From: an uncultured Blastocatellia bacterium | GTDB taxonomy: Bacteria; Acidobacteriota; Blastocatellia; Chloracidobacteriales; Chloracidobacteriaceae | Direction: 5' to 3' | Length of the DNA: 57,588 bases | Assembly: GCA_937934745.1 (NCBI GenBank) | Contig: CALGZC010000046.1 | Span: 1 to 57,588 of the forward strand | Part shown: positions 1-57,588 of the stretch, in pieces | Numbering within the stretch: position 1 is the stretch's first letter | How the letters are laid out: every line of letters begins with the position of its first letter | The notes under the pieces: generated by a model | Told to the model about the DNA's origin: nothing | The model's input: only the letters and a program-made list of their open reading frames with translations | Database searches by the model: none | Made by a program: the position numbers and the translations under genes

Positions 1-270
1 GGTTTTCTCAGGGAAGTTTCGTGCGTCCTCTGCGGCGCTGCGGTGAAATTTCCGGTGGGTCGAAGGACGATGGTGGTCAGAAGCAGCTCCCCTGCTGAAG
101 GAAGCGACTCCGGGGTGGTGCAACGCCGCGCCTGCGCGCCGGAGGAATCTCCGGGGCCTTCAGGCAGGGGAGGATATCAACTTGAGCGCGCGTTAGATGT
201 ACTGCGAGCAGGTTGTCCTCTGGGGCGCTGGCTGCTCGCCGCCAGCGGGTACGGTCACCGGTGACTGCCT
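1..270. ncRNA. Structured noncoding region, family not recognised
   Basis: No convincing protein is encoded here, but the stretch is dense in complementary arms. CCCCTGCTGAAGG at 89-101 pairs with 157-170 over 13 base pairs with one bulged G. Inside it, CCGGAG 139-144 and CTCCGG 149-154 form a GAAT-capped hairpin. GCGAGCAG 204-211 pairs with 232-239, and CGCTGGC 226-232 could alternatively pair with GCCAGCG 241-247. GTCACCGGTGAC at 254-265 is a perfect palindrome. CGTCCT 24-29 can pair with AGGACG 64-69. The strand is unknown because the arms are symmetric. It may be a structured RNA or the 5' part of a leader for the Rieske gene. I found no match to the cores of RNase P, tmRNA, SRP RNA, cobalamin or FMN riboswitches. 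Confidence 0.35.
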
Positions 271-514
271 ACAACCGCGTCTCGGTCATAGGAATCGTCT
301 TTGGGGGCGAACTCAGGGGATGATGTGATGGAACTGCCGATTGTGCAGCTGGGGAAACCCCAGGGGGGTTTGTGTGTTGACTTACACACACTCCGGTAGT
401 CCGTCGCTATACTCGGCTTCGTCTTACCCTCCGCAAGCGTGGTGACCACTTCCCCGGCGCATGCTTTTGCGATGATGTCCTTGAGTACTTAAGCTTCGCA
501 AACAAGGAGTTTGT
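271..514. other. Intergenic region upstream of the Rieske gene
   Basis: No gene is seen. It holds a short hairpin, CTGGGG 349-354 with CCCCAG 358-363, followed by a GTGTGT/ACACAC stem at 372-389. A TTGACT box sits at 378-383 and a TATACT box at 408-413, but they lie 24 bases apart, too far for a standard sigma-70 promoter. AAGGAGT just before position 515 serves as the Rieske ribosome binding site. Confidence 0.4.
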
Positions 515-1051
515 ATGACTGAACTGTCCGAAGTGGACAAAACCAAGCGCCTCTTCATGGGCCTTGGCTCAATCATTATTGGGGCCGGCATTGGCGGTGC
601 ATTGGCTTATCCGATTTTTCAGTTTGCCGTCGGCAACGCGCTTAAAACCGGAGAAAACAGCGACGATAAAAACTGGATTGATCTAGGCTCGGTTTCTGAA
701 TTTGAAGAAGGTAAGCCAACTGCACGAAAAATCACAATTGAGATACGTGATGGCTGGGTGAAGTCGTCGTCTGATGAAACCATTTGGGTTATGCGGCAGG
801 GTGACCGATTTCTAACCTTCACAGCCACCTGTCCACATTTGGGATGCAAGGTCAACTGGGTTCCTGAGCGCAATGAATACTTTTGTCCGTGTCACAACAG
901 CGCCTTCGAGATCACCGGTGAAAAGAAACCCGGGTCGGCCTCAGCACGTGGGCTAGATACGCTTGAATACCGTGTGACGGATGACCAAAAGCTTCAGGTT
1001 GTATTCCAGAAATTCAAGAACTTACTTCCTGAAAAAGAAGTTTTTTCATAA
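515..1051 (+). CDS. Rieske [2Fe-2S] protein of the cytochrome bc/b6f-type complex
   Basis: This 178-residue protein carries electrons from quinol at the Qo site to the c-type heme side of the complex. A membrane anchor at about residues 14-38 precedes the soluble Rieske fold. The cluster ligands are visible as CPHLGC (C106, H108) and CPCHNS (C124, H127), and C111 and C126 form the usual Rieske disulfide. A strong AAGGAG precedes the ATG. The cytochrome b gene follows 85 bases downstream, so the two form the core of one complex. The gene is AT-rich for this window: only 25 of the 60 bases at 661-720 are G or C. The assignment is secure; the exact complex subtype is less so. Confidence 0.95.
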   Translation: MTELSEVDKTKRLFMGLGSIIIGAGIGGALAYPIFQFAVGNALKTGENSDDKNWIDLGSVSEFEEGKPTARKITIEIRDGWVKSSSDETIWVMRQGDRFLTFTATCPHLGCKVNWVPERNEYFCPCHNSAFEITGEKKPGSASARGLDTLEYRVTDDQKLQVVFQKFKNLLPEKEVFS

Positions 1052-1136
1052 CGTGATCATCTTGCTCGTTACGGCCGGCGACAGCCCCCACGCTTCGGCG
1101 ACAACACATTGCTAGACTTTGGAAAGGTTTTCTGTT

Positions 1137-2570
1137 ATGGCTTCTCCGGCAGTTCCACAGTTCAACGGCGTGCTTGGAAAAGTTTATGACTGGGTTGACG
1201 AGCGCGCCGGCATCAGCGAAATCCTCCACGAGTTGCTTGATGAACCGATTCCCGGCGGAACGAAGTACGCCTACGCTTTTGGCAGTGCCCTGCTGTTTAT
1301 TTTTGCACTGCAATCAATCACAGGCGTATTTCTGGCGATGTACTATGTGCCGAGTGCTGAAGATGCCCATAAGTCGGTCGAGTACATCATGAAAGAAGTG
1401 CCCTTTGGGGCTTTCATGCGTGGGATGCACCACTATGGCTCGAGCGCTATGGTCATTATGGTGGTGCTGCACATTTTGCAGATTGTTATCTGGGGCGCTT
1501 ACAAACAGAAGCGGGAATTGCTTTGGCTGGTTGGGGCTGGGCTACTCCAGTTGGTGCTTGCCTTTTCACTTTCGGGCTACCTTTTGCCGTGGGACATGAA
1601 GGCATACTACGGTACGGTAGTCACGGTTGGTATTGCCAGTGAAGTGCCGCTTGTCGGTGACATGATCAAGCGCATCATCATTGGCGGCACGGAAATGGGA
1701 ACCATTACCATCTCGCGCTTCTTCATGGTTCACGTTTTCTTGCTCCCGGCACTCATGGCAGGTGGGATTGCGGCGCACCTGTACCTGTTCCGCAAGGCGC
1801 GACCGGCCGGCCCGTTCAACATGACCGAACAGGAGGCCATGTTCAAGGTCGAGCCTTTCTGGCCCGGGCAGGTTTTCAAGGATGCCGTGTTCTCGTTGGT
1901 GGTCTTCGCCATTTTAGCCTACTTGTCGCTGACGACCCTTGCCCCACTGGAACCGAAGGCTGACCCGTCGCAAACACAGTATGTCGCCCGTCCAGAGTGG
2001 TATTTCCTGTTTCTCTTCCAGCTTTTGAAGTATTTCCCCGGCTCAACAGCCATTATTGGCTCCCTGGTGATTCCAGGACTGGTCATGGCGGTGATCACCT
2101 TCCTGCCTTTCTTGGACCGCAACCCAGAGCGGCATCCGCTCAAGCGTCCGTTTGTCATGTTAGGGACGCTGGCGCTTTTGGTGGCAATAGGCACGCTACA
2201 TTTGCTGGCCAAGCGTGATGACGCCCAAAACTTTGCCGAACAGCTCCGAGCGCAGGAAGAAGAAGGGACCCGCTTCCTGAAAGAGCCATTTGAGCCGAAA
2301 GACATCAGTCGGAAGTCCGTTGCGCCTGCCGCACCTGCGCCAGAAGCCTTTGTAAAGAACTGTGCTGTGTGTCATGGCGAGAACGGCGAAGGTGGCCCTG
2401 CCGGTCCGAAACTAATCGGGGTTGCTAAGAAGGAAAAGCGGAGCAAAGAAGAGATAGCCGGACTGATCGAGAATCCGGCTGCATACGGTGCGCCGAAGAT
2501 GCCGCCAATGCCGCAGGTGTCGGCAGCCGAACGCACTGCTATTGCCGATTGGATTCACACACTCAAGTAA
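1137..2570 (+). CDS. Cytochrome b (b6-type heme spacing) fused to a C-terminal cytochrome c domain
   Basis: This is the membrane quinol-oxidising subunit, 477 residues. Heme ligands are H98/H112 in helix B (14 apart) and H199/H214 in helix D (15 apart); the 15 spacing is the b6 type, whereas mitochondrial-type b has 14. The Qo motif PEWY is at about 286-289, so the b6-like half and the subunit IV-like half are one chain. After the last membrane helix comes an Ala/Pro linker and one CAVCH heme-c site near residue 410, with a Met-rich MPPMP stretch that could supply the axial Met. I chose the ATG at 1137 because GGAAAGG lies just upstream; a TTG at 1119 would add six residues. The partner is the Rieske gene upstream. 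Confidence 0.93.
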   Translation: MASPAVPQFNGVLGKVYDWVDERAGISEILHELLDEPIPGGTKYAYAFGSALLFIFALQSITGVFLAMYYVPSAEDAHKSVEYIMKEVPFGAFMRGMHHYGSSAMVIMVVLHILQIVIWGAYKQKRELLWLVGAGLLQLVLAFSLSGYLLPWDMKAYYGTVVTVGIASEVPLVGDMIKRIIIGGTEMGTITISRFFMVHVFLLPALMAGGIAAHLYLFRKARPAGPFNMTEQEAMFKVEPFWPGQVFKDAVFSLVVFAILAYLSLTTLAPLEPKADPSQTQYVARPEWYFLFLFQLLKYFPGSTAIIGSLVIPGLVMAVITFLPFLDRNPERHPLKRPFVMLGTLALLVAIGTLHLLAKRDDAQNFAEQLRAQEEEGTRFLKEPFEPKDISRKSVAPAAPAPEAFVKNCAVCHGENGEGGPAGPKLIGVAKKEKRSKEEIAGLIENPAAYGAPKMPPMPQVSAAERTAIADWIHTLK

Positions 2571-2595
2571 CTTGAGCACAACGGCCGCTGTTTGC

Positions 2596-2627
2596 CCGCG
2601 CCCGCCAAATGGCGGGCGCGGCCTTTT
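2596..2627 (+). terminator. Rho-independent terminator after the cytochrome b gene
   Basis: An 11-base-pair GC stem (2596-2606 with 2611-2621) closes on an AAAT loop and is followed by CCTTTT. It lies 25 bases after the cytochrome b stop and separates this operon from the hydroxylase gene. Confidence 0.8.
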
Positions 2628-2763
2628 GCGGGATTCTGCAGACGCACCGATGCGTATTGGTCGGGACGACTTTCACCAGGTGGCCGTTGGTTTGTCCATG
2701 CGCATTCGGTAGCATGGCTTTCGCGTCCCTCAGTCATATCCGTTCGTAGGGAGGAGAGCTGTG

Positions 2764-3615
2764 ATGCCTGCCGCCGTTGCCTTACAACCTCTGCCTAAAA
2801 AGCTCTCCACAGAAGTTGTTTTCAAAGCGAAGCCCTCGCTCCCACTGGCTCCGAGTCCGTCGCCGGAAGGCACCATTGGGCGTGACATTCAGCCGCCGAT
2901 TTATGCGCCGGTGCAGCATGAGACGTGGCGCAGACTCTACGACCGGCAGTCGGCCGCCATTGTCGGTCGGGTCTGTGATGAGTATCTCGAAGGGCGTGCC
3001 AAGCTTTGTTACGAACGCGAGCGCGTCCCACGGTTGGCCGACTTGAGTGAGCGTCTGCGCGCCTGCACCGGTTGGCAGTGTGTGCGGGTTGAAGGGTATG
3101 TCCCTGAAGCGACGTTTTTCCTCCTGCTGGCGCAGAAGTTGTTTCCCTGTACGGACTTTCTCCGGCATCCATCCGAGCTGGAATACACGCCTGCTCCAGA
3201 CATGTTCCACGACCTCATGGGTCACTTGCCGATGATTACCAACCCGCGTTTTGCATCGTTCTTCCACAAGTTTGGGTTGGCCGGCATCAATGCCCGCCGC
3301 GAAGAAGACACGGTCAAACTGGGGCGGATATACTGGTACACAGTCGAGTTTGGGCTAATTAATCCGACGGCGCATGCCGGTGCCGCGCGCGATCAGCGTC
3401 TGACGAAAATCTACGGAGCCGGCATTAGTTCATCGGTCGGGGAAATTGCCTACGCACTTTCAGACGCGGTTAAGAAGACGCCGTTTGACATCGAGCGCGT
3501 TGCTGCCACGCCCGTTGAAATTCACCACATGCAGGACGAGCTGTTTGAGATTGCGTCTTTTGATGAACTTGAGCAGTCCTTTGAGGCCTGGGCGACAGCG
3601 CAAAGCTTGATATAG
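2764..3615 (+). CDS. phhA: Biopterin-dependent aromatic amino acid hydroxylase (phenylalanine 4-monooxygenase type)
   Basis: It hydroxylates an aromatic amino acid, most likely phenylalanine to tyrosine, using O2, tetrahydropterin and non-heme iron. The 283-residue protein is the bacterial catalytic domain without the ACT regulatory domain of animal enzymes. The iron triad is H149 and H154 in FHDLMGH and E195 in YWYTVEFG; the KIYGAGISSS region matches the pterin/substrate part of the family. GGGAGGAG lies seven bases before the ATG at 2764; a GTG directly before it is too close to that site. A pteridine-reductase-like SDR follows 0.6 kb downstream and could regenerate or make the pterin cofactor (inference). 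Tryptophan hydroxylase activity cannot be excluded from sequence. Confidence 0.92.
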   Translation: MPAAVALQPLPKKLSTEVVFKAKPSLPLAPSPSPEGTIGRDIQPPIYAPVQHETWRRLYDRQSAAIVGRVCDEYLEGRAKLCYERERVPRLADLSERLRACTGWQCVRVEGYVPEATFFLLLAQKLFPCTDFLRHPSELEYTPAPDMFHDLMGHLPMITNPRFASFFHKFGLAGINARREEDTVKLGRIYWYTVEFGLINPTAHAGAARDQRLTKIYGAGISSSVGEIAYALSDAVKKTPFDIERVAATPVEIHHMQDELFEIASFDELEQSFEAWATAQSLI

Positions 3616-3910
3616 GTGCAGTGCCAGGCAAAAGAGGGTGTATCCGGCCGCGCTCCTTCGATGCGCCCAAAACTGGGCCGGGTGCTGACGGCGTGTTTGT
3701 GCGCCCAACGGACCGGCGCAGCGGGGTCGAGTGCTGCTCCGGCAGAAACGGGTTGTCACAGGCCCACTCCTGACCACCTGCATCTCGCAGCGCGGCTTGA
3801 CATTTTTGCCTGGCGCGGTGCCCGGTGGCCCTGGTTTCTCACAGGTCACAGGAATAGTCTCTCGGAACCGGTCACGGCAGTTGCTCACCTGTACGCTCTC
3901 ATTTAGACGC
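3616..3910. other. Intergenic region between the hydroxylase and a small membrane-protein gene
   Basis: Two overlapping short frames are open on the plus strand, but their products are low-complexity and resemble no protein. I see no clear terminator or promoter. Confidence 0.5.
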
Positions 3911-4108
3911 TCAGCGGGAGGATTGCCATCGGCCAAAGAGCCGTCCAAGTCCGTACAGTAACAACACAACACCCAAGCCCAGGTGAAAGGTCGGCGTGCG
4001 CGACGGTGCTACAGCCCACTCGACGACGTACCACGTCCCGATCAGCACAAAAAACAGAGGTAAGACCCACAGTATCGGCAGATGAGAGGGTTTTTTGTCC
4101 GGTGACAT
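3911..4108 (-). CDS. Small two-helix membrane protein
   Basis: A 65-residue protein with a short polar N-terminus, a hydrophobic helix at about residues 11-30, a polar turn, a second helix at about 40-57 and a basic end with RLFGRW. The layout fits a small inner-membrane protein with both ends in the cytoplasm. It stands alone on the minus strand between plus-strand genes, so it must have its own promoter. The ATG at 4108 is preferred over a TTG one codon earlier. I do not recognise the family. The sharp alternation of hydrophobic and basic parts supports a real gene. Confidence 0.6.
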   Translation of the reverse strand: MSPDKKPSHLPILWVLPLFFVLIGTWYVVEWAVAPSRTPTFHLGLGVVLLLYGLGRLFGRWQSSR

Positions 4109-4223
4109 CAACGAGACCTAGGGTAGGAGGAGGCCGTGGTCAATTGCTACCAACCGTACCATAGCCGACCTGGTTTGCCAAAATGAACTGCACTGCAAAC
4201 TCCACCGTGGGAGAGAAACTACC

Positions 4224-4946
4224 ATGCAACTGGCGGGCAGTATTGCATTGGTGACGGGCGGTGCGCGACGTTTGGGAGCTGCCATGGCGCAGGCTCTGGC
4301 GGCACAGGGTGTTCACCTTGCACTTCACTGTCATACGTCCCGGGAAGCAGCCGAGGCGCTGGCAGCTACACTGCGCCCTGCCGGCGTTACCGTCGAGGTG
4401 TTGCAAGCTGACCTACGCTACCCGGCCGAGGTCGATGCTCTCTTTGAAGCTATCGTCCACCGTCTTGGCGCGTTGCACATTCTCGTCAACAACGCTGCCG
4501 TCTTCGAACGTTGCCCAGTTTTGGCGCTCACCGATGCTGATTGGGAACAAACCCTCACGGTCAATCTCACCGCTCCTTTTTGGTGTGCGCGCCGCGCTGC
4601 TGCCCTTATGACAGCTCAGGGACGCGGCAAAATCGTCAATTTGGCCTGCGTCGGGGGAATCCGGCCGTGGACAGATTATGTCCACTACAACGTTTCTAAA
4701 GCCGGTCTCATCATGCTGACCGAAAGCCTGGCGAAAGCCCTTGCGCCGGTTGTTCAGGTCAATGCCATTGCACCGGGCAAAGTTGATTTCACGGCGACCG
4801 GTCAGGGTGTGACACCGGATGCCATCACCCAGGCACTCTTGTACTTGCTGAGTGCCGATGCTGTAACCGGCGAAACAATTTTTGTGGACGCCGGTTATCG
4901 GCTCGGCCTCGCATCTGATCGGATGACGCTGCAAACGAAGACGTGA
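4224..4946 (+). CDS. SDR-family reductase, pteridine reductase-like
   Basis: This 240-residue NAD(P)H-dependent reductase has a Rossmann fold. The cofactor loop reads TGGARRLG, the TGxxxRxG form typical of pteridine reductases (PTR1/FolM) rather than the usual TGxxxGIG. NNAAVF follows, and YNVSK carries the catalytic Tyr and Lys. The usual catalytic Ser position reads IVNLACVGG, without Ser, as is common in PTR1-type enzymes. The likely role is reduction of dihydropterin or dihydrofolate. The nearby pterin-dependent hydroxylase fits this. A 3-oxoacyl-ACP reductase-like role is the main alternative. The start is supported by GGGAGAG about ten bases upstream. Confidence 0.75.
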   Translation: MQLAGSIALVTGGARRLGAAMAQALAAQGVHLALHCHTSREAAEALAATLRPAGVTVEVLQADLRYPAEVDALFEAIVHRLGALHILVNNAAVFERCPVLALTDADWEQTLTVNLTAPFWCARRAAALMTAQGRGKIVNLACVGGIRPWTDYVHYNVSKAGLIMLTESLAKALAPVVQVNAIAPGKVDFTATGQGVTPDAITQALLYLLSADAVTGETIFVDAGYRLGLASDRMTLQTKT

Positions 4947-5004
4947 TATGCTCCGGCAACTTCGTGTAAAGGATTTGATTTTTCAACGTAACAGTGAGAA
5001 AACA

Positions 5005-7152
5005 ATGAAGTTGTTTGCTATTGCCCTCGTGCTCTGTGCCACACTGGCCGGCCATTTGGCGCCGGTGTGCAGCGCTGCCTCTGAGACGCCGCCGTTGTTG
5101 ACTTCCGTACTGGTCGAACAAGCCGAATGGCGGGTGACAGGTCCCTTTGGCGGGACGGTACGCGCACTGGCGCAAGACCCGACAAATCCCAAACGCATGT
5201 TCATCGGTACGGCCGACGGTCAAATCTACGTGACAACCGACGGTGCGCAGACCTGGCGGTGGTTGCCGAGCTTTAATCGCCCACAGTACATCATTGAAAG
5301 CATTGTTGTTGACCCAACAGCAACCGATACGCTGTACGCCGCCGTTTGGATGCTCGAAAACGATCGCGAAGGCGGGGTGTATAAATCCACAGATGGTGGG
5401 GTGACGTGGCGCAATATTCTCAGGCAGGAGTCGGTGCGCGCCTTCGCCATGGCACCGAGTAACGCCAGCGTGCTTGTCGCCGGGACGCTCTCCGGGGCCT
5501 TTCGCTCCACAGATGGGGGCGAAACCTGGGCGCGCTTGTCACCGGCCGGTCACAAGGGGATTCGCAACATCGAATCCGTGGCGATTGATCCTCGGAGTCC
5601 TGACATCGTGTACGTTGGCACCTGGTATCTCCCTTGGAAAACCACGGATGGCGGCCAGAACTGGACGTTTATTCACGGCGAAACTTCCAAACTGATCGAG
5701 GACTCCGACATTTTTAGCATCGCCATTGACGCCTTCAATCCCGAACAGGTCTATTGCAGCGCCTGTAGCGGCATTTACCGCAGCCTGGACGGCGGCCGCA
5801 ACTGGACGAAATTCAAAGGTATCCCATCAAGTGCGCGCCGAACACACGTCATTTTCCCGCACCCGACGCGCGAGAAGGAAATCTTTGCCGGGACAACCGC
5901 GGGGTTGTGGTGGACGGCCGACGGTGGCGAGAGCTGGCAGCAGTTGCTGCCCTCGACAACTACCATCAATGAAATCCGCATTCATCCCTCTGCGCCGAAT
6001 CGTGTAATTGTCGGGACTGAAAATCGCGGCGTCCTGATCAGCGAAGACGGTGGTGCGACGTTTCAACCGTATAACACCGGTTTTGTCACGCGGCGCATCT
6101 CCGGATTGCTAGCCGATAGCACGCAGCGGGGGCGCATCTTTGCCACGGTAATGTTCAACGGTGCAGAAGGCGGCGTCTATGTCTCCAACGACATGGGACA
6201 GACCTGGCAACCGACAGCTCAGGGAATGGGTGCGCGCGACGTGTATGGGTTGTGCACGCAGACTAACAACCCAGGCCGCTTCTATGCGGCTACCAACGAC
6301 GGTGTGTTTTTCACGGACAACGGCGGCCGACTCTGGCAGCCGGCCAATCCGCCTGCAAACTGGAAGCCCACACCGGTTGCCCCGGGCGGCCGGCTGGCTG
6401 CCGCAGCGCCTTCTACATCCCGTCCACGCCCGTCCGGTAAGGGGCGCCTGGCAGCACGGGCATCTCGCCGGATGATCCTCCGGCAGCGATTGAAGGGTCA
6501 TGTTGTCGAGCTGACTTCGACTGGCGATGGATGGCTCTACGCCGCCGCCTGGGATGGTCTGTTCCGAACGGACAATCCAGCCAAAGGCTGGGAAAAACTC
6601 AACCTTGGTGCATACCGGGGACGGGTTTTTTCTGTCGCTGTGTCACCGCACAACCCGGAGGTGATTCTGGCCGGCATTTCCGACGGCCTGCTGATGAGTC
6701 GCGATGGTGGGGCAACTTGGGAGCGGGCCGGCCTCCCCGTGCAGAGTACAAAGGACACCACTTGCGTACAGGAAATCGCCATCCATCCACATCAGCCGGG
6801 AACCATACTCGTCGGTACGCGCCGCACAGCCTACGTGAGCTACAATGGTGGGCAGACGTGGGCGCGGCTGGGGCGCGGCATTGGTTTCGGCGATATTGCC
6901 GTGATTCGATTCAATCCACGCAACGCCGACGAAGTCCTCATCGGTGATGCGCAGGGCGGCGGCCTGTACCTTTCGGTCAACGGGGGACAACTGTTCCACC
7001 GCCTGGACCGGCGCGCTGAACTACCGGGCCATCGGATGTGGGCTGCGGCATTCGATCCCTTCACAACCGGACGGATGTATGCCGGCTCGGTCACATCAGG
7101 GGTCATGATTGTCACCCTCCCGGTGACAACCATGACGGCTGCGAACCCATAA
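5005..7152 (+). CDS. Secreted Asp-box (BNR/sortilin-like) beta-propeller protein
   Basis: The 715-residue product starts with a Lys-containing signal peptide ending near the Ala-rich CSAA. The rest consists of about a dozen Asp-box repeats of the S/T-x-DGG-x-TW type, for example STDGGETW, TTDGGQNW, SLDGGRNW, TADGGESW and SRDGGATW. This matches sortilin/VPS10- or Ycf48-like propellers. About residues 440-480 form a basic, Pro/Arg-rich insert that interrupts the blades. No catalytic residues of sialidases are evident, so a binding or assembly-factor role outside the cytoplasmic membrane is more likely than hydrolysis. I chose the ATG at 5005 because the signal peptide begins there. mutM starts five bases after the stop, suggesting cotranscription. 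Confidence 0.8.
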   Translation: MKLFAIALVLCATLAGHLAPVCSAASETPPLLTSVLVEQAEWRVTGPFGGTVRALAQDPTNPKRMFIGTADGQIYVTTDGAQTWRWLPSFNRPQYIIESIVVDPTATDTLYAAVWMLENDREGGVYKSTDGGVTWRNILRQESVRAFAMAPSNASVLVAGTLSGAFRSTDGGETWARLSPAGHKGIRNIESVAIDPRSPDIVYVGTWYLPWKTTDGGQNWTFIHGETSKLIEDSDIFSIAIDAFNPEQVYCSACSGIYRSLDGGRNWTKFKGIPSSARRTHVIFPHPTREKEIFAGTTAGLWWTADGGESWQQLLPSTTTINEIRIHPSAPNRVIVGTENRGVLISEDGGATFQPYNTGFVTRRISGLLADSTQRGRIFATVMFNGAEGGVYVSNDMGQTWQPTAQGMGARDVYGLCTQTNNPGRFYAATNDGVFFTDNGGRLWQPANPPANWKPTPVAPGGRLAAAAPSTSRPRPSGKGRLAARASRRMILRQRLKGHVVELTSTGDGWLYAAAWDGLFRTDNPAKGWEKLNLGAYRGRVFSVAVSPHNPEVILAGISDGLLMSRDGGATWERAGLPVQSTKDTTCVQEIAIHPHQPGTILVGTRRTAYVSYNGGQTWARLGRGIGFGDIAVIRFNPRNADEVLIGDAQGGGLYLSVNGGQLFHRLDRRAELPGHRMWAAAFDPFTTGRMYAGSVTSGVMIVTLPVTTMTAANP

Positions 7153-7157
7153 CTGTC

Positions 7158-8024
7158 ATGCCAGAGTTGCCGGAAGTGGAAGGCGTGGCGCGCGCCCTGC
7201 AGCCACGCCTCTGTGGGCGCCGGATTCTCACAGTGCAGATCACCCGTCCGCGGCTCGTTGCACCGCAGACGGCAGCTGCGTTTGCCGCCGGTGTCGAGGG
7301 TGCAACGTTCACCGATGTTGGGCGACGGGGTAAGTATTTGCTGCTGCACCTCGATAATGCCTACACGTTGCTTGTTCACCTGCGAATGGCAGGGCGCTTC
7401 CTGTATGTCATGCCTTGTGACCCGTTACCCAAATTCGTCCATGCCATCTTCGATCTTGACAACGACCGGCGGCTTGCGTTTCAGGACCAACGCCACTTTG
7501 CCGTCATGCGGCTCGTCCGAACGGACGAACTCAACCAACTCAAAGAACTGCGCAACTTGGCTCCCGAGCCGCTCGGGCCGGCGTTTACACCTGCTTATTT
7601 GCAGCAGGTCCTGGCAGCCACACGGCGTCCTGTCAAGGAGGTATTGCTCGACCAGCGCTGTGTCGCCGGATTGGGGAACATCTATGCGGCGGAGGCACTG
7701 TTTGCTGTCGGTGTGAACCCAAAAACACGGGCAAACAACATTCCGAAGGCGAAGGTCAAGCGTTTGTGGGCAGTGATTCGGATGCTCCTAGAATCGGCCA
7801 TCGAGGCCGGCAGCACGATTGATGTCAACCCGGAAAGCATTGCCGGGCAATACTTTGGCGCAGCTTATGCAGAGGCGCTGCTGGTGTACGACCGGGAAGG
7901 TAAGCCATGTGTCCGTTGTGAGACGCCGATTGTCCGCATTCGGCAGGGGCAACGCTCGACATACTTTTGTCCGCAGTGCCAACCACAACGGCACGCTAGA
8001 TCGGGGCGACAGTCCGGTCGCTGA
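7158..8024 (+). CDS. mutM: Formamidopyrimidine-DNA glycosylase
   Basis: It removes 8-oxoguanine and ring-opened purines from DNA and cuts the abasic site. The 288-residue product begins MPELPEVE, so after Met removal Pro is the Schiff-base nucleophile and Glu the general acid. The conserved Lys lies in RRGKYLL near residue 58. VAGLGNIYA is the helix-two-turn-helix DNA contact. The C-terminal zinc finger is complete (CVRC...CPQC). The start is fixed by the MPELPE motif, although no good ribosome binding site is visible, so translation may be coupled to the upstream propeller gene five bases away. Confidence 0.96.
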   Translation: MPELPEVEGVARALQPRLCGRRILTVQITRPRLVAPQTAAAFAAGVEGATFTDVGRRGKYLLLHLDNAYTLLVHLRMAGRFLYVMPCDPLPKFVHAIFDLDNDRRLAFQDQRHFAVMRLVRTDELNQLKELRNLAPEPLGPAFTPAYLQQVLAATRRPVKEVLLDQRCVAGLGNIYAAEALFAVGVNPKTRANNIPKAKVKRLWAVIRMLLESAIEAGSTIDVNPESIAGQYFGAAYAEALLVYDREGKPCVRCETPIVRIRQGQRSTYFCPQCQPQRHARSGRQSGR

Positions 8025-8177
8025 TATGCTATCTTTACGCATAACACATAACGTGCCGTTTCGTTTATCGCCCCCTGCGTAGCTTGGAGCGTGTTTGCGT
8101 GCGCCGATGAGTGATGAGATTGAAACGCCAGAGATAGGCCAGAGATAGTTTCCAGACTGACAATAAGGTGCTTCGCT

Positions 8178-9833
8178 ATGGATCAGCATGCTGCTCACGG
8201 GGCGTGGGGAACGCTCAGGTATCGGGACTTAGGCGGAAAAGAGGTTGTCCTGACACTGAACAAGCCAGTTTTTCGTATCGGTCGCCTGTCTGACAATGAT
8301 TTGCAAATAGACGACCCCTACGTTTCACGCCTGCATGCCGAACTACGGTTCGACGGCACCTATGCCATGCTGATCGACCGCAGCAGCACCGGGGCGACAT
8401 ACGTCAATGACCAGCGTGTGCCGGAAGTGCGGCTGCACAGCGGCGACCGAATCGCCCTAGGGCGCAAGCTTGCCGGTACAGAAATGACATTTGAATACGT
8501 TGACCAGGAAGTTGCCGCGAATGCCGGCGAGGCACACCAGGTCATGTCGGTCATTGACCATTCACAGACACGTTATCTCAACACGTCGCTAATCCGCGCT
8601 GCGCAGTTGAGTAATGCCGTGATGGTCAACCGACTCAAGGCCCTGTATGAAATTACCAGCGCCATTTTGACCGTGACGACACGTGAGGAACTGGCCGAAA
8701 AACTGCTCACGCTCCTGTTTGACGTGCTTCCGGCCGAACGGGGTGTGATTTTGTTGGCCGATCCGAAGAACAACACACTACGGCAGCAAGCGGCGCGCAT
8801 GCGGAACGGCGACGCTGCACAGGTGTCGCCCAGCCAGACCATTGTACGCCGTGTTTATGAGGGCAATGTCGCTGAGTTGTGCCTTGATGCCCGCAACGAT
8901 GCCCGCTTTGCCGGCCAGCAAAGCATTATTTTTCAATCCATTCGGTCGGTGATGTGCGCTCCCATCAGTTCTTCTGCCCGAGTATGGGGCGTATGCTACC
9001 TCGATAACCTGACGACGAAGAAAACCTTTGAGAACGAAGAGTTGGAATTTCTGATGGCCGTTTCACGGCAGGCCGGTCTGGCGCTGGAAAATATCTATCT
9101 GCTGGAAGAGCAGAAAATCACCTTCCAGAGTTTTGTGACGACACTCGCGGCCTCGATCGACGCCCGCGACGATCTGACTGCTGGTCACTCGGCACGGGTA
9201 GCGCGCTACTCGCGTGCGATTGCCAAGTACATGAACTTGCCAGAGGCTGAGCGCCGCCGAATCTACTACGCAGGTCTGCTGCACGACTATGGCAAGATTG
9301 GAACGCGCGAGTCCATCCTCTGCAAGCCCGGCAAGCTCACACCGGAAGAGTACGCCCACATGCGCGACCATGCCAAAAATACCTACGACATTCTCTCTAA
9401 GATTCACTTCACGCGGGATATGCAGGACTTGCCGCTGGTCGCCGCCGGACATCACGAGAATCTGGACGGCAGCGGTTATCCGTTTGGGTTGAAGGGAGAT
9501 GAAATCCCGCTGGGCGCACGCATTATTGCCGTGGCCGATTTCTTTGATGCCCTGACACACAAGCGGCACTACCGCGAGCCGATGCCAATTGAGGAAGTTC
9601 TCGAACTCATTGATGAGAGCACGGGGACGAAGTTTGACCCGCAGGTTGTTGCCGCACTGAAGCAGTTTGTCCGGCAGGAATTCATCCCTAATCAGCGCCA
9701 GCGTGCCGAAGCTGAAGCGCGGCGGGTTCAATCTGCCCAACTGGTCAGCGGAGCCTCTGAAGGCGAAACCACCATCCCGGTTGCACCACAAGCCGCTCCA
9801 CAAACGGTTTCAATGGATCCGGTCGTTCTGTGA
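8178..9833 (+). CDS. FHA-GAF-HD-GYP protein, probable cyclic di-GMP phosphodiesterase
   Basis: The 551-residue cytoplasmic regulator has an FHA domain at about residues 15-105 (IGRLSDND, SRLHAEL and STGATYVN contact phosphothreonine), a GAF domain at about 155-310 and an HD-GYP domain at about 315-490. The HD metal site is in LLHDYGKIG, followed by HHENLDGSGYP, the intact GYP motif, so it is probably active on c-di-GMP. The FHA domain suggests it is recruited by a Ser/Thr-phosphorylated partner, and a kinase gene of that class lies at 35608. AAGGTG upstream supports the ATG. The tail after about 490 is disordered and its end overlaps the convergent TPR-like gene by 24 bases. Confidence 0.93.
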   Translation: MDQHAAHGAWGTLRYRDLGGKEVVLTLNKPVFRIGRLSDNDLQIDDPYVSRLHAELRFDGTYAMLIDRSSTGATYVNDQRVPEVRLHSGDRIALGRKLAGTEMTFEYVDQEVAANAGEAHQVMSVIDHSQTRYLNTSLIRAAQLSNAVMVNRLKALYEITSAILTVTTREELAEKLLTLLFDVLPAERGVILLADPKNNTLRQQAARMRNGDAAQVSPSQTIVRRVYEGNVAELCLDARNDARFAGQQSIIFQSIRSVMCAPISSSARVWGVCYLDNLTTKKTFENEELEFLMAVSRQAGLALENIYLLEEQKITFQSFVTTLAASIDARDDLTAGHSARVARYSRAIAKYMNLPEAERRRIYYAGLLHDYGKIGTRESILCKPGKLTPEEYAHMRDHAKNTYDILSKIHFTRDMQDLPLVAAGHHENLDGSGYPFGLKGDEIPLGARIIAVADFFDALTHKRHYREPMPIEEVLELIDESTGTKFDPQVVAALKQFVRQEFIPNQRQRAEAEARRVQSAQLVSGASEGETTIPVAPQAAPQTVSMDPVVL

Positions 9834-10889
9834 TGGTTCAGCAGGACAGGGTTCCTCCTGATCACGCGCCACCCGCGATGACGTACTCAGACCGACACAC
9901 CCACGTATCGGATCATAGCGATACGGTGCGCCGCTCGGATCGAGCGGGACACGGTCATACCGGCTGTACCGTGTGGCGAAATCCTCACGGAAGAGCGCTA
10001 GAGGTCGTCCAAGCGTATCGTAGGCTTTGTGCCGGTGCGCAACAACGAGCGGATAGAGTTCGGCGAAGTTCGCCGGATTGCGTTGGTACGTCTGTCGAAA
10101 CAGCGCAATCAGCTGCGCAAAAAAATCCCGTTCGTCCAGCGATATTAGTTGCTGGATACGCCACTCCGCACCGAGCCGGGCGCCCTCATGCTCCGCTTCA
10201 TCGCGCAGCCGCTGAAAGAGAAGGTATGAAGTCCTCCGGTCGCCCCCCCGTGTCTTCGCCGCGCCGACCATCACAGCCGTCCAGTCTCGATCATTGGCGC
10301 TAAGTGCCAACTCGGAGGCACGCTGGTAGGCCTCGGCACATTCTTCGTACCGCTTTGCCCGCCAGCAAATCGCCCCGTAGTCAGACCACAACCGAAACAG
10401 CGTTCGGCGGTCGGTCTGAACGGCAATCCCTTTCCGCAAAAGCGCCAGCGCCGCATCGTAATCAAACTCGGCGAGAAAGATCGCACCGGTGCGGTACGCC
10501 GCAACAAAGTTGGGATCCACCGTGGTTGTAATGTTGAGCATTGGCTCAAGCAACGGCATATCGTCCTTGGAAAGCCTGGAGAAATCCACCGTGCCTTTGT
10601 CAGTCAGCCCGCCGCTGAGCTTGCGCCCGAAATACTGCACCGTTCGGATCCAATACAGGTCGGAGACCAACCCATCAAACCCAAAAGACAGTCGCCTGAC
10701 GGTCTCACCTGACCGAATGTAAAGCGTTTCTTCGACGGTGCGATTGGTGTGAAAGGTGGCGTCAAACCGGACTTGCAGGGGGTAAAGACAGGCCAGACCG
10801 ATAAGGATGATACCCCAGTAGAGGTAGTCCCGTCGCCGGGCGGACCTGGCCGACTGCCGGTCACTTGAAGTTACGGCGCTCGAAGACAT
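9810..10889 (-). CDS. Membrane-anchored TPR-like protein next to an ABC permease
   Basis: The 359-residue protein has a Ser/Arg-rich N-terminus, one membrane helix at about residues 22-40 (YLYWGIILIGLACLYPL) and a soluble part with alpha-helical pairs rich in Ala, Tyr and Leu that read as TPR-like repeats (YDAALALLRKG, RYEECAEAYQRA). The ATG at 10889 lies inside the last codons of the upstream permease gene, a 29-base overlap that argues for translational coupling and a shared job. The 3' end overlaps the convergent HD-GYP gene. It is probably an accessory or substrate-binding subunit of the permease. The start could also be slightly downstream. Confidence 0.7.
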   Translation of the reverse strand: MSSSAVTSSDRQSARSARRRDYLYWGIILIGLACLYPLQVRFDATFHTNRTVEETLYIRSGETVRRLSFGFDGLVSDLYWIRTVQYFGRKLSGGLTDKGTVDFSRLSKDDMPLLEPMLNITTTVDPNFVAAYRTGAIFLAEFDYDAALALLRKGIAVQTDRRTLFRLWSDYGAICWRAKRYEECAEAYQRASELALSANDRDWTAVMVGAAKTRGGDRRTSYLLFQRLRDEAEHEGARLGAEWRIQQLISLDERDFFAQLIALFRQTYQRNPANFAELYPLVVAHRHKAYDTLGRPLALFREDFATRYSRYDRVPLDPSGAPYRYDPIRGCVGLSTSSRVARDQEEPCPAEPSQNDRIH

Positions 10890-11655
10890 AGATCGTAAGA
10901 GAAAGGAGAATGCACAGGTACACCAAGCCGTACACACAGGCCAGCCCGAACTGCTCGCCGGTGATGGGAATCCCATGGGCGGTACGGGTGATAAAGTTGA
11001 AGTTGGTCAGGTTCGGCAGCGTGTAGTAGAGCGTCCACAGGATGACTTGAGTGAGGCGTAACGAGGGATAGGCTTCAACGTTCAAAATATCCGCAAACAG
11101 TTTGATGTCAGGCGTAAAGTTGCACACCAAATACCCTACAATACTGAAGAACGTCGCCAGGGCCGGTGTAGTAAAGGATGAAAACAGCAGCGCCAACGCC
11201 GTCGCCAGAAGGAGCTCAACATACAGTAGGAACGCCGCCGGCAGAATGCCAAGGGGTGACGGATCGGTCGGACGCCGCACGTACAACAGCGCTACGATGA
11301 GCGCGACCACCATGACTGTACAGTTGACCAGCAGGGTGGCCGACAAACCAAGGAACTTTCCGAGAATGAACTCGTAGCGGCGGATAGGCTTGGCCAGCAC
11401 CGTGTAAATCGTTCGCCGTTCAATTTCCTTATAAACCAACCCCGTGCCGATGAAGACGGCGATCAAATAGCCAAACAGAAGGAGCGTGCTCAGCCCCAAA
11501 TCCACCATAGCCTTACGTTCCTGGTTAATGGAAAGCTCCCCAATCAGCAACGAGGCAGCGATCAGAATCAACACGGCGACTACCAAGTTGTAGAGCACCT
11601 TGTCGCGCACGGATTCCCGAAACGTGTTGAGCGCCACGGTGAGAATCTGCTTCAT
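10861..11655 (-). CDS. ABC-2 type transporter permease
   Basis: The 264-residue integral membrane protein has about six helices. The N-terminal amphipathic stretch (ALNTFRESVRDKVLYNL) and the KEIERRTIYTVLAKPI loop after helix 2 are the hallmark of ABC-2 permeases that follow NosY/ABC-2_3 architecture. The usual ATPase is not adjacent: upstream lies the divergent folP gene, and downstream is the overlapping TPR-like gene. The ATPase must therefore be encoded elsewhere. The cargo is unknown. Confidence 0.85.
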   Translation of the reverse strand: MKQILTVALNTFRESVRDKVLYNLVVAVLILIAASLLIGELSINQERKAMVDLGLSTLLLFGYLIAVFIGTGLVYKEIERRTIYTVLAKPIRRYEFILGKFLGLSATLLVNCTVMVVALIVALLYVRRPTDPSPLGILPAAFLLYVELLLATALALLFSSFTTPALATFFSIVGYLVCNFTPDIKLFADILNVEAYPSLRLTQVILWTLYYTLPNLTNFNFITRTAHGIPITGEQFGLACVYGLVYLCILLSLTIYVFERRNFK

Positions 11656-11747
11656 AGCTGCGTCACACGAATCGTCGGTTTGGCGCTGAAGACTGTCGTT
11701 TTAGCATGACAAGACACTACGTGCATCCATCTATCGAGGCAAGCTGC

Positions 11748-12704
11748 ATGCAACCTATGGTTTCCGTTCCCGCCTGTTCCATTGCGGTGCGCCGTTCGTT
11801 TGACTGGCGCTGCGCCGAGTACACGGTGGCATTAGGTGCTCGGACCTGCATTATGGGCGTGCTCAACGTCACACCCGACTCGTTTTCAGACGGGGGGCGA
11901 TACTTTGCCCTTGAAGATGCTGTCGCCCAAGGTCGCCGTCTGGTAGCGGAAGGAGCCGCTATCATCGATGTTGGCGGCGAGTCCACACGTCCCGGCGCAA
12001 CAGTTGTTGATGCTGCCGAAGAAGCGGCCCGCGTGCTACCCGTCATCAAAGCACTGGCTACAACCGTTGGTGTTCCAATTTCGGTGGATACCTACAAAGC
12101 ATCTGTTGCAGAAGCAGCACTGCGGGCCGGTGCGTCTATTGTCAATGACATTTCCGGCTTTCGATTTGACCCACGCATGCCGGAGGTCATTGCCCGGTAT
12201 GGTGCTGGGGTGGTCCTCATGCACAGTCGCGGTACGCCGGGTGCACTTCACGGTCTTTCCCCAACGCCGGATATACCGGCCGAGGTCGAGGCAAGTTTGC
12301 GCCGGAGCCTTGTCATCGCCGAAACGGCCGGAATTGCTCCAGACCACGTGGTGTTAGATCCGGGTTTGGGATTCGGCAAAACGGTGGCGGACAACCTGCT
12401 GCTGCTGGGCCTGTTGCCACGGCTGGCGGCACTGGGGCGACCGTTGCTGGTGGGTCCGTCGCGTAAGTCATTTATCGGTGCTGTGACGGCAAAGCCGAAC
12501 CCATCCGACCGACTGCTGGGGACAGCGGCAAGCGTCTCGGTCGCCCTGGCAGGTGGCGCGCACATTATCCGGGTTCATGATGTGGCGGCGATGCGTGAGT
12601 GCGCCGCACTGGTAGATGCCATCCGGCAGGCAGCCGCAGCATATAGTTCCGCGCCGCCAGAGAACGGTTCAGCAGAGGGTGCGGTCGACTTCAGAGCCGA
12701 TTGA
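11748..12704 (+). CDS. folP: Dihydropteroate synthase
   Basis: It condenses p-aminobenzoate with 6-hydroxymethyl-dihydropterin diphosphate in folate synthesis. The 318-residue TIM barrel shows the family motifs in order: MGVLNVTPDSFSDGG, IDVGGESTRPGA, the ISVDTYKA strand, NDISGF, LDPGLGFGK, and the SRKSF loop that binds the pterin diphosphate. The N-terminus is about 35 residues longer than typical FolP. The ATG at 11748 has GAGG eight bases upstream and is preferred to the ATG at 11706, which has none. The 3' end overlaps the convergent patatin gene by 14 bases. Folate and pterin chemistry fits the hydroxylase and SDR genes earlier in the window. Confidence 0.95.
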   Translation: MQPMVSVPACSIAVRRSFDWRCAEYTVALGARTCIMGVLNVTPDSFSDGGRYFALEDAVAQGRRLVAEGAAIIDVGGESTRPGATVVDAAEEAARVLPVIKALATTVGVPISVDTYKASVAEAALRAGASIVNDISGFRFDPRMPEVIARYGAGVVLMHSRGTPGALHGLSPTPDIPAEVEASLRRSLVIAETAGIAPDHVVLDPGLGFGKTVADNLLLLGLLPRLAALGRPLLVGPSRKSFIGAVTAKPNPSDRLLGTAASVSVALAGGAHIIRVHDVAAMRECAALVDAIRQAAAAYSSAPPENGSAEGAVDFRAD

Positions 12705-13545
12705 GACACGCTGCATCTACGGCCGAACGCTGAGCGAGCGGCGCACCCGACCGGAGCAACGCTTCGGTGACGGCCCGACCTGAAGCGACAAGGTCCCTGA
12801 GGTCGGCTTGGCGATACAACAGCATGCCACGTCCGAGGGCATCAGGGGTGACGACAACAATCGGTATATGTGGATACCGTGCTCGGAAAACGGCCACCTT
12901 CGCAGCATTGTCTCGCCGATGTGCCATACGGTTGGCAATGTCGCTGACCAGAATCTGACGTGGTGCAAAGGGAGCTTCAAACAGGTACTCAATCGGCAAC
13001 CGATTCCGTCCACCGGCATCGCTGAGGCGCAGCGTCTGCCCAGCATAGTGGAGTGTGCGCGGTGGGTACACAAATGGAATGGCCACTGCGCCGCGCATGG
13101 CATCGGCCAGTGGAAAATCAGGCATTGCACTGTGGAAGAGGACCTCTCTTCCCGCCACGGCGTCAAAAGCCAGCAAGCCAATCCGTTGGACGCCGTGGTG
13201 CAGATGCTGCCCCGTCGTCTGCTCCAGACGTTCGAGATAGGTCGGGACAATGCCGGCCCGGCGGCGAAAGTACGCCTGTGCAAAGCGCGGGGCGCGCCGT
13301 GCTGCCGCCCAGGCCAGCAAGTGCCGCGAGGATAGCCCCACCCCCAGCGCCTGCATCTCATCGAGTGAGAGTCCGACGCCGGCGTAGTACGCCGCAATGA
13401 GTGCGCCGACACTTGAGCCTACAATTTCTTCAACCCGAAACCCATGGGCGACCAAAGCTGCAAGCACGCCAACGTGCGCTACGCCGCGCGCACCACCGGC
13501 CGTCAGTACTAAGCTCACCGGCTCATTGAGATCCAATGCGCCCAT
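12691..13545 (-). CDS. Patatin-like phospholipase
   Basis: The 284-residue cytoplasmic lipid hydrolase shows the GGARG oxyanion loop at about residues 17-21, the nucleophile elbow GSSVG near residue 44, and a DAGG motif near 180 carrying the catalytic Asp of the Ser-Asp dyad. Family members of this RssA/YchK type hydrolyse acyl esters of phospholipids or lysophospholipids. It has no signal peptide or other domain. It begins downstream of the sucC terminator, so it is probably transcribed separately. The end overlaps folP on the other strand. Confidence 0.9.
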   Translation of the reverse strand: MGALDLNEPVSLVLTAGGARGVAHVGVLAALVAHGFRVEEIVGSSVGALIAAYYAGVGLSLDEMQALGVGLSSRHLLAWAAARRAPRFAQAYFRRRAGIVPTYLERLEQTTGQHLHHGVQRIGLLAFDAVAGREVLFHSAMPDFPLADAMRGAVAIPFVYPPRTLHYAGQTLRLSDAGGRNRLPIEYLFEAPFAPRQILVSDIANRMAHRRDNAAKVAVFRARYPHIPIVVVTPDALGRGMLLYRQADLRDLVASGRAVTEALLRSGAPLAQRSAVDAACLNRL

Positions 13546-13564
13546 CCTATAGTCTTGAAAACAA

Positions 13565-13592
13565 AAGGCTGCGTCCCCAGCGCAGCCTTTTT
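13565..13592 (-). terminator. Rho-independent terminator after sucC
   Basis: AAGGCTGCG 13565-13573 pairs with CGCAGCCTT 13581-13589 around a seven-base loop. T runs flank both strands, so it can stop transcription in either direction. It lies about 25 bases past the sucC stop. Confidence 0.85.
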
Positions 13593-13614
13593 GCCGACAG
13601 AACAGCGTGTACTG

Positions 13615-14778
13615 CTAGGCAGCAGCCAGGGCAACCACTTTCTCCGCCGCGTCTTTCATCCCGTCGGTCGTTGTAAAGTTCAGCCCGGAAGCTTCCAGCA
13701 AGGCGCGCCCCTGCTCAACATTTGTCCCTTCTAGGCGGACAACAATCGGCAAGGTGACGTTGAGGTTGCGCGCGGCAGCAATGACACCCGCTGCCACCAT
13801 ATCACACCGGACAATGCCCCCAAAAATATTGATGAGCACCGCCCGTACGTTGGGGTCGGCCAGTAAGATGCGAAAGGCCCTTTCAACCCGCTCCTGTGAT
13901 GCTCCCCCGCCGACATCAAGGAAGTTCGCCGGGTTGCCGCCGGACAGCTTAATGATGTCCATAGTGGCCATAGCCAACCCTGCGCCGTTGACCATACAGC
14001 CGATGTTGCCGTCGAGTTTGACGTAGTTGAGGTCGTACTTTGCGGCTTCGGTTTCTAGGGGTTCTTCTTCGCGGGTGTCGCGTAACTCAACATAGTCAGG
14101 GTGCCGGTACAGGGCGTTGTCGTCGAGTGTCACCTTTGCATCCAGGGCATAGAAGTCACCCTCTTTAGTGAGCAGAAACGGATTGATTTCAATCAATGAC
14201 GCATCACTCTCAACAAACGCCCGGTAAAGCGCCAGGAGAATTTTTACAACTGTTGCCGCCTGTCCGCCGGTAAACCCCAACCCGAAGGCAACTTTTCGCG
14301 CTTGGTAAGGTTGTAAGCCGAGTACTGGATCGATCACTTCGCGCAAAATTTTTTCCGGTGCGGCGGCGGCGACTTCCTCAATCTCCATGCCCCCTGCCTG
14401 GCTGGCCATGAGCACCGGCGAAGAGGTACTGCGGTCAATCAAGAAGCTGAGATATAGCTCGCGGTCAATGTGCAGCCCTTCTTCGACAATGAGCCGGTGG
14501 ACCGTCCGTCCTTCGGGACCAGTTTGGGGTGTCACCAGCTTGTGACCCAGCATGCGGAGGGCAATGGATTCGACTTCTTCCAGAGAGTGGGCTAGCTTGA
14601 CACCGCCACCTTTCCCACGTCCACCGGCATGGATCTGCGCTTTTAAGACAACCGGGAAAGTTCCCAGAGCCTCTGCCGCCATGCAGGCATCTAGAGGATT
14701 GAGTGCAACATGGTGACGTGGAATAGGGACGCCGTACTTTGCCAGCAGGCGCTTCGCTTGATACTCGTGGATTTTCAT
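13615..14778 (-). CDS. sucC: Succinyl-CoA ligase (ADP-forming), beta subunit
   Basis: This is a TCA-cycle enzyme that makes ATP or GTP from succinyl-CoA together with the SucD alpha subunit. The 387-residue product has the N-terminal [17 protein letters not shown], an ATP-grasp fold with [12 protein letters not shown] at the nucleotide site, the metal-binding EINPF and DAK region, and NGAGLAM...GGGA in the C-terminal CoA-ligase domain, followed by NIFGGI. The ATG at 14778 has AGGA nine bases upstream; a GTG two codons earlier is possible. No sucD is adjacent, which is unusual since the two genes are normally paired. It starts 11 bases after a HAMP sensor gene. Confidence 0.95.
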
Positions 14779-14789
14779 AGTCACAGTTC

Positions 14790-16049
14790 CTAGCGGCGAC
14801 TGCGCAAGCGCTCGATCGCCTGCTTCAAACTGATCCGCATCCGTTCAAGCGATTCTCCCAGTTCGCCGATTTCATCGCCGGTGTTGACCGCGATTGGTTC
14901 ATCCAACTCACCTAAGCTGATGCGGTTGGCTGCTTCGGTCAGTTTCAAAATAGGTTGTGTCAGGCGTTGCGCCAAAACAAATGCTACGACACCCCCGACC
15001 ACCAGCGAGATGCCGGTGACAATGAGAATAATGATGAGCGTCGTATTGAGAACCTGACTGAAGTAGCTTTCACGGACGCCAACCCCAACATACCCGATAA
15101 TGGTGACATCATCCGGGGCCTTGACCGGCGCGAAAGCAGTTTTGTAACTGCTACCCAACAGTGTGTTACTGACGGCCGTCGGTTTGTCAGCCGCCAACTC
15201 GCTCTGCAGGGCAGTGCCCAAAACCCGCGGGTCGCTCGAGGAGATGACCTTTCTATCCTTTGCCAAGATGAACGCCACAGCAACGTCTTGTAGGTCGCGG
15301 TACAGCGTTTGTTTGACTTCCCGTGTGAGCGCTGTCAGCGGACGGTTTTCATCTTGCGGGGCATTGTTGATCAGCTGTCCGGTGAGAACGTACCCAAGAA
15401 CTCGGTTCCCGAATACCACGGGTGCAATGGCCTCAAGGGTCAGGCCCACCGGCGATGTCACCTGCCGGTTGAACTGTTCCGCAAGTCCGAAGCTTTTGAG
15501 CAAGTCAGGAGTTTCATTGACGGCACCGGCCAGTTGAGCGCGCAGCAGAGCATCAGGTTGGTTGCTTTCGACAGCGTTCTTAGACTTGATAAACAGCGGA
15601 TTGTCGCCAAAAGAGGCTTCACCGCTCCCCGCGCTGCGCACTAGTACTTGTCCCCGGGTATTGAGGACGGCAATAAAATCCACACCGGAAGATTCAACCC
15701 GCTGTTTGACCAGTTGAATAAGTTTTTGCTGCCACCCGGCCTGACTCTGCTGGGCAACCTGCGTTGGATTACCGGAGGCGCTCGAGGCGCCGGTCGGCGT
15801 CGCGGCCGAATCGATCAGATTTTCCGAGGCGACGGTCTGCGCCGTGGACTGCGCAATCTCCCGCAAGGTCTGCTGCCGTGAACGGAAAATGCGCTCTGCT
15901 AAGCGGGCATCCTTTTCAACGTCACGCCGAGCATTAGCATCAATCGTCCCGCTGACGATGACGACGAAAGCCAGCGCCGACAAGGCCAATGGCGCAGAAA
16001 TCAACAGCGCCGCAAAAATGGCAAGTTTGTTTCGGATGTTGAGTTTCAT
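14790..16049 (-). CDS. Membrane sensor with extracytoplasmic ligand domain and terminal HAMP, no output domain
   Basis: The 419-residue protein has helix 1 at about residues 10-34, an extracytoplasmic domain of about 300 residues with Cache-like segments ([37 protein letters not shown]), helix 2 at about 340-362, and a HAMP domain ([25 protein letters not shown]...[13 protein letters not shown]). It ends about 20 residues after HAMP, with no kinase, methyl-accepting or cyclase domain, so it must signal through a partner. It lies downstream of four DUF4388/roadblock genes and 11 bases before sucC. The bases just before the ATG read TTTCCTCCTTGAC, an anti-Shine-Dalgarno-like rather than Shine-Dalgarno sequence. 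Confidence 0.8.
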
Positions 16050-16198
16050 GTCAAGGAGGAAAGTAAAAAGAGAGCCAGTCCGTCACACCGTGCGTCTTCG
16101 TGATCACTCCTGTGCAAGCATTGCTTGCCATAGGCACTGTGGGCAGGGCAGGATCACGTGGCAAGGCTGACCGGAGCATCGCATGGCTAGGCTCAAAC

Positions 16199-17008
16199 TT
16201 ATGCATAGAGGTGCTGCATGATCTGCAGCATCGCTTCCTGGAACTTGACCCGCCGCTCATTATCTGGGATCTCTTCGGCTAAACGCTCTGCCAGCGATGG
16301 CATCATATCCTTGGGCAGTTGCTGAAGCTTGAAGCCCAGTGATTCAGCACAGTCCTCAAGAACAATTGGAGCCATCGGGCCAATGGCGCGCATCAGCTCA
16401 CGTTCGGTTTGATGCAGAATATCCTCCGACACAGCATCAACTACCGAATCTTCCTCCTGACGCTCCCCGACATACTCAACCAGCCCGAGATCATACAGTC
16501 GGACGATGACCTTTGAAGCCATCAGTTCATTGAGCTGTGTAATATCTCCAATCTCGCCGACCGTCTGCACGCCATCCAAGTTTTGAATGACCGACCAGTC
16601 TTCAGCACGCAAGGAGAACTCTTTCATCGAGCGCGAAGAGAGCCGGAAGACCGCACGGGCAGAGGGGACAACACGCCGCACACTCTCCCACTCGGTTGCA
16701 TATGTAACGCATTCCAACAGAATCTCTTCTGTTTGGAGGTAAGTCGTCCGCTCGTCGGTGGGGCTGTCGTCGGTCGCCGTGAAGCTAAACTTGCCGTTGC
16801 CCCAGGAAAAAAGGCCATAAACGGCGTCTTCCCCGATGAGGTCCTCGTACACGGCGTGTATAATTTGCCCGTTGTCGAAGTACACCTCACCTTGCCGTCC
16901 ATCATCATGAACCAACTCCAAAACGCCAGTACGGTTGCTGGCGTGCAGTAGACGAAGAACATCCATGAGCTTGAGCTGCGCCAGATTGCCACTGAATGCA
17001 TTGGACAT
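16199..17008 (-). CDS. DUF4388 (PATAN-type) signalling protein
   Basis: The 269-residue cytoplasmic protein has an N-terminal DUF4388 domain: the first about 90 residues read FSGNLAQLKLMDVLRLLHAS...GVLELV...GEVYFDNGQIIHAVYEDLIGEDAVYGLFSW, as in PatA-like response-regulator N-termini. The middle resembles a winged-helix-like region (WSVIQNLDGVQTVGEI...LYDLGLVEYV), and the acidic C-terminal helix bundle carries the rest. There is no receiver domain. The ATG at 17008 is preferred; another Met lies three codons upstream. It is downstream of the roadblock gene. Function is unproven: in the family, DUF4388 is seen in motility, type IV pilus and GTPase-linked regulators. Confidence 0.75.
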   Translation of the reverse strand: MSNAFSGNLAQLKLMDVLRLLHASNRTGVLELVHDDGRQGEVYFDNGQIIHAVYEDLIGEDAVYGLFSWGNGKFSFTATDDSPTDERTTYLQTEEILLECVTYATEWESVRRVVPSARAVFRLSSRSMKEFSLRAEDWSVIQNLDGVQTVGEIGDITQLNELMASKVIVRLYDLGLVEYVGERQEEDSVVDAVSEDILHQTERELMRAIGPMAPIVLEDCAESLGFKLQQLPKDMMPSLAERLAEEIPDNERRVKFQEAMLQIMQHLYA

Positions 17009-17112
17009 AGCGTGCATCCCCAGGGCTAAGAAAATGATTTGACAAGTGCAGTGGAGAGTCCGACCAGTCGTCGTTACCCAACCGCTGCTGACCAACCGCA
17101 CGCAACCCGTAG

Positions 17113-17625
17113 CTACTGAGCGCGATTCATGGCTTCCAGTAACTCCCAACTCGTTGCATCAAGTCGGTCGCGTGTGAGGAGACTCTGACGCAAAACGCTC
17201 ACACTCACCCGCAAGCCAGCTACGGCACGGTCCTTTTTCAGCTTATCGGCCGCCACCTTAACGGTCATGCGCATCGTAGGCAGGTTTGCAGCAGGTGTAC
17301 TGACGAGGATGAGGAAGACTTCCTCCGTACCATAGGCGGTCTTGATCATCAAGTCAAGATTGGTGAAAGTCGTAATGCGCCCGTCGGCAAACACCATCGA
17401 GATTTCTTCAACTTTGTTGTATTGCAGCTCAGCCACAGCAGAAAGCTGCGCCAAAAGTACCCCCAGTTGCACGGTTGCCTGGGAGTTGAGCGCAAACTGC
17501 CCGGCACTCAGCAGCACTTCGCCCCGATTGTTGACCAGCAAGGCGCTTTTGATGCCCGCCATGCGCATCAGGTCCTGCAGAAACGTCTCATAGGCTCTCA
17601 AGATTTCGTCTTTGGCTTTTGACAT
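17113..17625 (-). CDS. Roadblock/LC7-domain protein (MglB-like)
   Basis: The 170-residue protein consists mostly of one roadblock/LC7 fold: LQDLMRMAGIKSALLVNNRGEVLLSAG, then a helix (LGVLLAQLSAVAELQYNKVEEI), the strand VFADGRITTFTNL and an ILV strand. Bacterial MglB proteins of this fold are GTPase-activating partners of the Ras-like MglA. No MglA-like gene is in the window. AAGGAG five to six bases before the ATG at 17625 fixes the start. It sits between two DUF4388 genes on the same strand. Confidence 0.8.
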   Translation of the reverse strand: MSKAKDEILRAYETFLQDLMRMAGIKSALLVNNRGEVLLSAGQFALNSQATVQLGVLLAQLSAVAELQYNKVEEISMVFADGRITTFTNLDLMIKTAYGTEEVFLILVSTPAANLPTMRMTVKVAADKLKKDRAVAGLRVSVSVLRQSLLTRDRLDATSWELLEAMNRAQ

Positions 17626-17676
17626 AGCGGCTCCTTGGAACATCAACGCCTTGCCAGGATCGGTGGCGGCTACGAG

Positions 17677-18930
17677 CTACCCGGCCGAGAATGCCAAGAT
17701 TTCATTCATAGCAATCTCCAACCCATAGCGCTCAAACTCCGCATAGCGCCGCTGGCACAACGACCGCAACGCTTCCTCTACATGACGGCGGAGGTGGTTT
17801 TCGGGGGAGCGCCGATCAAGATCGGCTACGGTCAAACGCAACGCCTGAGACAAACCAACGACGAAATCCGCCGGACGCGCCTTGCCGCGAAAGGTCGCGA
17901 CACCACCGGCATACTCAAACTCAGCAGCAAACGGGTCGAGGAACGGATAGTGCGTTGCCATGTGAATCAGGGCTTCGCGGAACGAAGGTAAGAAGAAATC
18001 AGTGCGCCGGAGCGCATCGGCAACGCTGACTTCAATAGCCCGGACAATTTCCCCCATCAAACTGACCAGTTCTGCGTATTGTTCACGGGTCAGCGGGCGA
18101 ATACTTTCATCCTCTTCCAGTTCAAGCGGCGAGTCATCATCGCCGTCGCCCACAAGGGCTGTGTCCACCACTGGCGTTTCCGGCAGCAGTGACGACACTT
18201 GGGGAGCGCGAATGGTCGGTGGCGCTTCTTCAACGAGTAGTGGTTCACTCCTGGCTGCTGCTGCCGGTCCAACCGGGGTAGCCTCTGTGCGCGGAACGGG
18301 CGGAGGTTTGAGTGTCGCCAGCGACGACGGTGCAGCCGCAGCGCCCCGATAAACATTGAAGACGGCTCCGCCAGTCACCCGTTCGTAAAGGAGTTTCAGG
18401 CCCTCCGCGCCGAACGCCGTTTGATGTGGCTCAACGCTGGATGATGTCACCGACACCACGGCCTCGGCGCGATGATCGAGAATGTAAATAATGCCGCCGC
18501 CTTGTTCCTGCTCAAACGACACCTCGACGTACCAGGTACCACCGGTTTTGGTGAGCTTCTCGACTAACTTATCCAGGTTAGTGAAGTCGGAAGACAGGTT
18601 GCGGTGGACAGCCTCACCGGTGATGACACCGGTAATCGCCTGAATGACCTCTTCGGGATGCTGAAAAAAGCCGACTTTTCCGTTGCGTGCCTGCGCGCGT
18701 GACAGTAACCCTTCGAGCGCCTCGCGTTCGCGCTGGATACCATTTTCGGTGACTTCGTAGGCATTGACTATCTGCCCACGCGACAGAAAGACATATCCGG
18801 TGTAGCCCCAGAACTCAACGCTGACGTAGCCCGTAAACTCGTTGACCTGCAAATCGGCCAGCAAGGCAGCGACATTGACATAGGACGTGCTCAGATTCTC
18901 ATGAACCGGCTTTCCACGTGGAACAATCAT
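17677..18930 (-). CDS. DUF4388-like protein with long acidic linker and C-terminal helical domain
   Basis: The 417-residue protein has an N-terminal region of about 90 residues with the DUF4388 pattern (ALLADLQVNEFTGYVSVE...GYVFLSRGQIVNAYEV), then a second alpha/beta segment (FTNLDKLVEKLTKTGGTWYVEVSF). A Pro/Ala/Ser/Asp-rich linker runs at about 220-280, and the C-terminal helical domain contains EQYAELVSLMGEIVRAIEVS. The ATG at 18930 is chosen; a GTG at 18960 would add ten residues. The roadblock gene follows 51 bases past its stop. I do not recognise the C-terminal domain. Confidence 0.65.
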   Translation of the reverse strand: MIVPRGKPVHENLSTSYVNVAALLADLQVNEFTGYVSVEFWGYTGYVFLSRGQIVNAYEVTENGIQREREALEGLLSRAQARNGKVGFFQHPEEVIQAITGVITGEAVHRNLSSDFTNLDKLVEKLTKTGGTWYVEVSFEQEQGGGIIYILDHRAEAVVSVTSSSVEPHQTAFGAEGLKLLYERVTGGAVFNVYRGAAAAPSSLATLKPPPVPRTEATPVGPAAAARSEPLLVEEAPPTIRAPQVSSLLPETPVVDTALVGDGDDDSPLELEEDESIRPLTREQYAELVSLMGEIVRAIEVSVADALRRTDFFLPSFREALIHMATHYPFLDPFAAEFEYAGGVATFRGKARPADFVVGLSQALRLTVADLDRRSPENHLRRHVEEALRSLCQRRYAEFERYGLEIAMNEILAFSAG

Positions 18931-18976
18931 GGTCGGTGTCCACCCAGCCCTAGCAGCCACGCGGGCTGAGACGGCG

Positions 18977-19819
18977 TCACATCGTCAGCGGTCCGGCATA
19001 CGGGCCGGGCGGCGTCAGGGCCGCGCTGCCGCCCAACAGTCCGGTTGAACCGCTGTCCGTCGCACCGTTGATTCGTGCCTGCATTTTCCGAAAGATGCGG
19101 TCAATGTGCGGACTCATGGTTTCAAACCGAACGGCGGCGCTAAACTCAATGAGCGCCAGGTAGTTTTCAAGGTCAAAGACCATCACTTTTTTCGGCCCGG
19201 CGCTGATCGTCATCCGCGATAAAGATCCAACGCGCGCTGGCACAGTGATGAGGCGGCCGAGATAAACCAGCAGCGCCACCATCATTCCGAGTTTTTCCGC
19301 CGACTTCACCTTGCTCACTGCCTGTACCGTCCCGTCGCGCGACACAGCAAGCGCCGCATCAACCCCCTTGACCTTTGTTAGGTCGTTGACCAATGACTGA
19401 TAGATGTTGATGACGCGCGCTGCGCCGCTGGTTGTCGGTGTCCGGAGAGGCGCTGTCGCCGGCGTTGCAGCAGTGCCCTCACTACTTTCACCGCCCTCAC
19501 CACGTCCGGCACGCGCTTCGTCTAGTAAGCGCAGACCCTCCATGATGAGATTTGCCCACGGCTCAAAAATCGTTCGGGTCGGGGCAGGAATGCCGGTGTC
19601 AATCCGAAAGGCGCCCTGGTCATACTCAAGCGCCTTGTAAACGGCTTCCACACCGACCAGGTTCCCAAGACGCGCATCAACGACTTCACCGTCGGCAAAA
19701 TAGAAGACCCCATCACCAATTGGGTAGTGAACTGTGAGTCGCGCAGTGTTGCGTCCGACACAGTTGATTTGGATGATATCTACCAGTGCGAGGTCAGTCA
19801 GATCGCCAACGAGCGGCAT
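18977..19819 (-). CDS. DUF4388-roadblock/LC7 fusion protein
   Basis: The 280-residue protein fuses an N-terminal DUF4388 domain (PLVGDLTDLALVDIIQIN...GVFYFADGEVVDARLGNLVGVEAVYKAL) through an Ala/Thr/Gly-rich linker at about 125-150 to a C-terminal roadblock fold (YQSLVNDLTKVKGVDAALAVSRDG...VMVFDLENYLALIEF). GGAAGG four to five bases before the ATG at 19819 fixes the start. It is the first gene of the DUF4388/LC7 cluster. The fusion is direct evidence that the separate DUF4388 and LC7 genes downstream work together. Confidence 0.8.
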   Translation of the reverse strand: MPLVGDLTDLALVDIIQINCVGRNTARLTVHYPIGDGVFYFADGEVVDARLGNLVGVEAVYKALEYDQGAFRIDTGIPAPTRTIFEPWANLIMEGLRLLDEARAGRGEGGESSEGTAATPATAPLRTPTTSGAARVINIYQSLVNDLTKVKGVDAALAVSRDGTVQAVSKVKSAEKLGMMVALLVYLGRLITVPARVGSLSRMTISAGPKKVMVFDLENYLALIEFSAAVRFETMSPHIDRIFRKMQARINGATDSGSTGLLGGSAALTPPGPYAGPLTM

Positions 19820-19889
19820 AAACCCTTCCAGAAGCAGGAAAAACGATACGGTTGAAAGCGTTAGGAGACTTTCCGAGAAGGTAGAAGGA

Positions 19890-19950
19890 AGGTAACAAAG
19901 TTTCTTTTGTGGTGTCAATTCAACCGCTGCAACTGTTTTGACTGACAGTT
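19890..19950 (-). promoter_or_regulatory. Possible promoter and operator of the DUF4388/LC7 cluster
   Basis: Read on the minus strand, a perfect TTGACA box lies at 19918-19913. The hexamer 17 bases downstream, TTACCT, is a poor -10. Just upstream, AACTGT 19931-19936 and ACAGTT 19945-19950 form an inverted repeat with an eight-base spacer, a possible activator or repressor site. The first ATG is about 70 bases further on. Confidence 0.35.
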
Positions 19951-20491
19951 TTGATATCCCCCACGGATTTGATCGCCCACAGGCCGAGCCGGCCGCTTGC
20001 AGGACCCTCACCGCCGACGCGATCAATCGCATCGCCAAAGCCAAACGCTGGTGATGAAAGGTAAAAGTCTAGGGTGCCTTTGCTGCTGCCGGGTGACGGC
20101 GCCGAAAGCGTTGCCTAATGAGCCCTCCGACACCCATGACCACAACTCCCCATGGCGGAAGGATGACGGCAAGCCGGGCGAAGGCCAACACCCCAAGTTG
20201 TTGAGCCACCCCAGGCAGACTGCACCGCCCCAGAGTAAGCCGCCCAGGGATATTGGGCATTTCTGGACCCGAAGGCGCTCAAGCTCAGGCCAGTCAATAC
20301 GATGGCGGTACACAAGAAACTCCCGGCACTGCCGACTGCGGATAACCGGCGCCGGCTGCGTCTGCCGGCAGCAAGCGCCGACCGCCACGCCGCCTGTGTC
20401 TTGGTAGCTTGGCGCTGCACAGCTCCCCGTCGCTACCCAACCCCCCATAAACTGTAGGCAGCGCCCGGTCAAACTCCGGTTGGGCAGTCGG
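19951..20491. other. Intergenic region with at most one weak small ORF
   Basis: Apart from the 63-codon frame at 20069-20260, this stretch holds only short frames in which hydrophobic runs switch between reading frames. It may be a decayed membrane-protein gene. No terminator, repeat or RNA gene is evident. Confidence 0.4.
20069..20260 (-). CDS. Possible small membrane protein or gene remnant
   Basis: The 63-residue frame contains one hydrophobic segment (LAVILPPWGVVVMGVGGLI) followed by a basic tail. No ribosome binding site precedes the ATG and the family is not recognised. Another frame upstream also encodes a hydrophobic stretch, so this may be a piece of a broken gene rather than an intact one. 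Confidence 0.25.
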   Translation of the reverse strand: MPNIPGRLTLGRCSLPGVAQQLGVLAFARLAVILPPWGVVVMGVGGLIRQRFRRRHPAAAKAP

Positions 20492-21310
20492 TCAGCCGTG
20501 CAACTTGAATGCCTGGCCAACCACCAGCCCCCCGGCGACTGCTGCTGCGATGAGTGCCAAACCGTCACTGCCGGACGGTGTGCGCAATACTAGGAGCTTG
20601 ACCAGCGCCACACCGGCACCGAAACCGAGAACCCCGAACGATACCCGTCGGAGCGACCGGCGCAGCATCCACTCATCCACTGCCGGCCGGGCTGTTGCAG
20701 CAACTGCCACGGCAGCAACGACGGTGACCCAGGCACTACCGGTCAACAGCGCCACCTTCCCGGCGCCACAGACCGTTACCAGTACCCCAGAATAGGCAAT
20801 GCTCCACATCGCCAACGCATAGGCCTGCTGCGTCCAGAAAACCCCGCTGGTCAGCCAGCACAGGCCGCCGTACCCGACACCCAGACCAAATCCGAGCGTA
20901 TGGACAAGCTGCCACTCCCGCTCTGCCGCTAACCCCAAACCCAGTAGATAACCCAGCAGCCCAACATCCAGTGCAGCGCGCGCTGGAATAATCGCCGGGT
21001 GGTTGGGCAGTCCGAAGTCGAGACCGAAGCTCGTATCCACTGCCGTACTGTAGTTGTGTCCAAAGCGGACGCCGAGCAGTTCCACGCCCAGGCGCGTTAC
21101 GCTGATGGCGATTGGCAGCACCAGCAGGCATACGGGGTAAGCGGGCCAAAGCCAGATCGGCAGGCTGCCCAGCGCCAAGACGGCCAGCGTCAGGACGCCC
21201 AGCGGTAACCAATGTGGCGCTTGCCACGCACGCCAGGCGCTCCACCCGACCAGAACAGCCAGCCCGGTTGCGTATGCGGCCGCTTCTGTCAGAGGTATCC
21301 GAGCTGTCAT
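20492..21310 (-). CDS. Polytopic membrane protein of unknown function
   Basis: The 272-residue protein has about eight predicted hydrophobic segments spread along its length. Polar landmarks are GVRFGHNYSTAVDTSFGLDFGLPNHPAI, between helices 3 and 4, and the basic loop RRSLRRVSFG near residue 220. The conserved-looking DTSFGLDFG loop may be functional. It has no signal for a known transporter or enzyme family that I can name. It is transcribed toward the DUF4388/LC7 cluster but lies about 0.67 kb away, so it is probably separate. Confidence 0.6.
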   Translation of the reverse strand: MTARIPLTEAAAYATGLAVLVGWSAWRAWQAPHWLPLGVLTLAVLALGSLPIWLWPAYPVCLLVLPIAISVTRLGVELLGVRFGHNYSTAVDTSFGLDFGLPNHPAIIPARAALDVGLLGYLLGLGLAAEREWQLVHTLGFGLGVGYGGLCWLTSGVFWTQQAYALAMWSIAYSGVLVTVCGAGKVALLTGSAWVTVVAAVAVAATARPAVDEWMLRRSLRRVSFGVLGFGAGVALVKLLVLRTPSGSDGLALIAAAVAGGLVVGQAFKLHG

Positions 21311-21582
21311 GCGGCGAAACTAGTCCTCCGACATTAGTTTCCCCATTGCTCACTGCCAGGCTGTCCGTCCTACGGGGACGACGAACCGGTTTCTGCAAAA
21401 GACCCGGCACCGATCTTGGTCAGAACCGAGAAGGAAGGACGGTGTCGCGTAACTGCCGTCACCTGGTGTTGAGCCGAGGTTCTGTAGCCGGTGAGTCGTT
21501 CTGAAAGAGCAGAGACGTTGCCTGTATCCCAGCCTCCCGCGTGCGCACTTCGCCAGGTGAGGGCCGTCTCACAGCTAACGCC

Positions 21583-23877
21583 TCACAAATAACGCTCGAT
21601 GAAAGCCAGCATGTGCCTGTACAGGTGCTTGACGCGGTAGGGCGTCACCACACCGTGGCGCGACTGCGGATAGACTAGAAACTCAAACGGACGCTCCGCT
21701 TTCTGCAGCGCATCAATGAGCTGGATCGAGTTACGTGGATGAACGTTGTCGTCCATCAGGCCGTGAATCAACAGCAGCGGACCGTACAACTGCTTCGCTG
21801 CCGCCACAACCGAACTACGCGTGTAGCCTTCGGGGTTCTCCTGCGGCAGCTTCATGTACCGCTCTGTGTAGATCGAATCATAGTTACGCCAGTCCGTCAC
21901 CGGTGCACCCGCGATCCCGCACTTGAACACTGTGCTATGCGTTAGCGCGTAGGCCGTCATGTACCCCCCGTAACTCCAGCCCCACAGTCCGATACGGTTG
22001 CCATCCACAAAGGGAAGCGTTTTCAGGTACGCAATGCCATCCTCTAGGTCGCGTAACTCCCACTCGCCCAGCTTGCCGTAAATCGGGGCCATCGAACGCA
22101 TCCCTTTGCCGCTCGCCGAACGGTTGTCACACACCCAGACCAGGTAGCCGTGCTGCGCCAGTAACTGATGCCACAGCATGCGCTGCCCGCCCCACCGGTC
22201 CACGACCGACTGCGCGCCGGGCCCGCTGTAGGCGTAACACCACACCGGATATTTTTTCCGCGGATCGAAATCCGGCGGACGCCACAGCATGGCCTCCATC
22301 ACGAAGCCGTCGCGGGTTTTGACCTGCCGAAATTCCGGCGCCGTCACGCCGTACTCGGCCGCCAGCGCCCGCGCCTCGGCATTGTCCGCCACCACCCGCA
22401 GCAGCGTCCCATCCGCCCGGTGCAGGCTGATCCGCGGCGGCGTCGCCGCCGCGCTCGACGTATCGAAATACGCGCTGCAGTCGGCGTTGAAATCCGCCGC
22501 ATGCGCGCCTTCCGTCTGGCTGAGACGCGTCAACCCCGCGCCGTCCAGCTTGACGCGGTAAATATGGTTGGCGATGGGCGAATGGGCGGCGGCGGCGAAG
22601 TACGCCATTCCATCAGCGACGCCATACAGCTCGCGCACGTCCCACTCGCCCTGCGTCACGGCGCGCAGGCGTTTTCCGTTTGCCGCGTGGCGGTAGAGAT
22701 GCCGAAAGCCCGTTTCATCGCTCTGCCAGAGAAACGAGCCATCCGGCAGAAAGATTGGCAGCTCGACGACCTCGACCCAGGCGGTCGCGCTTTCCTCGCG
22801 CAGGAGGCGCTCCGGCGCATCGGGGCGCGGCTGCGGCGGCTGGCTTTCGAGCAGGCGCACCGTCGTCGCGTTGAGGTCAAGGCGCGTCTGCCGTCGGTTC
22901 TGAACTTCAAACACCAGCCGATGGGCGTCGCCCGGATGCCAGCCGACACGGGTTACAATCCGGTCTTCGGGTGGATATGCCTGAAGGTTCACTTCCGCGT
23001 GTTCGCCGTCGCAGGTCACGACGTGCAGCGATGCCAGCGGGTTGGGGTCGCCGGCCTGGGGATAGTGGGTTTTCTCAACCCGCTGCCGAAATGGAACGTC
23101 ATCCGTGAGGACATGAACCGGCACGGCCGTATCGTCCAGGCGCAGGTAAGCGAGCAGCGTCCCGGACGGATTCCACCAGTAGCCGCGCCGTTTGCCGCGC
23201 CCATAGACTTCCTCTTCGTAAACCCAGTCAAGAATACCGTTGAAGATGCTGGTCGAACCGTCCTGCGTAAGGCGGCGCTCGGTCGGGGGGTCGGCCTCAA
23301 GATCGAGCAGGAACAAGTCGTTGTTGCGCACGAGGCTGACACGCCTTCCGTCAGGGCTGAAGTCGTACTCCTCCTCGGTCTCGCCGGGGGAGTGGGTCAG
23401 TCGCCGGGCGCGGTCGGCGGCAAAATCGTAGAGGTACAGGTCATTGTCGGCGCTCACCAGCGCGCGGCGAAAATTCGCGTCAAAGACGGCAGCGCGGAGA
23501 TCGGCGGCCGCCTGGGCATCGTCCGGCGCCATGCCGACTGCTTCCAGCGCCTGCTGCATGCGCGCCGGATTGTGGAAGGGGGTTCGGTGACCGGTTTGCA
23601 CGTCAACCTGCGTGGCTTCGTACCGCCGGGTCTGTGCGTTGACTTCAAGGGCCAGGTAACGCTTGCCATCCGGCAGCCAGATGAGGCGCGGCAGGCTGCC
23701 GGTGAAATTGACGCGCTGAACGGGATCGAACAGTGATTCGAGGGTCAGCCGCCTGCCGGTTTTCTGTCGGGCCACCGGTTGGGCCAGAGATGGCGTAAGC
23801 AAAATCAGAGAAGTCGCCAGCAGGACGCCAAGCCGCCCGCCTGAGCGAACCGGCGGCCGTCGTCGGAAGTACGTCAT
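21583..23877 (-). CDS. Secreted dipeptidyl peptidase IV-type serine peptidase (family S9)
   Basis: The 764-residue enzyme has a basic N-terminus and a signal peptide ending near SLAQP, then a seven- or eight-bladed DPP IV propeller (DFSPDGRRVSLV repeats) and a C-terminal alpha/beta hydrolase. DWVYEEEVYG contains the double Glu that binds the substrate N-terminus in DPP IV. The triad is Ser in GWSYGGY, Asp in HGLMDDNVHP and His in SRHGV. It should release X-Pro or X-Ala dipeptides outside the membrane. GGAG about nine bases upstream supports the ATG at 23877. The gene is more GC-rich than its neighbours: 47 of 60 bases at 22801-22860 are G or C. Confidence 0.93.
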   Translation of the reverse strand: MTYFRRRPPVRSGGRLGVLLATSLILLTPSLAQPVARQKTGRRLTLESLFDPVQRVNFTGSLPRLIWLPDGKRYLALEVNAQTRRYEATQVDVQTGHRTPFHNPARMQQALEAVGMAPDDAQAAADLRAAVFDANFRRALVSADNDLYLYDFAADRARRLTHSPGETEEEYDFSPDGRRVSLVRNNDLFLLDLEADPPTERRLTQDGSTSIFNGILDWVYEEEVYGRGKRRGYWWNPSGTLLAYLRLDDTAVPVHVLTDDVPFRQRVEKTHYPQAGDPNPLASLHVVTCDGEHAEVNLQAYPPEDRIVTRVGWHPGDAHRLVFEVQNRRQTRLDLNATTVRLLESQPPQPRPDAPERLLREESATAWVEVVELPIFLPDGSFLWQSDETGFRHLYRHAANGKRLRAVTQGEWDVRELYGVADGMAYFAAAAHSPIANHIYRVKLDGAGLTRLSQTEGAHAADFNADCSAYFDTSSAAATPPRISLHRADGTLLRVVADNAEARALAAEYGVTAPEFRQVKTRDGFVMEAMLWRPPDFDPRKKYPVWCYAYSGPGAQSVVDRWGGQRMLWHQLLAQHGYLVWVCDNRSASGKGMRSMAPIYGKLGEWELRDLEDGIAYLKTLPFVDGNRIGLWGWSYGGYMTAYALTHSTVFKCGIAGAPVTDWRNYDSIYTERYMKLPQENPEGYTRSSVVAAAKQLYGPLLLIHGLMDDNVHPRNSIQLIDALQKAERPFEFLVYPQSRHGVVTPYRVKHLYRHMLAFIERYL

Positions 23878-24082
23878 GGGTGGTTCTCCTCGGCGTCGCA
23901 CAGTGCACGAAATGTCATTGCGTGCTGCAGGGTGTTACGTGCCGCGCACGAAAGCTTTGGTGCTCGGCCATGCCTTATGCGATGTCCGCCCGTTGCGCAA
24001 CCCGGCCAGGTTGTTCTGAGCCTTGTTCCTAACTTTGGTTCTTAACTTGGCCGGGTGCGCCGATTTCGGCACACTGTCGCCG

Positions 24083-24829
24083 ATGATTGTCGCCGAACGC
24101 CTTGTCAAAGTGTATCGTGACCGCAAGCGCGGCGAAATTCGCGCTGTGGACGGTGTGAGCTTTACGGTTCACGCCGGCGAAATCTTCGGTCTGCTCGGCG
24201 CGAACGGCGCCGGCAAGACCACAACCCTGCGCCTGCTCGGCACGCTGCTTCAGCCGACCGACGGCACAGCCTATGTGGCGGGTTTTGATGTTCGGCGCGA
24301 GCCGGAAAATGTGCGTGCCAACATCGGCTTTCTCTCGACGACAACTGCCCTCTACGGCCGTCTGACCGTCCGCGAGATGGTGGAATACTTCGGACGGCTG
24401 CACGGTCTAGACGAGACCACGCTGCGCAGGCGCATCGAAAGCATCTTTACCACACTTGGCATGCATGAGTTCGCCACGGCGCGCTGCGACAAGCTTTCAA
24501 CCGGCCAGAAACAACGTACCTCGATTGCCCGCTCCATCATTCACGAACCGACGGTCATGATCTTCGACGAGCCGACGACCGGCCTTGATGTGATGACCTC
24601 GCGCACGATTGTCGGCTTCATTCGGCGGTGTCGCGAGGAGGGGCGGACCGTCGTCTTCTCAACGCACATCATGAGCGAGGCCGAGCGACTCTGCGACCGG
24701 ATCGGTATCATCCATGCCGGTCGGTTGGTTGCCGTGGGCACGCTGGACGAGTTGCGCCGCCAAACCGGTGCGACCGTTTTGGAGGAAGTGTTTCTGCGCT
24801 TGGTCGCGCCGGACGCCATGGAAGGCTGA
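24083..24829 (+). CDS. natA: ABC transporter ATP-binding protein, NatA type
   Basis: The 248-residue ATPase has Walker A GANGAGKTT, signature LSTGQ, Walker B VMIFDEPTTGLD and the switch His in STHIMSEAE. The length and the lone nucleotide-binding domain fit a NatA-like exporter subunit (Na+ or drug/lipid export). The start is placed at the ATG at 24083, giving the MIVAERLVKVY N-terminus normal for the family. The permease follows 82 bases downstream. Confidence 0.9.
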   Translation: MIVAERLVKVYRDRKRGEIRAVDGVSFTVHAGEIFGLLGANGAGKTTTLRLLGTLLQPTDGTAYVAGFDVRREPENVRANIGFLSTTTALYGRLTVREMVEYFGRLHGLDETTLRRRIESIFTTLGMHEFATARCDKLSTGQKQRTSIARSIIHEPTVMIFDEPTTGLDVMTSRTIVGFIRRCREEGRTVVFSTHIMSEAERLCDRIGIIHAGRLVAVGTLDELRRQTGATVLEEVFLRLVAPDAMEG

Positions 24830-24911
24830 TAGACCGTGCTGAAGGCCGGTCCGGAGCCGAGTTTCGACGATACAAAGACTGCCCTTTGCACTGCACCCTG
24901 CTCAAGCGCTT

Positions 24912-26165
24912 ATGCCAAACGATCTGCCGTCTCGTCCAATAACGCCGACCACCCGCCCATCTGTGCGCTGGCGTTCCCGGCAACGCATCGGCTGTGTCTA
25001 TGCCAAGGAAATGCGCGAAACCCTGCGGGACAAGCGGGTGTTGTTCGGCGTGTTTATTTCACCGCTGATCCTGGCACCGCTGTTGCTGGTTGTTATCGGG
25101 TACTTTGCCGGCCGGAAAGCCGCTGAAGAACAAGCCGAAGTGTTGACGATTGCCGTTGTCGGGGTGCCTACCGCACTCCGCGTCGCGCTGGAGCGTGGGG
25201 GACTGTCGGCGCTCCTGATTGACGGCACGCCCCATCAGGCCGAAATGCTCGTACAGCAACGTGTGGCCCGCGCCGCCCTCCTGGCCGCGCCTGACGGCGA
25301 ACGCCTCCTGGATGCCGATGGGACGCTCCCGTTGGAACTGATCTTTGACCCATCGAATGAAAAATCCCTGGCGGCCATGCGGCGCGTGCAGGATGCGCTT
25401 GATGAGTTCAACCGTGTCACGACGGGCGAGCGCCTGAAGCGGCTCAACCTGGATACGTCGCTGATTACGCCGACCAAGCTGAGCAAGCGCAGTGTGGCTT
25501 CGGATAAGAACATCGGCGGCCTGATTCTGGGCGCACTGCTGCCCTATCTCATCGTTCTAACGGCTGCATTTGGTGGCATGACCAGCGCCTTCGATCTCGG
25601 AGCCGGCGAAAAGGAGCGCGGTACGATGGAGACGTTGCTGGTGTCGCCGGCCACCCGCACGGAGATCGTCCTGGGCAAAACGCTAGCCATTGCCACGGTC
25701 AGCTTTGCCTCGGCGCTCTTCACCATCCTTGGCCTTGTTGGGTCATTCGCCATCGGGCTGAGCTATTTCGCGCAACTCACGCAGGGCAAAATCGCCATTT
25801 CCTACATGGCCGTCGCCGTCATGACGCTCGTCACCCTACCGCTGACGCTGTTGACATCGTCGTTACTGATGATCCTGTCGTCGTTTGCACGCAACCAGAA
25901 GGAAGCGCAGTCGTATTCACTGCCCTTTGTCATGGTGGTGATCCTGCCGGCAATGCTGTCGCTTTTTGTCGGTGATGAGAATCCGCTGGGCATGAGCCTG
26001 ATTCCATTGCTCAACTGTGCTTTAGCTATCAAGCAAGCCCTGGCCGGATCGCTTACCGTCGGTTTCTTGGCTCTGACTTTTCTGTCGTCGGCCGTCTATG
26101 CCGCATTAGCGATGGTTGTGTGTACGGCGCTCTTCAACCGCGAAGAAATTTTGTTCCGCTCCTGA
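24912..26165 (+). CDS. natB: ABC-2 type permease, NatB-like
   Basis: The 417-residue membrane partner of the ATPase has a cytoplasmic N-terminus (VYAKEMRETLRDKRVLFG), helix 1 at about 45-67, a large extracytoplasmic domain of about 130 residues, and a C-terminal block of five to six helices. GAGEKERGTMETLLVSPATRTEIVLGK is the coupling segment that contacts the ATPase. This architecture matches NatB. Cargo is not determined; Na+ or a lipophilic compound are the usual possibilities. Confidence 0.88.
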   Translation: MPNDLPSRPITPTTRPSVRWRSRQRIGCVYAKEMRETLRDKRVLFGVFISPLILAPLLLVVIGYFAGRKAAEEQAEVLTIAVVGVPTALRVALERGGLSALLIDGTPHQAEMLVQQRVARAALLAAPDGERLLDADGTLPLELIFDPSNEKSLAAMRRVQDALDEFNRVTTGERLKRLNLDTSLITPTKLSKRSVASDKNIGGLILGALLPYLIVLTAAFGGMTSAFDLGAGEKERGTMETLLVSPATRTEIVLGKTLAIATVSFASALFTILGLVGSFAIGLSYFAQLTQGKIAISYMAVAVMTLVTLPLTLLTSSLLMILSSFARNQKEAQSYSLPFVMVVILPAMLSLFVGDENPLGMSLIPLLNCALAIKQALAGSLTVGFLALTFLSSAVYAALAMVVCTALFNREEILFRS

Positions 26166-26290
26166 TGCGCGTTGCGCCCGTTAGGAAGGAAGCACTAGTG
26201 TTGAAACCATGCGCCGTGCAATATGCAGCTTTCAGGCACGCCGCGTCTGCTGAGAGAGCAGCTAACCCCGCCGGTGTTCAGGTAGGCAAT

Positions 26291-26737
26291 ATGAAAGTCG
26301 ATCATCTTGGTGTCGCCGTCGAATCCATTGACAAGGCTCTGCATTTCTACCGGACAGCGCTCGGCTTGGAGCTGACGCACACCGAAGTCGTTCCGGAACA
26401 AGGTGTCCGGGTCGCCATGCTGCCCATTGGCGAAAGTCGCATTGAGTTGCTTGAGCCAACCGGACCCGACACGCCCGTGGGTAAGTTTCTTGCCAAACGC
26501 GGCAGCGGCATTCACCACATTTGTGTCGCCGTGGATGACATTGACGCCACGCTCGGCCGGCTCAAAGCGCAGGGCATTCCGCTCATTGATGAAACACCAC
26601 GTGTCGGGGCAGAAGGCTGCCTTGTCGCCTTTGTCCACCCGAAAGGAACGGGCGGTGTCCTGGTTGAGCTGTCCCAGAAAACAGCCATTGCCGAAATGGT
26701 TTCACCTGAAACGACTTCACCTGCAGATGGACATTAG
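26291..26737 (+). CDS. mce: Methylmalonyl-CoA epimerase
   Basis: The 148-residue glyoxalase-fold enzyme interconverts (R)- and (S)-methylmalonyl-CoA between propionyl-CoA carboxylase and the B12 mutase. Metal ligands are visible as H5 in MKVDHLGVA, the Gln/Glu region, H in GSGIHHICVAVDD, and Glu near the end of VLVELSQ. AGGTAGG before the ATG at 26291 fixes the start; the upstream in-frame extension overlaps natB and is not family-like. With sucC in the window it fits propionate or C4-acid use, but no mutase gene is seen here. Confidence 0.92.
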   Translation: MKVDHLGVAVESIDKALHFYRTALGLELTHTEVVPEQGVRVAMLPIGESRIELLEPTGPDTPVGKFLAKRGSGIHHICVAVDDIDATLGRLKAQGIPLIDETPRVGAEGCLVAFVHPKGTGGVLVELSQKTAIAEMVSPETTSPADGH

Positions 26738-26818
26738 GGAAAACCGTATCCCTGCCGCAAGACAACGGCAACAAATTCGGACTGTGCTGTCAAGGAAGTT
26801 CCTTGTCAGGAAAACATC

Positions 26819-27961
26819 ATGAAAAAATCACTGATCATTTTTACTGTGGTGTGCTTGGCCGCCACGGGTGCGTTGGTGGCCCAGAACTATCTGACCAAAC
26901 CGAAACCGCCGCTGACACTGACAACTGGCGACGTCAACGACTTTTTGGCCGACCTACCGCCGGCAAATCTTGCTGCCCTGCGCGACGATCCCAAGGGCAA
27001 GGACGAGTTCCGTAAGCAGATTGCCCGCTCACTGGCCATTGTCGCCGAGGCCGAACGGCGTGGCCTGTTCCAAAAGCCTGAAGTCAAAAGCCAGCTTGAC
27101 CTTGCCTACATGCAAATCGTCGGCGAAATCTGGAAACGCCGCTCAGAGGGCAAGGATACGTCTATTACGAAGGAAGACATTGCTGCCTTTTACCGTGAAC
27201 GTCCGACGGCCTTTGAAGATTTCCTGACACAAAACCCACAGTTTCGCCAGGCGCCCAAAATGGATGAGTTGAAGGAACGATACGGTGAGCTACAGGTCGC
27301 CTGTGTTCGCGGTGAAACCGCTGGCGTCAACAAAACGGCCGCTTTTCAACTGCACTGGCGATTGCTTCAGGCCAGCCTCGTCGGCAACGAGGTCATCGGC
27401 AAGCTTCAGGAAAGTGCCAAAGCTTCGGACGAAGAAATCGAGGCCTACTACAAAGCACACCCCGAGGAGTTTGAAGAGTACAAAGCAAGTCACATTTTGA
27501 TCTCCACAACCCCGGCGACGGCCCCACCGAACGCCAAGGCCCCAACTAAGCCACTGACCGAAGCAGAAGCGCGCGCCAAAGCCGAAGCCATCATTAAGCA
27601 ACTCCAGGGCGGAGCAGACTTCGCTAAGTTAGCCGAACAGTACTCCGACGATCCCGGCTCGAAGAAACAGGGTGGTGACTTAGGGTACTTCCGTGAAGGC
27701 ATGATGGTGACGCCCTTCTTTGAAGGTGTGAAGGCGCTTCAAGTGGGAAGCTTTACGACGACGCCGGTGCAGACACAGTTTGGCTTTCACATCATTAAGT
27801 TGTTCGACAAACGGCCTAAACCGTTGGATGAACCGACCAAGCGCGAAATTACCGAAAAACTCCGTCAGCGTAAGGTCGAGGCCAAGCTTGATGAACTCGT
27901 CGCCCGGTACGGGATTGTTGTCCCGAACGATTTCACCATTCCCCCAGCACCGACTTCATAG
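26819..27961 (+). CDS. Parvulin-type peptidyl-prolyl isomerase (SurA/PrsA-like)
   Basis: The 380-residue protein has an N-terminal membrane anchor or signal segment (KKSLIIFTVVCLAATGALVA), a helical SurA-type N domain at about 35-210, and a parvulin domain at about 215-345: ASHILIS, then ADFAKLAEQYSDDPGSKKQGGDLGYF, ending FGFHIIKLFD. It should catalyse prolyl isomerisation and chaperone proteins in the periplasm. An Ala/Pro-rich insert of about 20 residues separates the first parvulin strand from its helix. AGGA seven bases before the ATG supports the start. The acyl-CoA dehydrogenase gene begins 29 bases after the stop. Confidence 0.9.
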   Translation: MKKSLIIFTVVCLAATGALVAQNYLTKPKPPLTLTTGDVNDFLADLPPANLAALRDDPKGKDEFRKQIARSLAIVAEAERRGLFQKPEVKSQLDLAYMQIVGEIWKRRSEGKDTSITKEDIAAFYRERPTAFEDFLTQNPQFRQAPKMDELKERYGELQVACVRGETAGVNKTAAFQLHWRLLQASLVGNEVIGKLQESAKASDEEIEAYYKAHPEEFEEYKASHILISTTPATAPPNAKAPTKPLTEAEARAKAEAIIKQLQGGADFAKLAEQYSDDPGSKKQGGDLGYFREGMMVTPFFEGVKALQVGSFTTTPVQTQFGFHIIKLFDKRPKPLDEPTKREITEKLRQRKVEAKLDELVARYGIVVPNDFTIPPAPTS

Positions 27962-27990
27962 CGCACTGGTACAGAAGGAGGCTCGCCGCC

Positions 27991-29175
27991 ATGCAGTTCA
28001 ACGAAGAACATCAGCTTTTCCGCAAAACACTCCGCGACTTTATCGAAAAGGAAATCAACCCGTACGTTGACCAGTGGGAGAAAGATGGCATATGGCCGGC
28101 CCACGATGTGCTCAAGAAAATGGGTGATCTTGATTTTCTGGGCGTCAACTATCCGACAGAGTACGGCGGGTTGGGATTAGACTACTGGTACAACGTCATC
28201 CGTGCCGAGGAGTTAGGGCGCATCCCCTGTGGCGGTGTTCCGATGGGGATCACGGTGCACACGGACATGTGCACCCCGGCGCTGGCCGAGTTTGGCTCGC
28301 ACGAACTCAAAAAGCGCTTTCTCGAACCGGCGATTCGTGGGACGCAGGTCGGCGCAATTGCCGTTTCCGAACCCGATGCCGGCTCGGATGTTGCCCGCAT
28401 TCGGACGCGCGCCGAGTCGGATGGCGACCACTACGTTATTACCGGCAACAAGATGTGGATCACTAACGGCACCCAGGCCGACTGGGTCTGTTTACTGGCA
28501 CGCACCTCGCCTGGCGAATCGTTTGAAGGCATGTCGCTCATCATGGTGCCGACCGATACGCCGGGCTTTATCGTCAGCCGGAAAATCGAGAAGCTCGGCA
28601 ACTGGTCGTCGGATACGGCAGAACTGGCATTTGAAGGTGTTCGCGTCCCGAAATGGTTTCGCATCGGCGAGGAGGGTCAGGGTTTCAAGCTACAGATGCA
28701 GCAGTTTCAGAAGGAACGCCTCATTGCTGCCGTCACCTGCTATGCCGGCGCCGAACGGATTGTCGAACTCACGAAAAACTATCTCAAGACACGCAAGACC
28801 TTTGGCAAGCCACTGATTGACAATCAATACATTCAGTTCCGGCTCGCGGAAGTCGTCACCGAAATCGAGTGTCTGCGGCAGCTTTGCTACCACTGCACGG
28901 AAAAACTCATCGCCGGGCAGGACATGACGCGCGAAGCGTCAATGGCAAAGCTCAAGGGAGGGCAACTTGTGCGACTGGTCGCCGATGTCTGCCTCCAGTT
29001 CCACGGCGGGATGGGGTACACCGAAGAGTATCCACTCGCACGGTACTACCGCGACTCACGACTGTTCCCCATCGGTGGCGGTGCCGATGAGATCATGATG
29101 AGCATCATTGCGAAGTATGAGGGGTTCTACACTGAGCGACCGCGGGTGACGGCGACGAAATCAGCGACCGCATGA
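27991..29175 (+). CDS. Acyl-CoA dehydrogenase (LCAD/IVD-type active site)
   Basis: This 394-residue FAD enzyme oxidises an acyl-CoA to the enoyl-CoA. Family motifs are present: AIAVSEPDAGSDVA and KMWITNGTQAD in the beta domain, and GGMGYTEEYPLARYYRD near the end. In most short- and medium-chain enzymes the catalytic Glu lies in the terminal YEGT motif; here that site reads IGGGADEIM, with Gly. A Glu in CYAGAERIVEL near residue 255 occupies the place of the base in long-chain and isovaleryl-CoA dehydrogenases (inference). AAGGAGG supports the ATG. Confidence 0.93.
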   Translation: MQFNEEHQLFRKTLRDFIEKEINPYVDQWEKDGIWPAHDVLKKMGDLDFLGVNYPTEYGGLGLDYWYNVIRAEELGRIPCGGVPMGITVHTDMCTPALAEFGSHELKKRFLEPAIRGTQVGAIAVSEPDAGSDVARIRTRAESDGDHYVITGNKMWITNGTQADWVCLLARTSPGESFEGMSLIMVPTDTPGFIVSRKIEKLGNWSSDTAELAFEGVRVPKWFRIGEEGQGFKLQMQQFQKERLIAAVTCYAGAERIVELTKNYLKTRKTFGKPLIDNQYIQFRLAEVVTEIECLRQLCYHCTEKLIAGQDMTREASMAKLKGGQLVRLVADVCLQFHGGMGYTEEYPLARYYRDSRLFPIGGGADEIMMSIIAKYEGFYTERPRVTATKSATA

Positions 29176-29202
29176 TAGGGCATGATAGGGGACGTTGGAA
29201 AC

Positions 29203-29259
29203 GGCACACCGGCAACGGGAATCACGTTGCCGGTGTGTTACCCCGGTTGCCGGTGTGCC
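29203..29259. repeat. Alternative hairpin built from GTTGCCGGTGT repeats
   Basis: CACACCGGCAACG 29205-29217 pairs perfectly with 29225-29237. The same left arm, from 29203, also pairs over 14 bases with 29246-29259, so two mutually exclusive hairpins are possible. GTTGCCGGTGT recurs at 29402-29412 inside the end of the phasin-like gene. The element lies between convergent genes and may terminate the acyl-CoA dehydrogenase transcript. Confidence 0.55.
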
Positions 29260-29375
29260 CCTCGGTCGGCTTCGCGCCGAGGTAGTGAGTAAGCCTGGCT
29301 GAGCAGGGCAGGACGCTTCTGTGACGGATGACCTTGCACCGACAGGATGTGTGCGCCGGATTGTATGCCGGGTAG

Positions 29376-29393
29376 GGCCGCCAAGTGGCGGCC
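29376..29393 (-). terminator. Hairpin immediately after the phasin-like gene
   Basis: GGCCGCC 29376-29382 pairs with GGCGGCC 29387-29393. It lies directly after the stop codon on the minus strand but has no T run, so it may be a weak terminator or 3'-end stabiliser. Confidence 0.4.
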
Positions 29394-29394
29394 A

Positions 29395-30030
29395 CTACGC
29401 AGTTGCCGGTGTTGCCCCCGGTTCTCCGACCGGTTCGGCCTTCCGTCGGGCAACTACCTTCGCTTCCTTGTCAAGCTTGCGCGACATCCTCTCCACCTGG
29501 TTGAGGATGCGCTTGATGTCCGATCCATTCGCCAAATCCAACGAGGCAACGACGTTGAGGACCTCTTCCCGGAGGGCTTCTTTGTCAAAGGTGGCCTTTC
29601 TCGATTTGGTCGTCGTCGCATCCGTCAGCCGCCGAACAAGGGCGTCGAAAAACTGCTGAAGCCGCTCGGTGACAGGCTTGAGTTGGCTCAACGAAGCTTC
29701 TCCAAGTTTACTGACTTGCCGTTCGATGTCTTTGCCGGTGGGCAACTCCAAGCTGGGGAGCTTGGGAAGCGGCAGCGCCGGTGCCGTCAATTCAACTTCG
29801 TTGCCGCGCGCAGCGGCGTCGGCAAAGAATTTCTGAATGGTATCGCGGACGACCAGCGCGGTACCGATGCCAAATCGAATCCCCCTCACGGTCACCTCCG
29901 AGATGATGTCCAATGGTGGGCGTGAGGTCGTCTGAGCAGCAAGGCGTTGTGCCGCTTTGGAGCGCCCCTTCGGGGACGCCGTCGCAGCCGGTTTGCGGGT
30001 GGTTTTTCTTGTCGTCTTGGTCGTTGTCAT
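29395..30030 (-). CDS. Phasin-like protein with histone H1-like basic N-terminus
   Basis: The 211-residue protein starts with about 35 Lys/Thr/Ala-rich residues (TTTKTTRKTTRKPAATASPK) like histone H1-type or PhaF tails. A short segment around EVTVRGIRFGIGTALVVRDTIQKFFADAA follows, then a Leu-heptad helical part (LGEASLSQLKPVTERLQQFFDAL) with a basic C-terminus. PhaF-type phasins join a granule-binding helix to a DNA-binding basic tail; here the order is reversed. AAGGAG nine bases before the ATG fixes the start. Its position after phaR supports a storage-granule role. The family match is inference. Confidence 0.6.
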   Translation of the reverse strand: MTTTKTTRKTTRKPAATASPKGRSKAAQRLAAQTTSRPPLDIISEVTVRGIRFGIGTALVVRDTIQKFFADAAARGNEVELTAPALPLPKLPSLELPTGKDIERQVSKLGEASLSQLKPVTERLQQFFDALVRRLTDATTTKSRKATFDKEALREEVLNVVASLDLANGSDIKRILNQVERMSRKLDKEAKVVARRKAEPVGEPGATPATA

Positions 30031-30094
30031 ATGAGTGCGCTCCTTGTATGAAGGGAATCGTTGAGAAGGGAAAGCGAGGGTATTCGCCTACGGG

Positions 30095-30733
30095 CTAACC
30101 GGCGCGCAGCCGCCGGCGGGCCGGTCGTGCATTGCCGTTGGTGGTCTCAGGTGCTACCGGCTCGGTCGTTGCGTCTCCGCTGGCTTGGTTGGCGGCAGTG
30201 AGTTTGCTGACACGCTTTTCAAGTTCAGCCACACGCCGCTGGAGGCGGGTAAACTCGGCTGCCGACGGAACCCCGCGGGCCCCCAACTGCTCTGTGACAC
30301 ACTGAGCAACGAATGTTTCAATGACTGAACGCAACGCTGGGGCCAGCTCGTCGGCGTTGCCTGCTTCCTTAGTGCCAGGGCGGAGAGCATCCCGGAGCAT
30401 GGCTCCCAGACGTTCAAACTGACGATCAATCTGCTGGACGGTATCCAGCCCGGCCGAAACTGTTCGCCGCATGTAGCCGAAAAACAGATCACTCGGCTGC
30501 CGGATGAAAGACACCAGAGCGCTGCGCGAAATCGGCTCTGCCGGTTGGCGCACCGTTGCGGCGGCAATCTTGGAAAGCGTGGCCTCAGTAATATCTTCGC
30601 CGGTTTCCTTATCAATGACTTGCACTTCTTCGCCGGCCTGAATGAAGTCGGCCAGCTCGTCGAGCTTGACATAACGCCGCGCGGCAACGTCATAGAGTTT
30701 ACGGTTAGCGTAGCGTCTGATTGTCCGTGCCAT
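30095..30733 (-). CDS. phaR: Polyhydroxyalkanoate synthesis repressor PhaR
   Basis: The 212-residue regulator begins with the PHB/PHA accumulation DNA-binding domain (RTIRRYANRKLYDVAARRYVKLDELADFI), followed by the PHB_acc region (EDITEATLSKIAAATV) and a helical part that binds the polymer in known PhaR proteins (LVSFIRQPSDLFFGYMRRT). The C-terminus has a coiled coil and a basic tail. GGATGG lies about 12 bases before the ATG at 30733. Two copies of a palindrome sit 68-116 bases upstream and probably mediate autorepression. No PHA synthase is in the window. Confidence 0.88.
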   Translation of the reverse strand: MARTIRRYANRKLYDVAARRYVKLDELADFIQAGEEVQVIDKETGEDITEATLSKIAAATVRQPAEPISRSALVSFIRQPSDLFFGYMRRTVSAGLDTVQQIDRQFERLGAMLRDALRPGTKEAGNADELAPALRSVIETFVAQCVTEQLGARGVPSAAEFTRLQRRVAELEKRVSKLTAANQASGDATTEPVAPETTNGNARPARRRLRAG

Positions 30734-30800
30734 ACCGTCTGTCCATCCTTTTTGGTGTTGGAAATAGGAAAGAGGACGTAAGCCGATGCTGATCGTAGAG

Positions 30801-30849
30801 TAACGCAATGCGTCAAAAAGAGTCAATCGAAAAGTAACGCAATGCGTTA
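30801..30849 (-). promoter_or_regulatory. Twin palindromic operators upstream of phaR
   Basis: TAACGCAATGCGTTA at 30835-30849 is a perfect 15-base palindrome. A second copy, matching 14 of 15 bases, lies at 30801-30815. The copies start 34 bases apart, about three helical turns. They lie 68-116 bases before the phaR ATG, between it and hisZ, and are the most likely PhaR binding sites, controlling phaR and perhaps the phasin-like gene. Confidence 0.7.
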
Positions 30850-30902
30850 GCAAAGCGCTCCGGTTGTTCGGGTAAATATAAGAAAAATAAGTGTGAAGCG
30901 TG

Positions 30903-32015
30903 CTACTCTCGCGGCGGAAACGAATGTCGCGCTGTGTGAATTTCAACCCGTTCCCCGGCTCGCCGGCAGCGGCGCGCCTGCTGAAACGCAACCGTCAGGT
31001 CATCTCCATCAGCTTCCAGGCGGGTGGCCGTCGGCAGCAAAAGAGGGAGCCAGTCGGCAATGTCCACCAAGCGGTCGAGTGAAAGCTGGAAACCCACCGC
31101 AGGTTCGGCCGCCCCAAAGAGGCGGGTGAGGGCATCGTAGCGCCCGCCGCTGCCAAGGGCGATGCCGCTGCCGGGAGCATAGATGTGGAATGTCATCCCA
31201 GTGTAGTAGGTGAGACGGCTCACATCGGCGGCGTCGAAGGTCAGTCGGTCGGCAATACCGAGGGCTGCCGCCACGTCGAAAACGTGTTCTAAGTCTTCCA
31301 GCGCGGCTCGAATCTGGGCGTTCGTGGTGTGCTGGCGAATGTGCTGCAGGGCGGCCAACCGTCCATGGGTAGACAGGATGTCGCTCCAGACGGAGGATGC
31401 GCCGTGGTCACGCAGCCAGGATGCCAACGCGGTGAACCGCCGCCGATCAACAAGGTCGCGTAAGGCATCGTGCTGTGCTGCGGAGAGCTGCAATTCCTCG
31501 GCGATCCCGGCCAGCAGACCCGCGTGGCCGAGCGACACCTGAACGGTCGTAAGACCCAGACGCTCCAGTGCCTCAAGGGCGACAAGTAACACCTCGACGT
31601 CGGCCTCCAGACGATCGTTGCCGAAGAGTTCGGCCCCAAGTTGCCAACTAGTCTGGGTGACGCGGCGGGCTGTCTGGGCATTTTGGAAGACTTCCCCGAC
31701 GTAACACAACCGAATCGGTCGCGGCCAATCTTGGCAACGCAGGGCGACGGTGCGGGCTACCAGGGAGGTCAAATCCGGGCGGAGCGCCAACAGCTCCCCG
31801 GCGACATCTGTGAAGCAGTATGTTGCCTCCGCCGAATGCGCGCCGGCGCTCTGGGCGAACAGAGCGTAGGCATCATAGACCGGGAGGAGGATTTCTTCGT
31901 ACGACCAGCCGTGGAACGTCTCGAAGACGATTCGCTCGATCGCCCGGCGGCGACGGACTTCCGGCCCGAGTACGTAGGTCACACCGGTGGGCAATCTCAG
32001 CAGGGCGTCGATCAT
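30903..32015 (-). CDS. hisZ: ATP phosphoribosyltransferase regulatory subunit HisZ
   Basis: The 370-residue protein is a class II histidyl-tRNA synthetase paralogue that lacks the C-terminal anticodon-binding domain of HisS. Motif-2-like RLCYVGEVFQN and the GSGGRYDAL region remain, the latter near residue 310, as in HisZ. HisZ pairs with a short-form HisG in the first step of histidine synthesis. No hisG or other his gene is adjacent. The gene is transcribed toward phaR with 169 bases between. A degenerate HisS-like protein of other function is the alternative. Confidence 0.85.
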   Translation of the reverse strand: MIDALLRLPTGVTYVLGPEVRRRRAIERIVFETFHGWSYEEILLPVYDAYALFAQSAGAHSAEATYCFTDVAGELLALRPDLTSLVARTVALRCQDWPRPIRLCYVGEVFQNAQTARRVTQTSWQLGAELFGNDRLEADVEVLLVALEALERLGLTTVQVSLGHAGLLAGIAEELQLSAAQHDALRDLVDRRRFTALASWLRDHGASSVWSDILSTHGRLAALQHIRQHTTNAQIRAALEDLEHVFDVAAALGIADRLTFDAADVSRLTYYTGMTFHIYAPGSGIALGSGGRYDALTRLFGAAEPAVGFQLSLDRLVDIADWLPLLLPTATRLEADGDDLTVAFQQARRCRRAGERVEIHTARHSFPPRE

Positions 32016-32222
32016 AACCGGCAGGGTGCAATAGTGTAAGACGCAATATGCTTACAAGGCTTGGGGGTGGGCAAGCCGTCGGCCCTGAGGCCAGAGGCGG
32101 GGCCCTGGATGGTGGTCGCCTGCGAACTGACTGTCATCCGTTGCGAGCGCGCCACTGGTGACGCACAATATCCGAAACCCTTGCCGAACTCCACAGGATA
32201 ACCAGGGAGCTGAAGGCAACAC

Positions 32223-33158
32223 ATGACGGATACGCCCACGCTGGCCGATTGCATTGAGGATTTCAAAAAATTTTTGATGTACGAGCGGAACGCTTCGGTG
32301 CACACCCTGCGCTGCTATTTAGGAGACCTGGAGCAGTTTTACGATTTTCTCTGTCCACCGGATGCCCAGGGTGTGCGTCGCCCCGTCAGTGTTCACGACA
32401 TTGACAATATCACCATTCGGGAATACCTCGCGACGTTGTACGACAAGCGCAAGAAGAAAACCTCGATTGCCCGCAAACTGGCAACGCTGCGGGCTTTTTT
32501 CCGGCATCTGTGCCGCGTCGGTGTCCTGGAACTCAATCCGGCCCAACTGGTGGCGTCGCCCCGCTTAGAAAAAAAACTGCCCAATCACCTGACCGTTGAG
32601 GAAGCAATGCGCTTTGTCGAGATGCCTGATCTGGATACGGTCTTGGGCAAACGCGACCGGGCAATTCTCGAGATGCTTTACGCCACCGGCGTTCGCGTCT
32701 CAGAGTTGGTCGGCATGAACTTGGAAGATATTGACTTCAAGAACCAATGCGTCCGTGTACGGGGCAAAGGGCGTAAGGAACGCATTGTACCGTTTGGCGA
32801 CCACGCGCGGATGGCACTCGAACTCTACCTTGGCGTCCGAAGCCAACTGCTGGCCCATGCCCCGGAGGATAAACGGGAACCGAACTGTGTCTTTTTCAAC
32901 TACCAGGGGACCCGGCTGACAACGCGCTCGGTGGGTCGTCTCATTGAAAAATACATTCGCCAGTGCAGTGACATCCACCACATCAGTCCCCACAGCCTGC
33001 GGCACTCATTTGCCACGCACCTGCTCAACGCGGGTGCCGACCTCCGCGCCATTCAGGAGCTGCTCGGTCACGCACGGCTGACGACAACCCAGCAGTACCT
33101 GCACGTTTCAACAGACCGCCTGATGGAAGTCTATGACCGGTCACACCCAAAAGCCTAG
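32223..33158 (+). CDS. xerC: Tyrosine site-specific recombinase XerC/XerD
   Basis: The 311-residue recombinase resolves chromosome dimers at dif with its partner. The N-terminal SAM-like core-binding domain includes [17 protein letters not shown], and the C-terminal catalytic domain contains R in [12 protein letters not shown] in [22 protein letters not shown] with the H-x-x-R pair, H in LLGHARLTT and the nucleophile Tyr in QQYLHVS. All six catalytic residues are present. XerC is preferred over XerD from the overall pattern, but this is not certain. GAAGG precedes the ATG. Its end overlaps nadD by 26 bases. Confidence 0.9.
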
Positions 33159-33891
33159 CTTGGAAACGGGTCCACTGTCATCCGACCTGGTGACAACGCT
33201 GACTTCACGGCGGCGGGTCGGTTTGCTGGGCGGGACGTTTGACCCAATTCACTATGGTCATCTGCGGCTGGCAGAGAGCCTGGCCGCAATTTTCAACTTC
33301 GACGAGTTGCTGTTTATTCCGACCTACAGTCCGCCGCACAAGGATTTTGACCGCGTCACTTCGGCCTACCACCGCTACGCAATGACGGTGCTGGCCACGC
33401 TCCAGATGGACATTGCTAAGGTGTCCATGGTGGAAATCTTTGCCCCGGAGCGTCCCTATACGGCCGACACGGTGGCGACCATGCGCAAAACCTACGGCCC
33501 GGACACCCACCTGTTCTTTATGATGGGGGCAGATTCCTTTGTGAGTTTGCCCAAGTGGGAGCGATATGAGACACTGCTTGATAGTTGTCATCTGATCGTC
33601 ATGATGCGTCCGAAGTATGAAGTCGGTGACTTGGCAACCCTGGCCGAGCAGTACGGTGTTGACCGCGTGGTGGATTTGCGCGGCGGGCGAGCCAGTCAAC
33701 GCGCCGTTACCAGTAACTTAGACGCCGGCATGCATGTGTTTTTGACGGATTTATTTGCGCTCGACGTATCGGCGACCGATATTCGCCAGGCTGTCAGCGA
33801 AGGGCGTTCCATTGCCCGCTTCGTCCCGCCGCTGGTGGAGCGCTACATTCACGTCTACGGACTTTACACAAACGGACACCATACGCGATGA
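33133..33891 (+). CDS. nadD: Nicotinate-nucleotide adenylyltransferase
   Basis: It makes nicotinate adenine dinucleotide from NaMN and ATP in NAD synthesis. The 252-residue product has the nucleotidyltransferase [11 protein letters not shown] motif, then PTYSPPHK and the late site [14 protein letters not shown] (ISSTxIR type), all NadD hallmarks. A 25-30-residue non-conserved N-terminal extension precedes the first strand. The start overlaps xerC, and its stop overlaps the rsfS start in an ATGA, so the three genes form a translationally coupled operon. Confidence 0.94.
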
Positions 33892-34322
33892 CCAACGAGA
33901 CGTTGTCTGCCGTACCGGCGCGTCAGGCGTCGGTTGTCTCCGAACGCACCCCTCCTAAAGTCGAAGACCGCCGCGTGTGGAAGGCGCTCTATGCGCTCCA
34001 GGAAAAGAAAAGCGTCGCGCCGGTTGTGCTCGACATCAGCCAACTGACTTCGTTTGCAGACTACTTTGTGATCGCTACGGGAACATCGTCGCGGCACGTC
34101 CAAGCGCTGGCTGATGAAGTCGAAAAGCAGCTGGGCGCACTCCAGACGTACCCGCGCCACATTGAAGGATACGCCGACGGCGAATGGGTCCTGATGGATT
34201 ACGGGGATTTCATCGTCCATGTCTTCACGGCCGAGCAGCGCGACTTTTACGGCCTGGAACGCCTATGGAGTGATGCCGGCAAGCTGGTTCTCCACGATGA
34301 TGAGCCGCCGCCGACCCACTAA
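33888..34322 (+). CDS. rsfS: Ribosomal silencing factor RsfS
   Basis: The 144-residue RsfS/Iojap/YbeB protein binds ribosomal protein uL14 and blocks subunit joining under starvation. The conserved core is VVLDISQLTSFADYFVIATGTSSRHVQALADEV, then the EGYADGEWVLMDYGDFIVHVF segment and YGLERLW near the end. It has a short extra N-terminus of about 25 residues. The ATGA overlap with nadD is the common nadD-rsfS arrangement. Confidence 0.95.
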   Translation: MTNETLSAVPARQASVVSERTPPKVEDRRVWKALYALQEKKSVAPVVLDISQLTSFADYFVIATGTSSRHVQALADEVEKQLGALQTYPRHIEGYADGEWVLMDYGDFIVHVFTAEQRDFYGLERLWSDAGKLVLHDDEPPPTH

Positions 34323-34396
34323 GCAGGCGCAGTGAACGCTGCCGCCACACGCAAGTCATTGGTCAATGTATGCAATGTCACATCCATGAAACCTCG

Positions 34397-34424
34397 ATCC
34401 CCGCCGCTTTGCTATAGTGGGGAT
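34397..34424 (+). promoter_or_regulatory. Possible promoter and overlapping inverted repeat for the phosphofructokinase gene
   Basis: TATAGT at 34413-34418 is a reasonable -10 box 73 bases before the ATG. ATCCCC 34397-34402 and GGGGAT 34419-34424 form an inverted repeat that surrounds it, so a bound regulator could block polymerase. No good -35 hexamer is seen 17 bases upstream. Confidence 0.3.
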
Positions 34425-34490
34425 GGTCGGTCGGGCTTGTCGCCGACGGGTTGCGGCCATCATTTTCCTCGAAAGGCCGAGGTAGCGGTC

Positions 34491-35531
34491 ATGGAAGTTC
34501 GTACGGTGGGTGTCTTGACGGGCGGTGGCGATGCGCCCGGACTCAATGCCGCGCTACGCGCCGTTGTTCGCCGCGCGATGCAGTACGGGATTCGCATTCT
34601 GGGTATTCATCAAGGCTGGGGCGGACTGATCAACGGACGTGTCGAACCGCTGACACGGTATTCCGTCTCCGGCATTCTGCCGCGTGGCGGCACGATTCTC
34701 GGTACATCGCGCATCAATCCGCTCCAGAACGATGAAATTACCGAACGGATCGGTACTAACTGGCGCAAGTATGAATTGGACGCCCTGATCGTCATTGGTG
34801 GGGAAGGCACGTTGAGTGCAGCACTGGAAATGCACCGGCGGTACGGCTATCCGATTGTCGGTGTCCCGAAGACGATTGACAACGATTTGTGCGGGACGGA
34901 CATGACGTTTGGCTTCGATACGGCGCTCTCTGTCGCCACGGAAGCCATTGACCGGCTACACACGACGGCGGAGTCTCACGATCGCGTCATGGTTGTCGAA
35001 GTGATGGGACGGCATGCCGGTTGGATTGCGGCCGGAGCCGGCATCGCCGGCGGTGCCGACATTATTCTCGTGCCAGAGCACCCGTTTCGCATCAGTGAGG
35101 TTTGCCAGATTCTCAATCACCGCAAATCCCTGGGGCGGTTTTTCTCGATCATTGTTGTTGCCGAGGATGCACATCCGCATCCGGATGAAGACTTCCTCAC
35201 TGCGGAGGAGCGTGCGCGTGTGTACCAGCACACGCGCTTGGGTGGTATCGGCCATCTATTGGCGAAAAAGGTTGAAGAACTGACCGGCATTGAAACCCGC
35301 GTCACCGTCCTTGGCTACACGCAGCGCGGCGGTGTGCCGACGGCGTATGACCGCTTGCTGGCGACACGCCTGGGTGTCAAGGCCGTGGACATGGTGCGCG
35401 CCGGTGAATTCGGCTGCATGGCTGCGCTGCAAGGCATGCGCATGGCTTCGGTGCCGATTGAGCAGGCCGTTGCCTGCATTAAGCGTTTGGATGACGAATT
35501 GTATGAGACAGCGCGCGTCTTCTTCGGATAG
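34491..35531 (+). CDS. pfkA: 6-phosphofructokinase, group III type
   Basis: The 346-residue glycolytic kinase phosphorylates fructose 6-phosphate. Motifs: GGDAPGLNAAL, GGEGTLSAA and PKTIDNDLCGTD. The Gly at the nucleotide-discriminating site (GGEG rather than GGDD) together with Lys in PKTIDND is the combination of ATP-using group III enzymes; PPi-using enzymes carry Asp at the first site. The chemistry is therefore probably ATP-dependent (inference). GAGG lies eight bases before the ATG at 34491; an upstream in-frame extension of 53 codons shows no family similarity. MGRHAGWIAAGAGIAGGAD is also present. Confidence 0.93.
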   Translation: MEVRTVGVLTGGGDAPGLNAALRAVVRRAMQYGIRILGIHQGWGGLINGRVEPLTRYSVSGILPRGGTILGTSRINPLQNDEITERIGTNWRKYELDALIVIGGEGTLSAALEMHRRYGYPIVGVPKTIDNDLCGTDMTFGFDTALSVATEAIDRLHTTAESHDRVMVVEVMGRHAGWIAAGAGIAGGADIILVPEHPFRISEVCQILNHRKSLGRFFSIIVVAEDAHPHPDEDFLTAEERARVYQHTRLGGIGHLLAKKVEELTGIETRVTVLGYTQRGGVPTAYDRLLATRLGVKAVDMVRAGEFGCMAALQGMRMASVPIEQAVACIKRLDDELYETARVFFG

Positions 35532-35607
35532 ACTTTTTATCCTGCACACGCGCTGTTGGCGTTCACCGGAGCAGTGACGACAGGTCGCTACGTCTGCTTG
35601 CCAGCCC

Positions 35608-37728
35608 ATGAAACAGTGTCCGACTTGTGCCACCCAGTACCCAGATGATGCCAGATTCTGTCCACGCGACGGCGCAACACTGGTCAGCGCCGCCGGTGCG
35701 ACGGGCGATCCGCTCATCGGGCAGACACTGGCGGGACGGTATGAAATCCTGTCCAAGCTGGGCGAAGGTGGCATGGGCAGCGTGTATCGCGCTCGGCATC
35801 GCCTGCTGGGCCGCGTAGATGCCGTCAAGGTGCTACGCCCCGATACTGCCAACGCCGAAGCGGGCCGCCGTTTTTTGCGCGAGGCCAAGCTCGCCGCCAG
35901 CATTAACCACCCCAATGCTGTCGTCATTCATGACTTCGGTGAAGCTGAATCCGGCCTGGCCTTTCTGGCCATGGAATACATTCCGGGACAACCGCTCTCC
36001 AAGCTGCTGCAAAAGCAAGGGCCGTTGCCGCCGGCGCGCGTGGTCGCCATTGTACGCCAAATTGCTGCCGCACTGGACGCCGCCCACCAACTGGGCGTGG
36101 TTCACCGTGATCTCAAGCCGGACAATATCCTGATGATGGACGGCGACCGCGTGAAGGTCGTGGACTTCGGCATTGCCAAGTCTGTCGGCGGTGGGGAAAG
36201 CATTGTCCCGATGACGCAGGTCGGGCTGGTGGTTGGAACACCGAAGTACATGTCGCCGGAGCAGGCCCTGGGCGAGCCGCTCGATGCCCGTTCCGACGTG
36301 TACGCGCTGGCGCTGGTGACCTACGAAATGCTCACCGGCACATTACCGTTTCCGGGCGATTCGGTGCAGTCTCAGATGATGGCGCGAATTACTGACCCGC
36401 CACGCCCGATGACGGTGGCCGCGCCGCATATCACCGTGCCGTCCGCCGTTGAGGACGTTGTGCGGCAGGGATTGGCGCGGTCGCCGGCGCAGCGTCCGGC
36501 TTCGGCCGGGGCCTTTGCCGCTCAGCTTGAAAAAGCGCTGCTGGCGGCCGACGGCACTGCGCCGGCTTCCGCGCATTCGGCTCCGCCGACGCAGTATCAA
36601 GGGAGCACCTTGGTTACGGATCGTGCTCGCCTGCCGATGGACACACAAGCGACTTCGCCACCCCGAAACGAGCGCTTTTACCCACCACCGGCCTATGCGT
36701 CGTCACCATCTCCGGCGCCGACCGTCGTGCAACCGCTCCCTGTGCCGGGGCAAAGACCTGCGTTTGTTGAAACTGGCGCGAATCCCATTCCGAACTACCC
36801 CTTGCCGGTGGCACCATCGGTGACGCCGCCGCCGGGTAAGTCGAAATCCAGTATCTGGCTGGTCGGCAGCTTGCTGGCTTTGGCCGGCGTCGTGTTTTTG
36901 GTGCTTGTGATCGGTCTGGCACTTTACCTGGTGTCCTCCACGCAGCCGGGCGGCAACACGATCGGTCAGGGGGGAGACAGCCCATCGCCGGTGAGGACCG
37001 ACCTCACGGCTGCGCTGCGCCGGTCGCGTGACCTGCGCGAAGCCATGGACTACGCCGGCGCGTTGCAGTTGGTCGAGGAGTGGCTTGCTGCAAACCCAGA
37101 TTCGCCGGAGCTGCGCATTGAAAAGGCTGAAATCTTCTTTGAACAAGAGCGCTTTGTTGACGCAGAGGACATTGTGTACGGCGTGTTGAGAAGTCATCCC
37201 AACTACGGTCCGGCACACCAAAGCCTGGGTGTACTGAAATATCGGCAGGGCCGGGAAGATGAAGCAATTGCCGGTCAGATGCGTTGCCTTGAGCTGCAGC
37301 CGGAACAGGAATACGTCTGTTATGCCCATGCCACTCTAGCGCAGATTTACGCCAATCAATACTTCTCAAACCGGAAGAAGTTTGCCGCACGTTTTGACCA
37401 AGCCGAGTCAGAAGCGCGCGCGGCGCTGGCAACGGCAACGCGCAAAAGCCTTGAACTCATGCCGCGGCTAATCCTGTCCAACCTTTTTTTGGAACGGAAG
37501 CAGTATGCTCTGGCACGCGAGCAAACCGATAAAATCCTTCTGGATGGCGCTGCCAGAACTGACAAAGAACGGGCCGCGGTTTACGCGCAGGTTGCGGTGA
37601 TTGCGCTTTTGGAAAAGCAGTATGCCGAAGCCGCCGAGGCGGCCGAGCAAGCGTCTCAGCTTGATCCGCAAAATGCGGACTATCAAAAACTCTCCGAGGC
37701 TATGCGGCGCTACCGACGCCGGGGATAA
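35608..37728 (+). CDS. Membrane Ser/Thr protein kinase with N-terminal zinc ribbon and C-terminal TPR region
   Basis: The 706-residue protein begins with a ribbon (CPTC...FCPRDG) with three Cys and an Asp where a fourth Cys is usual. The Hanks-type kinase at about 45-305 has GEGGMGSVY, the AVK Lys, HRDLKPDN, DFG and GTPKYMSPEQ, so it looks active. A Pro-rich linker of about 90 residues, one membrane helix at about 412-440, and an extracytoplasmic TPR-like region follow. It may phosphorylate Thr sites read by FHA proteins such as the one at 8178. No cognate phosphatase is adjacent. Confidence 0.92.
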   Translation: MKQCPTCATQYPDDARFCPRDGATLVSAAGATGDPLIGQTLAGRYEILSKLGEGGMGSVYRARHRLLGRVDAVKVLRPDTANAEAGRRFLREAKLAASINHPNAVVIHDFGEAESGLAFLAMEYIPGQPLSKLLQKQGPLPPARVVAIVRQIAAALDAAHQLGVVHRDLKPDNILMMDGDRVKVVDFGIAKSVGGGESIVPMTQVGLVVGTPKYMSPEQALGEPLDARSDVYALALVTYEMLTGTLPFPGDSVQSQMMARITDPPRPMTVAAPHITVPSAVEDVVRQGLARSPAQRPASAGAFAAQLEKALLAADGTAPASAHSAPPTQYQGSTLVTDRARLPMDTQATSPPRNERFYPPPAYASSPSPAPTVVQPLPVPGQRPAFVETGANPIPNYPLPVAPSVTPPPGKSKSSIWLVGSLLALAGVVFLVLVIGLALYLVSSTQPGGNTIGQGGDSPSPVRTDLTAALRRSRDLREAMDYAGALQLVEEWLAANPDSPELRIEKAEIFFEQERFVDAEDIVYGVLRSHPNYGPAHQSLGVLKYRQGREDEAIAGQMRCLELQPEQEYVCYAHATLAQIYANQYFSNRKKFAARFDQAESEARAALATATRKSLELMPRLILSNLFLERKQYALAREQTDKILLDGAARTDKERAAVYAQVAVIALLEKQYAEAAEAAEQASQLDPQNADYQKLSEAMRRYRRRG

Positions 37729-37867
37729 GGCACAGGTTACGTCGGCGAAAATTTCACCTGACTGCGGACGCAACAATTGACGCCGATTTTCGATAACTGG
37801 AATGACAACGATATGACCTGCGTTGCTGGCGTACACGCCAGCGCAGAGGACTGAGGAGTTCGCCCCC

Positions 37868-39049
37868 ATGACAAACCGAATTCAGCCCAAGACCAACCGC
37901 CCACTGACCCGAATGGTGGTTCCCCCTGTCAACACTTCCCGCCCACCCCGCGAGACTGCTGCAAGTGCTCGGGTTACTTCTACCGGTGGTACGACACGCC
38001 TGTCTGAGCTTCAGACCCTAGGGGCGCTTCGTAAGGGACAACTGCTGGCTACCTCGGCTGTTACGGCCACCGGCACGCCGACCCGATTGTTTCCGCGCGG
38101 GCCAATTACTGGGGCTGGCCCGAACCCCGCGGCGCCACCTCGCATCTCACCGCTGTCTGCCGACAGTCACCTCAACGGCGCTGCCTTTCGCGTGACGGCG
38201 CCGGGCGTCAATCCCAATGCCGCGCCCCCGGTCATCGTTGTCAACGGCATCATGACGCCGTTTTCAGGCGCGACGAGCCTGGCGCAGGAGGTTTCGCGCG
38301 TAACGGGGCGACCGGTCGAAATGGTTTACAACAACTCCGACCCGGCGGTGGCTGCCGGCATGTCGCTGGCCCATCATGCGCGACAAGCGCGCGCGCGCGC
38401 CGAGGCGGACTACAACAACCTCCCTTTGCCGATACGGCTTGCAGTGGGCTTGAACCCAGCCAATCGAGAAGCCTTCATCCTAGGTCGGACGACGCGCTAC
38501 CTTGCCGAAGCGACGGCCAGCCCGGCCACCGCTGATTGGGTCAAGCGGAATGCGCTTCAGAATCCGCCGGCGGCCCAGACGCAGGCCAACTTGATTTTGT
38601 CGCAACTGGAAAGCTACCCGAACAGCCCGGTACGGGTCGTTGGCTACAGCCAGGGGGCGGCGATTAGTGCGGAGGCCCTCCGGCTGGTGGAACGGCATCT
38701 TGTTCAACAGCACGGCCAGGCAGTGGCCAACCAGATGCTAGCCCGCGTGCAGGTCCTAACGCTGGGTGGCGCAGCCAACGCGAATGATTTTCCGGCGGCG
38801 GTCAATGTGACCTCCATTGCGCACCGGACAGATATTGTCAGCCAGTATTTCGGCGCGAACCGCAGTGCTTTTGGGCAAGGTCACATAGGTGACTTTGTCA
38901 ACTTCATCCGCGAGGGATTCGGGGTTCGACAACACCTCAACTATCTAGGTCCCAACGGCAATCCAGAAGTTGCGCGGCAGATGCAGAACTGGATGACAAA
39001 CCCACCGCAGCAGGATCGCAACCTGATCCTCCTGGACTACCACGGCTAG
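37868..39049 (+). CDS. Alpha/beta-hydrolase-fold protein with disordered N-terminus
   Basis: The 393-residue protein has about 110 Pro/Thr/Arg-rich residues followed by a hydrolase-like domain: VIVVNGIMTPF as the first strand, a nucleophile elbow GYSQGAAIS, LTLGGAANANDFP with the possible acid, and IAHRTDIVS. A His near HLNYLG could complete a triad. The family resembles lipase/cutinase-like proteins but I cannot name it. The protein ends LLDYHG. GAGGAG upstream supports the ATG at 37868. There is no signal peptide, which is odd for a lipase. Confidence 0.65.
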   Translation: MTNRIQPKTNRPLTRMVVPPVNTSRPPRETAASARVTSTGGTTRLSELQTLGALRKGQLLATSAVTATGTPTRLFPRGPITGAGPNPAAPPRISPLSADSHLNGAAFRVTAPGVNPNAAPPVIVVNGIMTPFSGATSLAQEVSRVTGRPVEMVYNNSDPAVAAGMSLAHHARQARARAEADYNNLPLPIRLAVGLNPANREAFILGRTTRYLAEATASPATADWVKRNALQNPPAAQTQANLILSQLESYPNSPVRVVGYSQGAAISAEALRLVERHLVQQHGQAVANQMLARVQVLTLGGAANANDFPAAVNVTSIAHRTDIVSQYFGANRSAFGQGHIGDFVNFIREGFGVRQHLNYLGPNGNPEVARQMQNWMTNPPQQDRNLILLDYHG

Positions 39050-39094
39050 TGTCCACTCGCCTAGGTTGCTTGGCCTCCGATCGGCTGCACGGTC

Positions 39095-39135
39095 CAGGGA
39101 GCGCCAATGTGCCTGCGGCACGTTTGCGCTCCCTG
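39095..39135 (+). terminator. Long imperfect hairpin between convergent genes
   Basis: Nineteen bases at 39095-39113 pair with 39117-39135 around a TGC loop, with one mismatch and one G-T wobble. It lies between the hydrolase and the universal stress protein gene, so a two-way terminator is likely, though no T run follows. Confidence 0.55.
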
Positions 39136-39210
39136 ACGGTATGAGCAGCAAGGCCGTCCACGCCTCAGCCGGAGTTCAACCCGGTAAGTGCAGCGCATGC
39201 CTTGCCGTTG

Positions 39211-40131
39211 TTAGGCGCCGACCGTGGCATCCGGCGGGACAACAAGAACTGGGCAGGTCATTTCACGAATCACCCGCTCGACATGGTGCCCCAGCGGTTG
39301 CCCAGAGCTGCGGTCGCCGCACCCCATCACAATCAAGTCAGCCTCAATCTCCTGGGCGATATGAAGCGTGGCTTCATACGCGCGTCCGTCGCAAAGCCGC
39401 GCTTCAAATTGGACACCCGCCGCTGCTGCTTCCGCGGCCAGTTCTTCAAATCGGGCCTCGGCATTGCGCCGCACCAAGGCAATGGCGTCATCTTCGCTCG
39501 GCTTGGCACGCAGTGGAAAGTATCCCAAAACGACATGGACGGCATGGAGTCCCAGGACTTTGGCACCGTGTTCCTTGGCTAAGGCAAAGGCAAGCCGCTT
39601 GGCAGCGTCGGTCACCGGGTGGAAGTCGGTGGCAAAAAGAAGCCGGTTGAGGGCAATCGTTGTCTCAGACCCTTTGTAGTACACGAAGTCACGCGACGGA
39701 GGGCGGGAAACGAGCGTTGGGCAGGAGACACTTTCCAGAACTGCAAGGGCTGTGGAGCCGATCAGTGGCCGGGTGAGGAAGCCCCGGCGCTGGGTTGCCA
39801 TAACGAGTAGTGAGACATCTTTTTCCTTGACGACGCGCAGGATTTCGGCAGCCGGTTCACCTTCGGCCAGCATGGCATGGGCATCAAGCCCCTGGAGGAC
39901 TTCGTGCTGAAGCATTTCCTCCAGCTCGCGGCGGATGCCCACCAACCACTCATAGCCGTTTTCTGCCAGTGCACGTTCAGAAAGACGTAGCGCCTGCGCC
40001 GGCAGCGAGGCGCTTTGAACGTTGAGCAGCGTCACCCGCCCACCGCTGTGCCGCGCAAAGGCGGCTGCGTATTTGAGGAGGTTGCGGGAAAGGGGAGAGA
40101 AATCGGTTGCAAAGAGAATGTGCTTGAACAT
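39211..40131 (-). CDS. Tandem universal stress protein
   Basis: The 306-residue protein holds two Usp domains, at about 1-155 and 160-305. Each begins with an ILFATDFSP-like strand (FKHILFATDFSP; NRLLFATDFHP). The second domain ends with MGCGDRSSGQPLGHHVERVI, the ATP-binding G-x2-G-x9-G motif; the first has MATQRRGFLTRPLIGSTAL, lacking the first Gly, so only the second may bind ATP. The ATG at 40131 starts the family N-terminus; further in-frame codons upstream are not conserved and overlap an inverted repeat. Confidence 0.9.
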   Translation of the reverse strand: MFKHILFATDFSPLSRNLLKYAAAFARHSGGRVTLLNVQSASLPAQALRLSERALAENGYEWLVGIRRELEEMLQHEVLQGLDAHAMLAEGEPAAEILRVVKEKDVSLLVMATQRRGFLTRPLIGSTALAVLESVSCPTLVSRPPSRDFVYYKGSETTIALNRLLFATDFHPVTDAAKRLAFALAKEHGAKVLGLHAVHVVLGYFPLRAKPSEDDAIALVRRNAEARFEELAAEAAAAGVQFEARLCDGRAYEATLHIAQEIEADLIVMGCGDRSSGQPLGHHVERVIREMTCPVLVVPPDATVGA

Positions 40132-40196
40132 GGCGTCGAAGCCGGGGCTGAAGCGGCTTGGATTTCTCCTCAGAGGCGTTTGCAACATGAGATCGG

Positions 40197-40222
40197 GCGT
40201 TACCGTTAGCATAGCGTAACGC
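40197..40222 (-). promoter_or_regulatory. Inverted repeat upstream of the universal stress protein gene
   Basis: GCGTTAC 40197-40203 and GTAACGC 40216-40222 flank a 12-base spacer, 66-91 bases before the ATG at 40131. The half-site TAACGCA (40217-40223) is the same as in the twin phaR operators, so PhaR or a related regulator may bind. This is inference. Confidence 0.35.
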
Positions 40223-40300
40223 ATCTCACACTCCACGCCTATCAGAAATTACAATGGGCGCAAAATGTCAGGCGCACACTGTGGAGCTTGTCCGCCGCAC

Positions 40301-41206
40301 CTAAGCTGCCTGCGTCAGTGGCCGCCAGAGGCGTTCCACCGCTCGGCGCGCATCGTCCACCAGTCGCCCCAACAGTGAATCGGTTGCCAGCGGCTGCCCG
40401 GCCAGAATGCGCCGGACATCCGCGCCAACCTGTTCGCGCAGCCGTGCCGACGACAGAATGGTTTCCACTAACTGCCACCGTGCTCCCAGCAATGGGACGG
40501 GGTTGGCAGCGCGCAGAAACTGACCGACGACGTAGGGAATTTGGTGCTCGGGCGGCAGTTCGCGGGCAATGTCCACAATGCGTCGCAGGCGGCGCAGCGG
40601 GGCTCCTGGCATGATGTCCAGCGAGGTTTCGTAGGCAGCTTGTTCAATGATCTCAAACTTTGTCTGTGCGCGCTGGACTTCGGCGGCCCGCCCCTCGGCC
40701 TTCAGCCGTGCTAACTGCGTGTTGCCCCACCGGACATGTCCGGCCTCTTCGTTCTTGACCTGATTGAGCAGCTTGTAGGCTTTGCCTTCTTTGGGCAGGG
40801 TAGCGACGTGCAGGGCAAAACTGAATAACCCGCGCTTCTCCGTCACATTGAGCGCTGCCAACAGCTCCACCTCATCGAGTTGATCAGGATTGCTGCTCGC
40901 CGTCGCGAGTGCGGCAAATTCGTCCACATACTTGATGCCGAGTGGTGGGCGCGGTGCGTCACCGAAATCGGTCATGATGTCGGCAATCATCGCTGCATGA
41001 CGAAATTCATCCTCTGCGTGGTGAACAAGCGCTTCGGCGAGTTGGGGGTTGGTTGCTTCAGTGCGGGCCGCAAGGGCGGCAATACCTTCTGCACCATGGT
41101 ATTCAGAGTAGTAGTAGAGGTTCATCGTCGCCCAGTGCAGGTCAGGGTCGGCAACAATCCGTTCGAAGACCTGACGCATGGCGACTTCCTGACGAGTCGC
41201 TGACAT
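40301..41206 (-). CDS. Ferritin-like diiron protein
   Basis: The 301-residue, mostly helical protein shows a diiron four-helix-bundle pattern: E in SEYHGAEG, E and H in AEDEFRH (ExxH), E in VTEKRG and E and H in NEEAGHVRWG (ExxH). A helical C-terminal extension of about 110 residues with Arg-rich clusters follows. Diiron ExxH proteins include rubrerythrins, hydroxylases and the AcsF cyclase; the AcsF hallmark around its first iron-ligand helix is not seen, so I do not call it AcsF. GGAGAAG five bases before the ATG at 41206 fixes the start. Confidence 0.75.
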   Translation of the reverse strand: MSATRQEVAMRQVFERIVADPDLHWATMNLYYYSEYHGAEGIAALAARTEATNPQLAEALVHHAEDEFRHAAMIADIMTDFGDAPRPPLGIKYVDEFAALATASSNPDQLDEVELLAALNVTEKRGLFSFALHVATLPKEGKAYKLLNQVKNEEAGHVRWGNTQLARLKAEGRAAEVQRAQTKFEIIEQAAYETSLDIMPGAPLRRLRRIVDIARELPPEHQIPYVVGQFLRAANPVPLLGARWQLVETILSSARLREQVGADVRRILAGQPLATDSLLGRLVDDARRAVERLWRPLTQAA

Positions 41207-41496
41207 GCCACTTCTCCCTACAACAGTGGGAATGTATGTTCCTGGGGGATGGGAGTCATACTGTAAATCACTGGTGAGGAATTGAAAACCCATCTGGCGC
41301 GCCGTTTACCGCCACCGGAGAACAGCTCGCCGAGCGTGCTTCCCTTGGCAACGCCGCGCTGCCATCAACCGGGGCAAAGCCGCTGGCCGAGCGGTCTCGC
41401 CACTGCGCCGACGGTGGTCCACGCGACTGTGGTACACAGCCTGTTTCTGTGGGTTGTTTGGACTGCTTTGGACGACACTACGGCGCGTGAGGGCGG

Positions 41497-42270
41497 CTAC
41501 GTGCTGCGGCGCATTACCTGTTCACAGTGGTTTACGGCGCTCAAGAGCGCCACAACCAAGGGGGTGAACAGCAGGGCATCGTGCAGCGCATCAAAGGCTG
41601 AAAATGGCGTTCCGGTCGGCGGTGTCAGGAGGATCCCGACGCTGTACCCAACGGCCAGTGCCGTCCCATAGCTAATAAGCAGTAGGGCAAGCACAACAGT
41701 GCGGCTGAAAGGCTGTGGCGGCAGGGTGGCTTCTGGAATGGAAAGCCAGCTCGGCCGGTACGTGTAGTGCGCGAGCAACACTTGAAGCCGGTGCGCCAGC
41801 CACCATACGCTGCCAAGGCAGGCTAGCCATAACACCGACCGCGTCGTGACATCGTTGATGCCCAACAGGGCGGACGGGTGGGCTACGGCGGCGGCAAACG
41901 TTGCAAACCATCCACCGACGACAAAAAGCACCGCTTCCGAACGAAACGCCACTTCGCGGCGTTCGGCTTCCAGGATGTCGTTGATAACGCTCTCGACCCG
42001 AACCTTGTAGGCGTGTGCGCGCGCCGCGCGCCGCCGCCGACTTTCGCGAGGTGTGGTCGGCGCTACTGTTGCCCCGCGATCATGCTGCGCCCGTAGCTCC
42101 GGATCGCTGAGCACCCGGTAGGCCGTCGCAATCTCCGCGAAGCGCGCTGCGGTGTTTGGCAACGAACTCACGTCGGGATGGTACAGTCGTGCAAGTCGCC
42201 GAAAAGCGGAACGAATCTCTTCCGGCGTCGCTTCACGCGATACACCCAGGATGTCGTAAAAATCCCCCAT
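41497..42270 (-). CDS. Membrane-anchored J-domain protein
   Basis: The 257-residue protein starts with a J domain ([34 protein letters not shown]) with intact HPD, so it can stimulate a DnaK ATPase. After an Arg-rich linker ([15 protein letters not shown]) come about four hydrophobic helices in the C-terminal half. There is no zinc finger or substrate domain of true DnaJ, so it is a dedicated co-chaperone at the membrane. AAGGTGG before the ATG supports the start. The downstream gene on the same strand is the diiron protein, but the gap is about 290 bases. Confidence 0.85.
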
Positions 42271-42391
42271 AACGCCACCTTGGAGAAGCCGTCAGGAAAG
42301 CGCTGTATTGTTGCGATCACCTCGGATAGAGGCCTAATGTAGCGCAACCCCGGTGGGGTCGGCGATGCCTGAAGGTACAAAAAGTTTTCTG

Positions 42392-42420
42392 TTGACATTT
42401 ATCCGGTACACTGGTGGTAG
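42392..42420 (+). promoter_or_regulatory. Possible promoter of the SseB-like gene
   Basis: A perfect TTGACA box lies at 42392-42397. The hexamer 17 bases downstream, TGGTAG, is a weak -10. The ATG is 42 bases further. Confidence 0.3.
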
Positions 42421-42461
42421 CTGTTGCGGTTGTCAACCGGTTTTTTGTGGAGAGGCGCCCT

Positions 42462-43253
42462 ATGTCTTTTGTTGATGCCCAAACCGCCATCCGTGAGCAC
42501 CTGGCCGGACGCCTTGCGCAGGCCACGTTTTTCCGCAGTCTCATGCTTCATGCCGATTGGCATGTTCCGGTTCACACCGAGACAGACAGCGAAGTGGCGG
42601 TCAGGACGTTTGTGGATGCCGCCGGTGAGCGGTGGGTCAAGGTCTTCACCGACCGGCGGGCGGCTGAGTTGTGGGCCGCACAATCCGGCGGTGAGCCGGC
42701 GGGCCGGTGCCTCGTTACCGGTGGGACTAACCTGTTTGGGGCGCTCGATGATGAACTAGCTGGTGTTGAAATTAACCCCGGTTCACCGGACGGGATTCAC
42801 TACCGGCGGCAACACCTGCCATTCCTACGACAATGGGCGCGGATTACCGAACTGGAAAGCGCCCTAGAGACGATTGACACCGGTGAAACACCGCTGGGTC
42901 TGCTGCGTGAGTATGATGCCTATGTGCTGGTGTTGAAACGAACCGGGCCCGACAGCGCGCATTTGGTGCTGGCGCCAGATGACAGCGGCCGCGCGCTAGC
43001 TGCGGTCTTCACGGCTGAAGACACCTTGGCGGCTTTCTTTGACCAGGTCTTATCTGCGGCCGACTTTGAACCGATCCCGATTCGAGTCAACGGTGAACAG
43101 CTATTCACCCAACTACGTGTGCTCCCGCTGGACGGATTGGTGTTCAATTGTAGTGGGCCGGTTCAGCCACGGGCTTTTGGGAAGCGTTTGGCAGATTATG
43201 TACTCGGTCACAGAGGGGATGCCGAGCCGTCCGAGACAACAGCCCGGGAATAG
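42462..43253 (+). CDS. SseB N-terminal domain-like protein, two repeats
   Basis: The 263-residue cytoplasmic protein contains two SseB-type units. The first has VPVHTETDSEV, then WVKVFTDRRAAELWA and ends GVEINPGSPDG; the second has a degenerate strand set ending LDGLVFNCSGP. The repeated pattern, phi-x-VFT-x2-x-A...LDGLxxNxGP, matches SseB N-domain families. No enzyme motif is seen. GGAGAGG before the ATG at 42462 supports the start. bioD begins 51 bases later. Function is unknown. Confidence 0.6.
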   Translation: MSFVDAQTAIREHLAGRLAQATFFRSLMLHADWHVPVHTETDSEVAVRTFVDAAGERWVKVFTDRRAAELWAAQSGGEPAGRCLVTGGTNLFGALDDELAGVEINPGSPDGIHYRRQHLPFLRQWARITELESALETIDTGETPLGLLREYDAYVLVLKRTGPDSAHLVLAPDDSGRALAAVFTAEDTLAAFFDQVLSAADFEPIPIRVNGEQLFTQLRVLPLDGLVFNCSGPVQPRAFGKRLADYVLGHRGDAEPSETTARE

Positions 43254-43304
43254 CTGTGCGGGCTTTGTTCGCAGGGGACGGACACAGGCGCTGGAGGTCG
43301 GTGC

Positions 43305-44018
43305 TTGCGTAAACCGGGGCTACAAAAAACCTTCTTCGTGACCGGAACAGATACCGGCGTCGGGAAGACAACGGTTACTGGGTCACTGGTGCGCTTGTTG
43401 GTTGCCGGTGGCCACCGTGCGCGTGCCATCAAGCCGATTGAATCCGGCTGTCGCCGCCGTCCGGACGGCACCCTGGAGCCGTCCGACGCCCTTGCCCTCC
43501 GCCGCGCTGCAGGCCTTGAGCAGTGTCCCCTCGAACAGTTCATCCGCTATCGTCTGGCCGAACCTCTGGCCCCGGCCGTGGCGGCCGAACGGGCTGGCGT
43601 ATCGCTCGACCTGACTGCTTGTGTCGAGTTGGTTCGGGCTGCGCAGGACACAACCGACCTCCTGCTGGTTGAAGGTGCAGGGGGCTTACTTGTCCCCTTC
43701 ACAGGGGATGCGCAAAACGGCTATCAAACTGTCGCCGACTTCGTCACAGCGTTGGGTGTGCCTGTCTTAGTTATCGCACGGGCGCGGTTGGGAACTCTCA
43801 ACCACATCCTGCTGACCGTTCGGGAGTTAGACCGGCGCGGTATTGCTTGCACTGGTGTCATCCTAAACGCTGTGGATGCCGAAACAGGTCCCGAAGGTGA
43901 AGATAATGCGCGTGTGCTGCGCACGTTTGGCGTCCGAGTGTTAGCCGAACTACCCTATGGTGTCGCGCGCCTTGAGACGTCTCTCACCAATGTCGCGCGC
44001 TACCTTGCCGAATCTTGA
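43305..44018 (+). CDS. bioD: Dethiobiotin synthase
   Basis: It makes dethiobiotin from diaminopelargonic acid, CO2 and ATP. The 237-residue product has Walker A GTDTGVGKTTV, the diamino acid site KPIESG, and the VEGAGGLLVPF P-loop-like strand. The start is a TTG at 43305, with a strong GGAGGT six bases upstream and no in-frame ATG before the P-loop. The stop is 24 bases before the next ATG. No other bio gene is in the window. Confidence 0.93.
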   Translation: MRKPGLQKTFFVTGTDTGVGKTTVTGSLVRLLVAGGHRARAIKPIESGCRRRPDGTLEPSDALALRRAAGLEQCPLEQFIRYRLAEPLAPAVAAERAGVSLDLTACVELVRAAQDTTDLLLVEGAGGLLVPFTGDAQNGYQTVADFVTALGVPVLVIARARLGTLNHILLTVRELDRRGIACTGVILNAVDAETGPEGEDNARVLRTFGVRVLAELPYGVARLETSLTNVARYLAES

Positions 44019-44041
44019 CCAGCCCGCTTGGAGACAAACTT

Positions 44042-44998
44042 ATGACCGATGCGCGCACTCTCTACCCCCCGATTGAGCCTTATGAAAGCGGTATGCTACC
44101 GGTATCTGACCTACACACGCTCTACTACGAGGTCAGCGGCAATCCCCAGGGCAAACCGGTGGTGTTTCTACACGGTGGGCCAGGCGGTGGAACATCGCCC
44201 GACCACCGGCGCTATTTTGATCCCGAACGGTACCGCATTGTGTTGTTCGATCAACGTGGAGCCGGAAAAAGCACGCCTTACGCTTGTCTTGAAGAAAACA
44301 CAACCTGGGATTTGGTTGCCGATATTGAGCGTTTGCGGCAACACTTGGGGATTGAGCGGTGGGTTGTCTTCGGCGGCTCCTGGGGCAGTACGCTGGCGTT
44401 GGCCTACGCTGAGACCCACCCTGACCGCGTTCGGGCGCTGGTTTTACGTGGAATTTTCCTGTGTCGCAAAAAGGAGATTGATTGGTTCTACCAAGAGGGA
44501 GCAAACGCCATCTTCCCGGATGCTTGGGAGCCGTACTGGAACTTGATCCCCCCTGAGGAACGCGACGATATGGTGGCTGCATACTACCGCCGCCTCACGA
44601 GCGAGGATGAAGCGACCCGGTTGGCGGCAGCCCGCGCCTGGAGCATCTGGGAAGGAAGTACGTCAAAACTTCTGCCCGACCCTGAGCTTATCAAAGATTT
44701 TGACGAACGGGCGTTGGCGATTGCCCGGATTGAGTGCCACTACTTCATCAACCGCATCTTCATGGAGTCTGAGCACTACCTACTCGAACACGTTCACCGA
44801 ATTCGCCACATTCCAACGGTGATCGTCCAGGGGCGCTACGATGTGGTCTGCCCGGTGATGACGGCCTGGGCCCTGCACAAGGCCTTTCCCGAAGCCGATC
44901 TTCAGATCATTCCCGATGCCGGGCACTCGGCTTCTGAGCCGGGCACAACGTCCGCGCTTGTCGCGGCCACGGACCGCTTTGCCTTGTTGTCCGACTAA
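44042..44998 (+). CDS. pip: Proline iminopeptidase
   Basis: The 318-residue cytoplasmic S33 peptidase releases N-terminal proline. The HGGPGGG oxyanion loop, DQRGAGKS, nucleophile elbow GGSWGS, Asp in GRYDVVCP and His in AGHSASEPG complete the hydrolase. GGAG eight bases before the ATG at 44042 fixes the start; an upstream in-frame TTG is poorly placed. It lies 23 bases after bioD, probably in one transcript. Confidence 0.93.
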   Translation: MTDARTLYPPIEPYESGMLPVSDLHTLYYEVSGNPQGKPVVFLHGGPGGGTSPDHRRYFDPERYRIVLFDQRGAGKSTPYACLEENTTWDLVADIERLRQHLGIERWVVFGGSWGSTLALAYAETHPDRVRALVLRGIFLCRKKEIDWFYQEGANAIFPDAWEPYWNLIPPEERDDMVAAYYRRLTSEDEATRLAAARAWSIWEGSTSKLLPDPELIKDFDERALAIARIECHYFINRIFMESEHYLLEHVHRIRHIPTVIVQGRYDVVCPVMTAWALHKAFPEADLQIIPDAGHSASEPGTTSALVAATDRFALLSD

Positions 44999-45021
44999 GT
45001 GGTTCAGGGGAGAGATGAATC

Positions 45022-46359
45022 GTGAAACGGGTGATGCCGCGCGTACTCCTCCTGTGGTTCGGATGGCTGTGGTGGGCAGTGTTTCCCCCCGCCTCCGTGG
45101 GTGGATCCCTTCCACCACCGCCCCCGATGACGTTCAACATTGGCGTCTTTACGCTCTTCCGGCTGCAGTCGGTGCGGTTGGTGAGTCACGAACGTCCGGC
45201 CAGGCTCGAACTCGGTGGGCGCTCCCTGACACTACCTCCACATACGACGTACCGTGTTGTCCAGACGGCCGGTTGGTTGCGGGTCTGGCAGGAGGCACAC
45301 CTGCTAGCCGAGGCACGGCGTCTCAGCCTGGCGGCGGGTGATGTGACGGTAGAAGTGGTGGGTCGCCGAACGCGCCTCCAGAGACGGTTTCACGGTCGCC
45401 TGACCATTACCCCGGCCGACAACTGCCTGCGGCTTGTCGTCACCCTGCCGTTGGAAGCGGCAACAGCAGCCATTGTGAGCGCCGAACTGCCGGTGACCGT
45501 CCCACGGGAAGCGGCAAAGGCGCTGGCCGTGGTTGTGCGCAGTTATCTGCTAAACCATCTCGGACGGCACGCAGGGGATGGTTTTGATGTGTGCGACTCG
45601 ACGCACTGCCAGTTGTTTCTTGGCGAGCAGTGGGTTCGGCAGGGCATCTCCGGCGTGATGCGCGGGGAGTGTTCCCCGATGGTAGCCCAGGCGGTGGAAG
45701 AGACGGCCGGGGAACTGTTGGGCGCGTCAGATGGGTGTCTCTACCCGGCCTATTTCACCGCTTGCTGTGGTGGACACACCACAACGCCGGAAGTCGCGTT
45801 CGGCACCGGCTTTGACGCTGCCGGCAACAACCGCGGGATTGTGTGCCGGTGGTGCCACGGTGCGCGCTTTTTTACTTGGGTGCGCCGGGTTGACCGACGT
45901 GTGCTTGCCAAGGCCCTGCTGCCGGCCACCACGCCGACGGCGGACGTTCAAATCAAGGTCGCGAGCCGCTCGCCACAGGGATTTGTCAGGAGCGTGTCCG
46001 TCACTGCCGGCACGCGACAAGTCGTTCTGCCGAACTACCGATTTCGGCATCTGGTCGGACAACAACTGGGGTGGAATCTTGTCCTTTCTAATCGGTACGT
46101 ACTAGAGCCGCAGGGCGAGATGCTCATGCTGCGCGGTCATGGCTTCGGCCACCAAGTTGGGCTGTGTTTGGCCGGTGCCATCGCACAAGCCCGCGCCGGC
46201 CGTGACTACCGGGCCATTCTCAAGTATTACTTTCCAACGGCGACGTACCGGCAGGCAAAGGCCCTGGCCTGCACATTACGGCTCTGTGTCCACACAGATG
46301 CCGGACATTCTCTCTCACAGCGAGAAAGCATTGCCGGGGCTCACACTGCCGGTTCCTAG
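45022..46359 (+). CDS. Secreted SpoIID/LytB-type amidase activator
   Basis: The 445-residue protein has an N-terminal hydrophobic segment (VLLLWFGWLWWAVFPP) followed by a SpoIID domain. Landmarks are LPVTVPREAAKALAVVVRSYLL, DVCDSTHCQLF, TAGELLGASDGCLYPAYFTACCGGHT and the terminal RGHGFGHQVGLC. SpoIID-type proteins cut or trim peptidoglycan during remodelling. The start is a GTG preceded by GGGGAGAG. The Cys-rich segment (CDSTHC, TACCGGHT, CRWCHG) is unusual for a cell-wall protein and may bind a metal. It is 23 bases after pip. Confidence 0.8.
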   Translation: MKRVMPRVLLLWFGWLWWAVFPPASVGGSLPPPPPMTFNIGVFTLFRLQSVRLVSHERPARLELGGRSLTLPPHTTYRVVQTAGWLRVWQEAHLLAEARRLSLAAGDVTVEVVGRRTRLQRRFHGRLTITPADNCLRLVVTLPLEAATAAIVSAELPVTVPREAAKALAVVVRSYLLNHLGRHAGDGFDVCDSTHCQLFLGEQWVRQGISGVMRGECSPMVAQAVEETAGELLGASDGCLYPAYFTACCGGHTTTPEVAFGTGFDAAGNNRGIVCRWCHGARFFTWVRRVDRRVLAKALLPATTPTADVQIKVASRSPQGFVRSVSVTAGTRQVVLPNYRFRHLVGQQLGWNLVLSNRYVLEPQGEMLMLRGHGFGHQVGLCLAGAIAQARAGRDYRAILKYYFPTATYRQAKALACTLRLCVHTDAGHSLSQRESIAGAHTAGS

Positions 46360-46382
46360 CCCGGTTTCTAGCTTGCAGATAC

Positions 46383-46411
46383 CTTCCTGCACAGGAAGAA
46401 CACGCAGGAAG
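46383..46411. terminator. Hairpin between convergent SpoIID and peroxiredoxin genes
   Basis: CTTCCTGC 46383-46390 pairs with GCAGGAAG 46404-46411. The left arm can also fold with CAGGAAG at 46392-46398. There is no T run, so it is a weak terminator candidate for either strand. Confidence 0.45.
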
Positions 46412-46415
46412 AACC

Positions 46416-46880
46416 CTAGGCGGCGATTTTACGCAGTTCGGCGAGTAGCTCTGCGCGACTGCGCCTGAAAATCGGAATTGTTTCGATGTGGCGGTAGCGG
46501 AGAATGCCCTGTTTGTCAATGATGAACACGGCGCGGTTCGCCACCGGCAACCATCCGCCAAGCATCAGGACGCCGTACGTCTTACAAAGCTCACGGTTTG
46601 GATCCTCAAGTAGAGGAAATGGGAAGGCGAACTTTTCAGCGAACCGCTTGTGCGCGGTCATGTCATTTGTGCTGACGCCGAGGATCACCGCATCAAGTTT
46701 TTGAAACTCATCCCAACCGTCGCGGTAATCACACAACTGGGCTGTGCAGGTCGGTGTGTCATCACCTGGATAAAACACCAAGACAACATGGTGTTTGCCG
46801 CGAAACTGGCCGAGCGTATAGGTCTTGCCGTCATTGGCAACCAGCGAGAAATCCGGTGCCGGGTCTCCGACATTGAGCAT
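46416..46880 (-). CDS. bcp: Peroxiredoxin of the Bcp/PrxQ type
   Basis: The 154-residue thiol peroxidase reduces peroxides through [10 protein letters not shown]: the peroxidatic Cys and the resolving Cys five residues later form the BCP-type pair. [14 protein letters not shown] precedes it. It is cytoplasmic, with no signal peptide. AGGAA before the ATG supports the start. It lies 30 bases downstream of nuoG on the same strand and may be cotranscribed. Confidence 0.93.
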
Positions 46881-46910
46881 GGTTCTTCCTACACGGTGCG
46901 TTGTATGGAG

Positions 46911-49151
46911 TTAGCCGGCAGCCACGGCGAAATCATCTTCGAGGTTCAGGGCCTCCCATTCGCCGCGATGCGCTTCCCAGAAGGGTTGGGCGTCGTCAAA
47001 CACTTTGACATGGCGCAACAGTGTGCCGCGTGTGAACAGACCTTCGCCCATCTGGACAATCTGCCGGTTGTGAGGCGCCTGGGCGTCAATGAGCGCCGTT
47101 TGTTCCCGCAGTGCAGCTTGGAGATCGTCCAGCTCAGCCGGTGCAGCAAGCGGGCGCGCCAACGGATATGCTCCCTTGTCTGCCTGCTTAATGGCAGCAA
47201 AACTGACGCCTGCGTAGCCGGGAACTTCTGCGGCAATATCCCCAAGTAGGGCAGATGCCGAGCCTTTGGCCTGCATATTCAGCCCCATTGCTCTGGCCAA
47301 CGACTGCACGATCAGCCAGTCGGGACGCCCCGTGCCACCGCTTTCCACGACCCGCGCAACCCGCTGCACTTGTCCGGTATGATTGGTAAACGTGCCATCC
47401 TGTTCGGCATAGCTCATCGCCGGAAACACAACGTGGGCGAGTTTGGCAGTTTCTGTCAGAAACAACTCACTGACAACCAGGCACTGGAGTCGCGCCAGCG
47501 CCGCACACCAGGTATCGCCTAAGTTGCCGATTGGATCGGCGCCGGCCAGATATGCCGCCTGGATCGTCTGGCCGAAATCGGCTTCCAGGTGGGCGGCATT
47601 GACCGTCAGTCCCATGTCAAACGCCCCGGCTGAGTTGTTGTCGTCGGCCAGCGCCAACAGGCGCACGGTTGCTTCGGGCCTAGTCAGAAGACGAAGCTGT
47701 GCGATGGCGCGCAAGGCCGCACCATGAACCTCCGGGCCAACAATGACCACCGGCCGCTCGGTCGTGATAATCGCCTCCCGCAGTGCGTGCAGATCGTTTG
47801 CCGTTACGCCGGCCAGCGCGGCCAGCGTGTCAAGTGAAGCCGGCTCAAACAGGGCGCGAACAACGGCACTTTCTCCTTCAGGGCGAATGTGTAGAAAAAC
47901 GTCGGCCTGCCGGCGGGCAAGTCTGGTCGCCCGTTGATGGACGACGAAAAGACGTGCGCCGTGTTTCCGCTTCGCGTAGCGCATGGCAAACCCCGTCAGA
48001 GGGCTATGTTCGGTCGGGTCGCCGCCGATCTGCACCAGTAGCGTTGCCTGTTTAATGTCGTCATGCGTGGCCAGCGGTGCTGAGAGGTGTGCATAGAAGT
48101 CACCGAGTTCCACACTTCGGAAATGTGCGATGTGCGGTGTATCGAGCGCGCGCCCAAAGCGCGCCAGAGCGAAATTGGCTTCATTCGTCAGGCGGGACGA
48201 ACCGATAACGGCCACGGCGCGACCACCCTGCCGAGTATGAACCTCGCTCAGCAGGCGGGCTGCGGTCGCGAGGGCGTCGTCCCACGTTGCGGGCTGTAAC
48301 TCGCCCCCCTGACGAACAAGAGGCGTCATGAGCCGTGCCGGATTCGAGATGTAAGCACCTCCGTAGCGGCCCTTCACGCATAAGAACTCGCCGTTGATGC
48401 CCGTGAGGTCTTTTGAGGCAGCCCGGACGTACTTGTTGCCCCGGACGCCGAGTTTGAGTTGACAGCCGTCGGCGCAAAAGGAACAGGTCGTTTGTTGTTC
48501 GCGCAGGTCCCAGGGGCGGGCTTTGAAGCGGGAATCCACGGAAAGCAGTGCCCCAACCGGACACACTTCGACACAGTTGCCGCACTGCTCACAGTGCAGG
48601 TCCTGTCCGTAAAAACCAATGACTTCCTTTGTTCCACGGAAGATTTTGGTCAGGGCGTGAACATCCATCCAGTCTTCGCAGACCCGTACACAGCGATAGC
48701 ACTTCACACACCGCTGCTCATCGTAAGCAATGAAGGGCGAAAGACGACGTTCCTCCTTGGCGTTTTTGGCAACTTCGTAATCGGCATAGACGGCACCATG
48801 GCGGAACGCCATGTCCTGTAGCTCGCACTGCCCGCCCTTGTCACACACCGGGCAGTCCAGGGGGTGGTTGCCAAGGATAAAGTCCAGCATGCCTTTCCGG
48901 GCTTCGATGACTTCATCCGAACTCGCCGCAACCACCATGCCGTCGGTAATCGTCACCGTACAGGCCGTAGCCAGCTTTGGCAGTTTCTCAATGCGCACCA
49001 AACACATCCGGCAGGCAGCCTGGGAGGTGAGATCGGGGTAGTAGCAGAAGTTGGGAATCTCAATGCCCTGTGAAGCGCAAAACTCCAGCAGCAGCATCCC
49101 CTTTGGGGCTTGGTAGGTCTTACCGTCAATCGTCAGCGTAACAAGTTCCAT
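46911..49151 (-). CDS. nuoG: NADH-quinone oxidoreductase subunit G (complex I)
   Basis: The 746-residue iron-sulfur and molybdopterin-fold subunit starts with a [2Fe-2S] domain (CxxCRMC near residue 45), the HPLDCPVCDKGGQC His-Cys cluster, two CxxCxxC...CP clusters (CVKCYRCVRVC, CEQCGNCVEVCP) and TCSFCADGCQLK, then the molybdopterin oxidoreductase-like part. Catalytic Mo-site residues are not needed in complex I. No other nuo gene is in the window. The order with peroxiredoxin suggests redox-linked regulation. Confidence 0.93.
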   Translation of the reverse strand: MELVTLTIDGKTYQAPKGMLLLEFCASQGIEIPNFCYYPDLTSQAACRMCLVRIEKLPKLATACTVTITDGMVVAASSDEVIEARKGMLDFILGNHPLDCPVCDKGGQCELQDMAFRHGAVYADYEVAKNAKEERRLSPFIAYDEQRCVKCYRCVRVCEDWMDVHALTKIFRGTKEVIGFYGQDLHCEQCGNCVEVCPVGALLSVDSRFKARPWDLREQQTTCSFCADGCQLKLGVRGNKYVRAASKDLTGINGEFLCVKGRYGGAYISNPARLMTPLVRQGGELQPATWDDALATAARLLSEVHTRQGGRAVAVIGSSRLTNEANFALARFGRALDTPHIAHFRSVELGDFYAHLSAPLATHDDIKQATLLVQIGGDPTEHSPLTGFAMRYAKRKHGARLFVVHQRATRLARRQADVFLHIRPEGESAVVRALFEPASLDTLAALAGVTANDLHALREAIITTERPVVIVGPEVHGAALRAIAQLRLLTRPEATVRLLALADDNNSAGAFDMGLTVNAAHLEADFGQTIQAAYLAGADPIGNLGDTWCAALARLQCLVVSELFLTETAKLAHVVFPAMSYAEQDGTFTNHTGQVQRVARVVESGGTGRPDWLIVQSLARAMGLNMQAKGSASALLGDIAAEVPGYAGVSFAAIKQADKGAYPLARPLAAPAELDDLQAALREQTALIDAQAPHNRQIVQMGEGLFTRGTLLRHVKVFDDAQPFWEAHRGEWEALNLEDDFAVAAG

Positions 49152-49417
49152 GGCGAGACGTTTGGAAGCAGAGGCGAAGTGCGTTTCACGGGTGTTAGAG
49201 AGCTACGCCCTGGCGCATAGTACCGTCCCCTCTTCAGCAGTGACAAGCCAGCCTGCCTCGCGCCACGCTGCACGCTTTCACACCTAAGTTTTTCCTGTAT
49301 AAAGGTGAGACCAACGCCATGCAGTGTTGTGGCATCCCAGTGGACAACTGCCGGCTACGCAGTTCAGTTAGCCTCACACGGTTTCGTGACCTACAGCAGA
49401 GGAAAGGAATTTCACCC

Positions 49418-50629
49418 ATGAAACGTTATTCAGCTCGAAGCATCATTGCTAGTTGTGGACTTGCCGTCTTTTACGGGGTGTTGCCGGCCTGGCCGTCCAC
49501 GCAGCCGGTTTGGTCCGGTACGGTATTTGCTCAGCGTACCCGGGAAATTGTTGTCCCGGTTGGGACGGTTTTGCGTGTGCAGATGGATCGCACCATCTCA
49601 TCACGAACGGCGCGCGTGGGCGATACATTTACAGCCACTGTCTTTGAACCCGTCACAGTGGATGGGCAGACGGCAATTCCGCAGGGAACGCAAGTCCAGG
49701 GACGGGTAACACAGGTGCAGCCTGCTGAACGACGCGGACGCTCCGGGACGATTGCCGTTGAGTTCGACCGGATCATCTTTGCCAACGGTATATCGCGCGA
49801 CATGCGCGGCTCGCTGACTAGCCTCGATCCGAGAGAGCGCGAACAAATTGATAGCGAGGGGCGCGCGCGCGGCGGCAGCTCAACCAAGCGCAATGTCGTG
49901 TTCATCGGTGGCGGCGCGGGTGTGGGCGCTACCATTGGGGCGATTGCCGGCGGTGGCAAAGGTGCTGCGGTCGGCGCCGGCGTCGGTGCCGCGGCCGGCA
50001 TTCTCGGTGCACTGCTGTCAAAGGGACAGGAAGCACAGGTGCAGAGCGGCCACCGCTTTGGGATCGAACTTGACCAGTCGCTGCGCGTGCCAAGCAATGT
50101 GAATAGCCAGGGAAACACTGGCGATGGGAGTGGCAACTGGGATGATTACGGTTGGGACGCTGTCCGCGGCGAATACACGTCGCCCGACATCGTGCGTCGG
50201 GCACAGACCGAGCTGCGGCGCCAGGGCTTTTACACCGGTGACATTACTGGCAATCTGGGCTCACTGACCCGCCAGGCAATTGCTGATTTCCAGCGCCAGC
50301 AGGGATTGCGTGTCACACGCCGCCTCGACCGGGAGACGGCGCGCGCGTTAGGTGTGCTCTTCGACAGAGGAAGCACGACGGATTCTGGCGATACAGATGA
50401 TAATTTTGGCTATGGCTACGATCCCACTGCCGGAGAGTATACGGCCACTGACATTGTCCGGCGGGCGCAGACCGAGCTGCGCCGCGAGCGGCTTTACAAC
50501 GGACGCATTACGGGACAGCTAGACGCCGAAACACGCCAGGCAATTGAACGTTTTCAGGAAGAACGGGGACTGCGGCCAACCGGTCGGCTGGACCGTGAGA
50601 CGGCGCTGGCTATGGGGGTGGTTTACTAG
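49418..50629 (+). CDS. Peptidoglycan-binding protein with a glycine-zipper segment
   Basis: The 403-residue protein has an N-terminal signal-like hydrophobic segment (SIIASCGLAVFYGVLPAW) and a beta domain (GTVLRVQMDRTISSRTARVGDTFTATV) like those in TrbI/outer-membrane regulators. A glycine-zipper helix follows (VFIGGGAGVGATIGAIAGGGKGAAVGAGVG) at about 170-200, then two PG-binding-1 repeats at the end, each with VRRAQTELRR...GLRxTxRLDRETA. It is probably a periplasmic cell-wall protein. AAAGGA before the ATG at 49418 supports the start. Confidence 0.82.
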   Translation: MKRYSARSIIASCGLAVFYGVLPAWPSTQPVWSGTVFAQRTREIVVPVGTVLRVQMDRTISSRTARVGDTFTATVFEPVTVDGQTAIPQGTQVQGRVTQVQPAERRGRSGTIAVEFDRIIFANGISRDMRGSLTSLDPREREQIDSEGRARGGSSTKRNVVFIGGGAGVGATIGAIAGGGKGAAVGAGVGAAAGILGALLSKGQEAQVQSGHRFGIELDQSLRVPSNVNSQGNTGDGSGNWDDYGWDAVRGEYTSPDIVRRAQTELRRQGFYTGDITGNLGSLTRQAIADFQRQQGLRVTRRLDRETARALGVLFDRGSTTDSGDTDDNFGYGYDPTAGEYTATDIVRRAQTELRRERLYNGRITGQLDAETRQAIERFQEERGLRPTGRLDRETALAMGVVY

Positions 50630-50680
50630 TGAACCGACGGATAACGCAGTGGGAATCTGCTTCCGAGCTGGCTTGGTCCG

Positions 50681-50708
50681 GTATGGACGGTGGGAACACC
50701 GTCCATAC
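50681..50708. terminator. Perfect hairpin between convergent genes
   Basis: GTATGGACGGTG 50681-50692 pairs perfectly with 50697-50708 around a GGAA tetraloop. It separates the peptidoglycan-binding gene from the convergent ABC1 kinase gene. No T run follows, so function as a terminator is likely but not certain. Confidence 0.55.
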
Positions 50709-50753
50709 TCCTTGGTTCACCGGGGAGGCTCAGTCAGATTCTAAGTAAACGTT

Positions 50754-52172
50754 CTAAGTAAAGCGCCGCACCGTCCGGTGGCCGAGGAAGCGCCGAATCT
50801 CATCCACCGCTGTGTTGAGCAACCCCTGACTGCTCAGGAGCGATTTCACATACTGTGGTGCAAGTGCTTCCTGCATCGGCTCAAAGCCGTGTTCGATGAG
50901 ACTCCAGCCAGGGCGGAGCTTAGCCGCCATGCCTTCCAGGAGCGACAGGCTACGAAAGACGTACACCAGTTCGGGAGGTAAGTTGAGACCTAACTCGCGC
51001 GCGGTTCGTTCAATGGCTAAACCAACGCCAAGCATCCGCTGCTGTGCGTCTAACCCGCGCCGGTGGAGTCGGATAATTTCCTCGATGAACGCATGGATTC
51101 GGCGGCGGTTCGTCCCTTCGGCGACGATACCAGTTTCATAGAGACCGTCTACTAAACGTTCACGATCACCACGCAGTCCGGCGACCACAGCATCTAAAAT
51201 CGCGGTGCGCATTTCGCGCGACAAACGGCACACCATGCCGTAATCAAGCAAAATCAGTTGCCCGCCGTCTCCGACGAGGATATTCCCGGGATGTGGGTCG
51301 GCGTGATAGACGCCGGCCACAAAAATCATCTCCGCGTACAGCTTAACCAGCCGGGCGATCAGGTCGTCGAAATCAAAGCCGGCGGCCCGCAGGCGTTCAA
51401 CGTCGGTGAACTTTACGCCGGGGCAGTATTCCATGACGATGACCTGCGGTCCGGAGACTTCTGGGTAAACCACTGGCACGGTGACATCCTCACGCCGGGC
51501 TAAAATCCGTGCCATTGTCTCCAGGTTCTCCATTTCATTCGTCAAGTCCAACTCCTGCGCCATGCCCTTTGAGCCTTCTGCAATCGCAGTGGACAGCATG
51601 CGGGTCAACGAGTTGGAAAAATGTCGGTCAAGTTGGCGCATGACGAAGCCGGCGATTTTGAGGTCAACCGCCATCTGCGCGGGAATGTCCGGCCGAACGA
51701 ATTTGACGGCAACATCCTGCCCCTGCCAGACCGCATAGTGAACCTGCGCTAGGGATGCAGCTGCCAGGGCCTGGTCGTCAAAGCGGTCAAAGACGGCCTC
51801 CAGCCGCGTACCGTAGATGGCTTCTAGGGTGCGACGCGCTTCTTTGCCGGGTAACGGTGTGATGTTGTCCTGTAGTTTGGCAATTTCTTCAATGTACACT
51901 GCCGGCACAAGATCGGGACGGGTGCTAACCAGTTGACCGAGCTTGATGAACGCTGTTCCGAGGGTTTCGATATGTTGCTTGATCGTTTGCGCACGATGGC
52001 GGTGCATCTCTTCCGAGACCGGACGCGGCGGTCCAAAGGCCAGGTAACGGCGGCGGTCGCGGACAAAGGCCAGGGTCGTCGGTAAGGTTAGGCGCAGCAT
52101 GACACTTGCCCGCCGGGCGAGGCGGGCTTGCTGGACGAGTGATGTGAACCGTGATGGAGGACGATGCGGCAT
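50754..52172 (-). CDS. ABC1/UbiB-family protein kinase-like protein
   Basis: The 472-residue protein has the family's KxGQ motif (LGQLVSTRPDL), the Ala-rich loop (LAAASLAQVH) in place of the glycine loop, KFVRP with the Lys, the ExD region, HADPHPGNILV with the catalytic Asp and LLDYGMV as the DFG-like site. UbiB/Coq8 members support quinone synthesis as ATPases. The C-terminal hydrophobic segment typical of UbiB is weak here. It is transcribed after a CYTH-domain gene, 42 bases apart. Confidence 0.9.
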   Translation of the reverse strand: MPHRPPSRFTSLVQQARLARRASVMLRLTLPTTLAFVRDRRRYLAFGPPRPVSEEMHRHRAQTIKQHIETLGTAFIKLGQLVSTRPDLVPAVYIEEIAKLQDNITPLPGKEARRTLEAIYGTRLEAVFDRFDDQALAAASLAQVHYAVWQGQDVAVKFVRPDIPAQMAVDLKIAGFVMRQLDRHFSNSLTRMLSTAIAEGSKGMAQELDLTNEMENLETMARILARREDVTVPVVYPEVSGPQVIVMEYCPGVKFTDVERLRAAGFDFDDLIARLVKLYAEMIFVAGVYHADPHPGNILVGDGGQLILLDYGMVCRLSREMRTAILDAVVAGLRGDRERLVDGLYETGIVAEGTNRRRIHAFIEEIIRLHRRGLDAQQRMLGVGLAIERTARELGLNLPPELVYVFRSLSLLEGMAAKLRPGWSLIEHGFEPMQEALAPQYVKSLLSSQGLLNTAVDEIRRFLGHRTVRRFT

Positions 52173-52214
52173 GTTGCTTTTGGTGCCTGTTTCAGGCTAA
52201 ACGGATCACTGTTT

Positions 52215-52820
52215 CTATCGTCCATCACCGGGCGGCAAAGTGAAAGTCATATCTTCAAGCGGCTTGCCGACTGCCTGGCAATGCTCAAACTGCAAGCGTG
52301 GGTACGAGGCCGTGAGGTAATCGCCGCGCGTCAGTCCAAGGTGTTGGATGAAACGCTCGATGACCGGTTTGTCTCCTTCTAACTCAACAAAGCAGCCCAG
52401 TGGCGTCTCATCAAACATAGCCCGCAGTTCGATCCCGTTGGGATGGTACAGGCGGTAGGTCGTCCGAAACTTCTGGTAGCGGAAGGTCTTCTCAAATCCA
52501 AGCTTTTCAAGCACGCGCATCATAGCCGGGCCATCGGAGACGGTCAGTTCAATTTCTTCGCGCACCTTGACGCCACCGTCTGAATCTTCAACCGGCTTGC
52601 CCTTGTGGGTCAGGATGGCGCCCTCCATGTCCCCGCGAATCCGTAAGCGAAGAGCTTGACGCAGGTGAAATAGGGAACGCGCCGGCGTGTCAAACAGCCA
52701 ATTGTCTTCAAAATGGCGCGGGGTCATCAGTTCCAGCGTGTAGCCGGCTGCGATCAGTTGCTGTTGCAGTGCATCGAGTGTCGGACCGGCTAACTTAATC
52801 TCAGCTTCGAGATGCGTCAT
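52215..52820 (-). CDS. CYTH-domain (triphosphate tunnel) protein
   Basis: The 201-residue protein has the signature HLEAEIKL (ExExK), DNWLFDT, LRIRGDM, HKGKPVE, REEIELTV and VELEGD, which line the triphosphate tunnel. The family includes class IV adenylate cyclase, thiamine triphosphatase and inorganic triphosphatase; sequence alone cannot choose. It is the first gene of a two-gene unit with the ABC1 kinase. No good ribosome binding site is visible before the ATG. Confidence 0.85.
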   Translation of the reverse strand: MTHLEAEIKLAGPTLDALQQQLIAAGYTLELMTPRHFEDNWLFDTPARSLFHLRQALRLRIRGDMEGAILTHKGKPVEDSDGGVKVREEIELTVSDGPAMMRVLEKLGFEKTFRYQKFRTTYRLYHPNGIELRAMFDETPLGCFVELEGDKPVIERFIQHLGLTRGDYLTASYPRLQFEHCQAVGKPLEDMTFTLPPGDGR

Positions 52821-53191
52821 CGGGTTTTACAGAACCGTCTGTCGTGTACGGGGGAAAACCACACCGCACGCCAGGGCCTGGCAAAGATGATCCGGCGCTG
52901 CGCTGTTTTTCCCCTCAGTGGTGTCGCTGCCGGACGCAAAATCGCTCCGGGACTCAGCCTGAATAGATGGTAGCAAAAACTCTGTTTGGTGCTGACTCTT
53001 CTTGAACCACTACTGCCGCACACATATCTTTACGCTGTCTCTTTTTGCCGCCGCGTCTGCATCCTGCGCTAGCACAGGCTATCCCGCAGCCTGGGGTGTA
53101 AGCAGCGGGTGAAAAGTTCCAGTTTGTCGGCTTTTTCTTGTATGACAAGCGCCCTTCGCTGGTTGCTGAAACTGTGAGGTAAGCATCCACC
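52821..53191. other. Divergent intergenic region
   Basis: This 371-base gap lies between the CYTH gene (minus) and the NHL gene (plus). No gene, RNA or clear promoter is seen. A short inverted repeat, CTTGTATGACAAG, occurs near 53137-53149 and GAGGT near 53177 is the NHL ribosome binding site. Confidence 0.45.
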
Positions 53192-56100
53192 ATGCCGGAT
53201 TCCACGCAAAATCAACTCGAAGCATCCTTTACCCCATCACCAGCGGGAGATGTTGTCAACTTCGCAAGCGGGGAGTTTTCTTTTGTCCACCCGGCCCAGT
53301 GGCAGGTGAGACCGGTGAGTGGTTTCCAGTACAGCGCCGAAGCTCCAAATGGCATGGTGGTGCTGTTCCAGATGGTCGCTCAACGGCCGTTGCCTGCCCT
53401 AGAGGAAGAGACGTTAGCGGTTACCATCGGTGACCTGGTCGATCACCTACCTCCGGTTGTCCAGGGAGACAAATTGACCACCGGGTTGTACATCTGTCTA
53501 ACGGCCCAGCTAGAGGTTGTTTGGCGCGGCGCACCGTATGTGTTCTGGATGGTGGTCATCACATTGACAAGAGGTGCTTCATCCGCTACGTCGCGGGGTA
53601 TTCTGATCCTGGCCGTTCCGGCAGCTGAAGTTGAGGCATCGGAACAGGATGCACGCCTGATTCTGGACAGTTTTGCCGTTGCCGGACAAACGGTGACAGA
53701 TGCACGGATTTCGCTGAGCCGTGTTGAAGCGGTGAGCTTCGAGCCTGGTGTGTTTATCGAAACGCGCCGTCTTCCCGGTGATGCAACGTGGGGGGACGAG
53801 AAAAGGACAGCCCTGACCTCCGAGGATTTGCCGTCACAGAACCTAGGCCTCGAGGAAGTGCGACCAGCGTGGCAGGTTACGGTCACGACGCTCACGGCAA
53901 GCGAGGGGGGCTATGCCGACGGACCGCTGACGATAGCCAAGTTTTTACGCCTCAACGGTGTTACCTGTGATCCCCAGGGCAATCTCTACATCGCAGACTT
54001 TGGTAATCACCGGATTCGGCAGGTTACTGTGAACGGTCTGGTGCGAACGCTGGCAGGTAGTGGGCGCGCCGGCTACCGGGACGACCTAGGTGCTCTGTCC
54101 GAATTTAACGGGCCGCGCGGAATTGCCTATGCTGCCGGCTATCTCTACGTTGCCGACCTGAACAATGCCTGCGTTCGCCGGGTCACGCTCGATGGGATGG
54201 TGACGACGCTGGCCGGCGACGGCGTAGAGGGGACACGTGACGGCGTGGGCCAACAGGCGCGCTTTAGGTCGCCACGGGCAGTCGCTGTGGACGCACTTGG
54301 TACGGTCTATGTTGCCGATGATGTACGGGTACGTTCCATTGCACCTAACGGACTGGTAACAACGCTGGCAGGCAGCGAGCCGGGCTATGTGGACGGTCCG
54401 GCAGGAGTCGCGCGATTTGAAACACTGAGCGGCTTGGCATTGGATCGAGTCGGCAATCTGTATCTGGCCGATGCTGGCAACCGCCGACTACGTAAGTTGA
54501 GCCGTGATGGGCAGGTGAGCACCCTCCCCGTCGGGCCGGAAAGTGGTGCTTCGGCGGCGATTCTGCATCCGGTGGCGGTCTGCGTCGGCCCAGACGGCAC
54601 GCTGTATGTGCTTGATGTTGATGATTTTTCACTCAAGGCCGTGCTCCCTGGCGGGACGGTCGTCCGAATTGCCGGCGGAAAGCAGGGGCGGGAAGATGGT
54701 GACGCCGACACGGCGCGGTTCTGGATGCCAACGGGGCTGACATTTTTTGACCATCGGCTGTACATCACCGACCGGGAGCAGCATGCCATTCGCCTAGTGC
54801 GCCTTCAGAACCTTGAAGTGGTAGAGACCGTGTCTGACCTGCCGGTGGAACAGGCAGGTCAGTTGCCCCCATCACCCGAGGATCAGAAGCAGACCAAGCC
54901 CTCGATGGCCAATGCTTTTCTACCGCTGCCCACCGGAGCACCCTCCGCTCGAATTGCCCCTTTCTCGGCGCAGATGGGGTTAGACCGTACGGACCTCACC
55001 GATTTGGTCGTGGAAGTTGTGGCCGGCGGCAATCCGGGGCTTCTTGACGGTTATGGCGTTGTGGCCCAGCTCAATCATCCGGTTGGGTTGGCGATGGATA
55101 GGGATGGGACACTCTTCATTGCCGACCACTTCAACCATGCCATTCGGATGCTCACACCAGATGGGTATGTGCGGACCATCGCCGGTGGATGCCGGCGGGG
55201 CTTTCGGGATGGGTACGGTGCCGAGGCTGAATTCAACGGCCCTCTCGGCCTGGCGATTGGCGCGCAGGGTCAGCTTTACGTTGCCGACCACCTCAATGCC
55301 CGTATTCGGGTCGTAATGCGCGACGGTGAGGTACGGACACTGGCCGGTACGGGCTTCGCCAAAATTAAGGACGGTCCGCTGGCAACGGCCACCTTTGAGG
55401 GGCCCAAGGGAATTGCCGTTGACCCGCACGGTACCATCTATGTCACCGATGGCGTCACCGTCCGGCTGATTACTCCGGAAGGCTACGTGCGCACGTTGGC
55501 TGGGGGAGAGCGCGGTTTCCACGATGGCATCGGCGCGCAGGCGATGTTCGGTTGGGTGTATGCCATTGCCCTAGATGTATCCGGCCGCTGCTTTGTCACG
55601 GATGCCGCCAACCATGCCATTCGCTGCGTTTTTCCAGATGGCACGGTCAGGACGGTCTTTGGCGGCAGGGAAATCCGTCAGTTGAATTTCCCGAGTGGCT
55701 TGGCGCTTGATTGGCACGGGCATCTTTACGTCGCCGACACTAATCACCACCGCATCTTACGGCTGACACCTACCGCCGATGGGGAAAAATACACTTCCTC
55801 ACTGATTTGCGGCCGGCAGTGGGGACAGCAAGCTGACCCGGCACACGAGTTTGAGTTGGATGCGCCGCGGGGGGTAGCTGTCGGCCTCAACCACGACCTA
55901 TACATTGCCGACTCGAATGCCAATCGCATCTTGCGCGTGGCGTCGCGGCACAACATGTACCGCGTCGAAACACCACCTTCCTTCGGTGTGGCGCCGCCGC
56001 CGTACAGCCTCCCACAGGGTTTGAGCGAAGTTGAGACGACCGGTAATGACTACCTCCAACGTCGCTCCCTGCCTGAATCCAGCTCTACGCCGATAGAAGT

Positions 56101-56845
56101 CGCCGAATTTGCAGAACATATGGAGCATGTCGCCGAACATGCGCCGTCACTTCCAACACCCAGCCATCCCCGGTTGGATGTCCCACCGATTGTGAGTCCG
56201 GAGGTAACGTCTCCTGTTGTTTTGCCTGCTCCGGCAGTACCATCCGTCCCACCCCACCGCCACGCTGCCGCTACGGTTCTTGGCTGGGGGATCGAGTTGT
56301 CGGGCCATAACCTGATCCGCACCGAGCCGGACGGGTCACTTTTGCTGGATACCACTTACAGCCCGGAAAACAGTGCCTTCTTCTATCTCCCCTGGGAAGT
56401 AACGGCCGAACAGAAAGTTGTGGTCGAGATCAAGATGCAGCTCGTCGCCTACGTCGGTGAGCGTGATGCCACCGGTTGCGCCGTATGGTTTGAAAACGAC
56501 CGTCACGCCGACGTCCTACTCATTCAGCCGGATGGCATTCGCCTCCTGCGCACGCCGGAGCTGGCCTACGGCTGTAATCCCTGTGCTGGCGTCAACGCTT
56601 ATACGGTTACGCTCCACGGGAGTGACATACGGGTTGCTTTCAACGGCGTCGAATGCCTGGTTGGATTAGGCAAGTTTTGGATGCGTCCGGCTGCCCGCGA
56701 CGGCCGCCCGCTGCGCCGGTGGCTGGCGTTTGGCGACGGCTCTTCCGCTGCCGGCAGCATTTCGCGTTGGCAGCGCGTGACGTACCGCATTGAAGAGGGC
56801 GCGGACACCCTGCCACTCACCGCCGAGGAGGCGTTGGGAAAATGA
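53192..56845 (+). CDS. Giant NHL-repeat double-propeller protein with PsbP-like N-terminus
   Basis: The 1217-residue protein has an N-terminal domain of about 180 residues with a PsbP/DcrB-like pattern (FSFVHPAQWQVRP) but no signal peptide. Two NHL propellers follow, at about 240-540 and 610-930, with blades that repeat TLAG-G...DG...A-FNGP-GIA...LYVAD-N-IR. A Pro/Ser/Gly-rich linker runs at about 550-600 and a long Pro-rich linker at about 960-1030. The C-terminal domain of about 170 residues (WGIELSGHNLIRTEPDG) is probably a jelly roll. It may be a scaffold or binding protein. GAGGT precedes the ATG. The lack of a signal peptide is odd. Confidence 0.75.
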   Translation: MPDSTQNQLEASFTPSPAGDVVNFASGEFSFVHPAQWQVRPVSGFQYSAEAPNGMVVLFQMVAQRPLPALEEETLAVTIGDLVDHLPPVVQGDKLTTGLYICLTAQLEVVWRGAPYVFWMVVITLTRGASSATSRGILILAVPAAEVEASEQDARLILDSFAVAGQTVTDARISLSRVEAVSFEPGVFIETRRLPGDATWGDEKRTALTSEDLPSQNLGLEEVRPAWQVTVTTLTASEGGYADGPLTIAKFLRLNGVTCDPQGNLYIADFGNHRIRQVTVNGLVRTLAGSGRAGYRDDLGALSEFNGPRGIAYAAGYLYVADLNNACVRRVTLDGMVTTLAGDGVEGTRDGVGQQARFRSPRAVAVDALGTVYVADDVRVRSIAPNGLVTTLAGSEPGYVDGPAGVARFETLSGLALDRVGNLYLADAGNRRLRKLSRDGQVSTLPVGPESGASAAILHPVAVCVGPDGTLYVLDVDDFSLKAVLPGGTVVRIAGGKQGREDGDADTARFWMPTGLTFFDHRLYITDREQHAIRLVRLQNLEVVETVSDLPVEQAGQLPPSPEDQKQTKPSMANAFLPLPTGAPSARIAPFSAQMGLDRTDLTDLVVEVVAGGNPGLLDGYGVVAQLNHPVGLAMDRDGTLFIADHFNHAIRMLTPDGYVRTIAGGCRRGFRDGYGAEAEFNGPLGLAIGAQGQLYVADHLNARIRVVMRDGEVRTLAGTGFAKIKDGPLATATFEGPKGIAVDPHGTIYVTDGVTVRLITPEGYVRTLAGGERGFHDGIGAQAMFGWVYAIALDVSGRCFVTDAANHAIRCVFPDGTVRTVFGGREIRQLNFPSGLALDWHGHLYVADTNHHRILRLTPTADGEKYTSSLICGRQWGQQADPAHEFELDAPRGVAVGLNHDLYIADSNANRILRVASRHNMYRVETPPSFGVAPPPYSLPQGLSEVETTGNDYLQRRSLPESSSTPIEVAEFAEHMEHVAEHAPSLPTPSHPRLDVPPIVSPEVTSPVVLPAPAVPSVPPHRHAAATVLGWGIELSGHNLIRTEPDGSLLLDTTYSPENSAFFYLPWEVTAEQKVVVEIKMQLVAYVGERDATGCAVWFENDRHADVLLIQPDGIRLLRTPELAYGCNPCAGVNAYTVTLHGSDIRVAFNGVECLVGLGKFWMRPAARDGRPLRRWLAFGDGSSAAGSISRWQRVTYRIEEGADTLPLTAEEALGK

Positions 56846-56909
56846 TTTGAAAACCGTTTTCGATTTGAAATAAGCTCGCCTTAGACCTTCCCGAAGGAGA
56901 CTCTAAAGC

Positions 56910-56999
56910 GTGCTCCCGTGTCGTCGCAAGCGTAAGGACAAATGCTGTAAGAAGTACAAAAAGTGCGGCAAAGCCTGCAAGGGCTGCCCCAAGTTCTAA
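56910..56999 (+). CDS. Small Cys/Lys-rich peptide, 29 residues
   Basis: A GTG start with GAAGGAG ten bases upstream opens a 29-codon frame with six Cys (residues 4, 12, 13, 19, 23, 26) and eleven Lys; it ends KACKGCPKF. Such a composition and a strong ribosome binding site are unlikely by chance. The spacing C-x6-C...C-x3-C-x2-C suggests metal binding or disulfides. It lies 64 bases after the NHL gene. I do not recognise a family by name, and no other gene of this type is in the window. Confidence 0.7.
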   Translation: MLPCRRKRKDKCCKKYKKCGKACKGCPKF

Positions 57000-57264
57000 G
57001 CGCGCGAAGCCGGCGGCTTTACACAGCCCCTCGCGCAACCTAGCCGTTGCCCATACGGTTTTGACACGCAAGGACGAAGGCTTCTTCGCCTGTCAGCGCA
57101 TCGGCGTTGATCATTTGGCTATAAGTTTGGCTTGGCGCGACCAAGCCGTTCCAGTCGGCCGTACCGCCGCCAGAGCAAAAAAAAGCGCGGGGCGTTTCCC
57201 CCCCCGCGCCTAGCTTAGGTTGATGGCTTAGGTTGAGCGACGGCTGCGTCTCTCGTCCGTAGCC
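57000..57264. other. Intergenic region with a short direct repeat
   Basis: An 11-base sequence, GCTTAGGTTGA, occurs at 57213-57223 and 57226-57236. AAGCCGGCGGCTT near 57007 is a small hairpin after the Cys/Lys peptide. The strong terminator at 57177-57209 is listed separately. No gene is seen. Confidence 0.5.
57177..57209 (-). terminator. Rho-independent terminator of the Oar-like gene
   Basis: Read on the minus strand, GCGCGGGG (57209-57202) pairs with CCCCGCGC (57192-57185) around a nine-base loop and is followed by eight T residues (57184-57177). It lies about 55 bases after the stop of the outer-membrane protein gene. Confidence 0.9.
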
Positions 57265-57588
57265 TTAGAAGCGCACTTTCAAGCTAAACTGCATGATACG
57301 GGGGCCGCCCACCGTGTTGACGATGGTTCCGAAGTCGCCCGGGTCTTGCAGGTCATTGCCCGGCAGGGCGAAGTTGACGTTGTTGAAAGCGTTGAAGATG
57401 TCCCACCGGAACTCGATGCCGACGCGCTCGGTGATGGGGGTGTTTTTCGCCAAGCTGAAATCCACGCGCTTCTGAACCGCGCCGCGCAGGATGTTTCGTC
57501 CAAGATTGCCGTGGCCGCCCAGCGGCGAGGCCAGCGCCGCCGGATTGAAGAACTGCTCGGTCGGTTCAGGTCCACGCCGCCGCAGATC
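57265..57588 (-). CDS. Oar/TonB-dependent outer-membrane protein, C-terminal part only
   Basis: The frame runs off the right edge; 107 residues are visible. They read QFFNPAALASPLGGHGNLGRN, then RVDFSLAKNTPITERVGIEFRWDIFNAFNNVNF and end FSLKVRF, the terminal beta-strand with aromatic last residue that outer-membrane proteins need for BAM insertion. This ending is typical of Oar-like carboxypeptidase-regulatory/TonB-dependent proteins of acidobacteria. The bulk of the gene lies outside the window. Confidence 0.85.
   Translation of the reverse strand, partial: DLRRRGPEPTEQFFNPAALASPLGGHGNLGRNILRGAVQKRVDFSLAKNTPITERVGIEFRWDIFNAFNNVNFALPGNDLQDPGDFGTIVNTVGGPRIMQFSLKVRF

Follow-up and report, generated by a model that had tools for sequence, protein, structure and literature searches.

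Roadblock/LC7 proteins commonly regulate Ras-like GTPases, and a gene cluster that encodes such proteins beside a membrane receptor with no output domain raises the question of how, and to what, the receptor passes its signal. The window (the whole stretch of DNA analysed, 57588 bp; GenBank accession number CALGZC010000046.1) was found to carry a cluster of this kind, in a host that is a photosynthetic acidobacterium. Five consecutive genes, here named A to E, lie on the minus strand at positions 14790–19819, as described in the original prediction, which had likened them to a GTPase switch lacking its GTPase.

The gene order A-(B)-C-D-E was found to recur in 22/22 other Acidobacteriota loci, except where contigs end and in the three loci (L048, L081 and L084) that have lost B but keep A and C. 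C, D and E occur in order in all 14 loci of relatives, and A, C, D and E were found in all eight distant loci, a conservation of gene order that excludes chance association. The original prediction had named gene order in relatives as a check, and the order is kept. The gaps among the 14 relative loci (no A found in L039, L043 and L047 and a 42-residue fragment of it in L046; no B found in L039 and L047 and part of it in L043) are all at contig ends. The gene for succinate-CoA ligase beta (sucC; 13615–14778, minus strand, identified using NCBIfam) begins 11 nt downstream of E and was found in 9/9 genus and family loci versus 0/5 order and class loci, hence it was rejected as a member of the cassette, being a neighbour only within the family. 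A scan of named genomes with A yielded 9 loci and, as only two narrow peptide patterns were used, says little about other phyla. No matches were obtained when D and A were searched against plasmids using tblastn, and promoter and terminator scans of the locus were uninformative. No description of the cassette was found in the literature searched, which largely excluded subscription papers.

The roadblock/LC7 proteins were examined for features of a GTPase regulator. Gene A (18977–19819, minus strand) encodes a fusion of a PATAN domain, which we take to be the same as DUF4388 (19514–19807; 67.5 bits in Pfam, over the cut-off), with a roadblock/LC7 domain (19154–19396; Robl_LC7 at 18.9 bits, under the cut-off of 23 bits) and a Gly/Pro-rich tail, these boundaries being from Pfam and alignments. 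Gene C (17113–17625, minus strand) encodes a stand-alone roadblock/LC7 protein that also scored below the cut-off (16.8 bits), and across the two families 10 of 23 C members and 5 of 15 A members reached E≤0.1 against Robl_LC7. However, when the AlphaFold model of C (pLDDT 88.5) was used as a query, Foldseek placed LAMTOR2 first, and VIA-align placed Myxococcus xanthus MglB (6izw_C) first (Z 15.4, with 120 residues superposed at rmsd 2.0); another MglB and an Asgard roadblock scored within 1 of it, effectively a tie. C also matched MglB by hhalign (E 2e-5), whereas the LC7 domain of A did not (E 0.067). The roadblock/LC7 fold of C, weak by sequence, is therefore predicted with confidence and confirmed by the predicted structure, and the refuting outcome named in the original prediction, no LC7 fold at 17113–17625, did not arise.

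According to passages of PMC11016934, Asn37 and Arg98 of MglB are required for GAP activity. The MglBs coupled to MglA have Asn and Arg at these positions in 22/22 cases, whereas C, in the register given by hhalign, has Arg at the first in 22/23 and Glu at the second in 20/23, and A, in a register from a non-significant hhalign alignment and by eye, has Asp or Glu at the first in 15/15 and Arg at the second in 0/15. The acidic-IDxLF motif of the C-terminal GEF helix was found at the end of 22/22 MglBs but in 0/23 C and 0/15 A proteins. As judged from sequence, the LC7 domains of the cassette have neither the residues nor the C-terminal helix on which MglB GAP/GEF activity depends, and A and C resemble scaffolding roadblocks more than one half of a defective switch. 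It is very improbable that they are instead GAPs for a non-MglA GTPase encoded elsewhere, a reading that draws on the common role of LC7 proteins and on a second Arf-family match in the same genome (C11; E 0.0011, below the family cut-off) but is opposed by the residues that A and C carry at the Asn37 and Arg98 positions.

A phmmer search (E≤1e-3) of the window and of 13 representative relative loci found neither MglA nor MglB, in line with the absence of MglA stated in the original prediction; this neighbourhood test covered 13 of the 22 relative loci and MglA-like GTPases only. However, an MglA-MglB pair is encoded on another contig of the same genome, and loss of the GTPase from the genome was therefore rejected. 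A stand-alone MglA was also found in 21/22 other cassette genomes, and in these and the window's own genome it is adjoined by MglB in every case. In the 22nd, G130 (82% complete), the search found no more than an MglA-like domain within a long frame. The description of the locus as a GTPase switch that lacks the GTPase is thus not supported in that form, and the lack of the MglB GAP/GEF residues and helix in the cassette LC7 proteins also opposes it. As MglA was found in 207/297 genomes, its co-occurrence with the cassette is weak evidence. It is rather unlikely that the cassette is a distant arm of an MglA switch, with C and A as orphan roadblocks that, like MglC of Myxococcus, engage an MglB or MglA encoded in trans and so set polarity or pilus activity under the control of E. 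The MglA-MglB pairs in the cassette genomes and the rank of M. xanthus MglB in the VIA-align search are consistent with this possibility, as are excerpts from the literature in which the orphan roadblock MglC binds MglB (PMC7949163, PMC10329633) and PATAN proteins are noted near MglA and MglB genes (PMC4316618). Against it, C and A are without the GAP residues and C-terminal helix, MglA is common in genomes that do not carry the cassette, the cassette is present in G130, where no stand-alone MglA was found, and in a further locus, L137, LC7 proteins are accompanied by a Ser/Thr kinase but not by MglA.

Gene E (14790–16049, minus strand) encodes a membrane receptor with a Cache-type sensor (~15042–15950; sCache_3_2, 44.8 bits in Pfam) and a HAMP domain (14823–14978; 57.8 bits), with a conserved RMRxSLKxA tail at its end. 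The HAMP domain occupies residues 358–409 of 419, with 1 residue beyond the modelled tail, and is the sole cytosolic part of the protein. The HAMP sensor without an output domain is thus borne out, and the cassette proteins are, as had been stated, without a receiver or kinase. Among PDB sequences the HAMP profile of E matched AF1503 best (4gn0, E 1.4e-14), the first match of other origin being 9wxr (E 4.1e-9), though AF1503 is over-represented among HAMP structures and the ranking was obtained with the HAMP of E as the single query. The entries between these two are taken to be Af1503 or its chimeras, in part from their names and printed alignments. In Archaeoglobus, the genes for Af1503, a HAMP-only receptor, and Af1502, a stand-alone STAC protein, are described as coupled in portions of PMC4834066.

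The counterpart of Af1502 appears to be carried by D. Gene D (16199–17008, minus strand), predicted simply as a DUF4388 protein, does encode a PATAN domain (16685–16993; 81.1 bits in Pfam), but also a winged-helix-like region (~16454–16645) and a further C-terminal domain (16199–16450). The last 80 residues of D resemble STAC and include a GPxA motif. When a profile of the C-terminal part was searched against 177,635 PDB sequences, AF1502 was the best match (E 0.019, next 0.25), but the alignment spans just 27 residues and falls short of conventional significance. In the STAC motif LGPx(x)A, GP was present in 17/17 rows and GPxA in 15/17, the exceptions being GPMG in L044 and L045; the initial Leu is replaced by Ile, Val or Glu. 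Pfam and NCBIfam scans of the C-terminal part returned no sensible family. Other PATAN proteins of the same genome were considered as carriers of this domain and rejected, as a search covering the frames of the loci then collected found only D itself (next match E 4.4).

The winged-helix-like region of D matched HTH_27 in 9 of 17 family members and MarR_2 in 4 of 17 (best E 2.4e-6), and MarR proteins lead the PDB list for whole D (best E 0.00099). These matches favour a transcriptional output in which D binds DNA through this region, either tethered to the membrane or after release, and the PATAN/LC7 parts control its release. However, winged helices are also protein-binding, and DUF742, the family to which we take the conservon protein CvnC to belong, was matched too (4 of 17; best E 0.042), more weakly than MarR_2. 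A CvnC homologue is considered a likely GEF in sections of PMC13343842, and a transcriptional output appears quite improbable.

The pairing of a HAMP-terminated receptor with a STAC-like gene was then used as a predictive test outside the cassette. Six further STAC-like genes were found (3/6 being weak matches, 2.3e-4 to 0.006), and 4/6 adjoin a receptor that ends at HAMP. The other two, both in genome G175, have no HAMP-terminated receptor nearby. Six genomes yielded 44 HAMP matches, of which 6 end at HAMP while 38 carry outputs; 6/6 of the former share a locus with a STAC-like gene versus 0/38 of the latter, where no such gene was found in the stretch read or, by genome-wide search, on their contigs. 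The six genomes were chosen for holding the cassette or a STAC-like match, and both profiles used in this comparison were derived from the cassette. The strict tail motif was found in 4/6 HAMP-terminated receptors and in 0/38 HAMP proteins with outputs. Partners in the recurring loci are PATAN, LC7 or kinase proteins. The receptor and STAC-like gene are convergent in L140 and separated by two genes in L137, where the STAC-like partner is an LC7-STAC protein in which no Pfam domain was matched. The parts are joined in several fusions, PATAN-LC7 (A), PATAN-winged helix-STAC (D) and LC7-STAC (L137). Putative LC7 domains in the tail of a REC-PATAN protein of locus L014 and at the C-terminus of the L137 kinase were rejected as not significant. 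A receptor that ends at HAMP, and the recurrent pairing of such receptors with STAC-like genes, were thus shown computationally. The STAC-like end of D and this pairing also lend independent support to the earlier proposal that the DUF4388/LC7 proteins receive their signal from the HAMP sensor.

On balance it is somewhat probable that the cassette is a split receptor in which the signal passes through a STAC-like subunit to a PATAN/roadblock scaffold, with the output in trans. The Cache-type domain of E would sense something outside the inner membrane, altering the conformation of the HAMP dimer. As HAMP is the whole cytosolic part of E, its conserved tail would dock the STAC-like C-terminal domain of D, which would relay the change to its own winged-helix and PATAN regions and, via PATAN and LC7 contacts, to a scaffold of A, B and C. 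In this scaffold the LC7 proteins would act as dimerising elements, not as MglB-type GAPs, and the output would most likely act on the type IV pilus machinery and/or the MglA-MglB pair encoded elsewhere. The cassette's conservation, the predicted LC7 fold of C and the lack of MglB GAP/GEF features are computed results; the physical docking, the composition of the complex and its output are inferred.

B, the third proposed scaffold component, is encoded at 17677–18930 (minus strand). The predicted DUF4388-like part and helical domain are both present, but the former is really two tandem PATAN-like domains (~18316–18930), joined by a disordered linker to the C-terminal helical domain (~17695–18087). 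DUF4388 was matched at 21 bits, below the 25-bit cut-off, and by hhalign the two halves matched each other (E 3e-15) and the first matched the PATAN domain of D (E 8e-6), whereas the second did not significantly. The AlphaFold model of B (pLDDT 79.2, pTM 0.48) had no PDB fold match at E≤1e-3.

The closest parallel is Af1503-Af1502, likewise a HAMP-only receptor beside a gene for a GPxA-motif domain and the best PDB match of each part, but in the cassette the STAC-like domain shares a polypeptide with PATAN and winged-helix regions, PATAN and LC7 proteins are encoded alongside the pair, and the host is bacterial. Receptors such as Af1503 are described, in parts of PMC4834066, as being without a recognizable effector module, and the recurring pairing suggests how such headless receptors, which stop at HAMP, transmit their signal. 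As the candidate partner domain is fused to recognisable outputs, two small fragments, the HAMP tail and the STAC-like domain, would suffice to test the coupling. More tentatively, HAMP-terminated receptors and STAC-like effectors may form a general bacterial class with swappable sensors and outputs, one version of which is a GTPase-free roadblock complex in Acidobacteriota. The exchangeable parts would be Cache and Tll0287-like sensors, and PATAN-winged helix, roadblock/LC7 and Ser/Thr kinase outputs. Retention of roadblocks without a GAP signature in a conserved cassette would separate scaffold function from GTPase regulation.

The cassette shares single features with other systems. The LC7 fold of C is common to MglA-MglB/MglC of Myxococcus and Thermus, but the cassette has no linked MglA, and C and A are without Asn37/Arg98 and the C-terminal helix. 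Conservons, the actinobacterial G protein systems, likewise cluster a HAMP membrane sensor, LC7 and a winged-helix-like partner, but the cassette has neither a histidine kinase, E ending at HAMP, nor a linked MglA-like GTPase, and the DUF742 similarity of D is marginal. In CbrA-type SLC5-STAC-histidine kinase transceptors, STAC is proposed, in passages of PMC13022988, to couple the membrane part and output, as suggested here, but the cassette has no transporter or kinase, and its receptor and STAC-like domain are on separate proteins. PATAN also serves as an adapter in the cyanobacterial response regulators PixE, PixG and LsiR, but the cassette proteins have no receiver domain, and the signal is proposed to arrive via HAMP and STAC. 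PixE is hypothesised, in an excerpt of PMC7690835, to bind the pilus motor PilB1. In favour of the proposed pilus output, PilT was over the cut-off in 23/23 cassette genomes versus 6/12 members of the class without the cassette. Against it, Chloracidobacterium validum, according to portions of PMC12816986, has pili but is reported to be non-motile.

The 14790-19819 region comprises five genes, all on the minus strand. Gene A (18977-19819) encodes a PATAN (DUF4388) domain fused to a roadblock/LC7 domain, B (17677-18930) two PATAN-like domains followed by a linker and a helical C-terminal domain, C (17113-17625) a stand-alone LC7 protein, D (16199-17008) a PATAN domain, a winged-helix-like region and a C-terminal domain, and E (14790-16049) a membrane receptor that combines a Cache-type sensor with HAMP, its only domain in the cytosol. 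DUF4388 is taken here to be the PATAN domain. The intergenic gaps are 46, 51, 104 and 149 nt in the window, with a further 11 nt to sucC, and those between the cassette genes are -1, 9, 23 and 24 nt in L077 and 4, 23, 15 and 17 nt in L083, both loci of relatives; such spacing is what an operon would show. In the class, the A product has a Gly/Pro-rich end with TGPL-like motifs (18977-19060 in the window), missing in other classes, that could be a docking motif. The source genome (3.3 Mb) has 16 DUF4388 matches, and the DUF4388 proteins scanned (loci L003, L005, L011, L012, L014, L016 and L018) were fused to receiver, TPR, FHA, cNMP-binding or DnaJ domains.

C was present in 15 of the 58 genomes searched with it, the source genome included, namely 7/7 in the genus, 3/3 in the rest of the family, 4/4 in the rest of the order and 1/44 in the rest of the class. 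The order C-D-E was kept in all 14 loci from other genomes, and A and B were missing only at contig ends, except in locus L048 where B is absent. A profile search found C in 16 of 297 Acidobacteriota genomes; in the 8 C-bearing genomes from other classes, A, C, D and E were in the same order in every case and B was present in 6. A wider search with a larger C profile recovered 18 of 396 genomes, one of them by a weak match. A scan with A patterns identified nine loci, titled Chloracidobacterium (two), Blastocatellia bacterium (five), Acidobacteria bacterium (one) and Actinomycetota bacterium (one, with "Acidobacteria" in the scaffold name), but used two narrow peptide patterns and says little on other phyla. 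The flanking genes vary between most lineages; sucC adjoins the cassette only within the family, and a common neighbour block was found in L077, L080, L082 and L083 only, one generic frame of it also being in the window. The cassette forms an independent unit.

A profile of the last 80 residues of D placed AF1502 first among 177,635 PDB sequences (E 0.019; runner-up 0.25), a short match of 27 residues around the GP motif that is modest on its own. With longer D profiles, the AF1502 chain was ranked under winged-helix matches (E 0.46 and 0.24). According to PMC4834066, Af1502 is a STAC protein bearing an LGPx(x)A motif, and it is translationally coupled to Af1503, a receptor whose sole cytosolic part is HAMP. 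AF1503 was the top PDB match of the HAMP region of E (E 1.4e-14; first HAMP of other origin 4.1e-9), also modest alone as Af1503 is over-represented among HAMP structures. Two independent profile matches thus lead from neighbours D and E to neighbours Af1502 and Af1503.

HAMP proteins were surveyed in six genomes. Six of the 44 matches end 0-1 residues past the modelled tail, and the other 38 run on for at least 90 residues. A STAC-like gene lies inside the ~3 kb stretch for five of the six HAMP-terminated receptors, and ~1 kb outside it for the sixth (L143), visible in the longer locus L137. None of the 38 proteins with further sequence had a STAC-like gene in the stretch, or shared a contig with any STAC-like gene located by the genome-wide search with the D C-terminal profile. 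Fisher's test (6/6 versus 0/38) gave 1.4e-7, in a survey biased because the genomes were picked for a cassette or STAC-like match. The strict tail motif was present in 4/6 HAMP-terminated proteins versus 0/38 others, and the remaining two tails were near matches by eye.

A partnership between the STAC-like domain and HAMP-only receptors would predict that STAC-like genes outside the cassette, too, adjoin receptors of this kind. Matches to the D C-terminal profile occurred in 20 of 297 genomes, corresponding to 16 cassette places and six further genes (E 1.1e-10 to 0.006), four of which have a HAMP-terminated receptor nearby. The L135 gene encodes a PATAN-winged helix-STAC protein and the L137 gene an LC7-STAC fusion; those of L138 and L140 each encode a Ser/Thr kinase, which carries two STAC-like stretches in L138 and, in L140, a significant stretch plus a weak one. 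The other two, without such a receptor nearby, are both in genome G175, where none of seven HAMP matches is HAMP-terminated; one (L136) encodes receiver-like, PATAN-like and STAC-like parts, both Pfam matches being just under cut-off, and the other is the STAC-like gene of L139. The L135 pair (G007:C218:48076-49803; L135:5577-7304) is a second pairing of a PATAN-winged helix-STAC gene with a HAMP-only receptor, in a cassette-bearing genome. The kinase genes (L138:3124-5519 and L140:4136-8393), with STAC-like stretches at the C-terminus, adjoin HAMP-terminated receptors whose sensor domain is Tll0287-like.

The L137 cluster (L137:4984-8922; G200:C23) resembles a cassette cousin with a kinase output and without MglA. 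On the minus strand it has genes for a Ser/Thr kinase and the LC7-STAC fusion, for a small LC7 protein (23.7 bits against a cut-off of 23), for a protein weakly matching Cache and for a HAMP-only receptor. The fusion had no Pfam match but matched C (hhalign E 9.7e-7; hmmsearch E 1.4e-4); it links LC7 to STAC and, taken together with A and D, connects the cassette parts by fusion. Neither MglA nor MglB was found in L135-L140 using phmmer. In the most likely mechanism, a signal would shift the HAMP state of E, which the STAC-like domain of D would read, and the signal may then spread from D via PATAN and LC7 contacts across A, B and C, with an output predicted to target something encoded elsewhere.

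The predicted structure of C (pLDDT 88.5; alignment of 23 sequences) retrieved LAMTOR2 first in Foldseek, followed by other roadblock and MglB chains, and Myxococcus xanthus MglB first in VIA-align (Z 15.4, rmsd 2.0 over 120 residues), where the Z of several roadblocks came within about 1 of this top score. In single comparisons, the C profile was nearer to the LC7 domain of A (E 7.9e-7) than to MglB (E 2e-5), and the A domain had no significant match to the MglB profile (E 0.067). Asn37 and Arg98 of MglB are reported as essential for GAP activity and its C-terminal helix as the GEF-active part (PMC11016934); all three are retained in 22/22 coupled MglBs. At the Asn37 position, C has Arg in 22/23 and A has Asp/Glu in 15/15; at Arg98, C has Glu in 20/23 and Arg is found in 0/15 A sequences. 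The helix motif was found in 0/23 C and 0/15 A sequences. By these features, the LC7 domains of C and A are not MglB-type GAPs.

No MglA or MglB was found in the window or 13 representative loci by phmmer with the source genome's own MglA and MglB as queries. In that genome, MglB (E 8.5e-51 to M. xanthus MglB) adjoins MglA on contig C8. An MglA match was found in each of the 22 other cassette genomes, and in 21 it is a stand-alone protein (74-99% identity) with MglB alongside; in G130 (82% complete) the sole match is a 47% identical domain inside a 765-residue frame. MglA was found in 207 of 297 sampled genomes, including all 16 cassette genomes (G130 too), a co-occurrence that is only suggestive (random-draw probability 0.0026) as the genomes are related to one another. 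PilT was above the curated cut-off in 23/23 cassette genomes versus 6/12 cassette-free class members. The favoured possibility, though less likely than not, is that the cassette output acts on pili or MglA, because a PATAN regulator of cyanobacteria is hypothesised to bind the pilus motor (PMC7690835) and PATAN genes are reported near MglA/MglB genes (PMC4316618). The main alternative is that the output is transcriptional, through the winged helix of D. Were pili or MglA the output, attachment would be as likely as movement, since Chloracidobacterium validum is piliated but reported non-motile (PMC12816986).

A second MglA-like GTPase was observed at the N-terminus of a ~750-790-residue open frame (L113:1498-3567; G120:C153) that by eye continues into a GAF-like region and then the ATPase of a histidine kinase. 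It is a GTPase-kinase fusion occurring in the same lineages, and matches were also present in G085, G097, G072, G109 and G130. The MglA matches in G059, G087, G186, G193, G207, G214 and G269 each include one in-frame TAG, possibly reflecting alignment past the stop codon, or read-through.
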